Source: Arcobacter acticola
GTDB taxonomy: Bacteria; Campylobacterota; Campylobacteria; Campylobacterales; Arcobacteraceae
DNA length: 64,000 nt
Direction: 5' to 3'
NCBI RefSeq assembly: GCF_013177675.1
Contig: NZ_CP042652.1
Coordinates: forward strand, 248,001-312,000
Shown: positions 1 through 64,000 of the stretch, piece after piece
Layout of the letters: each line of letters begins with the position of its first letter
How positions within the stretch are numbered: the stretch's first letter is position 1
Program-made: the position numbers and the translations under genes
The notes under the pieces: model-generated
Told to the model about the DNA's origin: nothing
The model's database searches: none
What the model saw: only the letters and a program-made list of their open reading frames with translations

Positions 1-450
1 AGGACCTCTACATAAGTCTTCAAAATCACCTTGTTTATAAATTGTTAAGGTATCATCTTTGATATTTTTAAGAACAGCTTGCTTTAATTCATCATTTTTG
101 AATTTTTCAAAAAACTCTTCTTTTGTAGTTTCATGTCTAGTAATAGGTAGTTTTCTATCTGCGATTTCTTTCATCTTTTTTTCAATAGTTGGTAAATCTT
201 CATCTGAGATTTTACTTTCTACTTTAAAATCATAGTAAAAACCTTCTTTTACAACAGGTCCAACGAAGAATTTTGCTTCAGGATAAAGTTCTTTGATAGC
301 TTGAGCCATCATGTGCGCACAAGAGTGTCTTAAAATGTCCAAAGATTCTTTTGAATCATCAGCTTTAATCTCAACTCCTTGGATATTTAAAGCCAAAGCA
401 GTTTGAAGGTCGTAGACTTGACCATCTTTTAATATACCAATAGGTTCCAA
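1..450 (-). CDS. thrS: threonyl-tRNA synthetase, N-terminal part (cut by window edge)
   Basis: The frame encodes the first 150 residues of threonyl-tRNA synthetase, which charges tRNA-Thr in the cytoplasm. The N-terminal TGS-like segment (EPIGILKDGQVYDL) is followed by the editing-domain motif HSCAHMMAQA near residue 40 and a DLCRGP motif at the cut edge, all typical of ThrRS. The best start is a TTG at 450, placed a few bases after AGGAAT; no in-frame ATG fits the family N-terminus. The rest of the gene lies beyond position 1. Identity is secure from the motifs; the TTG start is inferred from spacing and family length. Confidence 0.93.
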   Translation of the reverse strand, partial: MEPIGILKDGQVYDLQTALALNIQGVEIKADDSKESLDILRHSCAHMMAQAIKELYPEAKFFVGPVVKEGFYYDFKVESKISDEDLPTIEKKMKEIADRKLPITRHETTKEEFFEKFKNDELKQAVLKNIKDDTLTIYKQGDFEDLCRGP

Positions 451-549
451 TAAATTCCTTTTTTTCTTAATTATTTATTAAATTACGAATATTTTACCTC
501 AAAGTGACTTAAAGTTATTGAGATATAACTTAATTTAGTAAATTTTTGT

Positions 550-555
550 TACAAT
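550..555 (+). promoter_or_regulatory. -10 box (TACAAT) for the 561 gene
   Basis: TACAAT lies in a T-rich context with only five bases between it and the ATG at 561. Transcription would begin about at the A of the start codon, so the mRNA would have no leader. This also argues against using the TTG at 546, which precedes the -10 box. Confidence 0.5.
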
Positions 556-560
556 TGAGC

Positions 561-1076
561 ATGATTTTAAACTTATCAAAAATAAAAACGCAAAGCCTAT
601 TGTTGTTTTGTAAAGACTTGATTTTCTCGTATAAAGACCAAAATGATATAGAAAAATATATTATTGATAAAGATGTTATAGAAAAATTTAATAATATTGG
701 AAATGATATGTTAAAACAAATTTCAAATGTTACATATCCTCAGAATTATTATTTAGAAAATAGAAAACATTATAGAATCAAAGCTATTTTAGATGGATAC
801 AATTTTATAAACAATGAAATATCAAAAAATTTAAAACAAAATGAAGAGTTCAACCCTTCGATGCTTTATTTTTCACTTCTTGATTTATGGTTTAAAGAGT
901 TAAATAAAGAGTCACGATCAAAAGAGTATATATATTTTATTATATATCCATATTTTCACGCTTATGATAAATTGTTAGTTGAGATGAAAAATAAAGAGTT
1001 TAAAAAGTTAAATATTCAAATGATAGAGTTAGCAGAAAAAGTGATATATAAATTTGACAAATACTCTTTTATTTAA
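561..1076 (+). CDS. hypothetical protein, 171 aa
   Basis: This open frame of 171 residues has codon use like its neighbours but no family I recognise. The protein is acidic to neutral, rich in Lys, Asn, Tyr and Phe, and has no signal peptide or clear membrane segment, so it is probably cytoplasmic. I chose the ATG at 561 over the upstream TTG at 546 because the likely -10 box sits between them. It stands alone between divergent thrS and convergent porin genes and ends at a shared bidirectional terminator. No function is proposed. Confidence 0.7.
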   Translation: MILNLSKIKTQSLLLFCKDLIFSYKDQNDIEKYIIDKDVIEKFNNIGNDMLKQISNVTYPQNYYLENRKHYRIKAILDGYNFINNEISKNLKQNEEFNPSMLYFSLLDLWFKELNKESRSKEYIYFIIYPYFHAYDKLLVEMKNKEFKKLNIQMIELAEKVIYKFDKYSFI

Positions 1077-1084
1077 AAGAGTAT

Positions 1085-1106
1085 AAAAAGAGGAAAACCT
1101 CTTTTT
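1085..1106. terminator. bidirectional rho-independent terminator
   Basis: A 9-bp perfect stem (AAAAAGAGG / CCTCTTTTT) with a four-base loop lies between two convergent genes. T-runs on both strands let it serve the hypothetical gene on the plus strand and the porin on the minus strand. Confidence 0.85.
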
Positions 1107-1115
1107 ATTTTTATA

Positions 1116-2606
1116 TTAGAATCTATATCTCATATATGCTCTAACGTCTTGTGCAGATACAACATTTAAAGTTGCATCTGGATCACCATCTGCTCCAAAG
1201 AATGAGTTTGAACCAGCGTAATCATAATCCATGTAAACATAACTAAGACCAAAACTTAAAGCATCTGTTAGTTTTTGATTTCTATAAACTTCCCATGCTT
1301 GACCACGAGTTGCTATTTTACTTCCTGCATATGTATCTTCACCATATGTCATAGATCTCCAGTATTTACTACCTTGATTCCATTCAAATCCAATTCTAGA
1401 GTCATCAGGGCTAATTGGACATGGTGCATTTATTCCTAGCCATACAGATGTACCAATTTCAGAATCAGGCGAACCTAACATTTCTAAAGCATTTGGATTT
1501 GTTTTACTCATGGCAAATGAAGCAAAAGCAATAGTATCATCTAAATAATCTGAAATACCATTTCCAATACCTTCTGTTTTAAATAAAATTGTTGCATAAT
1601 CCATATCTCCAACATCTTTGAACTCTGAATCAGTATTATCAAATCCAATTAAATTCCATGCTTTTGCATAATTTGTATAAACAGAATATTGTCCATCATC
1701 ATAAGGAACAGCTATTATTCCTAATAAATCAACATCTACATTTAAATCTTCATCTTCCGCATATGCTATGGCTGAATTATCTGGATCAGTATCAAATCTA
1801 GGAATTGCATTTGTTAATCCTCTTCCTCCACAAATTTTAAACCATGAACCTCTAAGCCCAGTAGTTAATTCTGTATCAAACCTAACTGAAAAACCATCAA
1901 ACTCTACATCAACAACATGAGATAAAGGTGAGTTTGCTTTTTGATCATTTCTAAGATTTATAGGTAATCCATCAGTTGAAGGTCGTCTACCAACTGAAGC
2001 ATTCCATGGAACATCTGTACCGAAGAAAGTATTATTTGTATATAACCAATAAGCTTCTTTTAGTTTAATTGTATTATCTGTTGCATTTTCATTTGTTACC
2101 CAATCAAAGTTTGAATAACCAGTAGTATTTACATTTGATTGAGAATGATTCGCTGTATCCCCAAATGCTTTGTTGTAAGATAATTTTCCATGAAAAGATG
2201 AATTATCATCAGCTTTATATCCCATGCCTAACCATAATCTATTTGTCATTAGTGCATTATTTTTTGATTTTGAGCCATCTGCATGTTTGTATTGAATATT
2301 ATCAACTTGTGTTCTAAAGTCAACATCCCATTTCAGATTGTCATTACCACTTTGGATTTTCGCAGAAGTTGCTGTTTTTGAAACAGTATCAAGTTTCTTC
2401 TCAATATTCTCAATTCTTTTTTCATCAACAACAGTTTGTTGAACAACTGGCTTTTGAGCTTCTTGCTCAGCTACTTTTTTTTCTAAAGCTTCAATTTGTA
2501 CTTTTAAAGCTTGAATTTGATTTAACATCTCTTTGTTCATATCACTTGCAAATGATGTAACAGAAAATGCTGCAACTGCAGACAGCATTATTAGACTTTT
2601 TTTCAT
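1116..2606 (-). CDS. DUF3373 family outer-membrane porin-like protein
   Basis: A 496-residue exported protein. Residues 1-20 are a Sec signal peptide (MKKSLIMLSAVAAFSVTSFA). Residues 22-80 form a coiled coil (NQIQALKVQIEALEKKVAEQE), followed by a long region of alternating hydrophobic strands ending in RYRF; a terminal Phe is the usual beta-barrel assembly signal. The layout matches DUF3373 proteins of Campylobacterota, which are thought to be trimeric barrels anchored by an N-terminal coil. Substrate is unknown. A ribosome site (AAGGGA) precedes the ATG. It is a single-gene unit, with terminators on both sides. Confidence 0.85.
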   Translation of the reverse strand: MKKSLIMLSAVAAFSVTSFASDMNKEMLNQIQALKVQIEALEKKVAEQEAQKPVVQQTVVDEKRIENIEKKLDTVSKTATSAKIQSGNDNLKWDVDFRTQVDNIQYKHADGSKSKNNALMTNRLWLGMGYKADDNSSFHGKLSYNKAFGDTANHSQSNVNTTGYSNFDWVTNENATDNTIKLKEAYWLYTNNTFFGTDVPWNASVGRRPSTDGLPINLRNDQKANSPLSHVVDVEFDGFSVRFDTELTTGLRGSWFKICGGRGLTNAIPRFDTDPDNSAIAYAEDEDLNVDVDLLGIIAVPYDDGQYSVYTNYAKAWNLIGFDNTDSEFKDVGDMDYATILFKTEGIGNGISDYLDDTIAFASFAMSKTNPNALEMLGSPDSEIGTSVWLGINAPCPISPDDSRIGFEWNQGSKYWRSMTYGEDTYAGSKIATRGQAWEVYRNQKLTDALSFGLSYVYMDYDYAGSNSFFGADGDPDATLNVVSAQDVRAYMRYRF

Positions 2607-2664
2607 ATATTTCCCTTTTTAGATTTTTATGTAACAATAAAATCGTTAAAATTAAAGCATAAAA

Positions 2665-2688
2665 AAAGGGTGATATTACTCACCCTTT
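2665..2688 (-). terminator. terminator of the cytochrome-like gene
   Basis: The stem AAAGGGTGA / TCACCCTTT is followed, on the minus strand, by a run of seven T. It lies directly after the 2716-3036 gene and before the porin promoter, so the two minus-strand genes are transcribed separately. Confidence 0.85.
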
Positions 2689-2715
2689 AAATTACTTAAT
2701 CAGCGATTCCAACTA

Positions 2716-3036
2716 CTAACAAGATGGAACGTTACCAGAGTCATTTGCGAATTCAATAGAGAAATCTATAATGTGCTCTTGTAAAGATTCTTTAACATCG
2801 CCAGCTTTTACATTTGGACAAATTTTAATAAGTTCTTCTTCAAATTTTCCAGAAGCTTTTAATGCTTTCCATTCTTCTTGAGAATGTTTAGCTGCAAATT
2901 TTGCACCAGTCATACCACAAGGTTCTTTTAGTAATTTACTAAATAGTTTTTGACCTTTTGCTGCATCTGCTGATAAAGTAGATGAAGCAATACCTAAAGC
3001 TAGTGTACCAGCCATAATGATTTTTAATAATTTCAT
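2716..3036 (-). CDS. small periplasmic cytochrome c-like protein lacking CXXCH
   Basis: A 106-residue protein with a signal peptide (residues 1 to about 23). The mature part begins AAKGQKLFSKLLKEPCG, which resembles the first helix of class I cytochromes c (G-x-x-L-F-x-x-x-C). The haem-attachment motif CXXCH is absent. Cysteines fall at 40, 73 and at the very C-terminus (106), so disulfides rather than haem are possible. Similar haem-less relatives are common in Campylobacterota genomes as far as I know. It has its own promoter region shared with the divergent NFACT gene and its own terminator. Function is not known; periplasmic location is the firm part. Confidence 0.7.
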   Translation of the reverse strand: MKLLKIIMAGTLALGIASSTLSADAAKGQKLFSKLLKEPCGMTGAKFAAKHSQEEWKALKASGKFEEELIKICPNVKAGDVKESLQEHIIDFSIEFANDSGNVPSC

Positions 3037-3126
3037 ATTATTCTCCTAATGAAAAGTTCGCTATAATTATAACTAATATTTATAAAAAAGTACTTATAAA
3101 AAATTATAATAATAAAGAGAATCAAA

Positions 3127-4455
3127 ATGAAGTATTTCCTATTAAAAGAGATAGTCGCATATCTATCAACAAATGTCCAGAATATAAAGATAATCAAGAG
3201 AATTGACAATAATATAATTATAATTGAATTTAATAATAAGAATACCTTATATTTTGATATGTCAAAAGGCAATAGTACTATATTTAAATGTGAAAAAAGC
3301 ATATCTTCTAAAAAAGATTTTAATGCACCATTTGATATTGCACTTCAAAAAAGATTTATTAATTCAAAAATTGAAAATATTGAATTATATAATGATGATA
3401 AAATTATAAACATAAGAGTAAATTCTTTTTCATCATATAAAAAACTAACAACAATTTTACAGTTAGAATTTACAGGAAAACATACAAATATAATTATATT
3501 AGATGAAAACAGAGTGATTTTAGAGGCACTTAGACATATAGATGAATTTTCATCAAGCAGAGTTGTAAAAGTTGGGATAAAATTAGAAGAAATCCCAAAA
3601 CAAAGTTTCATTCCTAAAATAGAAGAAGTTGTTGATATTGAAAAGTATTTATATGAAATTTATGAAGAAAAACAAAAACAAAGTTTAGAAAATGTTAAAA
3701 AACAAAAAATCTCACAAATAGATAAGAAAGCTAAAAAACTAAAAAAAACAATTGATTCTTTACCAAAAAAAGAAGAGTTAGAACTTGAATCAAATGAATT
3801 TTATGAAAAAGCTAATCTTATTTTATCAAATTTACATAATCTAAAGCCATATCAAAAAAGTTTAAAGGTTTATAATTATCAAGGAATAGAAGTTGAAATT
3901 GATTTAGAAGAGAAACCATCAGCTTCAAAATACTCAAATGAGCTATTCAAAAAAGCAAAAAGAGCAAAACAAAAAGCATTAAATATCTCTTTAGAAAAAG
4001 ATAATCTAGATGAAAAACTAGAGTTTTTATTAAGATTAATGTGTAATATCAAAAATGCAAATTCAATAGAAGAGTGTGATTTTTTATCTCCAAAAAAAGA
4101 AAAAAATCAAATAAAAACAAAAAAAGCACAAGCCTATGAAAGTTTTTATTTTGAAGGATTTAAAATAATGTTAGGAACAAGTGAAAGAGAAAATATATAT
4201 CTTTTACAAAATTCAAAAGCAAGTGATTTTTGGTTTCATCTAAAAGATAGACCATCTTGTCATGTAATAGTTCAAAATACAAAAAAAACTATTCCAGATA
4301 GTGTTATAGAACAAGCTGCAATATTATGTGCAAAGTTTTCAGTAGATTTTACAGGAAATATCGATGTTGATTTTACTCAAAGAAGAAATGTGAAAATACA
4401 ATCAGGCGCCAACGTATTGTACAATCCATATAGTACTATTGGTGTGAAGATTTAA
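3127..4455 (+). CDS. NFACT family protein (RqcH-like)
   Basis: A 442-residue protein of the NFACT family, whose bacterial members (RqcH) bind stalled 50S subunits and add alanine tails to trapped nascent chains. Residues 1-190 form the NFACT-N domain (FDMSKGNSTIF, FTGKHTNIIILDENRVILEALRHID). A lysine-rich coiled coil spans about 190-310. The C-terminal part (EGFKIMLGTSERENIYLLQ, DFWFHLKDRPSCHVIV) is the NFACT-R domain. It is shorter than the roughly 570 residues of the Bacillus protein, as is common in this phylum. It is divergent from the cytochrome-like gene; the downstream IS4 copy begins 47 bp after its stop codon. Confidence 0.85.
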   Translation: MKYFLLKEIVAYLSTNVQNIKIIKRIDNNIIIIEFNNKNTLYFDMSKGNSTIFKCEKSISSKKDFNAPFDIALQKRFINSKIENIELYNDDKIINIRVNSFSSYKKLTTILQLEFTGKHTNIIILDENRVILEALRHIDEFSSSRVVKVGIKLEEIPKQSFIPKIEEVVDIEKYLYEIYEEKQKQSLENVKKQKISQIDKKAKKLKKTIDSLPKKEELELESNEFYEKANLILSNLHNLKPYQKSLKVYNYQGIEVEIDLEEKPSASKYSNELFKKAKRAKQKALNISLEKDNLDEKLEFLLRLMCNIKNANSIEECDFLSPKKEKNQIKTKKAQAYESFYFEGFKIMLGTSERENIYLLQNSKASDFWFHLKDRPSCHVIVQNTKKTIPDSVIEQAAILCAKFSVDFTGNIDVDFTQRRNVKIQSGANVLYNPYSTIGVKI

Positions 4456-4502
4456 AATAATAAAATAATTATTAAGAAATTTCAAAATTTTTATATAAAA
4501 AT

Positions 4503-5988
4503 CTCAACTTTCGCACATAAAACCTAACTCTTTTTGAGTGAAAGCACTTATCACTGCGATAATTTGAAATAAATCTTTATTATCCTTGACAACATTTTGG
4601 ATTTCAGAGATTTTTGTAAGTATTTGAATAAAAAGTTGCATTGAAATTGCCAGTGTTTCAAGTTCGCACTCTAAATCTCTAAAAAGTTCTCCTAGTGTTT
4701 GTGGCTCATGTTTTATACGGTTTATGTAACTTACAATGTTGTAAGTAAACATAGAAAGAGTGATTTTTCCAATAAGAGCTTCATAGATACGATTTTCTTC
4801 TTTTCCTAAGCCAAACAAGAGTCTTAGATCTTTATAACCTTGCTCAATATTCCATCTCTTTTTATAAGTTTCTAAAATCTCTTTACCTGAAATACTTATA
4901 TCTGTTGATATAAAAACTAATAAATCTTTTCCAGTGTGTAAAAATACTAATTTAACTTTACCAAGGGTACCAAGTTCTAAAACTGAATCGAAATATTTAT
5001 AAGATATCTTTCCATGTTTACCGCTATATTTGTGACGAATATTTTTTAAACTATCATATATTGCATTTAGAGTTTTATATTTACCTTTGAAGTTCCAAAT
5101 AAGCTTATTATTTGGAAGTCTTGCAATTACAGGCATTCCTAAAGTATTTGCTTCTTTTATAAAATTTGGTTTAGCGTACCAGCTATCAACAAGTAGATAA
5201 TCAGCATCAATTCCATTATCTAATGCTCTTTCTAACATCTCAAGAGCTAGAGTATTCTTACCTTTAATAATTTCACGCTTACGTTGATATGCGTTACTTC
5301 TATGATGCAATTTTGCTGTGAAATCTGATGTAGATTTTCTTTTACTATCATTCATTTTTATAGAAAAATCTAATTGAAATGTTGAGTGTGAATCTGCATA
5401 ATTTAGAGACACGATATTTAGTGCATTAATACTTCTATGCTCTTTATTACTCCAGATATATTTACAAGTACCTTCAATAAATTTACCTCTTTTTGGTTCT
5501 ACTGTATCATCGATAATTAGTAAGCGATACTCACCATTTTTATGCAATGGCTTTATCTTTTTTAAAAGTTCTGTAGCACTTAACAATAAAAGTTTACGCC
5601 AGTTATAGCGTTTTTCTTTGATAAATCTATAATATACATCTTTACCATAAGCCTTATCACTATTTTTTATAAAAGTTGATTGTCTTTTTTGCATAATAAG
5701 CATATAAAGAAAGTGTAAAATTATTTGAAATGGTGGATATCCAACTTCTCTCTTAACAAAGTTACTTTGTTTCAGTATTTTTGTGATTTTTATTTCTGAT
5801 AACACTTCGTAAATTGGATTTTTTAATATGCTCTTCATAGCAGTTTCTATATAATTTGCAAGTTCCATAAGATAGACCTTTATAATGATGTTAGTGGTAA
5901 CTTAATTATACTAAAAAGTGCCTACTTATGGGCTTTATTTATCAACTTTAGTTCATGAATTTAGTGGAATCTATGTGCGAAAGTTGAG
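4503..5988 (-). mobile_element. IS4-family insertion sequence, copy 1
   Basis: This 1486-bp element is bounded by 17-bp perfect inverted repeats (CTCAACTTTCGCACATA) at 4503-4519 and 5972-5988. One transposase gene fills most of it, and the transposase stop codon lies inside the terminal repeat. An equal-length copy in opposite orientation is at 31055-32540. No clear target duplication is visible: the flanks are ATAAAAAT on the left and TAAATTTA on the right. The flank on the transposase-start side shares 15 bases with the same flank of copy 2. Confidence 0.92.
4504..5868 (-). CDS. IS4-family transposase (copy 1)
   Basis: A 454-residue DDE transposase. Acidic catalytic segments are visible at LLIIDDTVEPKRGK and LLVDSWYAKP, and the C-terminal YKKRWNIEQGYKDLR matches the Y-(2)-R-(3)-E signature of IS4-type enzymes. 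It differs from the copy at 31175 at one residue (LYMLIMQ here, LYMLVMQ there). The frame is intact, so the enzyme may be active. A TATAAT-type -10 box lies inside the element upstream of the ATG. Confidence 0.93.
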   Translation of the reverse strand: MELANYIETAMKSILKNPIYEVLSEIKITKILKQSNFVKREVGYPPFQIILHFLYMLIMQKRQSTFIKNSDKAYGKDVYYRFIKEKRYNWRKLLLLSATELLKKIKPLHKNGEYRLLIIDDTVEPKRGKFIEGTCKYIWSNKEHRSINALNIVSLNYADSHSTFQLDFSIKMNDSKRKSTSDFTAKLHHRSNAYQRKREIIKGKNTLALEMLERALDNGIDADYLLVDSWYAKPNFIKEANTLGMPVIARLPNNKLIWNFKGKYKTLNAIYDSLKNIRHKYSGKHGKISYKYFDSVLELGTLGKVKLVFLHTGKDLLVFISTDISISGKEILETYKKRWNIEQGYKDLRLLFGLGKEENRIYEALIGKITLSMFTYNIVSYINRIKHEPQTLGELFRDLECELETLAISMQLFIQILTKISEIQNVVKDNKDLFQIIAVISAFTQKELGFMCES

Positions 5989-6017
5989 TAAATTTAATAA
6001 AAGGAATATTTTTCCCT

Positions 6018-6929
6018 ATGTTTGAAACACTTATCCAAAAACTACAAGAAGATAGATATTTAACACTTGAAACAACTCCTCAACACGAACCATCTATGCA
6101 TAATATTATAGAAAGAATAAAAAAATTCAAATTGCAAGATAGAGTTGATGGTTTTTCATGTACAGATAATCCTCTTGCTAAACTAAAATATAATGCCCTT
6201 TTTGCCTCACTTAAATTACAAATGGAATTTAAAAAACCAGTAATTGCAACAATGAGTATGAGAGATAGAAATAAAATTGCTTTACAATCTGATTTAATGG
6301 GTGCAAATGATTTTGATGTTAGAGCTATTTTAGCCCTAACAGGAGATCCTGCAAAAATGAGTGATCAGCCACACTCAAAAGGTGTATTTGAATCAAATTC
6401 ATTAATGCTTTTAAAAATAATAAAATCATTTAACTATGGAATGGATTATTCAGGACATCCTTTTAAAATTGAACCAAAGCAAATATTTCCCTTTGCCGTA
6501 GTAAATTCTTATGCTAAAAACTTTTCAAGTTTAGAAAGAAAAATGCACCAAAAAATACAAAATGGTGCTTTAGGAATAATTTCTCAACCTGTATTTGATA
6601 TAGAAAACGCAAAAAAACTTTTGGAATCATTCAATATAGCTAAAGATGGAGTTGAAGGTGATAAGAAAAAAGCTCAATTAATTTTTGGATTATTTCCAGT
6701 TACAAAACTTAGAACTGCTCTATTTTTATCAGCACAAGTTCCAGGTATTCATGTACCTCAATTTTGGATTGATGCTTTAGAATCTGCTCATAGTATCTCA
6801 GAAGAAGAAGAGTACAAAGTTGGAATGAAACTAAGTTCTGATTTATTTAAAGAAATAAATAAACTTCATCCGAAAATTCACCTAATGACTGCAAATAGAT
6901 TTGATGTGGCAAATGAGATTATTTCTTGA
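6018..6929 (+). CDS. metF: methylenetetrahydrofolate reductase family protein
   Basis: A 303-residue TIM-barrel flavoprotein of the MetF family, which reduces 5,10-methylene- to 5,10-methyl-tetrahydrofolate for methionine synthesis. Supporting segments are YLTLETTPQ near the N-terminus, DNPLAKLKYNALFASL, ILALTGDPA (family motif at about 110-118), GALGIISQPVFD and FGLFPVTK. The ATG follows AAAAGGAAT at suitable distance. Its stop overlaps the TTG start of ruvX. IS4 copy 1 ends only 29 bp upstream, so the native promoter may have been displaced. The assignment is by motif; this phylum also has a longer, more canonical MetF in some genomes. Confidence 0.82.
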   Translation: MFETLIQKLQEDRYLTLETTPQHEPSMHNIIERIKKFKLQDRVDGFSCTDNPLAKLKYNALFASLKLQMEFKKPVIATMSMRDRNKIALQSDLMGANDFDVRAILALTGDPAKMSDQPHSKGVFESNSLMLLKIIKSFNYGMDYSGHPFKIEPKQIFPFAVVNSYAKNFSSLERKMHQKIQNGALGIISQPVFDIENAKKLLESFNIAKDGVEGDKKKAQLIFGLFPVTKLRTALFLSAQVPGIHVPQFWIDALESAHSISEEEEYKVGMKLSSDLFKEINKLHPKIHLMTANRFDVANEIIS

Positions 6930-7306
6930 AATTAGCTTGTATTGATGTTGGTCTTAAAAGAATAGGTTTAGCTATTTGTTTAGCTTCAAATATAGTAACT
7001 CCACAAAGTGCAATTTTGAGAAAAAATAGAGACCAAGCAGCACGAGATATAAATACTTTTTTAAAAGAGTGGGAAATTGAAAAACTAATTGTAGGTTTTC
7101 CAAGTGCAAGCCAAGAGATGCAAAGAAGAATAATGCATTTTGTCTCTTTACTTAATCTTTCTATTCCCTATGAATTTTGTGAAGAAAATATGAGCTCAAT
7201 TGAAGCAGAAGAGATGATGAAAGGTGATATCAAATATAAAAGAGATGGAAGAGTTGATTCACTTGCAGCTAAAATAATACTAGAGCGATTTTTAACTAAG
7301 AAATAA
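6926..7306 (+). CDS. ruvX: putative pre-16S rRNA nuclease / Holliday junction resolvase-like
   Basis: A 126-residue RNase H-fold protein of the YqgF/RuvX family, which matures the 5' end of 16S rRNA and is also described as Holliday-junction-like. The family signature starts the protein (ACIDVGLKRIGLAIC) with the catalytic Asp. GFPSASQEM lies where the family has its G-x-P loop, and the C-terminal DGRVDSLAAKIILERF carries the second acidic site. It starts at TTG (6926), overlapping the metF stop codon as TTGA, so the two are translationally coupled. Confidence 0.85.
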   Translation: MKLACIDVGLKRIGLAICLASNIVTPQSAILRKNRDQAARDINTFLKEWEIEKLIVGFPSASQEMQRRIMHFVSLLNLSIPYEFCEENMSSIEAEEMMKGDIKYKRDGRVDSLAAKIILERFLTKK

Positions 7307-7322
7307 AGTTTATAAAACCGTC

Positions 7323-7676
7323 TTATTTTTTTAAACTATTCACAACAACAGCTATTACAAATCCTGCATCATGAGTTATTGATAAATGTGATTCTTTTAT
7401 TTTAAAAGCTTTTCGAACTCTTTTTTTATATTTTATCAAAGGAGCTCCCAGCTCACTTTTTGATATTTTAATATCATGGAAACCGCAAGCTGCTCCTATT
7501 CCCGTACCAATAGCTTTTGAAGCAGCTTCTTTAGCTGCCCAAAATCCAGCAGCAGTTTCTGGCTTTTTAACAAGCTCTATTTCTTTTGGATTTAAAAACT
7601 TCTCATAAGCCCTTATTCCAAATTTTTCATACATTCTTTTAATTCTATCTACTGATGTTATATCTATGCCTATCAT
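7323..7676 (-). CDS. acpS: holo-[acyl-carrier-protein] synthase
   Basis: A 117-residue phosphopantetheinyl transferase that moves 4'-phosphopantetheine from CoA to a serine on apo-ACP. The N-terminus MIGIDITSVDRI carries the metal-binding Asp, FWAAKEAASKAIGTG is the signature W-A-x-K-E-A motif, and LSITHDAGFVIAVVV is the C-terminal strand. Length is typical of AcpS. It is convergent with ruvX, with only 16 bp between stops and no clear hairpin, and separate from glpD upstream on the same strand. Confidence 0.92.
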   Translation of the reverse strand: MIGIDITSVDRIKRMYEKFGIRAYEKFLNPKEIELVKKPETAAGFWAAKEAASKAIGTGIGAACGFHDIKISKSELGAPLIKYKKRVRKAFKIKESHLSITHDAGFVIAVVVNSLKK

Positions 7677-7840
7677 TTAAACCTATCTTTTTATAATATA
7701 TTTTCTTAAAATTGTTTATATTATACCCTATCTGATTATAAACTATAAAATACTTATTAAAACTCTTATTACTAGATATTATATTTTCCCTTTTTTATAA
7801 CATTTATAGACCTTGTGAGGTAACATACAAATCTAATTGT

Positions 7841-9400
7841 TTATATAGAATTATTTAAAATACTTAAAGCTTCCTCTTTTTCTTTTTGTGACTTTTCTTC
7901 ATCCCAAAGTAACTCTTCTTGCATAATAGTTATTACTTTATCAAGAATTTCTTTTGAAGCCTTTTTATCAATTAATGACAAAGAAGTTCTCCTAACTAAA
8001 AAATCTAATGGTTTTTGTACAAATTCATTTCTTATACAATATATAAGTTCTGCATTTGTTATTGCATAATTTTCATGAAGTTTTTCTACATTTATTGCAC
8101 TTTGAGCAACAATCATTGCTCTATCACCATACATACTAATTAAATACTCACTAATATCATTCGGTACAAAATCAATAGTTAAATCTTTTTTTAGATTTTC
8201 ACTTCCAATAAGTTTTAATTCTTTTGTTTTACATTTATATTTAGTTAAATTGAATTTAGGAATAACATAATCTACTACTTCTTCTGCCATTTTTCGATAA
8301 GTAGTCCATTTCCCACCAATAATACTAACAAGTCCTGAATCAGAACTCATAATAACATGATCTCTAACAATACTTTTTGTTGATGCACTTTTAGGAGCAG
8401 CAACCAATGGTCTAATTCCACACCATGATGATAAAATTTCGCTTTCATCAATTTTTAAATCAAAATAGATTTCTAAATGTTTTAAAATATAATCTGTATC
8501 TTTCTTTGTAACTACTGGCCGTTCAGTTAATGTTGTTTTTTCATCAGTTGTACCAACTAAGCATTTTCCCATCCAAGGCAAAATAAAAAGAACTCTACCA
8601 TCTTGAGTTTTTGGAATCATCAATCCTTCATTTGAAGGTAAATATTTTTTATCTAATACAATATGAATACCTGAACTTAAATCAAGCATTTTTTTAGCTT
8701 CTTTATCATCAATTATTCTAACATTATCAGAAAATGCTCCTGTTGCATTTATTATAATCGATGATTTATATGTAATATTTTCACCTAAAATTTTATCTTC
8801 TACTTCTACCCCTGAGACTTTTCCATTTATATATGTAAAAGCTTTTACTTCATTATAATTTTTACAAATCGCATTAAATTTCTTTGCAGTTTGTAGTAAA
8901 GCAATATTTAATTTTGAATCATTAAAGCTTCCATCATAATATTTAACTCCCGCAACTAAGCCTTCTTTTTTTATATTAGGAAACTTTTCAATCATTTTGT
9001 TTTTACATACAATAGAACTTCTTCCTAGTCCTCTTTTACCAGAAATTAAATCATATAAACTTAATCCTGCAAACATATAAGGTACTTCCCACCATTTATA
9101 TAAAGGTGTTACTAAAGTTAATTTAGAACATAAATGATTTGCATTTTTCAATAGTCGTGATCTTTCTTTTAATCCTTCTTTAACAAGGTTAAATTGATCT
9201 ATATCTAACTTTTTAACTGCTGCTTCTAAATATCTAACTCCCCCATGAACCAATTTCGTACTTCGTGAACTAGTTCCTTCTGAAAAATCATTTTTTTCTA
9301 AAAGTAAAGTTTTATATCCTCTTGATGAAGCATCAAGTGCTATACCACTTCCTGTTGCTCCTCCACCTATTATAATAATGTCAAATTGTGTATCTTGCAT
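7841..9400 (-). CDS. glpD: aerobic glycerol-3-phosphate dehydrogenase
   Basis: A 519-residue FAD enzyme that oxidises glycerol 3-phosphate to dihydroxyacetone phosphate at the inner membrane, passing electrons to quinone. The FAD-binding motif is at the N-terminus (DIIIIGGGATGSGIALDA), followed by SSRSTKLVHGGVRYLE, LPWMGKCLVGTTDE, WCGIRPLVA and IIGGKWTTYRKMAEE, all GlpD signatures. AAGGAT precedes the ATG at 9400. It is divergent from the glycerol transporter operon, as in glp loci of other bacteria. Its -10 box lies within a 103-bp sequence present twice upstream. Confidence 0.94.
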   Translation of the reverse strand: MQDTQFDIIIIGGGATGSGIALDASSRGYKTLLLEKNDFSEGTSSRSTKLVHGGVRYLEAAVKKLDIDQFNLVKEGLKERSRLLKNANHLCSKLTLVTPLYKWWEVPYMFAGLSLYDLISGKRGLGRSSIVCKNKMIEKFPNIKKEGLVAGVKYYDGSFNDSKLNIALLQTAKKFNAICKNYNEVKAFTYINGKVSGVEVEDKILGENITYKSSIIINATGAFSDNVRIIDDKEAKKMLDLSSGIHIVLDKKYLPSNEGLMIPKTQDGRVLFILPWMGKCLVGTTDEKTTLTERPVVTKKDTDYILKHLEIYFDLKIDESEILSSWCGIRPLVAAPKSASTKSIVRDHVIMSSDSGLVSIIGGKWTTYRKMAEEVVDYVIPKFNLTKYKCKTKELKLIGSENLKKDLTIDFVPNDISEYLISMYGDRAMIVAQSAINVEKLHENYAITNAELIYCIRNEFVQKPLDFLVRRTSLSLIDKKASKEILDKVITIMQEELLWDEEKSQKEKEEALSILNNSI

Positions 9401-9417
9401 AATTGCTTATCCTTTTC

Positions 9418-9623
9418 ATTATAAGGTTATAATGTTATATCACTAATTATAATAAGAGATTTATAAAAACCATCTTAATCTAGAAGCACTTTCAGTAGAT
9501 AATATTTTATTCTCTTTTTTATTATAAGGTTATAATGTTATATCACTAATTATAATAAGAGATTTATAAAAACCATCTTAATCTAGAAGCACTTTCAGTA
9601 GATAATATTTTATTCTCTTTTTT
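9418..9623. repeat. two identical 103-bp tandem repeats with glpD promoter
   Basis: Positions 9418-9520 and 9521-9623 are identical as far as I can read, followed by six bases of a third copy. Each unit contains TTATAATGTTAT (9427-9438 and 9530-9541), a near-palindrome, and a minus-strand TATAAT 8 bp upstream of it in the direction of glpD transcription. The duplication therefore doubles both promoter and possible operator. Confidence 0.9.
9446..9451 (-). promoter_or_regulatory. -10 box of glpD
   Basis: TATAAT on the minus strand puts the transcription start at about 9439-9440, just before the palindromic core TTATAATGTTAT at 9427-9438. A protein bound to that core would block the start site, which fits a repressor. 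The same box recurs in the second repeat unit at 9549-9554. Confidence 0.5.
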
Positions 9624-9798
9624 ATTATATTAATTCATTTTTTTAATACAGTCTTAAGTTTATATCTTATAAATCCCATAAAATAGGGATGCTATTTTAA
9701 TGTTACGTTTGAAAAATTCAAAATTATACTAGAATTTGTTGAAACTCAATAATATTTTAAGCATATTTTAAAAGTCTATACGTCACTATTAAAAATAA

Positions 9799-9818
9799 GA
9801 TTATAATGTTATGATGTA
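9799..9818 (+). promoter_or_regulatory. operator-like core upstream of glpS
   Basis: AGATTATAATGTTATGATGT contains the same 12-base core TTATAATGTTAT found twice in the glpD-side repeat. Its TATAAT could also be a -10 box for the transporter operon. Occurrence on both sides of the divergent region suggests one regulator controls both arms; this is inference. Confidence 0.4.
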
Positions 9819-9902
9819 AAGAAAAAATCTAATTTAATTTTTCATATAATATTCACATTTTCAGCTTATACTTAATTTATAAATTTAAAAGGAGTAAACA
9901 TA

Positions 9903-10991
9903 ATGTCCTTAGAACTAAGAAACGTATCTATGAAAGTAGATGGACAAACATATATTTACAACACAAACTTAACACTAAAAAAAGGAACCATGAATGTACT
10001 TCTTGGTCGTACTTTATCAGGGAAAACTACATTAATGAGAATTATGGCTGGATTAGATGTACCTACATCTGGTCATATTTTTTGGGAAGGAAAAGATGTT
10101 ACAGGAATGAGAGTACAAGACAGAAAAATAGCAATGGTTTATCAACAATTTATTAATTATCCTTCTATGAGTGTCTATGATAATATAGCTACTCCTTTAC
10201 GAATCATGAAAAAAGATGAAGCATTCATTGATCAAGAAGTTAGAAAAACTGCTAAATTAATGAGACTAGATAATATATTAGATAGAAAGCCCCTTGAACT
10301 TTCTGGTGGACAACAACAAAGATGTGCACTTGCACGTTCATTAGTGAAAGGTTCAGGTCTAGTATTATTAGATGAACCTCTTGCAAATTTAGATTATAAA
10401 TTAAGAGAAGAGTTAAGAGAAGAGATTCCTAAAATGTTTGAAGAATCAGGTGCAATATTTGTTTACGCAACTACTGAACCAGAAGAAGCCTTATTATTAG
10501 GTGGAAATGTAGCAACTTTATGGGAAGGGAATATAACTCAATTTGATGAAACTGCAAAAGTTTATCATAATCCTAATAATGCAATTACTGCTAAAGTTTT
10601 TTCAAATCCTGCAATGAACTTCCTTGATATAAAAAAAGAAGGTGCTTTCATTTATTATGGTAAAAATGAAAAAGTAGAGGCAACAGATGTATTAGAAAAA
10701 TTAGAAGATGGAAACTATTTAGCTGGATTTAGACCAAATCATTTAGAACTTACTAAACATAGTGACAATTCAATAAAATTTTCTGCACATTTAGATGTTA
10801 CAGAGATTACAGGTTCTGAAACTTTTTTACATATGCACCACGATGATGATAATTGGATTGGATTAGTTCATGGTGTTCATGACTTAGAATATAACTCAAA
10901 ATTATCAGTATATTTAGATACACGTCATATTTTTATATTTGCAACAGATGGTGATTTAATTCATACAGCATCTTATGTACAAGAAAGATAG
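9903..10991 (+). CDS. glpS: glycerol ABC transporter, ATP-binding subunit (GlpS-like)
   Basis: A 362-residue ABC ATPase of the MalK/UgpC type. The Walker A is degenerate (GRTLSGKTTLM, with SGKT retained), the signature is LSGGQQQRCALARSL and Walker B is LVLLDEPLANLD. A C-terminal TOBE-like regulatory domain spans about 240-362. A second, different ATPase follows 14 bp downstream, as in the GlpSTPQUV glycerol transporter of Rhizobium leguminosarum, where two distinct ATPases pair. It starts at ATG after AAAGGAG. It is the first gene of the operon running to glpV or glpK. Confidence 0.85.
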   Translation: MSLELRNVSMKVDGQTYIYNTNLTLKKGTMNVLLGRTLSGKTTLMRIMAGLDVPTSGHIFWEGKDVTGMRVQDRKIAMVYQQFINYPSMSVYDNIATPLRIMKKDEAFIDQEVRKTAKLMRLDNILDRKPLELSGGQQQRCALARSLVKGSGLVLLDEPLANLDYKLREELREEIPKMFEESGAIFVYATTEPEEALLLGGNVATLWEGNITQFDETAKVYHNPNNAITAKVFSNPAMNFLDIKKEGAFIYYGKNEKVEATDVLEKLEDGNYLAGFRPNHLELTKHSDNSIKFSAHLDVTEITGSETFLHMHHDDDNWIGLVHGVHDLEYNSKLSVYLDTRHIFIFATDGDLIHTASYVQER

Positions 10992-11005
10992 AAGGAGAAA
11001 ATAAA

Positions 11006-12085
11006 ATGGCAAAAATAACTCTTTCAAATTTAGCACATAGTTATAAAAAGAATCCAAAATCAATTGATGATTACGTACTAAGACCTTTAAATCATGAATG
11101 GGATGATGGTGCAGCATATGCTCTTTTAGGACCATCTGGATGTGGAAAATCAACTTTATTAAATATTATCTCAGGGATATTAACACCTTCAGAAGGAAGT
11201 ATTTTATTTGATGGGAAAGATGTAACATTTGCAGATACTGCAAGTAGGAATATAGCACAAGTTTTTCAGTTTCCTGTAGTTTATGACACAATGACAGTAA
11301 GACAAAACCTAGAATTTCCATTAAGAAATAGAGGTGCAAATGAACAGTATATTCAACAAAGAGTTGGTTCAATTGCCAGAGCAATTAAAGTTGAAGATTT
11401 ACTAGATACAAAAGCTCAAGGATTAACAGCTGATGCTAAACAAAAAATTTCTTTAGGTAGAGGAATGGTTAGAGAAGATGTTAATGCAATTTTATTTGAT
11501 GAACCTTTGACTGTAATTGATCCTCATATGAAATGGGAATTAAGAACTCAACTAAAGGCATTACATAAAGAATTAAAACATACTATGATTTTCGTTACTC
11601 ATGATCAAACAGAAGCATTAACATTTGCAGATAAAGTTGTTGTTATGAATAATGGTTCTGTTTTACAAATTGGAACACCAGAAGAATTATTTAAAAAACC
11701 TGCACATACTTTTGTAGGATATTTTATTGGTTCACCAGGAATGAATGTTTTTGAAGCAAAAATCGAAGAGAATATCGCAGACTTACAAGGTAATAAAATT
11801 AAACTTAATGCTAAATATAAAAATTTAACTGGAAAAGTTGAATTAGGTATTAGACCTGAATTTATTGAATTGTGTGAAGAAGGTGAAGGTATCAAAATTG
11901 AGATTAATAGAATCGAAGATGTTGCTCATCATAAAATTGTAAGAGCAAATTATAACAATAGAAAAGTAAATATTATAGTTCCAGAAGATATAAAAATTAC
12001 GTCAACAATGAATAATATTAGATTTAAAGAAGAAGGTATAAATATTTATGTCGATGGTTGGCTAGTAGAAGGAGATTTATCATGA
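11006..12085 (+). CDS. glpT: glycerol ABC transporter, ATP-binding subunit (GlpT-like)
   Basis: The 359-residue partner ATPase. Walker A is canonical (LLGPSGCGKSTLLN) and Walker B is AILFDEPLTVIDP. The ABC signature is strongly degenerate (LTADAKQKISLGRGM in place of LSGGQ), so the GlpS/GlpT pair would have one canonical and one altered site, as in other heterodimeric ABC systems. A TOBE domain covers about 245-355. The stop overlaps the start of the first permease gene by four bases. The name follows the Rhizobium operon and is not the E. coli glycerol-3-phosphate antiporter. Confidence 0.85.
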   Translation: MAKITLSNLAHSYKKNPKSIDDYVLRPLNHEWDDGAAYALLGPSGCGKSTLLNIISGILTPSEGSILFDGKDVTFADTASRNIAQVFQFPVVYDTMTVRQNLEFPLRNRGANEQYIQQRVGSIARAIKVEDLLDTKAQGLTADAKQKISLGRGMVREDVNAILFDEPLTVIDPHMKWELRTQLKALHKELKHTMIFVTHDQTEALTFADKVVVMNNGSVLQIGTPEELFKKPAHTFVGYFIGSPGMNVFEAKIEENIADLQGNKIKLNAKYKNLTGKVELGIRPEFIELCEEGEGIKIEINRIEDVAHHKIVRANYNNRKVNIIVPEDIKITSTMNNIRFKEEGINIYVDGWLVEGDLS

Positions 12086-12951
12086 AAAAAATTGTAAACC
12101 AAAAAGCCTGGTTTTTAGTATTACCAGTATTATTATTAGTAGGTTTTTCTGCTGTAATTCCTTTAATGACTGTTGTAAATTATTCGGTACAAGATACATT
12201 TGGTAATAATGAATTTTTTGCAGTTGGTCTAGAATGGTTTAAAGAAATACTTCATTCAGAAAGAATACATGATGCACTGGGGCGTCAAATTCTTTTTACA
12301 GGAATAATTTTATTAATAGAAATACCATTAGGAATCTTCATAGCGCTTCATATGCCTAAAAAAGGTTTTTGGGCATCTGCTTGTTTAATTTTAGTTGCTT
12401 TACCACTTTTAGTTCCATGGAATGTTGTTGGTACTATTTGGCAAATTTTTGGAAGAACTGATATTGGACTTCTTGGGCATAGTTTATCATCTTTGGGTAT
12501 TGACTATAACTATACACAAAATGTATTAGATGCATGGATTACAATTATTATTATGGATGTATGGCATTGGACTTCACTAGTTGTTTTACTTTGTTATGCA
12601 GGATTACAATCAATTCCTTCTGCTTATTATCAAGCAGCAAAAATTGATCAAGCATCTAATTGGAATATTTTTAGATATATCCAACTTCCTAAAATGATGG
12701 GAGTATTATTAATTGCTTCATTGTTAAGATTTATGGATAGTTTTATGATTTACACAGAACCTATGGTTGTAACAGGTGGAGGACCAGGAAATGCAACAAC
12801 ATTTTTATCTATTGACTTAGTAAAAATGGCGATTGGTCAATTTGATTTAGGTCCAGCAGCAGCATTTTCGCTAATTTATTTCTTAGTTATTTTGCTATGT
12901 TCTTGGGCATTCTTTACAATTATGACTAATATAGATAAAAAGGAGGCCTAA
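12082..12951 (+). CDS. glpP: glycerol ABC transporter permease (GlpP-like)
   Basis: A 289-residue inner-membrane permease with about six hydrophobic helices. The conserved coupling loop is YYQAAKIDQASNWNIFRYIQLPKM, the EAA-type motif contacting the ATPases. I start at ATG 12082, which overlaps the upstream stop codon as ATGA and follows GGAGA; an upstream in-frame ATG at 12058 lies inside glpT and lacks a ribosome site. With the next gene it forms the transmembrane channel. Confidence 0.88.
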   Translation: MKKIVNQKAWFLVLPVLLLVGFSAVIPLMTVVNYSVQDTFGNNEFFAVGLEWFKEILHSERIHDALGRQILFTGIILLIEIPLGIFIALHMPKKGFWASACLILVALPLLVPWNVVGTIWQIFGRTDIGLLGHSLSSLGIDYNYTQNVLDAWITIIIMDVWHWTSLVVLLCYAGLQSIPSAYYQAAKIDQASNWNIFRYIQLPKMMGVLLIASLLRFMDSFMIYTEPMVVTGGGPGNATTFLSIDLVKMAIGQFDLGPAAAFSLIYFLVILLCSWAFFTIMTNIDKKEA

Positions 12952-12953
12952 CA

Positions 12954-13784
12954 ATGAATAGTTCAAGAGAAAAAAAAGGTTTTTTTAGTAATAAATCGCC
13001 AATGATTATGTTTATTTATATAATATTTTTAATGTTACCAGTTTATTGGTTAGTTAATATGAGTTTTAAAACGAATGAAGAGATATTAGGAACTTTTTCT
13101 TTATTTCCTGTTAATTTTACATTTGATAATTACATTGTAATTTTTACAGATCCTTCTTGGTATTGGGGATATTTAAACTCAATGACTTATGTTACTATGA
13201 ATACAGTGATTTCACTTTTAGTTGCACTTCCTGCAGCTTATGCTTTTTCAAGATATTCATTTATGGGAGATAAACATTTATTCTTTTGGCTATTAACCAA
13301 CAGAATGGCACCACCTGCGGTTTTCGCGCTGCCATTTTTTCAACTTTATTCAAGTATTGGTTTATTTGATACACATATAGCGGTGGCTCTAGCTCATACA
13401 TTATTTAATGTACCATTATCAGTTTGGATTTTGGAAGGCTTTATGCGCGGTGTACCAAAAGAAATAGATGAGACTGCTTATATTGATGGATTTAGTTTTT
13501 TTGGTTTCTTTACAAAGATATTCACTCCATTAATTGCTTCAGGTATTGGTGTTGCAGCCTTCTTTTGTTTTATGTTTTCATGGGTAGAACTTTTACTTAG
13601 TAGAACATTAACATCAGTTAATGCAAAATCAATTGCAGCAACTATGACAAAAACAGTTTCAGCATCAGGAGTAGATTGGGGCGTTTTAGCAGCAGCAGGT
13701 GTTTTAACACTTGTTCCTGGTGCAATCGTTATATATTTTGTTCGTAATCATATTGCCAAGGGTCTATCTCTTGGACGAGTTTAA
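12954..13784 (+). CDS. glpQ: glycerol ABC transporter permease (GlpQ-like)
   Basis: A 276-residue second permease of the MalG type: a cytoplasmic N-terminus, six predicted helices, and the coupling loop KEIDETAYIDGFSFFGFFTKIFTPL (EAA motif, about 180-205). It begins two bases after the glpP stop. It pairs with GlpP. The name follows the Rhizobium glycerol operon and must not be confused with the periplasmic phosphodiesterase also called GlpQ. Confidence 0.88.
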   Translation: MNSSREKKGFFSNKSPMIMFIYIIFLMLPVYWLVNMSFKTNEEILGTFSLFPVNFTFDNYIVIFTDPSWYWGYLNSMTYVTMNTVISLLVALPAAYAFSRYSFMGDKHLFFWLLTNRMAPPAVFALPFFQLYSSIGLFDTHIAVALAHTLFNVPLSVWILEGFMRGVPKEIDETAYIDGFSFFGFFTKIFTPLIASGIGVAAFFCFMFSWVELLLSRTLTSVNAKSIAATMTKTVSASGVDWGVLAAAGVLTLVPGAIVIYFVRNHIAKGLSLGRV

Positions 13785-13795
13785 GGAGGTTTAGT

Positions 13796-14074
13796 ATGAA
13801 TTTATCATGGATGGCTTGGACAAGTGGAACCGCAATATTTTTCATTTGTATTTTTGTCGCTTTACTAATCATGACTATTTGGGCTATTAAATGGCCTCAA
13901 GCACCAAGAGTAGGTATTTTAAGAATTGAAACCACACCTGGTGACCGACTTTTTCTTAGTCTATTAGGTTCGGCTTTTATTTGCCTTGCATGGTTAGCAA
14001 TATTTGGTGCTCCAATTTTTGGAGGAATGATTGTTTGTGTTCTTTATGCTTTTGCGGTTTTCCGTTGGGTATAA
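13796..14074 (+). CDS. small membrane protein of glycerol transporter operon (DUF2160-like)
   Basis: A 92-residue protein with two or three hydrophobic segments (residues about 10-32, 55-75 and 75-90) and a short polar link containing PQAPRVGILRIETTPGDRLF. This matches DUF2160 proteins, found between the permease and binding-protein genes of glycerol-type ABC operons (glpU position in Rhizobium). The context suggests an accessory membrane subunit. Function is not established. A clear ribosome site (AAGGAGG) precedes the ATG. Confidence 0.75.
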   Translation: MNLSWMAWTSGTAIFFICIFVALLIMTIWAIKWPQAPRVGILRIETTPGDRLFLSLLGSAFICLAWLAIFGAPIFGGMIVCVLYAFAVFRWV

Positions 14075-14108
14075 AGACGTAATGTAACATATTAACTAAG
14101 GAGAGAAA

Positions 14109-15812
14109 ATGGAAATTAGAAAAAGAATTACAACATCAGTTTTTGCAACTATTATAGGTTTAGGTGCATCTACTTTAAATGCAGCAGATATGACTAAATG
14201 GATGGATGAATTCCAACCTTCAGTTCTTACAAAAGCTGAACAAAAAGCTGAATTAGATTGGTTTGAAAAAGCTGCTATGCCTTATAAAGGAATGACAATT
14301 AAAGTTGTATCTGAAGGTATTGGAACACACGTTTATGAAAGTAAAACATTAACAGAAGCATTCTTTGATTTAACAGGGATTAGAGTAATTCACGACATCA
14401 TTGGAGAAGGTGATGTAGTTGAAAAGTTACAAACACAAATGCAAACAGGTCAAAATATATATGATGCATACATCAATGATTCTGATTTAATTGGTACACA
14501 TTGGAGATATAAACAAGCTAGAGATTTAACTGATTGGATGGCAGGAGAAGGTAAAGATGTTACAAATCCTGGATTAGATTTAAAAGATTTTATTGGAACA
14601 TCTTTTACAACAGGTCCTGATGGGAAATTATATCAATTACCAGATCAACAATTTGCTAACCTTTATTGGTTTAGAGCAGACTGGTTTGCGGATCCAAAAA
14701 ATATGGCTGATTTTAAAGCTAAATATGGTTATGAGTTAGGTGTTCCTGTTAACTGGTCAGCATATGAAGATATCGCTGAATTCTTTACTGGTCGAGTAAT
14801 TGATGGTAAAAAAGTTTATGGACATATGGATTATGGTAAAAAAGATCCATCTTTAGGTTGGAGATTTACAGATGCATGGATGTCAATGGCAGGAATGGGT
14901 GACGTAGGTGAGCCAAATGGTCTTCCTGTTGATGAATGGGGAATTAGAGTAAATGAAAAATCTCAACCTGTTGGATCTTGTGTAGAAAGAGGTGGAGCTA
15001 CAAACTCTCCAGCAGCTGTTTATGCAATTGAAAAATACAACGAATGGTTAAAAAAATATGCACCACCAAGTGCTAGTGGTATGGTATTCTCAGAAGCAGG
15101 ACCAGTTCCAGCTCAAGGTGAAATTGCACAACAAATATTCTGGTACACTGCATTTACAGCAGATATGGTAAAAGAAAATATTGCAGTAGTAAATGAAGAT
15201 GGGACTCCAAAATGGAGAATGGCTCCATCACCACATGGAGCTTATTGGAAAGAAGGAACAAAAATTGGTTATCAAGATGCTGGTTCTTGGACTTTAATGA
15301 AATCAACTCCATTAAAAAATTCTCAAGCAGCTTGGCTATATGCACAGTTTGTTACATCTAAAACGGTTGATTTAAAGAAATCACATGTTGGTTTAACATT
15401 TATTAGAGAATCATCTATTAACCATGAGTCATTTACACAAAGAGCACCTAAACTTGGTGGACTTATAGAGTTCTATAGATCACCAGCTAGAACACAATGG
15501 TCTCCAACTGGAACAAATGTACCTGATTATCCAAAATTAGCACAATTATGGTGGCAAAATATTGGTGATGCATCTTCTGGAGCAAAAACAGCACAAGAAG
15601 CACTTGACTCACTTTGTGAAGCACAAGAAAAAGTTCTTCAAAGAATTGAAAGAGCTGGAGTACAAGGTGATATTGGACCAAAACTTAATAAAAAAAGTGA
15701 TGCGTCATATTGGTTAAATAAAGAAGGTTCTCCAAAAGCTAAATTAGTAAATGAAAAACCAACTCCAGTGACTATTTCATATGATGAATTAATCAAGTCT
15801 TGGACAAAATAA
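14109..15812 (+). CDS. glpV: glycerol ABC transporter substrate-binding protein (GlpV-like)
   Basis: A 567-residue periplasmic binding protein, long for the class but normal for GlpV-type proteins. It has a signal peptide (residues 1-25, cleavage about after LNAA). Segments such as GIGTHVYESKTLTEAFFDLTGI, YQLPDQQFANLYWFRADWF and the C-terminal SGAKTAQEALDSLCEAQEKVL fit an extracellular sugar-alcohol binding protein. It ends the transporter cluster; a hairpin follows before glpK. Substrate glycerol is inferred from glpD and glpK on either side. Confidence 0.85.
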   Translation: MEIRKRITTSVFATIIGLGASTLNAADMTKWMDEFQPSVLTKAEQKAELDWFEKAAMPYKGMTIKVVSEGIGTHVYESKTLTEAFFDLTGIRVIHDIIGEGDVVEKLQTQMQTGQNIYDAYINDSDLIGTHWRYKQARDLTDWMAGEGKDVTNPGLDLKDFIGTSFTTGPDGKLYQLPDQQFANLYWFRADWFADPKNMADFKAKYGYELGVPVNWSAYEDIAEFFTGRVIDGKKVYGHMDYGKKDPSLGWRFTDAWMSMAGMGDVGEPNGLPVDEWGIRVNEKSQPVGSCVERGGATNSPAAVYAIEKYNEWLKKYAPPSASGMVFSEAGPVPAQGEIAQQIFWYTAFTADMVKENIAVVNEDGTPKWRMAPSPHGAYWKEGTKIGYQDAGSWTLMKSTPLKNSQAAWLYAQFVTSKTVDLKKSHVGLTFIRESSINHESFTQRAPKLGGLIEFYRSPARTQWSPTGTNVPDYPKLAQLWWQNIGDASSGAKTAQEALDSLCEAQEKVLQRIERAGVQGDIGPKLNKKSDASYWLNKEGSPKAKLVNEKPTPVTISYDELIKSWTK

Positions 15813-15828
15813 TATTTATATAATTAGT

Positions 15829-15855
15829 AAAAGTTGAGATAACTTCTCAACTTTT
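15829..15855 (+). terminator. hairpin between glpV and glpK
   Basis: An 11-bp perfect stem (AAAAGTTGAGA / TCTCAACTTTT) with a five-base loop ends in TTTT. It may terminate or reduce read-through from the transporter operon. A TATACT box just after it (15859-15864) could give glpK its own promoter. Confidence 0.7.
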
Positions 15856-15903
15856 GCTATACTAAACAAAATCTAACAAATGAATATACTTAAGTAGGCA
15901 ATA

Positions 15904-17274
15904 ATGAAATACATTTTAGCAATAGATCAAGGCACAACATCAAGTCGAGCTATATTATTTAGCAAGCAAATGAAAATTGAAGCTACTTCTCAAGAAGAGT
16001 TTCCTCAATACTTTCCAAACTCAGGATGGGTTGAACATAATCCAAATGACCTTTTTGAAACTGTTTTAAATAGTTGTAAAAATGTATTAAAAAAAGCAAA
16101 TGCAAAAATTGAAGATATTGTATCTATAGGAATTACTAATCAAAGAGAAACAACAATTGTATGGGATAAGCACACAGGTGAAGCTATTTATAATGCCATA
16201 GTTTGGCAAGATAGAAGAACAGCAAAAGAGTGTAATGAGCTTAAAGAAAAAGGCTATGAAAAAACAATTGTAGAAAAAACAGGTCTATTACTTGATCCTT
16301 ATTTTTCTGGAATGAAATTAAAATGGATTCTTGAAAATGTAGATGGAGCTAAACAAAAAGCTATTAATGGAGACTTATTATTTGGTACTGTTGATTCTTT
16401 TTTAATATGGAAATTAAGTGAGAAAAAAAATCACGTAACAGATGCTACAAATGCAGCAAGAACTATGCTTTTTAATATTAAAACAAACAAATGGGATGAA
16501 GAGATTTGTAAATTATTAGATATTCCTATGAATATACTTCCTGAAGTAAAAGATTGTGCTGATAATTTTGCTTTAATAAATAAGAAATTCTTTGGAAAGG
16601 AAATACCAATTAATGGTGTAGCAGGGGATCAACAATCAGCAGCTATAGGACAAGCATGTTTTGAAAAAGGAATGGTTAAATCAACTTATGGAACAGGCTG
16701 TTTCGCCCTTTTAAATATAGGCGATAAAATGGTTATTTCGAAAAATAAACTTTTAACAACCATAGCTTATAGACTTGAGGGGAAGACAACTTATGCTCTT
16801 GAAGGTTCAATATTTATTGCAGGTGCAGTTATTCAATGGTTAAGAGATGGATTAAAAATTATTAAAAATGCTAAAGAAGCTCAAGAATTGGCAAAAAATG
16901 CAGACACAAATCAACAATTATATATGGTACCTGCCTTTACTGGATTAGGAGCACCCTATTGGGATACTATATGTAGAGGAGCTATTTATGGCTTAACTCG
17001 TGCTACGGGACCTAATGAATTTTCTAAAGCTGCCCTAGAAAGCGTTGCTTATCAAACAAGAGATTTATTAGAAGCTATGAATGATGACTTATGCAATTTT
17101 AATGAAGAATCAAATACTAAAACTATTTTACGTGTTGATGGAGGAATGTCCTCTTCTGATTATACAATGCAATTTTTATCAGATATTTTAGGTGCAACAA
17201 TAGATAGACCTGAAATTCTAGAAACTACAGCACTTGGAGTTGCGTGGCTTGCTGGTATGAAAGCAGGCTTTTAA
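15904..17274 (+). pseudogene. glpK: glycerol kinase, 3' end cut off by an IS630-type insertion
   Basis: This frame encodes 456 residues of glycerol kinase, which phosphorylates glycerol to glycerol 3-phosphate. The start [14 protein letters not shown], the catalytic region [20 protein letters not shown] and GLGAPYWD are all intact. The frame stops directly at an IS630-type element after LAGMKAGF; the missing 44 C-terminal residues are encoded after the element at 18342-18476. The intact enzyme would have had 500 residues, the usual length. Loss of the C-terminal helices probably impairs folding or activity, but residual function cannot be excluded from sequence. Confidence 0.88.
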
Positions 17275-17278
17275 GTAC

Positions 17279-17842
17279 CTACTTAAAATTAATGTCATAA
17301 TTAGTTCCAAAGCCAGCTAATAAATTTTTAACATGTTTATGTAAATTATCAAATGATAAATAAGCTTCTAGTTTATGATAGTGATATTTCATATGTTTCC
17401 ACAATATTTCTATTTTATTTAGTTCAGGTGAATATGGTGGTAAAAATAATAATTGTAGTCCAAGCTTCTCCCACTTTTCTATCTCTGCTTTAAAAAGCTT
17501 ACTTGTGTGAATAGATGCATTATCAAGTATGACAACAGTAGTTTTTGTAATCTGATTTACAAAATCATTAAAGAAATCTATAACAACTTGTGTATCTACT
17601 TTTGTTATTGTAGTTTTCGAAAAGAGATGATTATTCTTTGTATTTAAAAACCCTAAAACATTTATTCTTTTTGCAAATCTATTTGATGGAATTTCTACTG
17701 GCTTACCTATTGGTGACCAATAATAAGGGATATTTGAATCAAGTGAAAAACCACTCTCATCAAAATAATATGTATCAATCCAATCTTTAGCAGACCAGCT
17801 TAAAACATTAAGTATTTGAGCTTTTTTGGAAGAATAATTCAT
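17279..17842 (-). CDS. IS630-family transposase, catalytic half (orfB)
   Basis: A 187-residue DDE domain: YYFDESGFSL (first Asp), TTVVILDNASIHTS (second Asp) and LNKIEILWKHMK (Glu). The frame extends upstream of its ATG as NTIFKEKKW, so the natural product is probably a fusion with the 17886-18284 frame. A frame change of +1 (or loss of one A) is needed near the A7 run at 17898-17904. The stop lies within the terminal repeat. Confidence 0.88.
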   Translation of the reverse strand: MNYSSKKAQILNVLSWSAKDWIDTYYFDESGFSLDSNIPYYWSPIGKPVEIPSNRFAKRINVLGFLNTKNNHLFSKTTITKVDTQVVIDFFNDFVNQITKTTVVILDNASIHTSKLFKAEIEKWEKLGLQLLFLPPYSPELNKIEILWKHMKYHYHKLEAYLSFDNLHKHVKNLLAGFGTNYDINFK

Positions 17843-17885
17843 CCACTTCTTCTCTTTAAATATAGTGTTTCTAGCTCTTTTAAAA

Positions 17886-18284
17886 CTATATTGTATATTT
17901 TTTTAAATATCTTTTTAAGATTTGAGGTGATACTTTTTTAACTCTTTTTGACTCTTTATTAAGAGCTATACAAGTCTCTTTGATACTATTTGTTTCAATA
18001 AGTTTTTTTACTTTATCAATATCATTTTCATTTAGTGCTGGTTTTCTACCACGACCAATTTCATCAGATAAATTTTCTATTTGTTCTTCTTTGAATCTAT
18101 CAAACCATCTATAAACTGTTCTTGTTGACTTATTGAATATTTTGCATATCTCTTTTACTGTTATACCTTCATTACTTAAAAGTATAGATTTAGCTCTTTG
18201 TCTTAATTGCAATGAATTACCATTTTTTACTATTTTTTCTAATTCTTTTACTGTTTTATTATTTAAATTACTTATATATCTCAT
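17886..18284 (-). CDS. IS630-family transposase, DNA-binding half (orfA)
   Basis: A 132-residue N-terminal part with two helix-turn-helix regions (GITVKEICKIFNKSTRTVYRWFDRFKEE and a second around NSIKETCIALN) for binding the element ends. The frame ends TAG just after a run of seven A (LKKYTI stop). This arrangement of a paired-HTH orfA followed by a DDE orfB is normal for IS630 elements whose transposase is made by frameshifting. Confidence 0.86.
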   Translation of the reverse strand: MRYISNLNNKTVKELEKIVKNGNSLQLRQRAKSILLSNEGITVKEICKIFNKSTRTVYRWFDRFKEEQIENLSDEIGRGRKPALNENDIDKVKKLIETNSIKETCIALNKESKRVKKVSPQILKRYLKKYTI

Positions 18285-18341
18285 ATAGTATTATAGCTAA
18301 AACTAGCTTATAAAACAAGACATTAATTTTGATTAATTACT

Positions 18342-18476
18342 TATCCTTCAAAAGAAGAATTTTCAAAAAATTGGATTTTAGAAAAAAGATTTGATTGTAA
18401 AATGAATAATGAAACTCGAACTAAACTTTACAATGGTTGGATTGACGCTGTTGAACGTACAGTAACAAAAAAATAA
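18342..18476 (+). pseudogene. glpK: 3' remnant of glpK after the IS
   Basis: This segment encodes the last 44 residues of glycerol kinase (YPSKEEFSKNW, then LYNGWIDAVERTVTKK and a stop), in the reading frame interrupted at 17272. No start codon or ribosome site makes it a gene by itself. Its presence shows that the insertion is simple and recent, without deletion. Confidence 0.92.
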
Positions 18477-18494
18477 CTTTTATACAACTATGTT

Positions 18495-18524
18495 ATTTTA
18501 GAGATTTTTTATAATCTCTAAAAT
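18495..18524 (+). terminator. original glpK terminator
   Basis: An 11-bp perfect stem (ATTTTAGAGAT / ATCTCTAAAAT) lies 19 bp after the glpK remnant. It would end transcription of the ancestral glycerol operon before the GntR gene. The T-tail is weak. Confidence 0.6.
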
Positions 18525-18612
18525 CTAAAGATAAAAAACAACTTATTATAGTATTTATTTTTTTTATTTCTTTAATATCTTAAGTGCGGTTTAAAACTGA
18601 ATAATGTAATAT

Positions 18613-18649
18613 GTATTGTAGATATGTTTTTAGAACAAAAATACAATAC
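18613..18649. promoter_or_regulatory. inverted repeat upstream of the GntR gene
   Basis: GTATTGTA (18613-18620) and TACAATAC (18642-18649) are perfect inverted arms 21 bp apart. The right arm contains a TACAAT box suitably placed as the -10 for the regulator gene. An autoregulatory operator is plausible; the wide spacing could also mean two half-sites. Confidence 0.4.
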
Positions 18650-18673
18650 TATCTAAATTAAAGGATCTGACTT

Positions 18674-19405
18674 TTGTTCGCCAAAAATGGTATACCTCTA
18701 TATATTCAACTAAAAGAAAAGTTATTAGAAGATATTAAATTAAATTATAAAGTTAATGATATTATTCCAGCAGAAGGTAAGTTAGAGAAAAAATATGAAG
18801 TTAGCAGAATAACTGTACGAAAAGCCATTGAAGAATTAGAAAAAGATAACATTGTTGTTAAAAAGCAAGGTAAAGGAACCTTTGTTCAAGAACAAAAAAT
18901 TCTTTATGATGCAAACTCAATAGGTTCTTTAACGCAAAGACTATCCAAACAAAAACATTTGTTAACTACAAAGTCAATCTCATTTGAAATAATAGAAAAA
19001 GAAGAAGAGCATTTTGTAAAAGATATGTTAAATTGTGATAAATTACTTTGTATTAGAAGAACAAGGTTATTAGATGAAGTTCCATTTACATTAATGATTA
19101 ACTATTTTGACGTTAATACTGTTCCTGATATTGATAAAAAACTAAATTTAGAATCTTTGTATGCTTTCTTAAAAGAAGAGTATAATATTGAATTTTATAA
19201 TGCTGAAGAAATTGTAGAAGCAAAAGCAGCGGATGCTAGTGAAGCTGAAAAACTAAATATTAAAGAAGGTTCTCCTTTATTATCATTAAAAAGACTTTCT
19301 TTTGACAAAAATAACTATCCAATTGAATATTCAAATCTAGTAATTAAAGCAGATATGTATAAACATAAGATTATTTTATCTAATGATAAAATGTCGAATT
19401 TATAA
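18674..19405 (+). CDS. GntR-family transcriptional regulator (HutC subfamily)
   Basis: A 243-residue regulator. Residues 1-70 are a winged helix (IPLYIQLKEKLLEDI, IPAEGKLEKKYEVSRITVRKAIEELEKDNIVVKKQGKGTFV), the GntR signature. Residues 85-240 form the UTRA/HutC ligand domain (DKLLCIRRTRLLDEVPFTLMINYFD, EAEKLNIKEGSPLLSLKRLSFD). The TTG start at 18674 follows AAAGGA. Placed between the glycerol locus and the Entner-Doudoroff operon, it is a candidate sugar-phosphate-responsive repressor of either; which one cannot be told from sequence. Confidence 0.88.
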   Translation: MFAKNGIPLYIQLKEKLLEDIKLNYKVNDIIPAEGKLEKKYEVSRITVRKAIEELEKDNIVVKKQGKGTFVQEQKILYDANSIGSLTQRLSKQKHLLTTKSISFEIIEKEEEHFVKDMLNCDKLLCIRRTRLLDEVPFTLMINYFDVNTVPDIDKKLNLESLYAFLKEEYNIEFYNAEEIVEAKAADASEAEKLNIKEGSPLLSLKRLSFDKNNYPIEYSNLVIKADMYKHKIILSNDKMSNL

Positions 19406-19456
19406 AATTAAAAAGACCGTTAAATATTCTGTGTCAAATCACCTAAAGTAAGCTCT

Positions 19457-19531
19457 ACTTTGTATATTTTTCAACAAAATAATGAGAAAATATACAAAGT
19501 GTTTATTAGTTAACTGTGAATTTACACAGTT
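19457..19531. repeat. long perfect hairpin plus small hairpin between gntR and pyk
   Basis: ACTTTGTATATTTT (19457-19470) and AAAATATACAAAGT (19487-19500) form a 14-bp perfect inverted repeat with a 16-base loop. AACTGTG / CACAGTT (19512-19531) forms a second hairpin. They lie between convergent genes and could act as terminators in both directions or be a remnant of a small mobile unit. Confidence 0.55.
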
Positions 19532-19544
19532 TATTACATGCTCT

Positions 19545-20049
19545 TTAAATCTCTTCCTCTTTAAAATTCAAATAATACTCTATTTCAGATGGAGTTAATA
19601 TTTTGATTGTATTTGTACTTCCTGGCATCCCTACTGGATATCCCACTGTTGCTACATACAATCCATTTCTATTTAACAATCCTTTTTCATCCAATGCTTT
19701 TAGCATCTTTTGAAACATCTTTGATGCTTGTGCCTCTTTTATTGTTCCTATTGGTTCTACTCCCCAAACGGCTGTTAGTGAGTTTAACACTTTTTTCTTA
19801 TGAGTAAAGGTAAATATTGGCGTTTTTGGTCTATATCTTGACATTTTTAATGCTGATTTTCCTGAGCTTGTAAGAGCTAGGATACCATTCGCTTTTAAAT
19901 CATCTGCCAATTTTGTAACAGTTGATTGAATAACATCAAATTCATCTAGGTATGGAAACTTATATTGTTTATCATAATTATAAATATCTTCTGTTTTTGC
20001 AATAATATTATGCATTGTATCAACTACATTTATTGGGTCTTCACCAACT
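19545..20049 (-). pseudogene. pyk: pyruvate kinase 3' fragment (native gene end, duplicated)
   Basis: This fragment encodes pyruvate kinase from GEDPINVVDTM to the native C-terminus YYLNFKEEEI. Bases 19563-20049 repeat 21808-22294 without visible difference (487 bp), and an IS1634-type element sits exactly between them. The fragment lacks the catalytic barrel and has only an IS-borne start, so it should not make an enzyme. It preserves the original 3' end of pyk. Confidence 0.9.
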
Positions 20050-20164
20050 CCTGACTTTCTCATTTTTATCAAAAATCAATTTTTCTAAAAGTGATATCCC
20101 TTATTAAAGGGCTTTATAGACTATAAAATTCATAAAAGTGTGTGTCCTATAGTCTAAAACCTGC

Positions 20165-20170
20165 TACAAT
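20165..20170 (+). promoter_or_regulatory. -10 box of IS1634-type transposase
   Basis: TACAAT ends six bases before the ATG at 20177, placing the expected transcript start at the start codon. The transposase mRNA would be leaderless. The same arrangement occurs in copy B. Confidence 0.5.
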
Positions 20171-20176
20171 TTTAGT

Positions 20177-21778
20177 ATGAGTTTACATATTAGACAGAAG
20201 AAAAATAGTAGTGGAACAATCAGTATTCAGATTATCGATAGAGTTCATAGGAAATATAAGGTTATAGAAACTATTGCTTGTGTAAAAAATGATTTAGATT
20301 TACAAATTTATTTAGATGTTGCAAATAAACGTTTAGAAGAACTGCGTCAACAAATGTATCCTACTTTATTTGATGAAAATAAAAATGAAGAGTTAATATT
20401 CATAGAACTTGGAAATAATGATTTAATACCAATAGGTGATGAATTAATCTATGGAAAATTATTTGAACGATTGGGATGTTCTAGTGTAGATTTGGATTGT
20501 AAAAGACTTCAGATGTTTAAAAATCTTGTTGTATCAAGATTACTGTATCCTGGTAGTAAATTATATTTGATTGATTATCTTGAATATTTTAAAAAAGAGA
20601 GTGTAGATAAAAATGCTATCTATAGATTTTTAGATACACTTTATGAAGAGAATTTAAAACTACAAATTGAAAAATGTGTATTTGATCATACTTATGCAAA
20701 AATGAACCAAACTATTGCATTTACATTTTATGATGTTACAACCCTGTACTTTGAATCTGAGAGTGAAGACGATCTTAGACGTATTGGATTTAGTAAAGAG
20801 GGTAAATTAGCACGTCCTCAGATACAACTGGGATTGTTTACAACACTACAAGGATATCCATTAAGCTTTGAGGTTTATGAGGGTAATAAATATGAGGGAC
20901 ATACTTTAGTTGATGTACTTAAAAAGTTTCAAAATAAATTTCAATTAAAAAATAAACCTGTAGTTGTAGCTGATAGAGGAATGCTAAACAATAATAATCT
21001 AGTATATCTTGAAAATAATGGATATAAATATATCCTTGCAGCCAAAATAAAAAATATATCAAATGATTTAAAAGAGCAAATATCAAACTTGATATTTTTA
21101 AATGATGGAGTAACTCATACACTTAAATTTAATAAAGATATACCATATACTGATGAGAATGACAATAAACAATCCATAAATATCAATCAAAGGTTAGTTC
21201 TTTCATATTCAACGGCAAGAGCTAAGAAAGATAAACATAATAGAGATAAAGCACTTGAAAGATTAAAGAAAAAAATTGAATTCTCAAAATCTATCACAAA
21301 AAAAGATTTAAAACTATCATACTATGCTAAATATCTTAACATCGATGATCATAAATGTGATATCACTTTTAATATCAATAATCAAAAAGTTGATAATGAT
21401 TCAAAATTAGATGGTATAAAAGGTTTTATTACAAATGATTTTACACTAACACCAAGTGAAATTATAGAACACTATAATAATCAATATGCAGTAGAACAAG
21501 CATTTAGAATATCAAAAACTGATCTTAAAATCAGACCCATATACCATAGGCTAGAAACCAGAATAAAGGCTCATATTCTTATTTCATTTGTATCATACTC
21601 AATTTATAAAGAGTTTGATTCAAAACTTAAAGAAAATAATATTAAATTTAAATTCTCACAAAAACTTTTAAGAGATATAATTAAACATATGTTTGCACTT
21701 AGAACAAATGGAAAATTAGTCTACTTGAAATTTGATGAAATTCAACAACAAGTTTATAATGCAATTAAAAATAGTTAA
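20177..21778 (+). CDS. IS1634-family transposase (copy A)
   Basis: A 533-residue DDE transposase, normal for IS1634/IS1549-type elements. Likely catalytic segments are FYDVTTLYFESESEDD, VVADRGMLNNNN and the C-terminal QYAVEQAFRISKTDLKIRPIYH. The protein is identical to the copy at 53825-55426. Intact frame and two identical copies suggest recent activity. Its stop overlaps the antisense end of the extended pyk frame. Confidence 0.92.
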   Translation: MSLHIRQKKNSSGTISIQIIDRVHRKYKVIETIACVKNDLDLQIYLDVANKRLEELRQQMYPTLFDENKNEELIFIELGNNDLIPIGDELIYGKLFERLGCSSVDLDCKRLQMFKNLVVSRLLYPGSKLYLIDYLEYFKKESVDKNAIYRFLDTLYEENLKLQIEKCVFDHTYAKMNQTIAFTFYDVTTLYFESESEDDLRRIGFSKEGKLARPQIQLGLFTTLQGYPLSFEVYEGNKYEGHTLVDVLKKFQNKFQLKNKPVVVADRGMLNNNNLVYLENNGYKYILAAKIKNISNDLKEQISNLIFLNDGVTHTLKFNKDIPYTDENDNKQSININQRLVLSYSTARAKKDKHNRDKALERLKKKIEFSKSITKKDLKLSYYAKYLNIDDHKCDITFNINNQKVDNDSKLDGIKGFITNDFTLTPSEIIEHYNNQYAVEQAFRISKTDLKIRPIYHRLETRIKAHILISFVSYSIYKEFDSKLKENNIKFKFSQKLLRDIIKHMFALRTNGKLVYLKFDEIQQQVYNAIKNS

Positions 21779-23238
21779 AAAGTGTGTGTCCATATGAGAA
21801 AGTCAGGAAAATTCAAATAATACTCTATTTCAGATGGAGTTAATATTTTGATTGTATTTGTACTTCCTGGCATCCCTACTGGATATCCCACTGTTGCTAC
21901 ATACAATCCATTTCTATTTAACAATCCTTTTTCATCCAATGCTTTTAGCATCTTTTGAAACATCTTTGATGCTTGTGCCTCTTTTATTGTTCCTATTGGT
22001 TCTACTCCCCAAACGGCTGTTAGTGAGTTTAACACTTTTTTCTTATGAGTAAAGGTAAATATTGGCGTTTTTGGTCTATATCTTGACATTTTTAATGCTG
22101 ATTTTCCTGAGCTTGTAAGAGCTAGGATACCATTCGCTTTTAAATCATCTGCCAATTTTGTAACAGTTGATTGAATAACATCAAATTCATCTAGGTATGG
22201 AAACTTATATTGTTTATCATAATTATAAATATCTTCTGTTTTTGCAATAATATTATGCATTGTATCAACTACATTTATTGGGTCTTCACCAACTGCGCTT
22301 TCTTCTGAAAGCATTACAACATCTGTTCCATCTAGAACTGCATTTGCTACATCTGAGATTTCAGCACGAGTTGCTCTTTCATTTTGAGTCATTGACAAAA
22401 GCATTTGAGTTGCTGTAATTACTGGCATTCCTTTTAGGTTTGCTTTTTTAATAAGCATTTTTTGAATAGTTGGAACATCATAGTAAGGAACTTCTATTCC
22501 TAAGTCACCACGTGCTACCATTAATCCATCACTTGCATCAATTATTTCATCTATATTTTCAACAGCATCAAATTTCTCTATTTTAGCTATTAATTTACCT
22601 TTATAACCATTTAGAAGATTTCTAGCTTTTCTCATATCTTTTGCGTTTTGAACAAAAGAGATTGCAAAGTAATCTACTTCATTTTCTACACCCCAAGCGA
22701 TATCTTTTTCATCTTTTTTTGTTATTACATCGATATCAATTACAGTATTAGGAAAGTTTACACCTTTTCTTGAAGACAGTATTCCATGATTTTCTATTTT
22801 TGCTTTTACTTCAAGTCCTGTTTCTATTACTCTTGCTCTTATTGTTCCATCATATAAATAAATATATTCATCAATTTTTACTTTATCTAAGATATCTGGA
22901 TAATTTATAGATACTACATAATCTTTATCTGCTCTTTTATATCCTACTATTTCATCTTTTAAAAAAGTTATTACATCATCTCTAAATAGTTCAAATGGCT
23001 CTTTTAAATCTCCAATTCTTACTTTTGGTCCTGAAATATCTTGCAATATCCCTACTGTTTTTCCAACATTCTTCATAGCTGTTCGTATATTTTGCAATGT
23101 CTCTAAATGATATTCATGACTTCCGTGTGAAAAGTTTAATCTAAACATGTTTGCCCCAGCTTTTATTAATCCTTCTATTATCTCTATACTATGACTTGCT
23201 GGTCCTAAAGTTGCTAATATCTTTGTTCTTTTTTCCAT
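21775..23238 (-). CDS. pyk: pyruvate kinase with IS-derived C-terminal tail
   Basis: A 487-residue pyruvate kinase, converting phosphoenolpyruvate and ADP to pyruvate and ATP. Motifs: RTKILATLGPAS, MFRLNFSHGSHEYH, LMVARGDLGIEVPY, MPVITATQMLLSM and VANAVLDGTDVVMLSEE. After YYLNF the native KEEEI (kept in the fragment at 19545) is replaced by PDFLIWTHTF, read from the IS end. All catalytic parts remain, so activity is likely kept. It is the last gene of the Entner-Doudoroff operon. Confidence 0.92.
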   Translation of the reverse strand: MEKRTKILATLGPASHSIEIIEGLIKAGANMFRLNFSHGSHEYHLETLQNIRTAMKNVGKTVGILQDISGPKVRIGDLKEPFELFRDDVITFLKDEIVGYKRADKDYVVSINYPDILDKVKIDEYIYLYDGTIRARVIETGLEVKAKIENHGILSSRKGVNFPNTVIDIDVITKKDEKDIAWGVENEVDYFAISFVQNAKDMRKARNLLNGYKGKLIAKIEKFDAVENIDEIIDASDGLMVARGDLGIEVPYYDVPTIQKMLIKKANLKGMPVITATQMLLSMTQNERATRAEISDVANAVLDGTDVVMLSEESAVGEDPINVVDTMHNIIAKTEDIYNYDKQYKFPYLDEFDVIQSTVTKLADDLKANGILALTSSGKSALKMSRYRPKTPIFTFTHKKKVLNSLTAVWGVEPIGTIKEAQASKMFQKMLKALDEKGLLNRNGLYVATVGYPVGMPGSTNTIKILTPSEIEYYLNFPDFLIWTHTF

Positions 23239-23249
23239 AGATTCTCCTT

Positions 23250-24872
23250 TTAAAGAATAAAGTCTGTTGATAAGAAATTAGATTTATGATTTCTTAAAAT
23301 ATTTGTTAAAATCTCTTTATTTTCACTAGTTTCTTTAATTGCAACCATTGATCTAATACTAAATGCTCTTAATGCATCACTAACTGAAAGTGTACTTTGT
23401 GCTGAATCTTTTCTACCTGTGAAGGGGAAAATATCAGGCCCTCTTTGACATTGTGCATTAATATTTACACGACTAACCTGATTTACAAAACTATCTACCA
23501 TTTTTGCAATTTCATCTGAATTATTTCCAAAAATACTTACTTGTTGGCCATAATTTGACTCCATTAGATACTGCATTGGTTCTTGTATATTCTTATAAGT
23601 AAGAATTGGAACTATTGGACCAAATTGCTCTTCATGATAAACTCTCATATTTTTATTCACTGGATATAAAACAGCTGGAAACATGAAGGTATCTTTAATA
23701 ATTCCACCATTTTGATTTATTACTTTTGAACCTTTAGAAACAGCATCATCAATTAACTCTTTTAAATATTTTGTTTTATTTTTTTCAGGTAAAGCAGTTA
23801 TTTGAACATCTTTATCCCAAGGTAGACCAAATTTAATTTCATTAATTTTCTCATTAAATGCTTCTAAAAAACTTCCTACAATATTTTCATGTACATAAAG
23901 TATTTTTAAAGCAGTACATCTTTGTCCATTAAAAGATAAACTTCCTGTTACACACTCATTTACAGCTATTTCTAAATTAGCATCAGGCATTACTATCCCT
24001 ACATTTTTAGCTTCTAAACTTAATACTGATCTTAATCTATTTGGCTTTGGATGATGATGTTGTAATGTACTTGCAACTTTTGAACTTCCAATAAAAGCTA
24101 AAACATCTATTTTTCCACTCTTCATTAATGGTGTTAATAGTTCTTCTCCACTCCCATATAAAGTATTTACAACACCTTTAGGAAAAGAATCCCTAAAAGC
24201 TTCAAGTAAAGGCTTATGTAATAAAACACCAAATTTTGGAGGTTTGAAAATAACTGAATTCCCCATAATAAGTGCTGGAATTAAAGTGGTAAATGTTTCA
24301 TTTAACGGATAATTAAATGGGCCCATACATGAAGTAACTCCAAGTGGAGATCTTTTTACTTGTGCTAAAATTCCTGATTCTATTTCTAATTGAGAATTTT
24401 TCCTATCTAAATTTTTTAATGCCTCAATTGTATCTTTAATATAGTCAATTGTTCTATCAAACTCTTTTTGAGAATCTTTAAGTGGTTTTCCAATTTCCCA
24501 CATTAAAACATTTACTACTTCTTCTCTTTTTTCTAACATTTTGAATGTAAAATTCTCAACTGCTTTAATTCTATCACTTACTTTCATTTGTGGCCATTCA
24601 CCCATTCCATAATTATACGCAGCAACGGCAGAATCTAAAGCTTCTTGAGCTTCTGTTTGAGTAAGGATTGGATATGATCCTAATTTTACTTGTTTATTTT
24701 CATTTTCTTTTAAACAAATTGGAGAATATACATCCTGCTTTGGACCTTTCCATTGTTTTATTACACCATTAATTAAATATTCATCTTGTATTAATTGTGT
24801 TTCTAATCTATACTCTTTTGGTATCTCATTTTTACTTATATAAATCTTTTCAAAATTCTTATTACTAGACAT
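23250..24872 (-). CDS. gapN: NADP-dependent non-phosphorylating glyceraldehyde-3-phosphate dehydrogenase
   Basis: A 540-residue aldehyde dehydrogenase of the GapN type, oxidising glyceraldehyde 3-phosphate straight to 3-phosphoglycerate with NADP+. Visible: GVTSCMGPFNYPLNE (Asn of the oxyanion hole), FIGSSKVASTL, SLEAKNVGIVMPDA (general base Glu) and SFNGQRCTALK (catalytic Cys). I start at ATG 24872, preceded by AAGGAG; an in-frame ATG at 24899 lacks a ribosome site. Position in the operon between pgi and pyk fits lower glycolysis fed by KDPG cleavage. Bypassing phosphoglycerate kinase forfeits one ATP but gives NADPH. Confidence 0.87.
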   Translation of the reverse strand: MSSNKNFEKIYISKNEIPKEYRLETQLIQDEYLINGVIKQWKGPKQDVYSPICLKENENKQVKLGSYPILTQTEAQEALDSAVAAYNYGMGEWPQMKVSDRIKAVENFTFKMLEKREEVVNVLMWEIGKPLKDSQKEFDRTIDYIKDTIEALKNLDRKNSQLEIESGILAQVKRSPLGVTSCMGPFNYPLNETFTTLIPALIMGNSVIFKPPKFGVLLHKPLLEAFRDSFPKGVVNTLYGSGEELLTPLMKSGKIDVLAFIGSSKVASTLQHHHPKPNRLRSVLSLEAKNVGIVMPDANLEIAVNECVTGSLSFNGQRCTALKILYVHENIVGSFLEAFNEKINEIKFGLPWDKDVQITALPEKNKTKYLKELIDDAVSKGSKVINQNGGIIKDTFMFPAVLYPVNKNMRVYHEEQFGPIVPILTYKNIQEPMQYLMESNYGQQVSIFGNNSDEIAKMVDSFVNQVSRVNINAQCQRGPDIFPFTGRKDSAQSTLSVSDALRAFSIRSMVAIKETSENKEILTNILRNHKSNFLSTDFIL

Positions 24873-24963
24873 TATATTTCTCCTTTTTTCTAAATTCAAT
24901 TTTCAAAGACAAGAATTCTTTGAAGTATTCTAACCTTACAATTAGATATCAACAGATATTTAA

Positions 24964-26622
24964 TTATTCTTGGAAACTTTTTATTGCATTTAATAATCCC
25001 ACTGTTGAAGCATCTTGTTCCCCATAGTTATTATCTTTATTTTTACTATCACTTGATTCATCAAGACAAGTTAGCATATCAGAAGCTAACTCTTTTCCTA
25101 ACTCAACTCCCCACTGATCAAATGAGTCTAAATTCCATGTAATTCCTTCTACAAAAACTCTATGTTCATATAAAGCTATAATTTTTCCTAAAGTTTTTGG
25201 ATCTAGTTTTTTGTATAGAATTGTAGAGGAAGGTCTATTTCCCATAAACTTTCTATGAGGTGCTAATCTAATAGCTTCTTCATGGGGAACACCTCTTTTT
25301 TTAAGTATTCTAATAACTTCTTGAATACTTCTACCTACCATTAAAGCTTGACTTTGAGCTAAGCAATTTGCAATAAGAAGATCTTTATGTTCTTTCATCC
25401 CCTCTTCATGTTCATTTGCTGCTAACATAAATTCACATGGAACTATTTCAGAACCTTGATGAAGTAATTGGAAAAAAGAATGCTGAGAGTTAGTTCCAGC
25501 AGCACCCCAAACAATCACACCTGTTTTTTCACTTACGTTCTCACCATCACTTGTAATACTTTTACCATTACTTTCCATATCTAATTGTTGGATATAAGAA
25601 GGAAAGGCATTTAATCTTTGATCATAAGGCAAAATTGCTCTTGTTACATAATTACAAATATTTATATGCCAAATACCTAAAAATCCTAAGATTACGGGCA
25701 TATTATTTTCAACTGGCTCATTTAAAAAGTGTTCATCCATTTCATGGGCACCTTTTAAAAATTCTCTAAAATTATTCATACCTATTGCTAAAATAACACA
25801 TAAACCAATTGAACTCCAAATTGAGTATCTTCCACCTACCCAATCCCAATATCCAAATACTCTATCATCTCTAATACCAAACTCTTTTATCTTATCTAAG
25901 GCTGTTGAGATTGCTACAAAATGTTCACCTGCATTTTCTTCTCCAACACTTTTGCTCATCCATTTCCATGCACTTTTTGCATTTGTCATTGTTTCAATAG
26001 TAGTAAAAGTTTTTGAGGCAATTAATACAAGTGTTTTTTTAGGATCCAAAGAGTTAATTACATCATAAATATGAGAAGGATCAATATTTGATACGAAATG
26101 AATCTTTGGTCCATCATGATATGGTTTTAAAGCCTTTGTTACCATTTCAGGACCTAAATGAGATCCTCCTATTCCAATATTTATAACATCTGTAAACTTT
26201 TCACCACTTGAAGATAATATTTCACCATTTCTAATTGCATTTACAAATATTTCCATTTTCTCAAGACTTTGTTTAACATCTGGCATAATATCTTTTCCAT
26301 CAACTATAATAGAACTATTTATATCATTTCTAAGGGCAATATGTAGTACAGCCCTATTTTCTGTTATATTGATTTTTTTACCCGTAAACATATCATTAAT
26401 TTTTTCTTTTAAATTTATAGCTTTTGCTAAATCTTTAAATGCATTAATAACATCTTTATCTATATGATTTTTTGAATAATCTAACAATAAATCATCATAT
26501 TTGATACTAAAATCATCAAATCTATTTGGGTTTAGAGCAAATAATTCACTCATTGTTAATCTATCAAGTCTATTTTTTAATTGTCGTAAATTATTAAAAA
26601 CTACAGTTCTTTTTTCATTCAT
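24964..26622 (-). CDS. pgi: glucose-6-phosphate isomerase
   Basis: A 552-residue isomerase interconverting glucose 6-phosphate and fructose 6-phosphate. Signatures: VINIGIGGSHLGPEMV, the phosphate site ASKTFTTIETM, DWVGGRYSIWSSIGL, the active Glu region NGKS and GAAGTNSQHSFFQLLHQG. Length is that of the E. coli enzyme. Thirteen bases separate its ATG from the eda stop. In this operon it can feed gluconeogenic hexose phosphate into Zwf. Confidence 0.94.
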   Translation of the reverse strand: MNEKRTVVFNNLRQLKNRLDRLTMSELFALNPNRFDDFSIKYDDLLLDYSKNHIDKDVINAFKDLAKAINLKEKINDMFTGKKINITENRAVLHIALRNDINSSIIVDGKDIMPDVKQSLEKMEIFVNAIRNGEILSSSGEKFTDVINIGIGGSHLGPEMVTKALKPYHDGPKIHFVSNIDPSHIYDVINSLDPKKTLVLIASKTFTTIETMTNAKSAWKWMSKSVGEENAGEHFVAISTALDKIKEFGIRDDRVFGYWDWVGGRYSIWSSIGLCVILAIGMNNFREFLKGAHEMDEHFLNEPVENNMPVILGFLGIWHINICNYVTRAILPYDQRLNAFPSYIQQLDMESNGKSITSDGENVSEKTGVIVWGAAGTNSQHSFFQLLHQGSEIVPCEFMLAANEHEEGMKEHKDLLIANCLAQSQALMVGRSIQEVIRILKKRGVPHEEAIRLAPHRKFMGNRPSSTILYKKLDPKTLGKIIALYEHRVFVEGITWNLDSFDQWGVELGKELASDMLTCLDESSDSKNKDNNYGEQDASTVGLLNAIKSFQE

Positions 26623-26635
26623 AATTATTTCCTAT

Positions 26636-27268
26636 CTACTTTAAAACTACTGCTAAAGATTCTTGAACAATTTTAGTTATTTCTTTAAACTTTTTTTCTT
26701 TTACAAGCTTTGATGATGATACCCAACTACCACCCACACATAAAACATTATCAAGTGCTAGAAAATCATTCATATTATTTAAATTTACACCACCTGTTGG
26801 ACAAAAATTAATCCCAGGAAAAGGTCCACCAAAAGCTTTTAATATATCTACTCCACCTACTAAACTTGCAGGAAAAAGTTTACAATGTGTTAAATCATTC
26901 TCTTTTGCCAACATAATTTCAGAAGCACTTGAAACTCCTGGAATAAAAGGAATAGTTTGATTTTTACTCTCTTGTATTAATGACATAGTAATTCCTGGTG
27001 AAAAAACAAACTTAGAACCACTATTAACAGCATTTCTATAATCTTGAATATCACACACAGTTCCTGCACCAACAATCATTGAAGGAAATTCATTAGCAAT
27101 TTTTTCTATTGCTTCAAGACCTGCTTTAGTTCTTAAGGTAATTTCCATAACACTTATACCACCTTCGTATAATACCTTTGCTAAATCTAATGCTTCATTA
27201 GCATTATCTACAACAACAACTGGTACGATTGGCGATATTTTCATTACACTATTTGCATTTAAAATCAT
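26636..27268 (-). CDS. eda: KDPG aldolase
   Basis: A 210-residue class I aldolase splitting 2-keto-3-deoxy-6-phosphogluconate to pyruvate and glyceraldehyde 3-phosphate. VMEITLRTKAGLEAI holds the catalytic Glu, IVGAGTVCD follows, and CKLFPASLVGG contains the Schiff-base Lys, with FCPTGGVNLNN after it. Its ATG overlaps the last base of the edd stop codon, so the two dehydratase/aldolase steps are co-translated. Confidence 0.94.
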   Translation of the reverse strand: MILNANSVMKISPIVPVVVVDNANEALDLAKVLYEGGISVMEITLRTKAGLEAIEKIANEFPSMIVGAGTVCDIQDYRNAVNSGSKFVFSPGITMSLIQESKNQTIPFIPGVSSASEIMLAKENDLTHCKLFPASLVGGVDILKAFGGPFPGINFCPTGGVNLNNMNDFLALDNVLCVGGSWVSSSKLVKEKKFKEITKIVQESLAVVLK

Positions 27269-29088
27269 TATTCTTTTCCTTCATAATCTTTAAAAATTGT
27301 TGCACCAAGTTCTGCATTAGAAATATTTTCTCTTATAGTATTAAATAAAAATCTTCCATATGTAATACCATTATTTAATTCAACTTTATTATTCTTTATT
27401 CTTTTAATAAGTTCTTCACTTGACTCTTCAAGTGCTAATTTACCATTTTTAACATCCAAACAAAGCATATCACCATTTCTAATATTATTTATCATACCAC
27501 CTTCAACTGCTTCAGGTGTTAAATGTATTGCACTTGGTACTTTTCCAGAAGCTCCTGACATTCTTCCATCTGTAACTATTGCTACTTTAAACCCTTGATT
27601 TTGTATTAATCCCATAATCGGAAGTAATCCATGAAGTTCAGGCATACCATTTGCTTTTGGACCTTGGAATTTAACTACAGCAATAAAATCTTTATTTAAT
27701 TCGCCCCTTGAAAATGCCTCTTTTAACGCACTTTGTGTTTCAAACACTATTGCTGGAGCTTTTATATATAATTGAGATTCTTTTAAAGCAGATGTTTTAA
27801 TTACAGATCTTCCTATATTTCCTTTTAATAATTTTAATCCGCCCTCTTTACTATAAGGATTTTCAATTGAACTAATTACCTCATCATTTCTAGAAATATT
27901 GCAATCTTTTTGAAAAACAAGTTTACTATCTATTAATTTTGGTTCAACACAATAATCATCTAATCCAACACCCATAATAGTTTTTACATCATTATGAACA
28001 AGTCCTGCTTTTATAAGCTGAGAGATAACAACTCCCATTCCTCCTGCATCTCTAAAGTGATTAACATCTAAACTACCATTTGGATACATTTTGCATAAAA
28101 GAGGAGTTACTTTTGAAATAGCATCAAAATCATCCCATGTTAAAGTAATTCCTGCTATTTTTGCCATTGCAATTAAATGTATAGAATGATTAGTTGAACC
28201 ACCAGTTGCCATAAGTCCAACAATTGCATTTACAAAACTTTTTTCATCAATAATATCTGCTAATGCATAGCCATCTTTTTTAACTAAATTTAAAATCTGT
28301 ATTGAAGCCTCTTTTGTTAACTCTGTTCTTAAAGGCGTATTTGTATTTACAAAAGATCCATTTGGAAGTTGTAAACCCATCATTTCTAGTAACATTTGAT
28401 TTGAATTTGCAGTTCCAAAGAATGTGCAAGTTCCACAACTATGATAAGATTGTGCTTCTACTTTTAGAAGTTCATCTTTGTTTATTTCACCTTGTTCAAA
28501 GGCTTCTCTTTTTTTAGCTTTTTCTGAATTTGAAATACCAGAAGGCATAGGGCCAGAAGGTATAAATACAGCTGGTAAATGTCCAAAACTTAAAGCCCCC
28601 ATTAAAAGCCCTGGAACAATTTTGTCACAAACACCTAGATAAACAGCTCCATCAAACACATTATGAGATAAGCCAATTGCTGTTCCCATTGCTATATTAT
28701 CCCTTGATAATAAGCTTAATTCCATTCCTTCTTTACCTTGAGTAATTCCATCACACATTGCTGGAACACCACCTGCAACTTGTGCCGTTGCTCTATTTTT
28801 AAGTAATTCTTCTTTTATAATACTAGGATAATTTTTATAAGGTTCGTGAGCTGATAACATATCATTATAAGCACTTACTATTGCAATATTTGCAATTTCC
28901 ATATCCATTAAAAGTTCTTTTTCTCCATCACTCATTGGAGCAATTGTATGAGCTAGGTTACTACAACCCATTTTGTTTCTATTCATACCTTCAAATTTAG
29001 ACTGTTCTATCATGTCAAGATAAATTTTTCTATTTGTTTTTGATCTTTCTATTATATTATTTGTAACTTCTTGGATAATCTTATTCAT
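27268..29088 (-). CDS. edd: 6-phosphogluconate dehydratase
   Basis: A 606-residue Fe-S dehydratase of the IlvD/Edd family, converting 6-phosphogluconate to KDPG, the defining step of the Entner-Doudoroff pathway. Cysteines for the cluster are in AMCDGITQG and HSCGTCTFFGTANSNQM; TGGSTNHSIHLIA and VTDGRMSGASGKVPSAIHL are family motifs. Length equals the E. coli Edd. The start overlaps the end of pgl by eight bases. Confidence 0.94.
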   Translation of the reverse strand: MNKIIQEVTNNIIERSKTNRKIYLDMIEQSKFEGMNRNKMGCSNLAHTIAPMSDGEKELLMDMEIANIAIVSAYNDMLSAHEPYKNYPSIIKEELLKNRATAQVAGGVPAMCDGITQGKEGMELSLLSRDNIAMGTAIGLSHNVFDGAVYLGVCDKIVPGLLMGALSFGHLPAVFIPSGPMPSGISNSEKAKKREAFEQGEINKDELLKVEAQSYHSCGTCTFFGTANSNQMLLEMMGLQLPNGSFVNTNTPLRTELTKEASIQILNLVKKDGYALADIIDEKSFVNAIVGLMATGGSTNHSIHLIAMAKIAGITLTWDDFDAISKVTPLLCKMYPNGSLDVNHFRDAGGMGVVISQLIKAGLVHNDVKTIMGVGLDDYCVEPKLIDSKLVFQKDCNISRNDEVISSIENPYSKEGGLKLLKGNIGRSVIKTSALKESQLYIKAPAIVFETQSALKEAFSRGELNKDFIAVVKFQGPKANGMPELHGLLPIMGLIQNQGFKVAIVTDGRMSGASGKVPSAIHLTPEAVEGGMINNIRNGDMLCLDVKNGKLALEESSEELIKRIKNNKVELNNGITYGRFLFNTIRENISNAELGATIFKDYEGKE

Positions 29089-29779
29089 TGTAATATACCT
29101 CTATTTGTTTTTTTTCATTTTTTAAAACTGCAGATATAGGTGAAAGTAAAAAATCATTCTCTTTTAATGCTTTTTCGTATACTTCTTTTTTATTTTTACC
29201 TTGAATATGTAAATATATATTATCTGCTTTCAAAATAGCACTTAAAGTTAAACTCATTCTTGTATGTTTTGCTGTTGAAGGAGTCATACTTACACAATAC
29301 TTTTCATTATTTAAATCAATTCCATCTTTTAATTTTTCATTATTTGGAAAAAGAGAAGCAGTATGAAAATCATCTCCCATACCTAAAATAAGTACATCAC
29401 ATGGAAACAACTTATTTTTAACCAAAGTTGAGCAAATATCAATAGATTTTAAAGGATCTAAATTTTCTTGATACAAAGGGATAAATAAAGCTTTTGAGGC
29501 CTTATCTTTTAGTAAATATTCTTTTACTAATTTTGCATTACTATCTTCATGCTTACCATCAAGCCATCTTTCATCAACTAAACCAATTTTTACCTTATTC
29601 CAAGAAATATCAAAAGTTCTCAATTTTTCAAAAAGAGGTTTTGGAGTATTTCCACCTGATACAAGTAAAACTGCTTCACCTTTTTTTTCTATTGCTTTTT
29701 CCAATTTATCAATTATTGTTTTTGAAAAATCTTCAATTAAAGTTTTTTGATTTGTAAAGGTATAAAAATTAGTGTTCAT
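29081..29779 (-). CDS. pgl: 6-phosphogluconolactonase
   Basis: A 232-residue lactonase of the DevB/SOL type that hydrolyses 6-phosphogluconolactone. LLVSGGNTPKPLFEKL, KIGLVDERWLDGKHEDSNAKLV and LILGMGDDFHTASLFPN are the three family blocks. I prefer ATG 29779 (MNTNFYTFTNQ) over 29794 because GGAAGAG stands just before it. It overlaps the 3' end of zwf by 11 bases, so the genes are coupled. Confidence 0.9.
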   Translation of the reverse strand: MNTNFYTFTNQKTLIEDFSKTIIDKLEKAIEKKGEAVLLVSGGNTPKPLFEKLRTFDISWNKVKIGLVDERWLDGKHEDSNAKLVKEYLLKDKASKALFIPLYQENLDPLKSIDICSTLVKNKLFPCDVLILGMGDDFHTASLFPNNEKLKDGIDLNNEKYCVSMTPSTAKHTRMSLTLSAILKADNIYLHIQGKNKKEVYEKALKENDFLLSPISAVLKNEKKQIEVYYNE

Positions 29780-31054
29780 GCCAAACTCTTCCATCTTTTG
29801 CCATCATTGACACAACACTATTTGGACCATTTGTTCCTGCTTTATATGTTTCCATTGGAGTGATATTATTTTGCCATGCAGATATAATTTTATCAGTCCA
29901 TTTCCAAGCAGCTTTAACTTCATCCAGTCTCATATATAAAGTTGGATTAGCTCTTATTACATCTAAAAGTAATCTTTCATAAGCTTCATTTTTTCTTACA
30001 AAACTTCTTGGGGGATTTAATTCTAAACTAACTTCTTGAAGTTTCATCTTTTCATCAAGTCCTGGTATTTTATGCATAAGATTAAGTGTAATACTTTCAT
30101 CTGGGTAAAAAGATATTACTAATTTATTTGGCATTGTATAATTATCAAAAATTGAATATGGAATAGATTTAAACTGTATTACAATTTCAGAATTCTTACT
30201 TGACATTCTTTTACCAGTTCTTATATAAAAAGGTGTATTACTCCATCTAAAATTATCAATAAAAATTTTTAAAGCTACAAAAGTTTCTGTATCACTTGTA
30301 GATTTACCATCATCCAAATAACCTTGAACTTCTTTTCCATCAATTGTTCCTGCTACATATTGTGCTCGAACAGTATGATCTTTCATATCTTTTTCTTCAA
30401 TATTTCTAAGTGAATTTAAAACTTTTAATTTTTCATCTCTTATTGCATTTGGGTCAAGAGAGTGAGGTGGTTCCATGGCAAGTAAACAAACTAATTGCAT
30501 AAGATGGTTTTGAACCATATCTCTCATCGCTCCATATTCATTATAAAATTCCCATCTACTTTCAACACCTACACTTTCTGATAGTGTAATTTGTATATGA
30601 TCAATATTATTTGCATCCCATAAAGGTACAAACATTTTATTTGAGAATCTTAAAGCTAAAAGATTTTGAACAGTATCTTTACCTAAATAATGATCAATTC
30701 TGTAAATTTGTTCTTCTTTGAAATACCCTAAAACTTTTTCATTAATTTCTTTTGAAGAATCTAAATCTTTTCCAATAGGTTTTTCTAAAACAACCCTTGA
30801 ATTTTCACTTATTAATTTATAATCATTTAGTGATTTACAAATAGTTTCATAAAAATCTGATGAAGTTGAGAAGTAAAATATTCGTTCTTCATTTTGATTA
30901 TTTTTTAATAAATTTTCTAAATTTTTAAACGTTTTTTCTTCTTTAAAATCAATATGGCAGTATTTAATCAAATCTTCAAATTTTTTAGATTTTTCTTCAT
31001 CAAATAATTCTTCTGAATTTAAAAATATTTTCAATTTCTCTTTTATTAAATTTA
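29769..31054 (-). pseudogene. zwf: glucose-6-phosphate dehydrogenase, 5' end removed by IS4 copy 2
   Basis: Residues from VNLIKEKLKIFLNS to the C-terminus match glucose-6-phosphate dehydrogenase, including the substrate site RIDHYLGKDTVQN and VLEKPIGKDLDSS. The family N-terminus with the NADP-binding G-x-x-G-D-L-A motif (about the first 60-70 residues) is missing; the frame runs into the IS4 end at 31055. A TTG at 31034 is the best remaining start but would give 421 residues against about 490. Without the dinucleotide fold the product should be inactive. The lost 5' part is not next to either IS4 copy. Confidence 0.87.
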
Positions 31055-32540
31055 CTCAACTTTCGCACATAGATTCCACTAAATTCATGAACTAAAGTTG
31101 ATAAATAAAGCCCATAAGTAGGCACTTTTTAGTATAATTAAGTTACCACTAACATCATTATAAAGGTCTATCTTATGGAACTTGCAAATTATATAGAAAC
31201 TGCTATGAAGAGCATATTAAAAAATCCAATTTACGAAGTGTTATCAGAAATAAAAATCACAAAAATACTGAAACAAAGTAATTTTGTTAAGAGAGAAGTT
31301 GGATATCCACCATTTCAAATAATTTTACACTTTCTTTATATGCTTGTTATGCAAAAAAGACAATCAACTTTTATAAAAAATAGTGATAAGGCTTATGGTA
31401 AAGATGTATATTATAGATTTATCAAAGAGAAACGTTATAACTGGCGTAAACTTTTATTGTTAAGTGCTACAGAACTTTTAAAAAAGATAAAGCCATTGCA
31501 TAAAAATGGTGAGTATCGCTTACTAATTATCGATGATACAGTAGAACCAAAAAGAGGTAAATTTATTGAAGGTACTTGTAAATATATCTGGAGTAATAAA
31601 GAGCATAGAAGTATTAATGCACTAAATATCGTGTCTCTAAATTATGCAGATTCACACTCAACATTTCAATTAGATTTTTCTATAAAGATGAATGATAGTA
31701 AAAGAAAATCTACATCAGATTTCACAGCAAAATTGCATCATAGAAGTAACGCATATCAACGTAAGCGTGAAATTATTAAAGGTAAGAATACTCTAGCTCT
31801 TGAGATGTTAGAAAGAGCATTAGATAATGGAATTGATGCTGATTATCTACTTGTTGATAGCTGGTACGCTAAACCAAATTTTATAAAAGAAGCAAATACT
31901 TTAGGAATGCCTGTAATTGCAAGACTTCCAAATAATAAGCTCATTTGGAACTTCAAAGGTAAATATAAAACTCTAAATGCAATATATGATAGTTTAAAAA
32001 ATATTCGTCACAAATATAGCGGTAAACATGGAAAGATATCTTATAAATATTTCGATTCAGTTTTAGAACTTGGTACCCTTGGTAAAGTTAAATTAGTATT
32101 TTTACACACTGGAAAAGATTTATTAGTTTTTATATCAACAGATATAAGTATTTCAGGTAAAGAGATTTTAGAAACTTATAAAAAGAGATGGAATATTGAG
32201 CAAGGTTATAAAGATCTAAGACTCTTGTTTGGCTTAGGAAAAGAAGAAAATCGTATCTATGAAGCACTTATTGGAAAAATCACTCTTTCAATGTTTACCT
32301 ACAATATTGTAAGCTATATCAATCGCATAAAGCATGAGCCACAAACACTAGGAGAACTTTTTAGAGATTTAGAGTGCGAACTTGAAACACTGGCAATTTC
32401 AATGCAACTTTTTATTCAAATACTTACAAAAATCTCTGAAATCCAAAATGTTGTCAAGGATAATAAAGATTTATTTCAAATTATCGCAGTGATAAGTGCT
32501 TTCACTCAAAAAGAGTTAGGTTTTATGTGCGAAAGTTGAG
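31055..32540 (+). mobile_element. IS4-family insertion sequence, copy 2
   Basis: A 1486-bp element with the same 17-bp perfect ends as copy 1 (CTCAACTTTCGCACATA at 31055-31071 and its complement at 32524-32540). The left flank is truncated zwf; the right flank is the promoter of the TraT-like gene, whose -10 box starts 41 bp from the element. No target duplication is seen, pointing to a deletion or rearrangement after insertion. Confidence 0.92.
31175..32539 (+). CDS. IS4-family transposase (copy 2)
   Basis: A 454-residue DDE transposase, identical to copy 1 except Val for Ile in LYMLVMQ. The same acidic motifs (IIDDTVEP, LVDSWYAKP, RWNIEQGYKDLR) are present and the frame is intact. Its upstream control region within the element contains a TATAAT box (about 31133-31138). 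Confidence 0.93.
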   Translation: MELANYIETAMKSILKNPIYEVLSEIKITKILKQSNFVKREVGYPPFQIILHFLYMLVMQKRQSTFIKNSDKAYGKDVYYRFIKEKRYNWRKLLLLSATELLKKIKPLHKNGEYRLLIIDDTVEPKRGKFIEGTCKYIWSNKEHRSINALNIVSLNYADSHSTFQLDFSIKMNDSKRKSTSDFTAKLHHRSNAYQRKREIIKGKNTLALEMLERALDNGIDADYLLVDSWYAKPNFIKEANTLGMPVIARLPNNKLIWNFKGKYKTLNAIYDSLKNIRHKYSGKHGKISYKYFDSVLELGTLGKVKLVFLHTGKDLLVFISTDISISGKEILETYKKRWNIEQGYKDLRLLFGLGKEENRIYEALIGKITLSMFTYNIVSYINRIKHEPQTLGELFRDLECELETLAISMQLFIQILTKISEIQNVVKDNKDLFQIIAVISAFTQKELGFMCES

Positions 32541-32555
32541 TAAAAATTAAAAAAA

Positions 32556-32587
32556 GAGTCATTTGAGAGTCATTTGAATTGTATAAT
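32556..32587 (+). promoter_or_regulatory. tandem 11-bp box and -10 element of the TraT-like gene
   Basis: GAGTCATTTGA occurs twice head to tail (32556-32566, 32567-32577), followed after four bases by TATAAT (32582-32587). The same tandem box, at the same distance from a TACAAT, precedes the cas6-like gene. Direct repeats of 11 bp next to a -10 element are the usual layout of OmpR/PhoB-type response regulator sites. Confidence 0.6.
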
Positions 32588-32618
32588 TATTGTGAAAATA
32601 TATTTATTAGGAGAATTA

Positions 32619-33395
32619 ATGAAAAACATAAAAAAATTTGGTTTAAGTATCGCTCTTGCTTCAGTACTTTTTAGTGGTTGTGCAACAACTGAATTACAAA
32701 CTAATGCAAAAATGACACAAAGTGTGTTTATTAATCCAGTGGCTAAAGATAAAAGATTAATATTTGTATCGAGTAAAAATACAAGTGGGCAACAAATAAA
32801 TCTTGAGAAAACAATATTAAATGAATTAGAAGCTAAAGGTTATACTGTTGTTGATGATCCAGAAATGGCTACATATGTTTTGATGATGAATATATTATAT
32901 TGTGATAAAAAACAAGAAAATAATGCAGCAGCGGGAGCAGTTGGAGCGGGAGCTTTAGGTGCAGGAATTGGAGCGTATAATAATAAGGGATTCGGTGCGA
33001 GTGCTGGAATTGGATTGGGTGCAGCATTAGTTGGAGGATTAATCGCTAAAGCTACTGAAGATACAATTTTTCAAATGCAAGTTGATATTGTAATCAGAGA
33101 AAAAGCAAAAGGAAAAGTATATGCATCAAATACAACGGCAGCTGGACAAGCAAGCGTAAATGATTCAAGAAAAGCTGGATTTATGAATGGTTTTGGAGGT
33201 CAAATTAAAAATGCAAATGCATCAGGACAATTAAACTCAAATATTGCAAATGCAAATTCACAACAATATGAAACAGATTATATTGAACATAAAACTATGC
33301 TATTTGCAGAAGCAACAAAAATGAACCTAACATTACCAGAAGCTACACCAATTTTAGAAAAGCAAATATCTAGTCAAATTGCAGGATTATTTTAA
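32619..33395 (+). CDS. TraT-like outer-membrane lipoprotein
   Basis: A 258-residue lipoprotein. The signal peptide ends in a lipobox (VLFSGC, Cys about 22), followed by ATTELQTNAKMTQSVFI, resembling the start of mature TraT. A glycine/alanine-rich hydrophobic stretch (AAAGAVGAGALGAGIGA and GIGLGAALVGGLIA) matches the TraT membrane region. TraT proteins mediate surface exclusion on plasmids and complement resistance; chromosomal relatives have unknown roles. I start at ATG 32619 after AGGAG, since the lipoprotein signal begins there. Transcribed alone from the tandem-box promoter. Confidence 0.78.
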   Translation: MKNIKKFGLSIALASVLFSGCATTELQTNAKMTQSVFINPVAKDKRLIFVSSKNTSGQQINLEKTILNELEAKGYTVVDDPEMATYVLMMNILYCDKKQENNAAAGAVGAGALGAGIGAYNNKGFGASAGIGLGAALVGGLIAKATEDTIFQMQVDIVIREKAKGKVYASNTTAAGQASVNDSRKAGFMNGFGGQIKNANASGQLNSNIANANSQQYETDYIEHKTMLFAEATKMNLTLPEATPILEKQISSQIAGLF

Positions 33396-33533
33396 AATAT
33401 TATTTTCAATTTATCCTACCTTTAGAGGTAGGGTAATACACATATCAGAAAATAAATCTTCAAATTGAGAATAAAACCAACCAAAAGCCAAATTTTAGTA
33501 TAATCAAAAACTTTTAAATTCAAGGTTTGATAA

Positions 33534-34292
33534 ATGACTACAATAATAAGAGAAAGCTCAACTCGTATAAAAACAGGAATCGTTTTAATCATTGGTATGT
33601 TAATACTAGGTTATATAGATTCATATTTTCTATTTTGGTTAGTATTTGGAATTATGCTAATGATTTCAATATCTGAATCAAAAAAACTTTTTGGTTTAAA
33701 AAGTGATAGTATTTATGTATATACATCGCTTTTATGGCTTACTGCATACTTCTATCCAATGCCAGAAGATTTGATTTTTATTGTTGCAATTGGTTATGCA
33801 TCACAATTAGCATATAAGAAAACTTTAAATCAAAAACTGTTTTTACCTCTTTTATACCCAACTGCGTCATTTATATTTTTATTAACATTATATAGTGAAT
33901 ATGGGGTTATGACTCTTTTATGGTTACTTATTATTGTAGCAAGTACTGATATTGGTGCGTATTTCATAGGAAAAGGATTTGGGAAAACACAATTTTGTGA
34001 AACAAGTCCAAATAAAACAATTGAAGGTGTTATCGGTGGAGTTGGGTTTGCTGTAATTTTAGGTTCAATTTTCTCTATTAATGAAGTTGGTATTGTAGGA
34101 GCTATTGTTGTTTCATCTATTGTTTCTTTTACTTCTATTTTTGGGGATTTATTTGAATCTTACTTAAAAAGAGAAGCCGGAGTTAAAGATAGTGGAACAC
34201 TTTTACCAGGACATGGGGGTGTTTTAGATAGAACAGATGGTTATTTATTTGGAGCAATTGTAATGTTGGTTCTACTTAGGATAATCATTTGA
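33534..34292 (+). CDS. cdsA: phosphatidate cytidylyltransferase
   Basis: A 252-residue integral membrane enzyme making CDP-diacylglycerol from phosphatidate and CTP. About seven hydrophobic helices are visible, and the C-terminal signature is present (SFTSIFGDLFESYLKREAGVKDSGTLLPGHGGVLDRTDG). It heads an operon with dxr, whose TTG start overlaps the cdsA stop as TTGA. The cdsA-dxr order is common in bacteria. Confidence 0.93.
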   Translation: MTTIIRESSTRIKTGIVLIIGMLILGYIDSYFLFWLVFGIMLMISISESKKLFGLKSDSIYVYTSLLWLTAYFYPMPEDLIFIVAIGYASQLAYKKTLNQKLFLPLLYPTASFIFLLTLYSEYGVMTLLWLLIIVASTDIGAYFIGKGFGKTQFCETSPNKTIEGVIGGVGFAVILGSIFSINEVGIVGAIVVSSIVSFTSIFGDLFESYLKREAGVKDSGTLLPGHGGVLDRTDGYLFGAIVMLVLLRIII

Positions 34293-35356
34293 TACTTCTA
34301 GGAAGTACAGGTTCTATTGGTGTAAATACTTTAAATATTGCACGTAAATTTAATCTAAATGTTGAGGTATTAGTAGCTGGAAGAAATATTCAGTTACTAA
34401 ATCAACAAATCAAAGAATTTAATCCAAAAATTGTTGTTATTGATAGAGTTGAAGATATTCATCTTGTTTGTCATAACAATGTTTTATTTGGACAAGAAGC
34501 TATTTTGCAAGCAATTGAGCAAAGTACTTCAAGTACAGTTGTAAATGCTCTTGTTGGATTTTTAGGTTTAAAACCTACATTAAAAGCCATAGAATGTGGT
34601 AAAAAAATAGCACTTGCAAATAAAGAATCTTTAGTAGTTGCTGGAAAATTTATAGATCAAACAAACTTAAAGCCAATAGATAGTGAACACTTTGGTCTTT
34701 GGTATTTATTACAAGATAAAAAAATGGATTCTATGATGGTAACAGCTAGTGGAGGTTCTTTTAGAGATTATCCTTTGGATCAATTAAAAAATGTATCTAT
34801 TAAAGAAGCACTTGCCCATCCAAATTGGTCAATGGGAAATAAAATCACAATAGATAGTGCAACAATGACTAATAAAATGTTTGAATTAATGGAAGCAGCT
34901 TGGCTTTTTGATATTAGAAAACTTGATGCAGTTATTGAAACAAAATCATTAATTCATGCTTTTATAAATTTTGCTGATGGTAGTACGACAGCTCATATTG
35001 CAAATGCTTCTATGCAACTTCCTATTGCTTATGCAATTTTAGGAAAAGTTGATGAAGAGATTTTAAAACCTGTTGATTTAGTAGAAGTTGCATCTTTAGA
35101 ATTTAGAAAAATAGAAACATCAAGATATCCAATTTGGGAAATAAAAGATGAAATACTAAATAATCTTGATTTAGGTGTAGTATTAAATGCAGCAAATGAA
35201 ATAGGTGTTGCCAAGTTCTTAAACTCTGAAATAGGGTTTTTAGATGTGGCTAAGATTTCATTAAATGCAATAAATAAGTTTAATAATGTAAAAGTTAATA
35301 GCTTAGATGAAATTTTTGAGATAGATAAAGAAGTGAGAAAATACTGTGAGTCTTGA
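34289..35356 (+). CDS. dxr: 1-deoxy-D-xylulose 5-phosphate reductoisomerase
   Basis: A 355-residue NADPH enzyme for the second step of the MEP isoprenoid pathway. LLGSTGSIGVNTL binds NADPH; LANKESLVVAG, DSEHFGLW (metal-binding Asp and Glu), TASGGSFRD and HPNWSMGNKITIDSATMTNK are canonical. TTG start at 34289, translationally coupled to cdsA. Its 3' end overlaps the following small gene by 11 bases. Confidence 0.94.
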   Translation: MILLGSTGSIGVNTLNIARKFNLNVEVLVAGRNIQLLNQQIKEFNPKIVVIDRVEDIHLVCHNNVLFGQEAILQAIEQSTSSTVVNALVGFLGLKPTLKAIECGKKIALANKESLVVAGKFIDQTNLKPIDSEHFGLWYLLQDKKMDSMMVTASGGSFRDYPLDQLKNVSIKEALAHPNWSMGNKITIDSATMTNKMFELMEAAWLFDIRKLDAVIETKSLIHAFINFADGSTTAHIANASMQLPIAYAILGKVDEEILKPVDLVEVASLEFRKIETSRYPIWEIKDEILNNLDLGVVLNAANEIGVAKFLNSEIGFLDVAKISLNAINKFNNVKVNSLDEIFEIDKEVRKYCES

Positions 35357-35630
35357 TTTACTAATTCCCTTTGGAATACTTCTTATAATGGTTATATATT
35401 TGATTTATTCAAGAAATAGTTTCGAAAAAGATATAACTTCATTATATGAAAAAAAATTTGATGAATGGAAAAAACATAGTACAATAGAAGTAGAAAAAAC
35501 TTCACACAAAGAACTAGTTGGTTTAGTTTATAAAACTGATTATAAAGTGTCTATTGAATTATTAGATGAAAATGTTCAATCCGCATTAACTAGAGGAAAG
35601 TTTGAAGTATCTAATATAAAGGATAAATAA
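35346..35630 (+). CDS. hypothetical single-helix membrane protein, 94 aa
   Basis: A 94-residue protein with one N-terminal membrane helix (LLIPFGILLIMVIYLIYS) and a charged soluble tail containing EKKFDEWKKHSTIEVEKTSHKELVGLVYK. GTG start inside the end of dxr; its stop overlaps the next start by one base, so it is part of the operon. I do not recognise a family. Topology suggests a small inner-membrane protein with a cytoplasmic domain. Confidence 0.7.
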   Translation: MSLDLLIPFGILLIMVIYLIYSRNSFEKDITSLYEKKFDEWKKHSTIEVEKTSHKELVGLVYKTDYKVSIELLDENVQSALTRGKFEVSNIKDK

Positions 35631-36055
35631 TGAAATATTTACTTTTATTAATGATTTTTTTATCATTTCTAGATGCAAGAATATATAGAGATAGCACACG
35701 AGAAGTAGTTATAGATGATAGTTCTAAACTTATGTGGCAAGATGATATTTCTGTTATAAAAACTTTAAAAGATCATGATATTGCAGAAACTTATTGTAAA
35801 AACTTACAATATAAAGGCTTTGATAATTGGCGATTACCTGAAATTGAAGAGTTTGAATTAATAGTTGATAAAAAGAATACAAAGAATTATATAAATAAAG
35901 CATTTAAATATAATGTACCAGATGGATATTGGGCTTTAAAATCTCATTGGAGAACACTTTGGTTTTATGCTGATTATATGCATTTTATAAGTGGAACTGC
36001 ATATTATGATAGTCGTCATAAAACTAAATATGTTAGATGTGTAAGAAATTATTAA
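35630..36055 (+). CDS. exported DUF1566-like protein
   Basis: A 141-residue protein with a short signal peptide (residues 1-16). The mature part has LMWQDD, YCKNLQYKGFDNWRLPEIEEFELIVD and a terminal YVRCVRN, the W-R-L-P and C-V-R-x motifs of DUF1566/Lcl domains, a C-type-lectin-like fold found in surface proteins. Two Cys may pair. Probably periplasmic or surface-exposed; ligand unknown. Sits within the cdsA operon. Confidence 0.75.
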   Translation: MKYLLLLMIFLSFLDARIYRDSTREVVIDDSSKLMWQDDISVIKTLKDHDIAETYCKNLQYKGFDNWRLPEIEEFELIVDKKNTKNYINKAFKYNVPDGYWALKSHWRTLWFYADYMHFISGTAYYDSRHKTKYVRCVRNY

Positions 36056-36064
36056 AAGGATAGT

Positions 36065-36631
36065 ATGTTGAGTAAAAGGGTTTTAATACTTCATGGACTT
36101 GGAGGAAGTGATTTCCCCCATTGGCAAGCACAATTAGCAAGTGATTTAATAAAAGAGAATTATATTGTTTCATTTCCAGCTTTTCCTTCAAGAGATAATC
36201 CAAAACTACAAGAGTGGAAAGAATTTTTAAAAAAAGAGTTAGCTCATTTCAAACCTGATATTGTAGTTTGTCATTCATTGGCAAATATTTTATGGTTTCA
36301 TACCTGTGATGAACTAGATATAAAGCTTGATAAACTAATGTTAGTTGCTCCCGTTTCAAAAAATAGAAGTATAGAAGAAGCTAAAACATTTTATCCTTAC
36401 CCACTAGCAAAAGATTTAAAAGCAACTGAAGTTATAATGGCAGCTTCAACTAATGATCCATATATGAGTATTGAAGAAGCAATAGAGCTTCAAACAAATC
36501 TAAATATTGGAATGAAAATCATGGAAAATGCAGGACATATAAATGCAGCTTCTGGATTTGGAAAACTTGATTGTGCCCTTGATTGGATAAAAAGAGAAGA
36601 AGAATGCAAAATAAATGAAGAGTTGAAATAA
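36065..36631 (+). CDS. RBBP9/YdeN-family serine hydrolase
   Basis: A 188-residue alpha/beta hydrolase. [15 protein letters not shown] at the N-terminus, the nucleophile elbow CHSLANILW, an acid in ASTNDPYMS and the catalytic His in [12 protein letters not shown] fit the RBBP9/YdeN family. Physiological substrate is unknown. The ATG at 36065 follows AAAAGGA; the stop shares a base with the tsaD start (TAATG). Confidence 0.82.
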
Positions 36632-37653
36632 TGAGTGATTCTTTGATTTTAAGTATTGAAAGCTCATGTGATGATAGCTCATTAGCAATAACAGATATAG
36701 AAACAAACAAACTAATTTATCACAAAAAAATATCCCAAGAACTTCAACATAGTATTTATGGAGGAGTTGTTCCAGAACTAGCAGCCAGACTTCATATAGA
36801 AGCACTTCCAAAAATTCTTGAAGAGTGTGTTGAGTATTTCCCAAAGCTAAAAGCAATTGCCGTTACAAATGCCCCAGGACTTTCTGTGACATTAACAGAA
36901 GGTGTAACAATGGCAAAGGCATTAAGTATTTCTCTAAATCTTCCTTTGATAGCTGTAAATCACCTAAAAGGTCATATCTATTCTTTATTTATTGAAAAAG
37001 ATGAAATTTTACCAATGACAATTCTTTTAGTTTCAGGCGGACATACTCAAATTATAGAAGCAAATAGTTTAAATGATATGAAAGTAATAGCAAGTACTAT
37101 GGATGATAGTTTTGGTGAGAGTTTTGATAAGGTATCAAAAATGCTAGGACTTGGATATCCAGGTGGGCCAGTTGTTCAAGAGTATGGTTTAAAAGGTGAT
37201 GAGAATAGATTTGATTTACCAATTCCTTTAAAGCAAAGTCCTAAAATAGAATTTTCATATTCAGGTTTAAAAAATGCAGTTAGATTAGAAATTGAAAAAC
37301 TAGAAAATCAAGAAGGTGGAATAACACTTCAAGATAAATACGATATATGTGCATCTTTCCAAAAGACAGCAGTAGCTCATATTATGCAAAAACTAAAAAA
37401 ACTATTTAAACAAGATGTTCCTAAAAACTTTGCAATAGTAGGTGGGGCAAGTGCAAACATATACTTAAGAACTCAGTTAGAGGAAATGTGTGCTAAACAT
37501 AAAACAAATCTATATTTGAGTGAATTAAAATACTGTTCTGATAATGCAGCAATGATTGGACGAGTAGCAGTTGAACAATACAAACAAAATGATTTTATTT
37601 CAATAGATGAAATTGATGTACAATCAAGAATCAAGGAGTTAGTATGGGCTTAG
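36631..37653 (+). CDS. tsaD: tRNA N6-adenosine threonylcarbamoyltransferase
   Basis: A 340-residue ASKHA-fold enzyme that transfers the threonylcarbamoyl group to A37 of ANN-decoding tRNAs, with TsaB and Tsa[16 protein letters not shown] at the start, the metal-binding [19 protein letters not shown] and the late [10 protein letters not shown] are diagnostic. Its 3' end overlaps the SUI1 gene by 10 bases. Confidence 0.95.
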
Positions 37654-38000
37654 CAGATAAATTAGCTTTTTCAATGGGAGCAAAACTTGATGGTGATAGT
37701 TTTGATACAGTAAAAGAAGATAAGAAAAAATCAACAAATCAATCAAAATCTTCAAATGAAATAATTCCTAAAAATCAACATCAATTGGTTTTCACATGTG
37801 AAAAAAGAAAAGGGAAACCCGTTACTTTAGTTGGTAGATTTAATATAAAAGAAGATGAAAAAAAAGAGGTATTAAAACTACTAAAGAAAAAACTAGCCTG
37901 CGGTGGAGCTATCAAAGATGAATGGATAGAACTACAAGGTGATTTAAAAGAAAAAATTAAAACGGTTCTTGAAAGTGATGGTTGGAAATTTAGAAAATAG
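37644..38000 (+). CDS. SUI1/eIF1-like translation factor (YciH type)
   Basis: A 118-residue protein with a basic, Ser/Lys-rich N-terminus (1-50) and a C-terminal SUI1 domain ([37 protein letters not shown]). Bacterial members such as E. coli YciH can affect start-site selection. Last gene of the cdsA operon; it overlaps tsaD. Confidence 0.88.
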
Positions 38001-38095
38001 ATATTATAAGTTTTGATTATAATTAATATAAGAAATTCATAATAATTAAATAGCTAGAATACTTTCATAAAATCTTTTTATAGGTCTTTTAAAGC

Positions 38096-38118
38096 AATTA
38101 TCTTAGAAAAAGATAATT
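38096..38118 (+). promoter_or_regulatory. palindrome upstream of the permease pair
   Basis: AATTATCTT / AAGATAATT (9-bp perfect arms, five-base loop) ends six bases before TTATAAT, a good -10 box for the 38148 gene. It may be an operator or a terminator of the preceding operon; without a T-tail I favour a control site. Confidence 0.4.
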
Positions 38119-38147
38119 ACAGCTTATAATAAAAGAAAGTAGATATT

Positions 38148-38582
38148 ATGAAAGAAAAAAACAATATAAAGGATGCATTTAATAAATCTCTAAAAGGTTT
38201 TTTATCAATGCTTCCTATGCTTTTAGCCATACTCTTATTACTAGGAATATTTGATGTATATATTACAAAAGATATTTTACTCTCATTTTTTATATCAAAT
38301 AATTTTATAGATACAATTACAGGAACATTACTGGGAGGTGTTTTAACAGGTAATCCTATGATTAGTTATATTTTAGGTGGAGAACTAACAGATGCAGGTG
38401 TTTCTCTATATGCTGTTACTGCTTTTATTTTATCTTGGGTTACAATAGGTCTTGTACAACTTCCTGCTGAAGTAGAAATATTTGGATTAAGATTTACTTT
38501 TTATAGAACACTATTTACTTTTATCACAACTATTTTAGTCTCATTGTGTACTGTATCAACAGTAAACTGGATTTTGTCATGA
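38148..38582 (+). CDS. membrane protein, first half of a predicted permease
   Basis: A 144-residue protein with about four hydrophobic helices (MLPMLLAILLLLGIFDVYI, FIDTITGTLLGGVLTGNPMISYI, YAVTAFILSWVTIGL, FTFITTILVSLC). The GNPMISY and AEVEIFG segments resemble half of the DUF318/ArsP-type permease family. Its stop overlaps the next start (ATGA), so two separate chains probably assemble into one carrier. Substrate unknown. Confidence 0.7.
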   Translation: MKEKNNIKDAFNKSLKGFLSMLPMLLAILLLLGIFDVYITKDILLSFFISNNFIDTITGTLLGGVLTGNPMISYILGGELTDAGVSLYAVTAFILSWVTIGLVQLPAEVEIFGLRFTFYRTLFTFITTILVSLCTVSTVNWILS

Positions 38583-39085
38583 AAATAAAAGATTTAGATT
38601 TTAAAGGGATTAAATTTCTTTTTTTTGTTATAATAATTTATATATTGATATTTTTGTTTGATGGAGAAAGAAGTATTTTCGCTTTAACAAAAAGTTTTGA
38701 AATATTATTAAAGCTTCTACCTATTTTTGTAATGATTATTTTTATTACGACATTGATTAACTATTTTCTAAAACCAAAGATGATAATGAAACATTTTGGC
38801 AAAGATAGTGGAATCAAAGCTTGGATTTATTCGATTTTAGGTGGTGTTGTAAGTCACGGGCCTATGTATATTTGGTATCCAATGCTTAGTGAATTTCGAA
38901 AGAATGGATTAAAAGATGGATTGTTGGCTGCTTTTATGTATACCAGATCTATAAAAATTCCATTTATACCAATTATGATTGATTATTTTGGTGTCACATT
39001 TACTGTAGTTTTATTTACCTATATATTATTAGGTGGAATATTGCAAGGAGTAGTAATGGAAGCTTTAAGTAAAAAAACAGATTAG
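38579..39085 (+). CDS. membrane protein, second half of a predicted permease
   Basis: A 168-residue membrane protein with about four helices. KHFGKDSGIKAWIYSILGGVVSHGPMYIWYPMLSEFRKNGL and FMYTRSIKIPFIPIMIDYFG match the conserved loop of predicted permeases (DUF318/ArsP_1). Start chosen at ATG 38579, overlapping the upstream stop; an in-frame ATG at 38546 lies within the preceding gene. It follows its partner and ends 8 bp before nnr. Confidence 0.72.
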   Translation: MKIKDLDFKGIKFLFFVIIIYILIFLFDGERSIFALTKSFEILLKLLPIFVMIIFITTLINYFLKPKMIMKHFGKDSGIKAWIYSILGGVVSHGPMYIWYPMLSEFRKNGLKDGLLAAFMYTRSIKIPFIPIMIDYFGVTFTVVLFTYILLGGILQGVVMEALSKKTD

Positions 39086-39093
39086 GATTATTA

Positions 39094-40479
39094 ATGCAAA
39101 AGCTATTTGATGAGGTTAATTCTTTAGATAAGAGATGTTATGAGAAGTTTTTTTTAAGTGAAGATTTACTTATGGAACATGCAGCTTCAAGCATGGCTTT
39201 GTATATTAGTGAAAACTATTTACATCTTAACTCTATTTTAATTGTGTGTGGCAGTGGTAACAATGGTGCGGATGGAATAACACTAGCTAGACTTCTTCAT
39301 ACAAAATTCAATGTCAAACTTTTTTTAGCTTCAAGCCCTAAATCACCTATATCAGAACTTCAACTTAAAAGAGTTGAAGCTCTAGGATTAGAAATTGTAG
39401 ATGCTCTTTCTCCTGCTGATATTATTGTTGATTGTTTATTTGGGACGGGTTTAAATAAACCTTTAAATGAAGACTCAATAAATATTATAAATACTCTAAA
39501 CTCATATGACTCAATAAAAATTGCTTGTGATATACCAAGTGGAATAAATAATATAGGTCAAGTAGAATCAATAGCTTTTGAAGCTGATATTACGATAACT
39601 ATGGGAGCTTTAAAAACTTCACTATTTACAGATCTTGCAAAAGATTATGTGGGAGAAATAATAGTAGCAAACTTAGGAGTTCAAAGAAATCTTTATGAAG
39701 TAGAATCAAATAAATATTTATTAGAAGCAAGTGATATGAAACTTCCTTTTAGAAATAAAAAGAATGCACACAAAGGAACTTATGGTCATTTAAATGTAAT
39801 TGTTGGGTCTAAAAGAGGTGCAGGAATAATAGCTTCAAAAGCTGCTTTTGGATTTGGAACTGGACTTCTAAGTGTAATATCAAAAGAAGATTTAGATTTG
39901 CCATATCATATAATGCAAACAGATACTATAAGTGAAAACTGTACAGCAATTGCTATGGGAATGGGTTTGGGTAAATATGATAAAGAAGAAATTAGAAAAT
40001 TATTAAATACAGATATTCCAAAGATAATAGATGCTGATTTATTTTATGATGAATTAATTTGTGAGTTTTTAGACAAAGAAATTGTTTTAACTCCCCATCC
40101 AAAAGAGTTTTGTTCTTTATTAAAGCTTTGCAAAATAACAGATATAGATGTAATTGAGTTACAAAACAATAGATTTAAATATGTAGAAGAATTTTCAAAG
40201 AAATATCCAAAAATTGTACTTTTATTAAAAGGTGCAAATGTAATTATTTCACAAAATGAAAAACTATATGTAAATACATTTGGAAGTGCAGTTTTAAGCA
40301 AAGGTGGGAGTGGTGATGTCTTAAGTGGATTAATCGGCTCTTTGCTAGCTCAAAAGTATAAACCTCTTGATGCAGCTATCTCAGCTAGTCTTGCTCATAC
40401 ACTAGCTGCAAGAAAATATAGTAAAAATAATTACTCAATGATACCATCTGATTTAGTTGAAGAAATAAGAAGATTGTGA
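39094..40479 (+). CDS. nnr: bifunctional NAD(P)H-hydrate epimerase / ADP-dependent dehydratase
   Basis: A 461-residue repair enzyme for damaged NAD(P)HX. Residues 1-205 are the YjeF-N epimerase domain (LMEHAASSMALYI, CGSGNNGADGITLARLL, DCLFGTGLNKPL, ACDIPSGINN). Residues 215-461 are the ribokinase-like dehydratase (HKGTYGHLNVIVGSKRGAGIIASKAA, LTPHPKEF, LKGANVIIS, GGSGDVLSGLIGSLLAQ). The fusion is the common bacterial form. Confidence 0.92.
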   Translation: MQKLFDEVNSLDKRCYEKFFLSEDLLMEHAASSMALYISENYLHLNSILIVCGSGNNGADGITLARLLHTKFNVKLFLASSPKSPISELQLKRVEALGLEIVDALSPADIIVDCLFGTGLNKPLNEDSINIINTLNSYDSIKIACDIPSGINNIGQVESIAFEADITITMGALKTSLFTDLAKDYVGEIIVANLGVQRNLYEVESNKYLLEASDMKLPFRNKKNAHKGTYGHLNVIVGSKRGAGIIASKAAFGFGTGLLSVISKEDLDLPYHIMQTDTISENCTAIAMGMGLGKYDKEEIRKLLNTDIPKIIDADLFYDELICEFLDKEIVLTPHPKEFCSLLKLCKITDIDVIELQNNRFKYVEEFSKKYPKIVLLLKGANVIISQNEKLYVNTFGSAVLSKGGSGDVLSGLIGSLLAQKYKPLDAAISASLAHTLAARKYSKNNYSMIPSDLVEEIRRL

Positions 40480-40582
40480 AAGCAATATCAAAGAATTACA
40501 AAGTTATTATGTGCGCGAAATTATTCAAATAAATATTAAAATAGAAGTAAAAGAATATAAAAAATATTAGGAGAAAATACAA

Positions 40583-41362
40583 ATGAATGATAAATTAATA
40601 GTTGGTAAATATGAATTTAATAGCAGGCTTATAGTTGGTTCTGGAAAATATAAAGATTTTCAAACAACTAAAGAAGCTACCCTTGCAAGTGGAAGTGAAT
40701 TAATTACAGTTGCAATTAGAAGGGTAAATATTACTAATCCAAATGAAGAAAACTTATTAGATTACTTCAAAGGTACTAATATTAAATTATTACCAAATAG
40801 TGCAGGGTGTTTCACAGCAGAAGAAGCAATAACAACTTTTAGACTAATGAGAGAAGCAACTGGTATTGATATTATAAAGCTTGAAGTTATTGGTGATGCT
40901 AAGAAAACTTTATACCCAGATGTAATAGAAACAATAAAAGCTTGCGAAATCTTAAAAAAAGAAGGTTTTACAATTATGGCTTATACAAGTGATGATCCAA
41001 TTATTGCAAAAAGACTAGAAGATGCAGGTGCAGATGCAATTATGCCATTAGCTGCACCAATAGGTTCAGGATTAGGAATTCAAAATCCATATAACATTGC
41101 ATTTATTAGAGATGCAGTAAAAGTTCCAGTATTAGTTGATGCAGGTTTAGGATGTGCATCTGATGCTTCTTATGCTATGGAATTAGGTGCAGATGGTATA
41201 TTAGCTAATACTGCTATTGCTCAAGCTCAAAATCCAATGGCAATGGCAGAAGCTTTTAGATATGCAACAATAGCTGGAAGATTGAGCTATCAAGCGGGTA
41301 GAATCCCTAAAAAACCCTATGCAACTGCTAGTTCTCCTATTGATGGATTAATACATTTTTAA
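40583..41362 (+). CDS. thiG: thiazole synthase
   Basis: A 259-residue TIM-barrel enzyme that builds the thiazole phosphate of thiamine from deoxyxylulose phosphate, glycine-derived imine and ThiS thiocarboxylate. [37 protein letters not shown] (Schiff-base Lys), [16 protein letters not shown] and [11 protein letters not shown] are all present. Preceded by TAGGAGAA. I saw no TPP riboswitch-like fold in the 103 bp before it. Ends at a strong terminator. Confidence 0.94.
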
Positions 41363-41370
41363 TGAAGAAA

Positions 41371-41404
41371 AGAGGGAATTTCGACAAATTTAGAAATTCC
41401 CTCT
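41371..41404 (+). terminator. thiG terminator
   Basis: A 12-bp perfect stem AGAGGGAATTTC / GAAATTCCCTCT with a ten-base loop, directly after thiG and before the tRNA promoter. No T-run follows, but the stem is strong. Confidence 0.75.
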
Positions 41405-41412
41405 AAAAACAC

Positions 41413-41441
41413 TTGACAAATAGTTTATAATTTATTATAAT
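41413..41441 (+). promoter_or_regulatory. tRNA cluster promoter
   Basis: TTGACA (41413-41418), 17-base spacer, TATAAT (41436-41441), then TCCGTCCA. This is a consensus sigma-70 promoter, with the same -35, spacing, -10 and discriminator as the rRNA promoter at 46530. The C/G-rich discriminator is typical of stringently controlled stable RNA genes. Confidence 0.88.
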
Positions 41442-41478
41442 TCCGTCCACTTTTAGTGAAACTTCAAAAATATTTTGT

Positions 41479-41556
41479 CGGGGCGTAGCGCAGTCTGGTT
41501 AGCGCACCTGGTTTGGGACCAGGGGGCCGGAGGTTCGAATCCTCTCGCCCCGACCA
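41479..41556 (+). tRNA. tRNA-Pro(TGG)
   Basis: A 78-base cloverleaf with acceptor CGGGGCG/CGCCCCG, the T-loop TTCGAAT, anticodon TGG in loop TTTGGGA, and an encoded CCA end. First gene of the tRNA cluster. Confidence 0.95.
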
Positions 41557-41573
41557 CTTTATTTTTAACCTGT

Positions 41574-41651
41574 GGTAGGTATAGCTCAGTCGGTTAGAGC
41601 ATCTGGTTGTGGTTCAGAGGGTCGTGGGTTCGAGCCCCATTACTTACCCCA
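41574..41651 (+). tRNA. tRNA-His(GTG)
   Basis: A 78-base cloverleaf with anticodon GTG. The acceptor stem has the extra G(-1) paired with C73, the histidine identity feature, plus encoded CCA. It lies 17 bases after tRNA-Pro. Confidence 0.94.
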
Positions 41652-41666
41652 TTTTTTATTATTGTT

Positions 41667-41743
<77 letters not shown>

Positions 41744-41797
41744 CTTTTTTAGTTTAGATTACCAACTAAACTTTTTTTCTTAAAAACTTATTATAAT

Positions 41798-41882
41798 GCG
41801 GATGTGGTGAAATTGGTAGACACGCCAGACTTAGGATCTGGTGCCTCACGGTGTGGAAGTTCGAGTCTTCTCATCCGCACCA
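41798..41882 (+). tRNA. tRNA-Leu(TAG)
   Basis: An 85-base class II tRNA with a long variable arm (TGCCTCACGGTGT), acceptor GCGGATG/CATCCGC, anticodon TAG in loop CTTAGGA, and encoded CCA. Confidence 0.95.
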
Positions 41883-41889
41883 CTATTGA

Positions 41890-41966
41890 GCGGGAGTAGC
41901 TCAGTTGGCTAGAGCTTCTGCCTTCCAAGCAGACTGTCGCGAGTTCGAGTCTCGTCTCCCGCTCCA
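41890..41966 (+). tRNA. tRNA-Gly(TCC)
   Basis: A 77-base cloverleaf, acceptor GCGGGAG/CTCCCGC, anticodon TCC in loop CTTCCAA, discriminator T and encoded CCA. Followed by a terminator-like hairpin. Confidence 0.95.
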
Positions 41967-41971
41967 TTTTC

Positions 41972-42020
41972 AAAAAGCCTTATATAAGAAGTATCTTTAC
42001 TTTTTGTGTAAGGCTTTTTT
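41972..42020 (+). terminator. terminator after tRNA-Gly
   Basis: AAAAAGCCTTA (41972-41982) pairs with TAAGGCTTTTT (42009-42019), ending in a T-run. The second tRNA-Arg lies beyond it, so that gene depends on read-through or an unseen promoter. Confidence 0.75.
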
Positions 42021-42041
42021 GACTTAAACAACTTTTTAAAT

Positions 42042-42118
<77 letters not shown>

Positions 42119-42124
42119 TAAAAC

Positions 42125-42168
42125 AAGCTTTCATCTATTTGAACTTAGGTTCTTTTGGCTGAAAGCTT
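42125..42168 (+). terminator. terminator after second tRNA-Arg
   Basis: AAGCTTTCA (42125-42133) pairs with TGAAAGCTT (42160-42168), followed by a long T-run. It ends the tRNA cluster before the convergent ABC operon. Confidence 0.85.
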
Positions 42169-42278
42169 TTTTTTTGCTTGATTTTTCAAGCTTAAGGCTA
42201 TATCTAAAATATTAGAATCATACGCCTGTTCAAAAGATAATTACAGATTAAAAATTGTAAAGAGAGATTGATTTAATG

Positions 42279-42304
42279 GTATCCCGCCAATTTTGGCAAG
42301 ATAC
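42279..42304 (-). terminator. palindrome after the ABC operon
   Basis: GTATC-GCCAA / TTGGC-GATAC forms a two-part perfect inverted repeat 23 bp beyond the ATP-binding gene. It is the likely end of the minus-strand operon, though the T-tail is poor; a protein-binding palindrome is an alternative. Confidence 0.45.
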
Positions 42305-42326
42305 TTATATTGTTTTGAATTGGGAA

Positions 42327-43130
42327 TTAACTATCTAATAATAATTTATCATCGTCTAATTCTTCACCATCTTTACGTGCAAGTGCAAATAAATTAAGTA
42401 AATCTTTAACTTCATAGTTTGATCGTTCTTTCCCCTCTAAATCAAAGATGATTTTACCTTCATGTAGCATGATTGTACGAGAGCCATAATCCAATGCTTG
42501 ACGCATTGAGTGAGTTACCATCATTACCGTTAATGACTTTTCTTTAATAATTTGTGCAGAAATATCCATAATAAGAGCAGCTGTCTTAGGATCAAGTGCA
42601 GCTGTATGCTCATCTAAGAGTAAAATACTACTTGGTTGTAATGCAGACATTAATAAAGAAACAGATTGACGTTGTCCTCCAGATAAAAGTCCCATTTGAG
42701 AATTCAATCTATTTTCGAGACCAAGATTTAGTCTACTTAACTGCTCTTGAAAGATTTTTCGTAATTGATTATTTAAGGCCAAAGATAAAGAACCTTTTTG
42801 TCCACGCCCATATGCAAGTGCCATATTTTCTTCTACTGTTAAATCACCGCAAGTTCCTGCCAGTGGATCTTGAAATACACGTGCTATATCTTTAGTACGA
42901 CCAGTTGCAGGTAAATTTGTTACCTCTCTATCATTAAAAAAGATATGTCCATGAGTTGTTTCAATATCACCTGCAATAGTATTAAGTAGAGTTGATTTAC
43001 CTGCACCATTTGAGCCAATAACAGTAACAAATTGACCACTTGGAATAGTTAAATCAATTCCACGCAAGGCTAGTTTTTCTGTTGCTAAACCATGATTAAA
43101 GGTAACATGTAAATTTTCACATTTGATCAT
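42327..43130 (-). CDS. ABC transporter ATP-binding protein (TrpXYZ type)
   Basis: A 267-residue ABC ATPase: Walker A VIGSNGAGKSTLLN, Q-loop ARVFQDPLAGTCGDLTVEEN, signature LLSGGQRQSVSLLMSA, Walker B SILLLDEHTAALDP. I start at ATG 43130 (MIKCENLHVTF), overlapping the permease stop as ATGA; an upstream in-frame ATG at 43169 lies inside the permease gene. With the next two genes it forms a DUF534/PF04392-type importer, members of which take up tryptophan or tyrosine in Gram-positives. Confidence 0.88.
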   Translation of the reverse strand: MIKCENLHVTFNHGLATEKLALRGIDLTIPSGQFVTVIGSNGAGKSTLLNTIAGDIETTHGHIFFNDREVTNLPATGRTKDIARVFQDPLAGTCGDLTVEENMALAYGRGQKGSLSLALNNQLRKIFQEQLSRLNLGLENRLNSQMGLLSGGQRQSVSLLMSALQPSSILLLDEHTAALDPKTAALIMDISAQIIKEKSLTVMMVTHSMRQALDYGSRTIMLHEGKIIFDLEGKERSNYEVKDLLNLFALARKDGEELDDDKLLLDS

Positions 43131-44035
43131 ATTTCTTTTCCTTTTACTTTGGCTTTTTTTGCCTTCCATTCACTACGTAATTTTGGAAAGATTAAAGATA
43201 ATGTAACAAGAACTGCTGTAATTAGATTTAAATCAGAAGCTTGAAATCCTAGGAAATCTGAATTTAGTGCCATAGAAACTGCTAGTCTGTATAAAATAGA
43301 TCCAAGTATACAGCTCATTACAATAATTAAAAGTGACCGGCTACCAAATAGAGATTCTCCAATAATAACAGCAGCCAAACCAACGACAATTGTTCCTATT
43401 CCCATTGTTGAATCAGCGAAACCATTAGTTTGTGCAAATAAAGCACCTGCAAGCCCAACTAATCCATTAGATAAAGCAAGTCCTACATATACTTTTTCAT
43501 TAACTACAATTCCATTTGCCTGAGCCATTCGTTTATTTGAACCTACCGCACGCATTGCTAAACCGTATTGAGTATATAAAAACCAAGCTACTAATAAACC
43601 AGCAATTATGGCACAAAATCCAACAAATATAACCTTCATATACATAGCAGGAATCCCTAAACTCTCAAATGGAGTTAATACAGTTGGTTCCATAATTAAC
43701 GCAACATTAGGCTTACCCATAACACGAAGATTAATAGTATATAAAGCTGTCATAGTAAGAATACTAGCTAAAAGATGAAGAATATTAAAACGAAGATTTA
43801 ACCAAGCAGTTACTAATCCAGCACTTGCCGCCGCAAGTGTTCCTAATAATGTAGATAAATAAGGATTAAACCCAGTAACGATTAAAGTTGCTGTTACAGC
43901 AGCTCCCAGTGTAAAACTTCCATCAACTGTAAGATCAGGGAAGTCTAAAATACGAAATGTAAGATAAACTCCTATTGCAACTAAACCATAAATTAAACCT
44001 ATTTCTAGTGTTCCTAAAAAAGCATAAAGTGACAA
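43127..44035 (-). CDS. ABC transporter permease (TrpXYZ type)
   Basis: A 302-residue membrane protein with eight or more hydrophobic segments, related to branched-chain amino acid permeases (TFRILDFPDLTVDGSFTLGAAVTA, GLSNGLVGLAGALFAQTNGFAD). The start is TTG at 44035, 14 bases after the stop of the binding-protein gene. The C-terminus is basic (KAKKAKVKGKE). Confidence 0.87.
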   Translation of the reverse strand: MSLYAFLGTLEIGLIYGLVAIGVYLTFRILDFPDLTVDGSFTLGAAVTATLIVTGFNPYLSTLLGTLAAASAGLVTAWLNLRFNILHLLASILTMTALYTINLRVMGKPNVALIMEPTVLTPFESLGIPAMYMKVIFVGFCAIIAGLLVAWFLYTQYGLAMRAVGSNKRMAQANGIVVNEKVYVGLALSNGLVGLAGALFAQTNGFADSTMGIGTIVVGLAAVIIGESLFGSRSLLIIVMSCILGSILYRLAVSMALNSDFLGFQASDLNLITAVLVTLSLIFPKLRSEWKAKKAKVKGKEI

Positions 44036-44049
44036 TTTAACAACTTTTC

Positions 44050-45009
44050 TTATTCAATAATTTTAGTAGCACGAGAAAGTACTGCTTCTGGAATTTTAAT
44101 TCCCATTTTTTTAGCCATTTTTGGATTAACAAATAAATTAGTACCTTTAGCCATCTTAACATCAATAGAACCTGGTCTTTCGCCTTTTAAGATACGAACA
44201 ACAATATCTCCAGTTTGACGACCTAAATCAAAATAATCATAACCAACAGCAGCAACTGCTCCACGTGCAACAGTATCTGTATCTCCAGCAAAAACTGGAA
44301 TTTGTGCATCTATACCAACTTTTACAACTGATTCAACAGCTGAAATAATAGTATTATCAATTGGGCAGTAAATAGCATCAACTTTACCAATTAATTGTTT
44401 AGCTGCAATCATAACGTCAGATGATTTTGGAGCTGCAGATTCTACAATTTTGATTCCCATTTTTTCAGCTTCTACTTTAATAGCAGCAAGCATTGAAACT
44501 GAGTTTGTTTCACCTGGATTATATGGAATTCCTACGGCTTTTAAATTTGGAACAAATTCTTTAATTAACTCAAGATGCTCTTTAACATTTGCCATATCTG
44601 ATAATCCAGTAACATTCCCACCTGGCTTTTCAAGAGTAGGTACAAGTTTCGCAGCAATTGGATCTGTTACAGCTGAAAATACAACAGGAATTGAACTATT
44701 AGTTGAAACGGTAGCTTGTGCAGATGGTGTTGCAATTGCAACAATTATATCTGGATTATCACCTACCATTTTACGTGCAATTTGTGCTGCAATTTCTGGT
44801 TTTCCTTGAGCACTTTCATATGTGAACTTAAGATTATCTCCCGTATATCCATTGTCATTTAATGTCTGTTTGATTCCATCTCTTACAGCATCCAATGCTG
44901 GATGCTCAACTATTGCAGTCGTTGCAACATAAGCAGGTTTAGCTTGAAGTGCAGAACTTATCATTAACGTTGATATAATTGCACTTTTAAAAATCGATTT
45001 TAATCTCAT
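44050..45009 (-). CDS. ABC transporter substrate-binding protein (PF04392 type)
   Basis: A 319-residue periplasmic protein with signal peptide (1-22). VATTAIVEHPALDAVRDGIKQTL, SAQGKPEIAAQIARKMV, VAIATPSAQAT, VFSAVTDPIAAKLV, NVTGLSDMANV and FVNPKMAKKMGIKIPEAVL match the ABC-sub-bind (DUF534) family. Ligand is probably an aromatic amino acid, from characterised relatives; not shown here. First gene of the operon, AAGGAAT before the ATG. Confidence 0.87.
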   Translation of the reverse strand: MRLKSIFKSAIISTLMISSALQAKPAYVATTAIVEHPALDAVRDGIKQTLNDNGYTGDNLKFTYESAQGKPEIAAQIARKMVGDNPDIIVAIATPSAQATVSTNSSIPVVFSAVTDPIAAKLVPTLEKPGGNVTGLSDMANVKEHLELIKEFVPNLKAVGIPYNPGETNSVSMLAAIKVEAEKMGIKIVESAAPKSSDVMIAAKQLIGKVDAIYCPIDNTIISAVESVVKVGIDAQIPVFAGDTDTVARGAVAAVGYDYFDLGRQTGDIVVRILKGERPGSIDVKMAKGTNLFVNPKMAKKMGIKIPEAVLSRATKIIE

Positions 45010-45162
45010 ATTTAATTCCTTTGAATGTAAATTATTTTTTGGCTTTAAAAATAATTGTATATTTTTATAACTAAATGGTTACTGAATTATCGGTGATAAA
45101 GCATATAGATATTAATTGACTAATTAAAAAAAAGCTTATTTAATACAAAGGTAAATCTTAGA

Positions 45163-45168
45163 TATAAT
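45163..45168 (+). promoter_or_regulatory. -10 box of the glycosyltransferase gene
   Basis: TATAAT ends six bases before the ATG at 45175, so the transcript should begin at or next to the start codon. No ribosome site fits between them; a leaderless mRNA is likely. Confidence 0.5.
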
Positions 45169-45174
45169 CTTAAA

Positions 45175-46410
45175 ATGAAAAAAATATTAGTAATAGGTTA
45201 TGTTTGGCCTGAACCAAACTCATCAGCAGCAGGTTCTCATATTATGTCAATAATGAGACTTTTTTTGAGCCAAAACTGGCAAGTAGAGTTTTGTACCCCT
45301 TGTTCAATTTCAGAACATATGATAGATTTACATCAAGAAGGAATTTCAAGTACTAGCATTGAATTAAATTCTGATACATTTGATACGTATATAAAAAACT
45401 ATAATCCAGATATTGTAATGTTTGATAGATTTATGATGGAAGAACAGTTTGGGCATAGAGTAGAGGATAATTGTCCACGTGCATTAAAAATATTAGATAC
45501 TGAAGATTTACAATGTTTAAGAAATGCAAGATATAGGGCATTAAAAGAAAATAGAGAAATGTCAAAAGCAGATTTATTCTCAGATTTAACAAAAAGAGAA
45601 ATTGCAGCAATTCTAAGATGTGATATTTCATTAATAATTTCATCATATGAAATGAATCTTTTAATTGATACTTTTAAAATAGATAAATCAATACTTCATT
45701 ACTTACCTTTTATGGTAGATTTAGAAAAATATCCAAAACAAAACAAACCTTTTGATCAAAGAGAACATTTTATGACAATAGGAAACTTCCGTCATGCTCC
45801 AAATTGGGATGTAGTTTTGTATTTACAAAAGATTTGGCCACTTATTAGAAAAGAACTCCCAAGAGCTCAATTACATATATATGGTTCATACCCACCACCA
45901 AAAGCAACAGCATTAAATAATCCAAAAACAGGTTTTTTAATAAAAGGTTGGGTTCAAAATGCCCATACTGTAATGGAAGAATCAAGATTATGTCTAGCGC
46001 CAATAAGATTTGGCGCAGGTATAAAGGGAAAGTTATTAGATGCAATGATTACACAAACACCAAGTATAACAACAACAATTGGAGCTGAGGGCATGTGTAC
46101 TGATATAGAACAATGGCCTGGTGTAATTACAGATGATATGGAGGAATTTGCAAAAAATGCAATCTCCTTATATAAAGATGAAGATAAATGGATTGAGAAA
46201 CAAAAAAATTGTAAGAACTTAATAGAATCAATATATGATAGTAAAATCCTAGGAAAAGAATTAATTTCTAAAATATTAGAAGTTGAACAAAATATTGAAT
46301 CACATAGATTGGAAAATTTTACAGGTGCAATGTTAAAACATCATACAATGACAAGCACAAAATATATGTCACAGTGGATTGCAGCAAAAAATATGAATAA
46401 AAACATCTAA
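45175..46410 (+). CDS. GT4-like glycosyltransferase
   Basis: A 411-residue GT-B-type glycosyltransferase. ILVIGYVWPEPNSSAAGSHI opens the N-terminal Rossmann domain; the C-terminal domain has MTIGNFRHAPNWDVVLYL, LHIYGSYPPPKA, GWVQNAHTVMEESRLCLAPIRFGAGIKGKLLDAM (donor-binding Glu loop) and TTIGAEGMC. The acceptor and sugar are unknown. A single gene, divergent from the ABC operon and upstream of the rRNA operon. Confidence 0.85.
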   Translation: MKKILVIGYVWPEPNSSAAGSHIMSIMRLFLSQNWQVEFCTPCSISEHMIDLHQEGISSTSIELNSDTFDTYIKNYNPDIVMFDRFMMEEQFGHRVEDNCPRALKILDTEDLQCLRNARYRALKENREMSKADLFSDLTKREIAAILRCDISLIISSYEMNLLIDTFKIDKSILHYLPFMVDLEKYPKQNKPFDQREHFMTIGNFRHAPNWDVVLYLQKIWPLIRKELPRAQLHIYGSYPPPKATALNNPKTGFLIKGWVQNAHTVMEESRLCLAPIRFGAGIKGKLLDAMITQTPSITTTIGAEGMCTDIEQWPGVITDDMEEFAKNAISLYKDEDKWIEKQKNCKNLIESIYDSKILGKELISKILEVEQNIESHRLENFTGAMLKHHTMTSTKYMSQWIAAKNMNKNI

Positions 46411-46529
46411 AAAGTAACAAAAAAATAAGAAAAAAACAAACAATTCTCCCCAAGACCCAATAAAAATAAAGTAAAAAAGAATAAAACAGTAAAAAATTGA
46501 AGAAATTGTAAAATTTGTACAAAAATCTC

Positions 46530-46558
46530 TTGACAAACCCATAGGAATCTATTATAAT
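46530..46558 (+). promoter_or_regulatory. rRNA operon promoter
   Basis: TTGACA (46530-46535), 17-base spacer, TATAAT (46553-46558), then TCCCGTCCA. It shares the -35, spacing, -10 and almost all of the discriminator with the tRNA promoter at 41413. I see one such promoter only. Confidence 0.9.
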
Positions 46559-46654
46559 TCCCGTCCAATTTGACTGGAACGCATCAAACGAAAGTGTGAT
46601 GGTAACGAGATAGTTTGAATGTGATGATCTTTAAAATAAATTATAACGTTTATA

Positions 46655-46683
46655 AAGTAATCTTTGTAAACCGAATATGTAAT
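46655..46683 (+). other. 5' arm of the 16S rRNA processing stem
   Basis: The segment around GTAATCTTTGTAAACCGAAT pairs with ATTCGGTTTATAAAGATTAT at about 48438-48457 on the other side of 16S, giving about 20 pairs with one G-T. This is the expected RNase III substrate releasing pre-16S rRNA. Confidence 0.75.
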
Positions 46684-46851
46684 TCTTGTTGTTTAAATCT
46701 GTCAATTTATTCAGATTAAAAATAAGAATAATGTTAAATATATAAAACAAGAAAAGTATGGTAAAACATATTAAACTTGTCTATTAACTTATGAGTGATA
46801 ATTTTGTAATTAGTAAAATAATACAGAAGAAGTCAAGTTCAAAAACTTCAA

Positions 46852-48368
<1,517 letters not shown>

Positions 48369-48472
48369 CAGAGATAAGAGATCAGATTCGTTTCTGATTT
48401 CAAATATCAAATAAAGAAAATGGCAAAGATTTTATATATTCGGTTTATAAAGATTATTTAAATAGGTAGTAG

Positions 48473-48549
48473 GGGCCTATAGCTCAGCTGGCTAGAGCGC
48501 TCGACTGATAATCGTGAGGTCCCAGGTTCAAGTCCTGGTAGGCCCACCA
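48473..48549 (+). tRNA. tRNA-Ile(GAT)
   Basis: A 77-base cloverleaf in the 16S-23S spacer: acceptor GGGCCTA/TAGGCCC, anticodon GAT in loop CTGATAA, encoded ACCA. Standard spacer tRNA. Confidence 0.97.
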
Positions 48550-48644
48550 TGATAATCTTATAATGTTGAATGTTAAATTTTAAATGTTGAATTAATTTTT
48601 TTAATTCAAAATTCAGAATTTAGAATTCAAAATTATTAGTCCCA

Positions 48645-48720
48645 GGGGAATTAGCTCAGCTGGGAGAGCGCCTGCTTTGCACGCAGGAGGTCAGCGGTTC
48701 GATCCCGCTATTCTCCACCA
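48645..48720 (+). tRNA. tRNA-Ala(TGC)
   Basis: A 76-base cloverleaf: acceptor GGGGAAT/ATTCTCC with one G-T, anticodon TGC in loop TTTGCAC, encoded ACCA. Second spacer tRNA; between it and tRNA-Ile lies an AATTCAAAATTC-type repeat. Confidence 0.97.
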
Positions 48721-49145
48721 CCTATTTTAGAGTTCAGTAATCAGAGTTCAGTGCTCAGAAGATAGAATTTAAAGTTCAGTTATAATAATTTAGCTTGAGA
48801 GTAAAATTAAATATAAGTTCAAATTAGTTTGAATTTATATTTGATTTTCGAATCAAAACTTTTAGAGAAATCTAAAATGATATTTAAAAATATAATGTTA
48901 AAGTCTTTAATTTTTTCGTTTAATTTACGTTCGAAAGAACATAATTTAAAAACAAAAATTTAATTATCTAAAAATTGTTACCTTGAAAAAACTTGTTTTT
49001 TTAAGATAATTTGAAATAGATAGAACACAACTAATTTTATTAAGATGTAAGAGTTGATGATTAGATTCATTAATTTAAATATGTTTAATAAGATAGTAGC
49101 CAAAGAATAATTATCAAAAATGCGACAGAATTTAATTCTGTTTAT
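48721..49145 (+). other. 16S-23S spacer after tRNA-Ala
   Basis: A 425-bp gene-free, A/T-rich spacer. It starts with degenerate repeats of the type AGTTCAGTGCTCAG (48727-48780) and ends with the 5' arm of the 23S processing stem (about 49079-49109), which pairs with 52103-52132. No further RNA gene is seen. Confidence 0.7.
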
Positions 49146-52099
<2,954 letters not shown>

Positions 52100-52102
52100 T
52101 AT

Positions 52103-52132
52103 ATTCTTTGGTTTACTATCTTATTAAATATA
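52103..52132 (+). other. 3' arm of the 23S processing stem
   Basis: ATTCTTTGGTTTACTATC and the following TTATTAAATAT pair with ATATGTTTAATAAG-ATAGTAGCCAAAGAAT at 49079-49108 with few mismatches, forming the RNase III stem that releases pre-23S rRNA. Confidence 0.75.
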
Positions 52133-52280
52133 TGAGAAACGTTATTAAAAGTGAACTGCTTCACTTTTATAGTTTCGGAACCGTAGCTTTTATGGTTATG
52201 CATAAGCGCAGGATATATTTAATAAACAAATTGTGTTTATTTTAAGACTTTAACATTATTTTTTCTTAACTCTAGTATAG

Positions 52281-52367
52281 AGTTGAGTGTTAAGTATAAT
52301 TTACTTAATTTGGGTTTTAATTCAAAATTCAAAATTAAGCATTCAAAATTAAATTTAACACTCAACT
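52281..52367 (+). repeat. inverted repeat before 5S enclosing AATTCAAAATTC repeats
   Basis: GTTGAGTGTTAA (from 52281) and TTAACACTCAAC (about 52356-52367) are perfect 12-bp arms directly before the 5S gene. The loop holds three copies of an ATTCAAAATT-type motif. It may be a processing hairpin. Confidence 0.55.
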
Positions 52368-52486
52368 TTGCTGGTGGCTATAGAGAAGTGGAAATACCCA
52401 GTCCCATTCCGAACCTGGAAGTCAAGCACTTCATCGCCGATAATACTGCCGGGTCCCCTGGTGGAAACGTAGGCCGCTGCCAGCTC
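52368..52486 (+). rRNA. 5S ribosomal RNA
   Basis: About 119 bases. Terminal stem GCTGG/CCAGC, the loop C block CCCATTCCGAACCTGGAAGTCAAGC and the loop E/D region GCCGATAATACTGC are typical. Frames read across it are not genes. Confidence 0.93.
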
Positions 52487-52900
52487 TTGAGTTTATTAAT
52501 CAAAGCTTTTACTTATTCATACTTTAAAAAGTATTTTTAGGTAGAAGCTTTTTTTTTAGTTTGTTTTTTTGGGTTTTATCTTTTTTGGCTTGACTTTCTG
52601 AGCACTGAACTCTGAGCACTGAATTCTGAGCACTGAATTCTGGTTTTTTACTTAGCGCTTAATACTTAGCATCAATTTTTAATACACTAATAGACCAATA
52701 TACCAATTACAAATATACAAATCCTCTTTTCCATTCATAATTCACAATTAATCATTCAAAATTAATAATCCTCTATATTTCTATTATACGGGCTTTTTCT
52801 ATTTTACTTAGTCTTGGTATGGGGTTTGTTGTTTTTTTGCTTTCTAGAAGAGGTTTTTTAGGTGTGAATTAACTTATCTTTATTATATTAATCTAAATAA
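52487..52900. other. gene-free region after the rRNA operon
   Basis: These 414 bp contain the operon terminator, three near-copies of GAGCACTGAATTCT (about 52599-52642), and several AATTCACAATTAATC-type words. The repeats are inverted relative to those in the 16S-23S spacer. I see no gene, RNA or CRISPR-like regular spacing. Confidence 0.65.
52503..52557 (+). terminator. rRNA operon terminator
   Basis: AAGCTTTTAC (about 52503-52512) pairs with GTAGAAGCTT (52541-52550), followed by a run of T. It lies about 15 bases after 5S. Confidence 0.8.
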
Positions 52901-53796
52901 TCATTCTAGAAGATTTTCACTTGGTTTACCTATATAAAAGCCTTGTAAAAAATCAATTCCTATTTCTTTACTAATTAAATAGCTTGCTTCGTTATAAACA
53001 AATTCTGCAATAGTTTTTGAACCTATTTTTTTTGCAAAATCTACAATAGTTTCAACAATAATTTTATTCTTTTTGTTATTTTCCATTCCTTTTATTAATG
53101 AACCATCTATTTTTATATAATCTATATTTAATTTAATATATGTTCAAAATTAGAATAACCAGTTCCAAAGTCATCTACAGCAATCTTGGAACCAATTTCT
53201 TTTATTCTTTTAGTAAAATTTCGAACTTCTTGATAGTTTTCAATTTCTTCTGATTCTAAAATCTCAAAAGTAATTCTTGAAGCAGTTTTTGTTTCAATGA
53301 TTGTTTTAATAATTTCATTTACGATATTTGTATCTTTTATATCATCGATTGATAAGTTAATAGAAAAGTTTTCTTTTCTATCTTTAAAAGTATTACATGC
53401 TTGATGAAGTACTTCTCTTGTGATATATGGATATAATTTTGTTTTCTTTGAAATCTCTAAAAATTCTATTGGTGGAATAATTTCACCTTCTTTAGTCAGC
53501 ATTCTTACTAATGTTTCATATTTATAAATTTTGCCAGTTCTTTGATCTAAGATAGGTTGATAATGACAAATAATTCTTTTATCATTTAATGCCTCTCTTA
53601 TGGCTGTTGCCATTGCAATATTTTGCTTATACTTTTGTTCTATATTTCCATCTTCTTTATATGTAGATATTTTTATTTTTTGCTCTTTTGCATAGTGAAC
53701 TGCAATATCTGCTTTTGTTAATAAATTGTATTTAACTTTTGCAATTCCTGCTGAAAATGCAATTTGTATTTTCTCTTCTTCTATATAAAATATCTC
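52901..53796 (-). pseudogene. GGDEF-EAL protein fragment, IS-truncated and frameshifted
   Basis: Reading from the IS edge: the tail of a degenerate GGDEF domain (IAFSAGIAKVKYNLLTKADIAVHYAKEQK) and an EAL domain (YQPILDQRTGKIYKYETLVRM, DDFGTGYSNFEHI, DYIKIDGSLIKG, LQGFYIGKPSENLL). The 5' part is cut by the IS1634-type element. One base is missing near 53132-53134 (AAA where AAAA is needed), which breaks the frame after FEHIL. The EAL motif itself reads ETL. The product would have acted on c-di-GMP; now non-functional. Confidence 0.88.
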
Positions 53797-55553
53797 CTGA
53801 CTTTCTCATATGGACACACACTTTTTAACTATTTTTAATTGCATTATAAACTTGTTGTTGAATTTCATCAAATTTCAAGTAGACTAATTTTCCATTTGTT
53901 CTAAGTGCAAACATATGTTTAATTATATCTCTTAAAAGTTTTTGTGAGAATTTAAATTTAATATTATTTTCTTTAAGTTTTGAATCAAACTCTTTATAAA
54001 TTGAGTATGATACAAATGAAATAAGAATATGAGCCTTTATTCTGGTTTCTAGCCTATGGTATATGGGTCTGATTTTAAGATCAGTTTTTGATATTCTAAA
54101 TGCTTGTTCTACTGCATATTGATTATTATAGTGTTCTATAATTTCACTTGGTGTTAGTGTAAAATCATTTGTAATAAAACCTTTTATACCATCTAATTTT
54201 GAATCATTATCAACTTTTTGATTATTGATATTAAAAGTGATATCACATTTATGATCATCGATGTTAAGATATTTAGCATAGTATGATAGTTTTAAATCTT
54301 TTTTTGTGATAGATTTTGAGAATTCAATTTTTTTCTTTAATCTTTCAAGTGCTTTATCTCTATTATGTTTATCTTTCTTAGCTCTTGCCGTTGAATATGA
54401 AAGAACTAACCTTTGATTGATATTTATGGATTGTTTATTGTCATTCTCATCAGTATATGGTATATCTTTATTAAATTTAAGTGTATGAGTTACTCCATCA
54501 TTTAAAAATATCAAGTTTGATATTTGCTCTTTTAAATCATTTGATATATTTTTTATTTTGGCTGCAAGGATATATTTATATCCATTATTTTCAAGATATA
54601 CTAGATTATTATTGTTTAGCATTCCTCTATCAGCTACAACTACAGGTTTATTTTTTAATTGAAATTTATTTTGAAACTTTTTAAGTACATCAACTAAAGT
54701 ATGTCCCTCATATTTATTACCCTCATAAACCTCAAAGCTTAATGGATATCCTTGTAGTGTTGTAAACAATCCCAGTTGTATCTGAGGACGTGCTAATTTA
54801 CCCTCTTTACTAAATCCAATACGTCTAAGATCGTCTTCACTCTCAGATTCAAAGTACAGGGTTGTAACATCATAAAATGTAAATGCAATAGTTTGGTTCA
54901 TTTTTGCATAAGTATGATCAAATACACATTTTTCAATTTGTAGTTTTAAATTCTCTTCATAAAGTGTATCTAAAAATCTATAGATAGCATTTTTATCTAC
55001 ACTCTCTTTTTTAAAATATTCAAGATAATCAATCAAATATAATTTACTACCAGGATACAGTAATCTTGATACAACAAGATTTTTAAACATCTGAAGTCTT
55101 TTACAATCCAAATCTACACTAGAACATCCCAATCGTTCAAATAATTTTCCATAGATTAATTCATCACCTATTGGTATTAAATCATTATTTCCAAGTTCTA
55201 TGAATATTAACTCTTCATTTTTATTTTCATCAAATAAAGTAGGATACATTTGTTGACGCAGTTCTTCTAAACGTTTATTTGCAACATCTAAATAAATTTG
55301 TAAATCTAAATCATTTTTTACACAAGCAATAGTTTCTATAACCTTATATTTCCTATGAACTCTATCGATAATCTGAATACTGATTGTTCCACTACTATTT
55401 TTCTTCTGTCTAATATGTAAACTCATACTAAAATTGTAGCAGGTTTTAGACTATAGGACACACACTTTTATGAATTTTATAGTCTATAAAGCCCTTTAAT
55501 AAGGGATATCACTTTTAGAAAAATTGATTTTTGATAAAAATGAGAAAGTCAGG
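53796..55553 (-). mobile_element. IS1634-type element, copy B
   Basis: 1758 bp, same 14-bp ends (CCTGACTTTCTCAT) and same transposase as copy A, opposite orientation. The left flank is a truncated GGDEF-EAL gene; the right flank is the end of the cas6-like gene. The flanks (ATATCT and AGAGTA) show no direct repeat, so this copy marks a rearrangement joint rather than a simple insertion. Confidence 0.92.
53825..55426 (-). CDS. IS1634-family transposase (copy B)
   Basis: A 533-residue DDE transposase identical to the one at 20177-21778 (FYDVTTLYFESE, VVADRGML, AVEQAFRISK). Frame intact. TACAAT lies six bases before its ATG, as in copy A. Confidence 0.92.
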   Translation of the reverse strand: MSLHIRQKKNSSGTISIQIIDRVHRKYKVIETIACVKNDLDLQIYLDVANKRLEELRQQMYPTLFDENKNEELIFIELGNNDLIPIGDELIYGKLFERLGCSSVDLDCKRLQMFKNLVVSRLLYPGSKLYLIDYLEYFKKESVDKNAIYRFLDTLYEENLKLQIEKCVFDHTYAKMNQTIAFTFYDVTTLYFESESEDDLRRIGFSKEGKLARPQIQLGLFTTLQGYPLSFEVYEGNKYEGHTLVDVLKKFQNKFQLKNKPVVVADRGMLNNNNLVYLENNGYKYILAAKIKNISNDLKEQISNLIFLNDGVTHTLKFNKDIPYTDENDNKQSININQRLVLSYSTARAKKDKHNRDKALERLKKKIEFSKSITKKDLKLSYYAKYLNIDDHKCDITFNINNQKVDNDSKLDGIKGFITNDFTLTPSEIIEHYNNQYAVEQAFRISKTDLKIRPIYHRLETRIKAHILISFVSYSIYKEFDSKLKENNIKFKFSQKLLRDIIKHMFALRTNGKLVYLKFDEIQQQVYNAIKNS

Positions 55554-55572
55554 AGAGTAATTCTCTGTTTTA

Positions 55573-56310
55573 TTAAGCTCCTCTACCTAAACAAAACCCT
55601 CCACCAAAACTACTTTTTTCTCCAAGTCCAACTCCTAATGATAAGAATGCTAACTTTTGAGATAAGTCATCTTTTTTTGGAACAATTTTAAATTTATTAC
55701 CTATTAATCTAACTAATTTTTCTTTTTGATTTCTTACTGTTTTAAAATATATTGATTGAGGCTTTTGATTTTTGATTTCTATTTTATCAATAAAATTATC
55801 CATAATATCTCTATCGTCAGGATAAAATAGTTTTAATTTTTTCTCTAAATTTTTTTGAAGTTGATTTTGTAATATTTCAATATCACCATTATAATCCATA
55901 GACCAATAAAGTTGTCTTCCATTATCATCTTTTCTTTCAGATACAATTACAGGCGTTGCACTATAAAGTTCTTTAATAAAAAATTGATCAATTTCTTTTT
56001 TTATAGCTGATAAAACTATTAAAAAACTATTATTCATATTTAAAATAAGAGCTTTTTCTAACTCAGTAATAAACTCTTCATCTATACTTCTTATAACAAA
56101 TTCATAAATATTATTTTGTTTATAAATCTTGTCATTTTCTGTTGGATAAAAATTTCCAAAACAGTAGTTTTTTATTGAAGTATCTTTATTTTTGTAAATT
56201 TCATTTTGATATATAGAATAATTTAAATATTTTGATAGGACATCAAAACTATTTTTTAACTCTATATTTGTTTTTAAATATGCCTTGCATTTAAGTTCGA
56301 ATATTTTCAT
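55573..56310 (-). CDS. cas6: Cas6-like CRISPR RNA endoribonuclease
   Basis: A 245-residue protein with the Cas6 plan: an N-terminal ferredoxin-like fold (MKIFELKCKAYLKTNIELKNSFDVLSKYL, YEFVIRSIDEEFITELEKAL) and a C-terminal glycine-rich loop LGVGLGEKSSFGGGFCLG that binds crRNA repeats. Cas6 cuts pre-crRNA. Here it stands alone: no array, cas1/cas2 or effector gene is in the window, and copy B of the IS lies 19 bp past its stop. Its promoter carries the tandem 11-bp box. The family call rests on the C-terminal loop and general plan. Confidence 0.75.
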   Translation of the reverse strand: MKIFELKCKAYLKTNIELKNSFDVLSKYLNYSIYQNEIYKNKDTSIKNYCFGNFYPTENDKIYKQNNIYEFVIRSIDEEFITELEKALILNMNNSFLIVLSAIKKEIDQFFIKELYSATPVIVSERKDDNGRQLYWSMDYNGDIEILQNQLQKNLEKKLKLFYPDDRDIMDNFIDKIEIKNQKPQSIYFKTVRNQKEKLVRLIGNKFKIVPKKDDLSQKLAFLSLGVGLGEKSSFGGGFCLGRGA

Positions 56311-56359
56311 TTGTAATCCCTAATCTAATAATCTTTTCTGCTTTTCCTAGATTATAAAA

Positions 56360-56391
56360 ATTGTATCTAACAAATGACTCTCAAATGACTC
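56360..56391 (-). promoter_or_regulatory. tandem 11-bp box and -10 element of cas6
   Basis: On the minus strand GAGTCATTTGA (56391-56381) is followed directly by GAGTCATTTG (56380-56371), then five bases, then TACAAT (56365-56360). The plus-strand box at 32556 has the same two units and the same distance to its -10. The A-rich flank before it (AAAAAAA) is shared too. Confidence 0.6.
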
Positions 56392-56419
56392 TTTTTTTGA
56401 TTTTACTAAATTTTAAATA

Positions 56420-59400
56420 TTAAACTAAAAGTTTTGCCTTTGCAAAATCTTTCTTCCCACTACCTAATCTTGGTACTTCATCTATAATTTTTATATTACT
56501 AGGAATCATTAGTTTATTCTCAAAAGAATTTAAAATTTTTTCTTTTAGTAGTGAAATATACTCTTCATTTACATGAGAAATCAATAGAATTATCTTCTCA
56601 CCTTTTTTATCATCCTCTATTGTAGTAATAATAAAATCAACTAAATTATTTTCTTCTAAATCTATTAATTTTGAAATTTTTTCTTCAATAATTCCTAGAC
56701 TTATCATCTCTCCTGCAAGTTTTGCAAATCTTGAATATCTATCTACAATTGTTAAAAATCCATCTTCATCAATTTTTCCCTTATCTCCTGTAATATAATA
56801 GATCTTAGAATTAATTATTTTTAGAACTTTTGATGTTTTTTCTTCATCATTTAAATAACCTTTCATAACTTGAATTCCTGAAATCAATATCATTCCTTCT
56901 TCATTTTCTTTTAATTCTTTAAATGTTTCAGGGTCTACTATTTTTATTGTAGTTCCAGGAATCGCCATTCCAACACTTCCTTTTTTTTGACCAACTTGAA
57001 CAGTATAATCAGGGGCTATTACATCGGGAAGATTACATGTTGCAACAGGTGAAGTTTCAGTTGTTCCAAAACCTTCTAAAATATCTTTCCCATATCTTTT
57101 TTTAAATTCAAGCCTTACATCTTCTCTTAATTTTTCAGCTCCTGAAACAGCTATTCTTAAACTTGAAAACATCAAAGGATGGATTTTCTGATTTTTTGCA
57201 TACAATCTATAAAAAGTTGAAGTTCCAAACATAATAGTTGCTTTATATTTAGATACTAATTTTGCTATTGCTAAACCATCTGTTGGATCGGGATGTGCTA
57301 CACATTTTATTCCTTCTATTAAAGGAAGATAAGTTGTAACAACTATACCAAAAGCATGAAATAAAGGAAGAGAACCTAACATAATATCTTCATCATTTAC
57401 ATTTATGATATTTGCTATTTGTTGGGCATTTCCTAGAATATTATCACCACTTAATTCTACACCTTTTGGTTTTCCTTCACTTCCTGAAGAAAATAAAATC
57501 AAGACAGTATCATCTTTGTTTGTTTTTGTTAGGTGAATAATTTTTAATAAAAAGCTAGGAAGAAACTTCACAGATAAAAATGTAAATAAACTTTTTCTTT
57601 TGGAAATCTTAGGTTTTAAATCTTCAAGATAATTAAGCTCCAGCATATGAAAAACTTCTTCTAAAATTATTCCTTTTAATTCAAGTTTTTCTACAAACTT
57701 TTTTGATGTGATTAATGTTTTTATTTTTGCTTCATTTATAGATTGTTTTATTGATTCTATTTCGCTAGTATAGTTTAAATTTACAGCTGTTTTTCCCATC
57801 AATAATAAAGAATAGTTTATAAACGCACCAGCAGCAGTTGAAGGTAATAATAGTCCTACATTTTGTGTTTTAATTTCACTTTTTAGTAAATCTTTAAATA
57901 AAATAGAAGCTGTTAAGAACTTCTCTGCACTTAATTCTAAGCCTGTTGAATCAGCAAAAATCAAATCATTTGAAACTTCTTTTAATCTATCAAATATTGT
58001 TTCATTTAAAGGACTTAAGTTTTTTATATGCTCTTGCCAAGATTTAGTTGATAAATCTATAATTTCTTGTTTTATACTTACAATATTTGCTTTTTCTTTT
58101 TTCATTAATTTTGAAAAAGATATTGTAACACTAGAAGTTTTTTTTGATTTTTTAAACTTTTTATTAGCTCTACTAAACATAGATTCCCAAAGGCCTCTAA
58201 TATAAAAAGGAATAACCCTTACATCACTAGTGGTTAATTCTAATACTTTCTCAAAGCCTTTTTTAAACTCTCCTAAATGTCCATTTCTTGTGATATTTCC
58301 TTCAGGGAAAAGTACTATCATATTTCCAGCATCTAACTCTTTTGCAATCATTTGTATTGTTGTTTTACTAGAAGCGTTTGATATGGGAATTGCTTTAAAC
58401 ATTTTAAAAAGCCACTTTATATACCATTTACCATAAATAGTTTTATCCATTACAAACTTCACTTCTCTTGGAACTGCCATTAAAACAATAGCCCAATCAA
58501 TCCATGAAACATGATTTCCTAAAAGTAAAACACCTCCTGATGCTGGAATATTTTTCACCCCATCAACTTCAAGTTTATATTTCAAGCCTACAATTGTTTT
58601 TAAAAACAATAAAAGTAAAGATTGTGGTAATTTATAAACCGTATAAACAGTACCAATTATAGTAATTAATAAAATCAAATAAACAGTATTTAAAGGATTT
58701 AAATCATAATAAGAAACGATAGTCGTCATACTTAACATTAAAAACATAAACAAAGAATTGTACCAGTTATTTCCTGCGAGTATTGTTCCTAATAGTTTTC
58801 TTTTAGAATTAAACTGTATTAATGCATTTAAAGGAACTACAAACATTCCCCCAAAAATTCCAAATAGTAAAAATGTAATTCCTAATAATAAAGGTGTTTG
58901 AACAATAGTTGAAATATAAAGTGTCAAAGACATACCAAAAGCAGCAAGTGGAATAGTTCCTATTTCAATATAATGTCTTGAAATTCTTGAATACAATACG
59001 GCACCAATAGCAATACCAATACCAGATGCTCCTATTATTGCATTTACTATAAATACATCTGTAATATTTAAATACATTTTCCCAAAAGATGGGAATACCG
59101 CCATTATAGACTGAGAAACTCCCCAAAATACTGATAAACCAATTACAGCTAAAAATATAACTTCATTTGATGAAATCATTTTTAAATTTTTAACTAATAA
59201 TTTTCCTTTAAATAACTCTTCTTTGTTTAAAGATAAGGAATTATTCTTCATATATGAAGTATTAATTCGTCTTAAAAATAAAAATGAAACAGCCATTTCT
59301 AAAAAAGCTACGGGCAAAATATAATAAGTTAAAGGTAAAATTGCATTTAATAACTCTTCTTTACTTGTTAATAGTTGAAGATTATTAAGCTTATAAAAGC

Positions 59401-59893
59401 TTTCAAATATAAAAGAAGCAAGAACAATAGAAAATAAAATCGCGATTATTGAAATAGCTTGTAAGGCTGCATTTCCACGAGAAAGATTTTTTTTACCATA
59501 TACATCTAATATCAAACCAAATTTTGCAGGAGAATAAATAGCACTTTGAACAGCTAGTAAAAATAATGCAAACATTGCAAAATAAAAGTTTTCACTCATA
59601 TAAGAAATTATCATTAAAACAGATAATAAAAAAGAAGAAACAGCACCATAAACTAAAATATTTTTCTTATTATATTTATCAGACAAATATCCACTTACAG
59701 TAAATAATAGTAAAAATGGAAGAATTATCAATGCATTTATTATAGAAATCCAAATAACCTGCACACTTCCATCAAATACTTTAAAAGCTATATTTTGAAG
59801 TAAAACTTTATGTGAAACATCAACAACAGCATTACAAAAAACTACAAATAAAAATGCTAGTTTTATATTTATTAAATTATTTATTTTATTCAT
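56420..59893 (-). CDS. aas: LplT-PlsC-Aas type fusion: lysophospholipid transporter, acyltransferase and acyl-ACP synthetase
   Basis: A 1157-residue three-domain protein. Residues 1 to about 420 are an MFS transporter with about twelve helices (LplT-like flippase). About 430-620 is a PlsC-type acyltransferase with the H-x4-D motif in LGNHVSWIDW and FPEGNITRNG. The rest is an AMP-forming ligase (ILFSSGSEGKPKGVELS, GFGTTETSPV, ITGDKGKIDEDGFLTIVDR, GSGKKDFAKAKLL). Together they would import and re-acylate lysophospholipids. Last gene of the signalling operon, four bases after the B12 gene. Confidence 0.9.
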   Translation of the reverse strand: MNKINNLINIKLAFLFVVFCNAVVDVSHKVLLQNIAFKVFDGSVQVIWISIINALIILPFLLLFTVSGYLSDKYNKKNILVYGAVSSFLLSVLMIISYMSENFYFAMFALFLLAVQSAIYSPAKFGLILDVYGKKNLSRGNAALQAISIIAILFSIVLASFIFESFYKLNNLQLLTSKEELLNAILPLTYYILPVAFLEMAVSFLFLRRINTSYMKNNSLSLNKEELFKGKLLVKNLKMISSNEVIFLAVIGLSVFWGVSQSIMAVFPSFGKMYLNITDVFIVNAIIGASGIGIAIGAVLYSRISRHYIEIGTIPLAAFGMSLTLYISTIVQTPLLLGITFLLFGIFGGMFVVPLNALIQFNSKRKLLGTILAGNNWYNSLFMFLMLSMTTIVSYYDLNPLNTVYLILLITIIGTVYTVYKLPQSLLLLFLKTIVGLKYKLEVDGVKNIPASGGVLLLGNHVSWIDWAIVLMAVPREVKFVMDKTIYGKWYIKWLFKMFKAIPISNASSKTTIQMIAKELDAGNMIVLFPEGNITRNGHLGEFKKGFEKVLELTTSDVRVIPFYIRGLWESMFSRANKKFKKSKKTSSVTISFSKLMKKEKANIVSIKQEIIDLSTKSWQEHIKNLSPLNETIFDRLKEVSNDLIFADSTGLELSAEKFLTASILFKDLLKSEIKTQNVGLLLPSTAAGAFINYSLLLMGKTAVNLNYTSEIESIKQSINEAKIKTLITSKKFVEKLELKGIILEEVFHMLELNYLEDLKPKISKRKSLFTFLSVKFLPSFLLKIIHLTKTNKDDTVLILFSSGSEGKPKGVELSGDNILGNAQQIANIINVNDEDIMLGSLPLFHAFGIVVTTYLPLIEGIKCVAHPDPTDGLAIAKLVSKYKATIMFGTSTFYRLYAKNQKIHPLMFSSLRIAVSGAEKLREDVRLEFKKRYGKDILEGFGTTETSPVATCNLPDVIAPDYTVQVGQKKGSVGMAIPGTTIKIVDPETFKELKENEEGMILISGIQVMKGYLNDEEKTSKVLKIINSKIYYITGDKGKIDEDGFLTIVDRYSRFAKLAGEMISLGIIEEKISKLIDLEENNLVDFIITTIEDDKKGEKIILLISHVNEEYISLLKEKILNSFENKLMIPSNIKIIDEVPRLGSGKKDFAKAKLLV

Positions 59894-59896
59894 TAT

Positions 59897-60982
59897 CTAT
59901 TTTAAAGTTTGTAAAAACTCTTTTAAGTCCTCTAAATTTTTACTGCAAAAATCTGCTTCTTTTATGGGAATAATTTTATTATTCACAAATAATCCTTGCC
60001 CACCAACAACAATTTTTCCAGAAAAAAGATTATAGTCACTTTTTAACTCTTTTACTATTTGTTGTAGTGTTGCAACATTTGAAGATAGAGTAACACTTAA
60101 AACAACTAAATTTGGTTTTAAATCATAAATTGAGTTTATTAACTCTTTATTTGATATTTTTGAACCTAAATTTTTTACGTTGAATTCATTACTTTCTAAG
60201 AATTTTCCTACAATTTTTATACCTAAATTATGAGATTCATCTCCAACTGTTGAAATAATAGCTTTTTGTTTATTACTATCTTCAAAGAAATTATCTTTTA
60301 TATAATAATTAACTACCTCGTCAATTAATGAACTAGCCAAATGCTCTTTTGCAACACTTAATTCATTTAATTGCCATAATAGACCTACTTTATACATCAA
60401 AGGATCTATTAATTCTTGAATAAAAAGAAAAATATTATCATCAAAAACATTTAGATTTTTCTGAACTAAATCATAAAATTTACTTTTTTTACCATTTAAT
60501 AAACAAAATAAAAGCTCATCAAATAACTCTTGATATTTTTTGTTTACTACTATTTTTTTTGTATTTTGGACATTTAATTTAAATTTTTCATGGTTCAAAA
60601 TCAAATAATCATAGATAATATTTATTTCACTTGAATGGGAAATATAAAGACTATTTGATATAACTTCTTTCCAAAGTTCATACTCTTTTAAAAAACAATC
60701 TGTATCTACACCTCTACTTTTGTAAACACTATATTTCCATATAAAAAAATCTTTTAGCAAATCATAATTCTTTGTCAAAATTGAACTATAAACAATATCA
60801 TAATGATATTTCAAAGATTCATATAACTCATCACTTCCAATAATTAAAATATACTCTTTTATTAGCTCATCGTCTAATGTATTCATAGAATTAAAAACTT
60901 CAAATATTATCTCAAAACTTCTTTGTTTGAAATATTCTAAAGAAATAGGTGTTACATCATATTTTAATTCACTAATTTTCAT
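59897..60982 (-). CDS. cobalamin-binding protein with B12-photoreceptor motifs
   Basis: A 361-residue soluble protein. Residues about 150-235 form the helical B12-binding cap (LFDELLFCLLNGKK to LWQLNELSVAKEHLASSLI), and about 240-360 the Rossmann B12-binding domain (AIISTVGDESHNLGIKIVGKFLE, KPNLVVLSVTLS, VVGGQGLF). W203-x9-E213-H214 matches the W-x9-EH motif and E249-x-H251-x2-G254 the cobalt-ligand motif of CarH-type photoreceptors. Residues 1-145 replace the MerR DNA-binding part with a helical domain I do not recognise. Overlaps the GGDEF-EAL gene by 11 bases. Confidence 0.8.
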   Translation of the reverse strand: MKISELKYDVTPISLEYFKQRSFEIIFEVFNSMNTLDDELIKEYILIIGSDELYESLKYHYDIVYSSILTKNYDLLKDFFIWKYSVYKSRGVDTDCFLKEYELWKEVISNSLYISHSSEINIIYDYLILNHEKFKLNVQNTKKIVVNKKYQELFDELLFCLLNGKKSKFYDLVQKNLNVFDDNIFLFIQELIDPLMYKVGLLWQLNELSVAKEHLASSLIDEVVNYYIKDNFFEDSNKQKAIISTVGDESHNLGIKIVGKFLESNEFNVKNLGSKISNKELINSIYDLKPNLVVLSVTLSSNVATLQQIVKELKSDYNLFSGKIVVGGQGLFVNNKIIPIKEADFCSKNLEDLKEFLQTLK

Positions 60983-63368
60983 TTTTATCCTTGATTACAA
61001 AATCAATAAACTTGTTCAAATTCATTGGTTTATTGTAAAAATACCCTTGTGCTAAGTTGCAATTTAAAGCTTCAAGTAATTTTTCATGCTCTTTTGTTTC
61101 AACACCTTCTGCTTGAACTTTTAAATTAAATATATTTGCAAGATTTATAATAGCTTGAACAATTGCTTTATCATTATTATCTTCTAAAAAATCTCTTATA
61201 AATGATTGATCTATCTTTAGTTTATTTACTTTAAAATTTTTTAAATAACTAAGAGATGAATACCCTGTTCCAAAATCATCCAATGCAATATTAAAACCTT
61301 TTTCATGTAAGATTTCTATCTTTTTTTGAGATATTTCTGAATTTTTCATAATATTTGTTTCAAGCATTTCAAGTTCTATTTGTTTAGAATCTATTGAAAA
61401 ATCGTTACAATACCCCTGAATATCTTCAACAAAAGTATATTTAAAAAAGTGTTCAGGAGAAATATTTATAGAGACTTTAAACTTTTGCTGTTTTAATTTT
61501 GAATTTAATATTTGAATATCATTTAAAACTTTTTTAAAAACCAACTCACCAAATTCAACACTCATTCCGCCATTTTCTATAAAATCAATAAAATGAATAG
61601 GAGTTAAAACTCCTCTTTTTTTATGATTCCATCTAACAAGTGCTTCAGCTCCAACTATCTTTTTTGTTTGAACATCCACAACAGCTTGATAATACATCTC
61701 AAACTCATCTTTCGCAATAGCTATTTTTAACTCATTTTGAACTGTAACTTTTAAAGAAATTTTATCAGTCATATCTTGATTATATAACCTATAACCATTT
61801 CTTCCATTTTCTTTTACTTCATACATAGCAGCATCTGAGTGTTTTATTAAATCTTCACTATCTTTTCCATGGTCTGGAAAAATTGAAATCCCAATTGACA
61901 AACTCATAAAAAACACTTTATCTGTTAATACAATTGGTTCTTTTATATTTTCATTTATTTTAGCCCCAAGATTAAGCATATCTTCATTGGTTTTCACATC
62001 TTTAATAATTAAAACAAATTCATCACCACCAAGTCTAGCAATAAAATCTTCTTTTCTAATACTTTGTTCTAATCTTTTAGCAACAGTTTTTAACATTTCA
62101 TCTCCAACTGTATGACCATAAGTATCATTTATATCTTTGAATTTATCTAAATCAATAAAAAATAAAGCAATCTTAGTATTTCTTCTTTTACACGATTCAA
62201 TAGTACTTTTTAAGTGTGATTCAAACTGAACTCTATTTGCTAATTTTGTTAAAACATCGTGATTCGCATAAAAATGAAGTTTTCTATCTGCTTCTTTTAA
62301 AGAAGTAATATCTGTAAAAATTGATATATAAAACTCTTCATTATATTTTGGATTTACTACTTTTGCTATACTTAACCACTCAGGATATATTTCGCCATTT
62401 TTTCTTTTATTCCAAATTTCACCTTGCCAAGCTGAGTTATTTTTTAAACTCTCCCACATACTTTCATAAAACTGATTATCATGAATTCCAGAGTTTAAAA
62501 TAGAAGGTCTTTTCCCTATTACTTCATCTTTTCTATAACCAGTAATTCTTGAAAAAGATTTATTTGTAGATACTATTTTACCTCTTGAATCAGTAATAAT
62601 TATCCCTTCATTGCTATTTTCAAAAAATATTGCTGATTGTTCTAGTTGTAACTCTTTTTGTTTTTGAGCAGTTATATCAATACAGTTATGAATTATAAAC
62701 TCATTTGAAATAATATAGAAAGTTGATTCAAACCAATGATTATTCTCTTCTCTTTGATTTATAAAACTATTTGTTATTTGAAGTTTTTCTTTTATATTTT
62801 TAAAACCAATATTACATTGACTTATCTTATCAAAAGTTAGTTTATCTATATGATTTAAAATTAAATTATTAGATTCCAAATAATTACTATTTGCATAAAA
62901 TAAAACTCCATTCATATCATAAACCGCTATTTTTGCAGGATGTAAATCAACAACTTTTGCCAAAATATTATTCTTTTTTTCAAGAATATTTCTTTTTTCT
63001 AGCTTTTCACTCTCATTTTTTATAAAATTCTTTAATTTTTGAACATCTATAGGTTTTGATAAAACTAAATTAAAAAAGAGTGTATCATCTAAAGTTAAAG
63101 AAAAATAGTTTAAATCATAAGGAGTAACTAGAATTATTTTACTATTTTTAGTATTCTTTTTTGTAAGTTCGTTCAAACTTGAAATATATTTTTTTCCACT
63201 TAAATCAATCAAAACTATATTAAACTGATTAAAATCAATAGTTTCAATAAAATCATAATCTTCTATTAATAAATTTTTAACATCACTAAAATAGTCTTTA
63301 AAAAGTAGCTCATAAAGTTTAAATACACTTTGTTGTTCTGATACTATCAAAAACTTTGGCTTTGGCAT
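60972..63368 (-). CDS. receiver-like/PAS/PAS/GGDEF/EAL protein
   Basis: A 798-residue c-di-GMP enzyme. Residues 1-125 form a pseudo-receiver (VLIDLSG, LSKPID kept; the usual acidic pair is replaced by SEQQ). About 130-240 and 240-360 are PAS domains (IIITDSRGKIVSTNKSFSRITGYRKDEVIGKRPS). GGDEF is intact (FFIDLDKFKDINDTYGH, ARLGGDEFVLII). EAL is intact (YYQAVVDVQTKKIVGAEALVRW, LDDFGTGYSSLSYL). No membrane helices, so cytoplasmic. Which activity dominates cannot be told. Starts two bases from the upstream gene's stop. Confidence 0.92.
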   Translation of the reverse strand: MPKPKFLIVSEQQSVFKLYELLFKDYFSDVKNLLIEDYDFIETIDFNQFNIVLIDLSGKKYISSLNELTKKNTKNSKIILVTPYDLNYFSLTLDDTLFFNLVLSKPIDVQKLKNFIKNESEKLEKRNILEKKNNILAKVVDLHPAKIAVYDMNGVLFYANSNYLESNNLILNHIDKLTFDKISQCNIGFKNIKEKLQITNSFINQREENNHWFESTFYIISNEFIIHNCIDITAQKQKELQLEQSAIFFENSNEGIIITDSRGKIVSTNKSFSRITGYRKDEVIGKRPSILNSGIHDNQFYESMWESLKNNSAWQGEIWNKRKNGEIYPEWLSIAKVVNPKYNEEFYISIFTDITSLKEADRKLHFYANHDVLTKLANRVQFESHLKSTIESCKRRNTKIALFFIDLDKFKDINDTYGHTVGDEMLKTVAKRLEQSIRKEDFIARLGGDEFVLIIKDVKTNEDMLNLGAKINENIKEPIVLTDKVFFMSLSIGISIFPDHGKDSEDLIKHSDAAMYEVKENGRNGYRLYNQDMTDKISLKVTVQNELKIAIAKDEFEMYYQAVVDVQTKKIVGAEALVRWNHKKRGVLTPIHFIDFIENGGMSVEFGELVFKKVLNDIQILNSKLKQQKFKVSINISPEHFFKYTFVEDIQGYCNDFSIDSKQIELEMLETNIMKNSEISQKKIEILHEKGFNIALDDFGTGYSSLSYLKNFKVNKLKIDQSFIRDFLEDNNDKAIVQAIINLANIFNLKVQAEGVETKEHEKLLEALNCNLAQGYFYNKPMNLNKFIDFVIKDKNEN

Positions 63369-63369
63369 A

Positions 63370-64000
63370 TTAACTCTTTATTTCAATTTTTGTTATTTGA
63401 CTATCAAATAATTCCTCTAATATTTTACTATTATAATGTTCTATAAAAATATTGATATTATTTTTATTGTACTTTTTTTGTTTTATATTTAATATTAGTT
63501 TTTTGTCAATTAATGTTAATTGTATATTTTTTGCTTCTGTTGATATGATGGCTTCAATAAATCTTATTATAAATAAAACAGCCTCTTTTGAATTTACCAT
63601 AAGAGTTATATCTTCAGAAACTAATATTTCTAATTTTATATCTTCTTGTTCAAAAGAATAAGCAAAAAGATTAATACTTTTTTTCAATAACTTAACAAAA
63701 TCAAGTTTTCTATGAATATACATATCATTATAATAAACTAAATTTCCATTTATAAATGTATTCATATCTAATAGAAGATTATTTAATTGAGAGCCTAATT
63801 CTTTATTTATTTTCACATCTTCATTATTTGAAATGTTTAATCCTAAAAGAGATGCTTCTGAAATCATATTTTTAAGATTTGTTGAGATATCAAGCATAGC
63901 AATTTGAAGAAGATTAAATTGGTCTATTGAAGAGTTTAAAATACCTGAAACTCTGATTTTTTCAAAGGATTGTTCTATTTTTTCTCCAATAGAATTATTT
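63370..64000 (-). CDS. sensor-kinase-like protein, C-terminal part (cut by window edge)
   Basis: An open frame runs from the window edge (NNSIGEKIEQSFEKIRVSGIL) to 63370, 209 codons visible. The region DISTNLKNMISEASLLGLNI looks like a dimerisation helix and LVYYNDMYIHRKLDFVKLLKKSINLFAYSFEQEDIKLEIL, then ITLMVNSKEAVLFIIRFIEAIIS, resembles the start of a kinase ATPase domain. Clear N, G1 and G2 boxes are missing, so it may be a degenerate kinase. An internal ATG at 63897 is not needed, since the frame stays open upstream. Confidence 0.6.
   Translation of the reverse strand, partial: NNSIGEKIEQSFEKIRVSGILNSSIDQFNLLQIAMLDISTNLKNMISEASLLGLNISNNEDVKINKELGSQLNNLLLDMNTFINGNLVYYNDMYIHRKLDFVKLLKKSINLFAYSFEQEDIKLEILVSEDITLMVNSKEAVLFIIRFIEAIISTEAKNIQLTLIDKKLILNIKQKKYNKNNINIFIEHYNSKILEELFDSQITKIEIKS

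Follow-up and report, generated by a model that had tools for sequence, protein, structure and literature searches.

A recurring promoter box before anti-phage and surface genes in Arcobacter acticola and related bacteria suggests that a single regulator may switch on barriers to foreign DNA together

The window, i.e. the whole stretch of DNA analysed here, comprises 64,000 nucleotides of Arcobacter acticola (G000:C1:248001-312000), the genome of which (G000) is a single contig of 3.02 Mb. It contains a gene for a TraT-like lipoprotein and, on the opposite strand, a gene for a Cas6-like protein, each preceded by an A-tract, a tandem box and a -10 element (Table 1). Searching the window for the 21-mer of the box with up to three mismatches returned these two matches, and matches were obtained in 0 of 100 shuffled sequences. 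The earlier note had described a head-to-tail tandem before TATAAT at 32582, the same tandem before TACAAT at 56365-56360 on the other strand, five bases between box and -10 element at both places, a common run of A's upstream, and downstream genes of traT and cas6 type. All of this agrees with the sequence, the coordinates being exact at both sites and the downstream genes matching the TraT and Cas6 families.

Table 1. Positions of the features discussed, in window coordinates unless a locus is named
Feature	Position	Strand	Basis or detail
A-tract directly 5' of the traT box	32549..32555	+	7 A's
Tandem box GAGTCATTTG-A-GAGTCATTTG before traT, half-sites with an 11-bp period	32556..32576	+	sequence, pattern search
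-10 element TATAAT, 5 bp past the box	32582..32587	+	spacer aattg
traT-like lipoprotein gene	32619..33395	+	PF05818, E 1.1e-66
A-tract directly 5' of the cas6 box	56392..56398	-	7 A's
Tandem box before cas6	56371..56391	-	sequence, pattern search
-10 element TACAAT, 5 bp past the box	56360..56365	-	spacer ttaga
Solitary cas6 gene	55573..56310	-	PF01881, E 5.9e-7; PADLOC Cas6b, E 1.4e-62
Insertion sequence (IS), DDE transposase at 31175-32539, outside the traT box	31040..32540	+	second copy, transposase families
Box followed by a run of four genes: 260-aa protein, lipoprotein-like protein, Trans_reg_C regulator, ABC transporter	L261 4685-8504 (G083)

The cas6 gene of the window stands alone. 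Pfam recognised no other cas gene among the neighbouring ORFs, and neither a GTTT-AAAC pattern search nor TRF detected a CRISPR array in the window, leaving this cas6 with neither the adjacent cas genes nor the array that mark a CRISPR-Cas operon. A solitary cas6 is present in four genomes of the genus, i.e. in the window and at L059 2547-3290, L093 4394-5131 and L100 4417-5160, and inspection of the latter three loci by eye revealed no other cas gene nearby. In all four the same large gene adjoins cas6, which Pfam reads as MFS-acyltransferase-AMP ligase in the window. Judged from these four loci, this is a conserved solitary Cas6. Downstream of the cas6 region the window holds a complete rRNA operon (46852-52485; 16S, two tRNAs, 23S, 5S), and at 9413-9629 there is a near-perfect tandem duplication with a 103-bp unit in 2.1 copies (99% matches).

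A scan of the whole genome and of its relatives for the tandem near a -10 element, as the earlier note had proposed, yielded 11 sites in the own genome and sites in 14 of 104 genomes of the family. In the own genome the 21-mer GAGTCATTTG-n-GAGTCATTTG (up to three mismatches) matched at five positions on the forward and six on the reverse strand, the reversed control pattern matched nowhere, and a pattern with free positions plus TANAAT, again with up to three mismatches, returned the identical 11 sites and no others. TAnAAT lies exactly 5 bp past the second unit at each of the 11 sites, and the boxes point toward gene starts. At nine sites a gene of at least 70 codons starts 16-53 nt past the inferred transcription start, at the remaining two the gene starts at 148 and 288 nt.

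Promoter anatomy was analysed on 66 distinct sites in loci fetched from G061, G083, G090 and the own genus. These sites had been picked by their two repeats alone, at most three mismatches being allowed, with the A-tract, the -10 element and the extended -10 positions unused; matches lacking a -10 element were left out (loci L079 in G001, L080 in G025 and L081 in G011), and coding-type matches in G018, G019 and G021 lay outside the fetched regions. TA.AAT follows the box at 5 bp in 56 sites and at 6 bp in seven, a weaker -10 element at 5 bp being present in the other three. Upstream, A occupies position -3 in 66/66 sites and positions -4 and -5 in 64/66 each, and the extended -10 element has its T in 48/66 and its G in 46/66. 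Comparison of the promoters of cas6 (five genomes) and traT (three genomes) shows box, A-tract and -10 element to be better kept than the flanks, which is the picture that a binding site plus core promoter would be expected to give.

Among the 31 genomes of the own genus 14 contain the plain 21-mer, and G011, G019 and G025 fall out if a -10 element is required. This stringent pattern thus retains 11 own-genus genomes, to which G061, G083 and G090 add the remainder of the 14 family genomes, and its control had no match in any genome. G083, a member of another genus, has 11 sites, and 18 with a looser pattern versus one for the control. Scattered matches to the looser pattern were found in 74 of the 104 genomes, and since controls also match in a good number of genomes, single matches of this kind mean little. 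The box also drifts. In genus g9, among the matches listed for G053-G063, GAGACA forms the second half-site in 18 of 31 rows and both half-sites in 12 of 31, and in G010 drifted GAGTCA/GAGTCT boxes precede cas6 and traT. When the drifted regions of g9 and G010 were fetched, 17 of 20 had a gene of at least 70 codons starting no more than 300 nt behind the box. In G029, as in G010, the traT homolog is likewise preceded by a box. The cas6 loci of relatives were found via the box, and the count of six genomes for them leaves cas6 genes lacking a box uncounted. The absence of conservation in relatives that the earlier note had considered is not what we find, as the box is kept at cas6 and at traT. 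Beyond the family, an exact search through 84,980 species genomes, from which records close to the window were possibly excluded, gave nine stretches in only four MAGs (three titled Aliarcobacter, one bacterium), and a viral collection gave a single contig with a box site (L435). On this contig, which encodes a phage-type GPA replication protein, the box precedes a gene for SLATT_5, a 2TM effector family (10884-11563), beside an Mrr-like gene.

Of the 11 first genes behind the boxes of the own genome, four encode TraT, Cas6, Wzz and one protein without known function, and a fifth encodes a protein that its N-terminus marks as lipoprotein-like. Three others head longer runs: a WYL regulator gene leads into one for a PD-(D/E)XK protein, DUF2779 into an AAA protein and McrBC (PF10117), and HsdR into AbiD and HsdM. 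The remaining three are a PAS protein and the two distant genes, for DUF1232 at 288 nt and a type IV restriction-like ResIII/PLD helicase at 148 nt. Defence genes behind the box in relatives comprise type I HsdR (G016), HsdM (G083), Mrr and HNH nucleases (G029), NERD-UvrD (G005) and an OLD-like AAA ATPase (G009), and surface genes comprise Wzz, TraT, many lipoproteins, assigned by their N-termini, and, in G083 and g9, UDP-sugar enzymes and a glycosyltransferase. Two target classes, defence and surface, thus recur behind the boxes. Further targets are metallophosphoesterases in G009, G018, G020, G021 and G029, which we take to resemble SbcD, and WYL genes in G000, G001, G005 and G090, with a diverged box in G003 and another WYL gene in G029. 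A small RNase H-like protein is encoded behind box-like sites in two genomes (L067 3938-4399, by PF13456; L425 4330-4806, alike by eye). Cas9 of G083 lies behind a weaker box and was set aside as support for a regulon.

Within the own genome alone, the enrichment of defence genes is modest and no more than suggestive. PADLOC matched four of the 11 first genes at E<=1e-10 versus two of 20 control genes (one-sided P 0.10), the controls being picks from the ORF list of the window and both control hits being to the mad3 ATPase at about E 1e-17; at a strict cut-off, chosen after the scores were visible, the ratio was 3/11 versus 0/20 (P 0.037). The case for defence genes in the regulon therefore rests on recurrence across genomes, since non-orthologous defence families stand behind the box in eight of them (G000, G001, G005, G009, G016, G018, G029 and G083), the control genes having been drawn from the own genome only. 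The earlier note had seen in the two window sites a regulon that joins a surface lipoprotein with CRISPR RNA processing. Its first part stands, as spacing, orientation, the unrelated downstream genes and conservation strongly support a regulon behind the tandem box. Its second part is too narrow, because cas6 is solitary and the targets include type I and IV restriction, other defence, polysaccharide and lipoprotein genes.

We consider it probable that the tandem box is an activator site in sigma-70 extended -10 promoters of a regulon of barrier genes, its likeliest reader being of the OmpR/PhoB type. The half-sites GAGTCA(TTTG), arranged head to tail and one helical turn apart, would lie on a single face of the DNA from about -38 to -18, and a bound dimer would touch RNA polymerase beside the extended -10 element, substituting for the -35 contact. 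Binding of the activator, most likely a winged-helix protein of the OmpR/PhoB type, would start short-leader transcripts of surface barrier genes (TraT, lipoproteins, polysaccharide control) and of intracellular ones (Cas6, type I and IV restriction, nucleases and other defence genes), which might in this way be expressed jointly. Incoming defence operons, of which one sits on a mobile element, would bring the box and so join host control. As to the signal, our guess is a disturbance of the envelope, e.g. by contact with a phage or a conjugation partner.

The assignment to the OmpR/PhoB type, which the earlier note had made from the geometry, is plausible: the geometry matches well, with direct half-sites 10-11 bp apart and a fixed spot directly before the -10 element, overlapping the -35 region (59/66 sites at 5 bp), yet no profiled regulator tracks the box. 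In the Pho box of Escherichia coli, PhoB binds tandem 11-bp units in place of a -35 contact. The GTCAT core of the tandem box resembles the Pho box, the distance to the -10 element being about 2 bp shorter here than in pstS, and no phosphate-acquisition gene was recognised among the box targets run against Pfam. The nearest documented case for the geometry appears to be the promoters of HP1043 (HsrA), an OmpR-type orphan activator of Helicobacter pylori, for which two papers describe direct TTTAAG hexamers, with a 5-bp spacer and an 11-bp period, lying just upstream of the -10 element, as well as activation in vitro (PMC8345958, PMC5253667). The likeness thus lies in two direct hexamers, their 11-bp period and their place immediately 5' of the -10 element. 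HP1043 reads a TTTAAG consensus and serves essential housekeeping targets, whereas the tandem box has GAGTCA and accessory defence and surface targets, and with half-sites of GAGTCATTTG it does not conform to the TTTAAG-N5-TTTAAG pattern of HP1043/CosR.

In function, regulation of CRISPR-Cas by BaeR seems to be the closest precedent, for one system. BaeSR activates cas genes in E. coli. In Acinetobacter BaeR lowers Cas3 via H-NS, as far as the available text of PMC12625773 tells; what this shares with the regulon proposed here is an envelope-stress regulator of the OmpR family acting on a defence system, and what differs is that one CRISPR system is concerned there and one cis-box at many defence systems and surface genes here. 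Literature searches on Arcobacter CRISPR, restriction, two-component systems and regulons and on coordinated defence regulons gave no report of the box among the matches listed; for Aliarcobacter promoters and response regulators there were no matches, and for GAGTCATTTG none of the matches listed concerned such a box by title.

The own genome has 38 Trans_reg_C matches. Candidates for the reader were short-listed by comparing its regulators with those of G003, G004, G018, G029 and G083, the sets of G018 and G083 missing a few members, and three response regulators, 1626123, 202409 and 1002015, were profiled across 104 genomes. Co-occurrence with the box was evaluated in the 28 own-genus genomes that are at least 90% complete, 11 of them positive and 17 negative by the stringent pattern. 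Regulator 1002015 is present in 8/11 box-positive and 3/17 box-negative genomes and is missing from the clearly boxed G001. Regulator 202409, whose gene neighbour we take to be LuxS-like, is present at 79% identity or more in 5/11 and 0/17, homologs of 56-58% identity occurring in the box-negative G002 and G013 as well. For both, the association with box status in the genus has P ~0.005, uncorrected for the choice of candidates and for relatedness, and neither can be the sole reader because both are absent from clearly boxed genomes. Regulator 1626123, with a recognition helix that we assume to be PhoB-like, is present in 2/11 and 0/17. At 78-88% identity it is found in nine g9 genomes, among which only G061 is box-positive, and the box-positive G001, G005, G009, G020, G021 and G029 have just a paralog of 62-64% identity; its distribution does not track the box, and it was rejected as reader. 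Thus none of the three response regulators profiled across the 104 genomes occurs wherever the box does, and neither does the WYL gene.

Regulator 1754650 has orthologs in G000, G003, G018, G029 and G083 (55-67% identical), its best match in G004 being 33% identical, and in G083 the ortholog sits in an operon behind the box. We regard it as, at best, an unlikely candidate for the reader. The Trans_reg_C regulator of the four-gene run at L261 (Table 1) has no receiver match in Pfam, and the succession of lipoprotein, regulator and transporter recurs without such a box in G000, G018 and G029. In four g9 genomes (L406, L410, L412 and L413) the gene behind a drifted tandem box encodes a small receiver-like protein, which was dismissed as reader as blastp against the own regulators recognised no DNA-binding part. 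By our estimate, regulator genes occur near box loci at about chance frequency. Orthologs of the WYL protein, found by protein (at least 68% identity) and thus selected independently of the box, are encoded in seven genomes. The box precedes those of G000, G001 and G005, and in G003 a diverged form with a 6-bp gap takes its place; for G004, G008 and G022 the 110 bases inspected upstream contain none. As the WYL orthologs differ in having the box, the box is gained or lost at orthologous genes. G004 and G008 have no plain or stringent matches and only two three-mismatch matches each under the looser pattern, and the box-rich G018 (91% complete) has no WYL match. Since the WYL protein is encoded even where credible boxes are lacking, as in G004 and G008, it is to be seen as a target and not as the reader.

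Three other explanations bear on these sites. Both window sites could be a piece of a dispersed repeat or the end of an insertion sequence, as 15 bases separate the end of the IS from the traT box and cas6 has a transposase gene downstream of it. The second copy of the IS, at 4503-6003 in opposite orientation and 98.9% identical over 1501 bp, carries no box, however, and therefore the box is not transposon sequence; moreover, the 11 own sites have little in common outside A-tract, box and -10 element, and they are oriented to gene starts. This explanation is already refuted by the sequence and has next to no probability left, and with it falls the longer repeat away from promoters that the earlier note had considered. 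The box might also belong to a general stress or growth-state regulon responding to nutrients, surface sensing or DNA damage, the accessory targets of which would be rich in defence genes by nature. The metallophosphoesterases of five genomes, the PAS proteins, the sensor kinases and small receiver-like proteins found as targets in another genus, and the many target lipoproteins without known role are consistent with such a regulon, and the same lipoproteins, PAS proteins and metallophosphoesterases mean that the label 'barrier' may be too narrow. We nonetheless consider it unlikely in view of the non-orthologous restriction, CRISPR and other defence families in eight genomes, although control genes were compared in the own genome only.

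Finally, the box could be the operator of a repressor, a dimer of which blocks RNA polymerase until a signal arrives, much as WYL repressors probably act at some defence systems, the boxed WYL gene encoding an autoregulated repressor. Direct repeats beside the -10 element are typical of activators, and palindromes are usual for homodimeric repressors, so that the arrangement of the box argues for an activator. The WYL gene is the only transcription factor found repeatedly behind the box, and the available part of PMC9122589 describes a WYL protein, BrxR, that belongs to its own BREX system and regulates it, a similar case of transcriptional control at defence loci. BrxR, on that account, is tied to its own system, whereas the WYL gene here does not track the box, being missing from G018 and present in G004 and G008. 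Repression is accordingly an improbable reading, and activation of barrier genes from the tandem box is the one that we favour. In its most far-reaching form, which we hold tentatively and with somewhat less than even confidence, it would amount to a dedicated barrier-immunity regulon of the Arcobacteraceae, in which one activator governs surface exclusion, polysaccharide remodelling and intracellular defences, mobile islands evolve the box, and box and reader co-evolve (GAGTCA, GAGTCT, GAGACA).

In the usual view, each defence system is regulated on its own. If the activator reading is true, the host would command its immune repertoire as a unit via one cis-box, spanning restriction, cas, Abi-type, mobile effector and surface genes, and acquired islands would succeed partly through carrying the right promoter. 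The box would then also provide a sequence rule for finding new defence genes, as uncharacterised lipoproteins and operons lie behind boxes.
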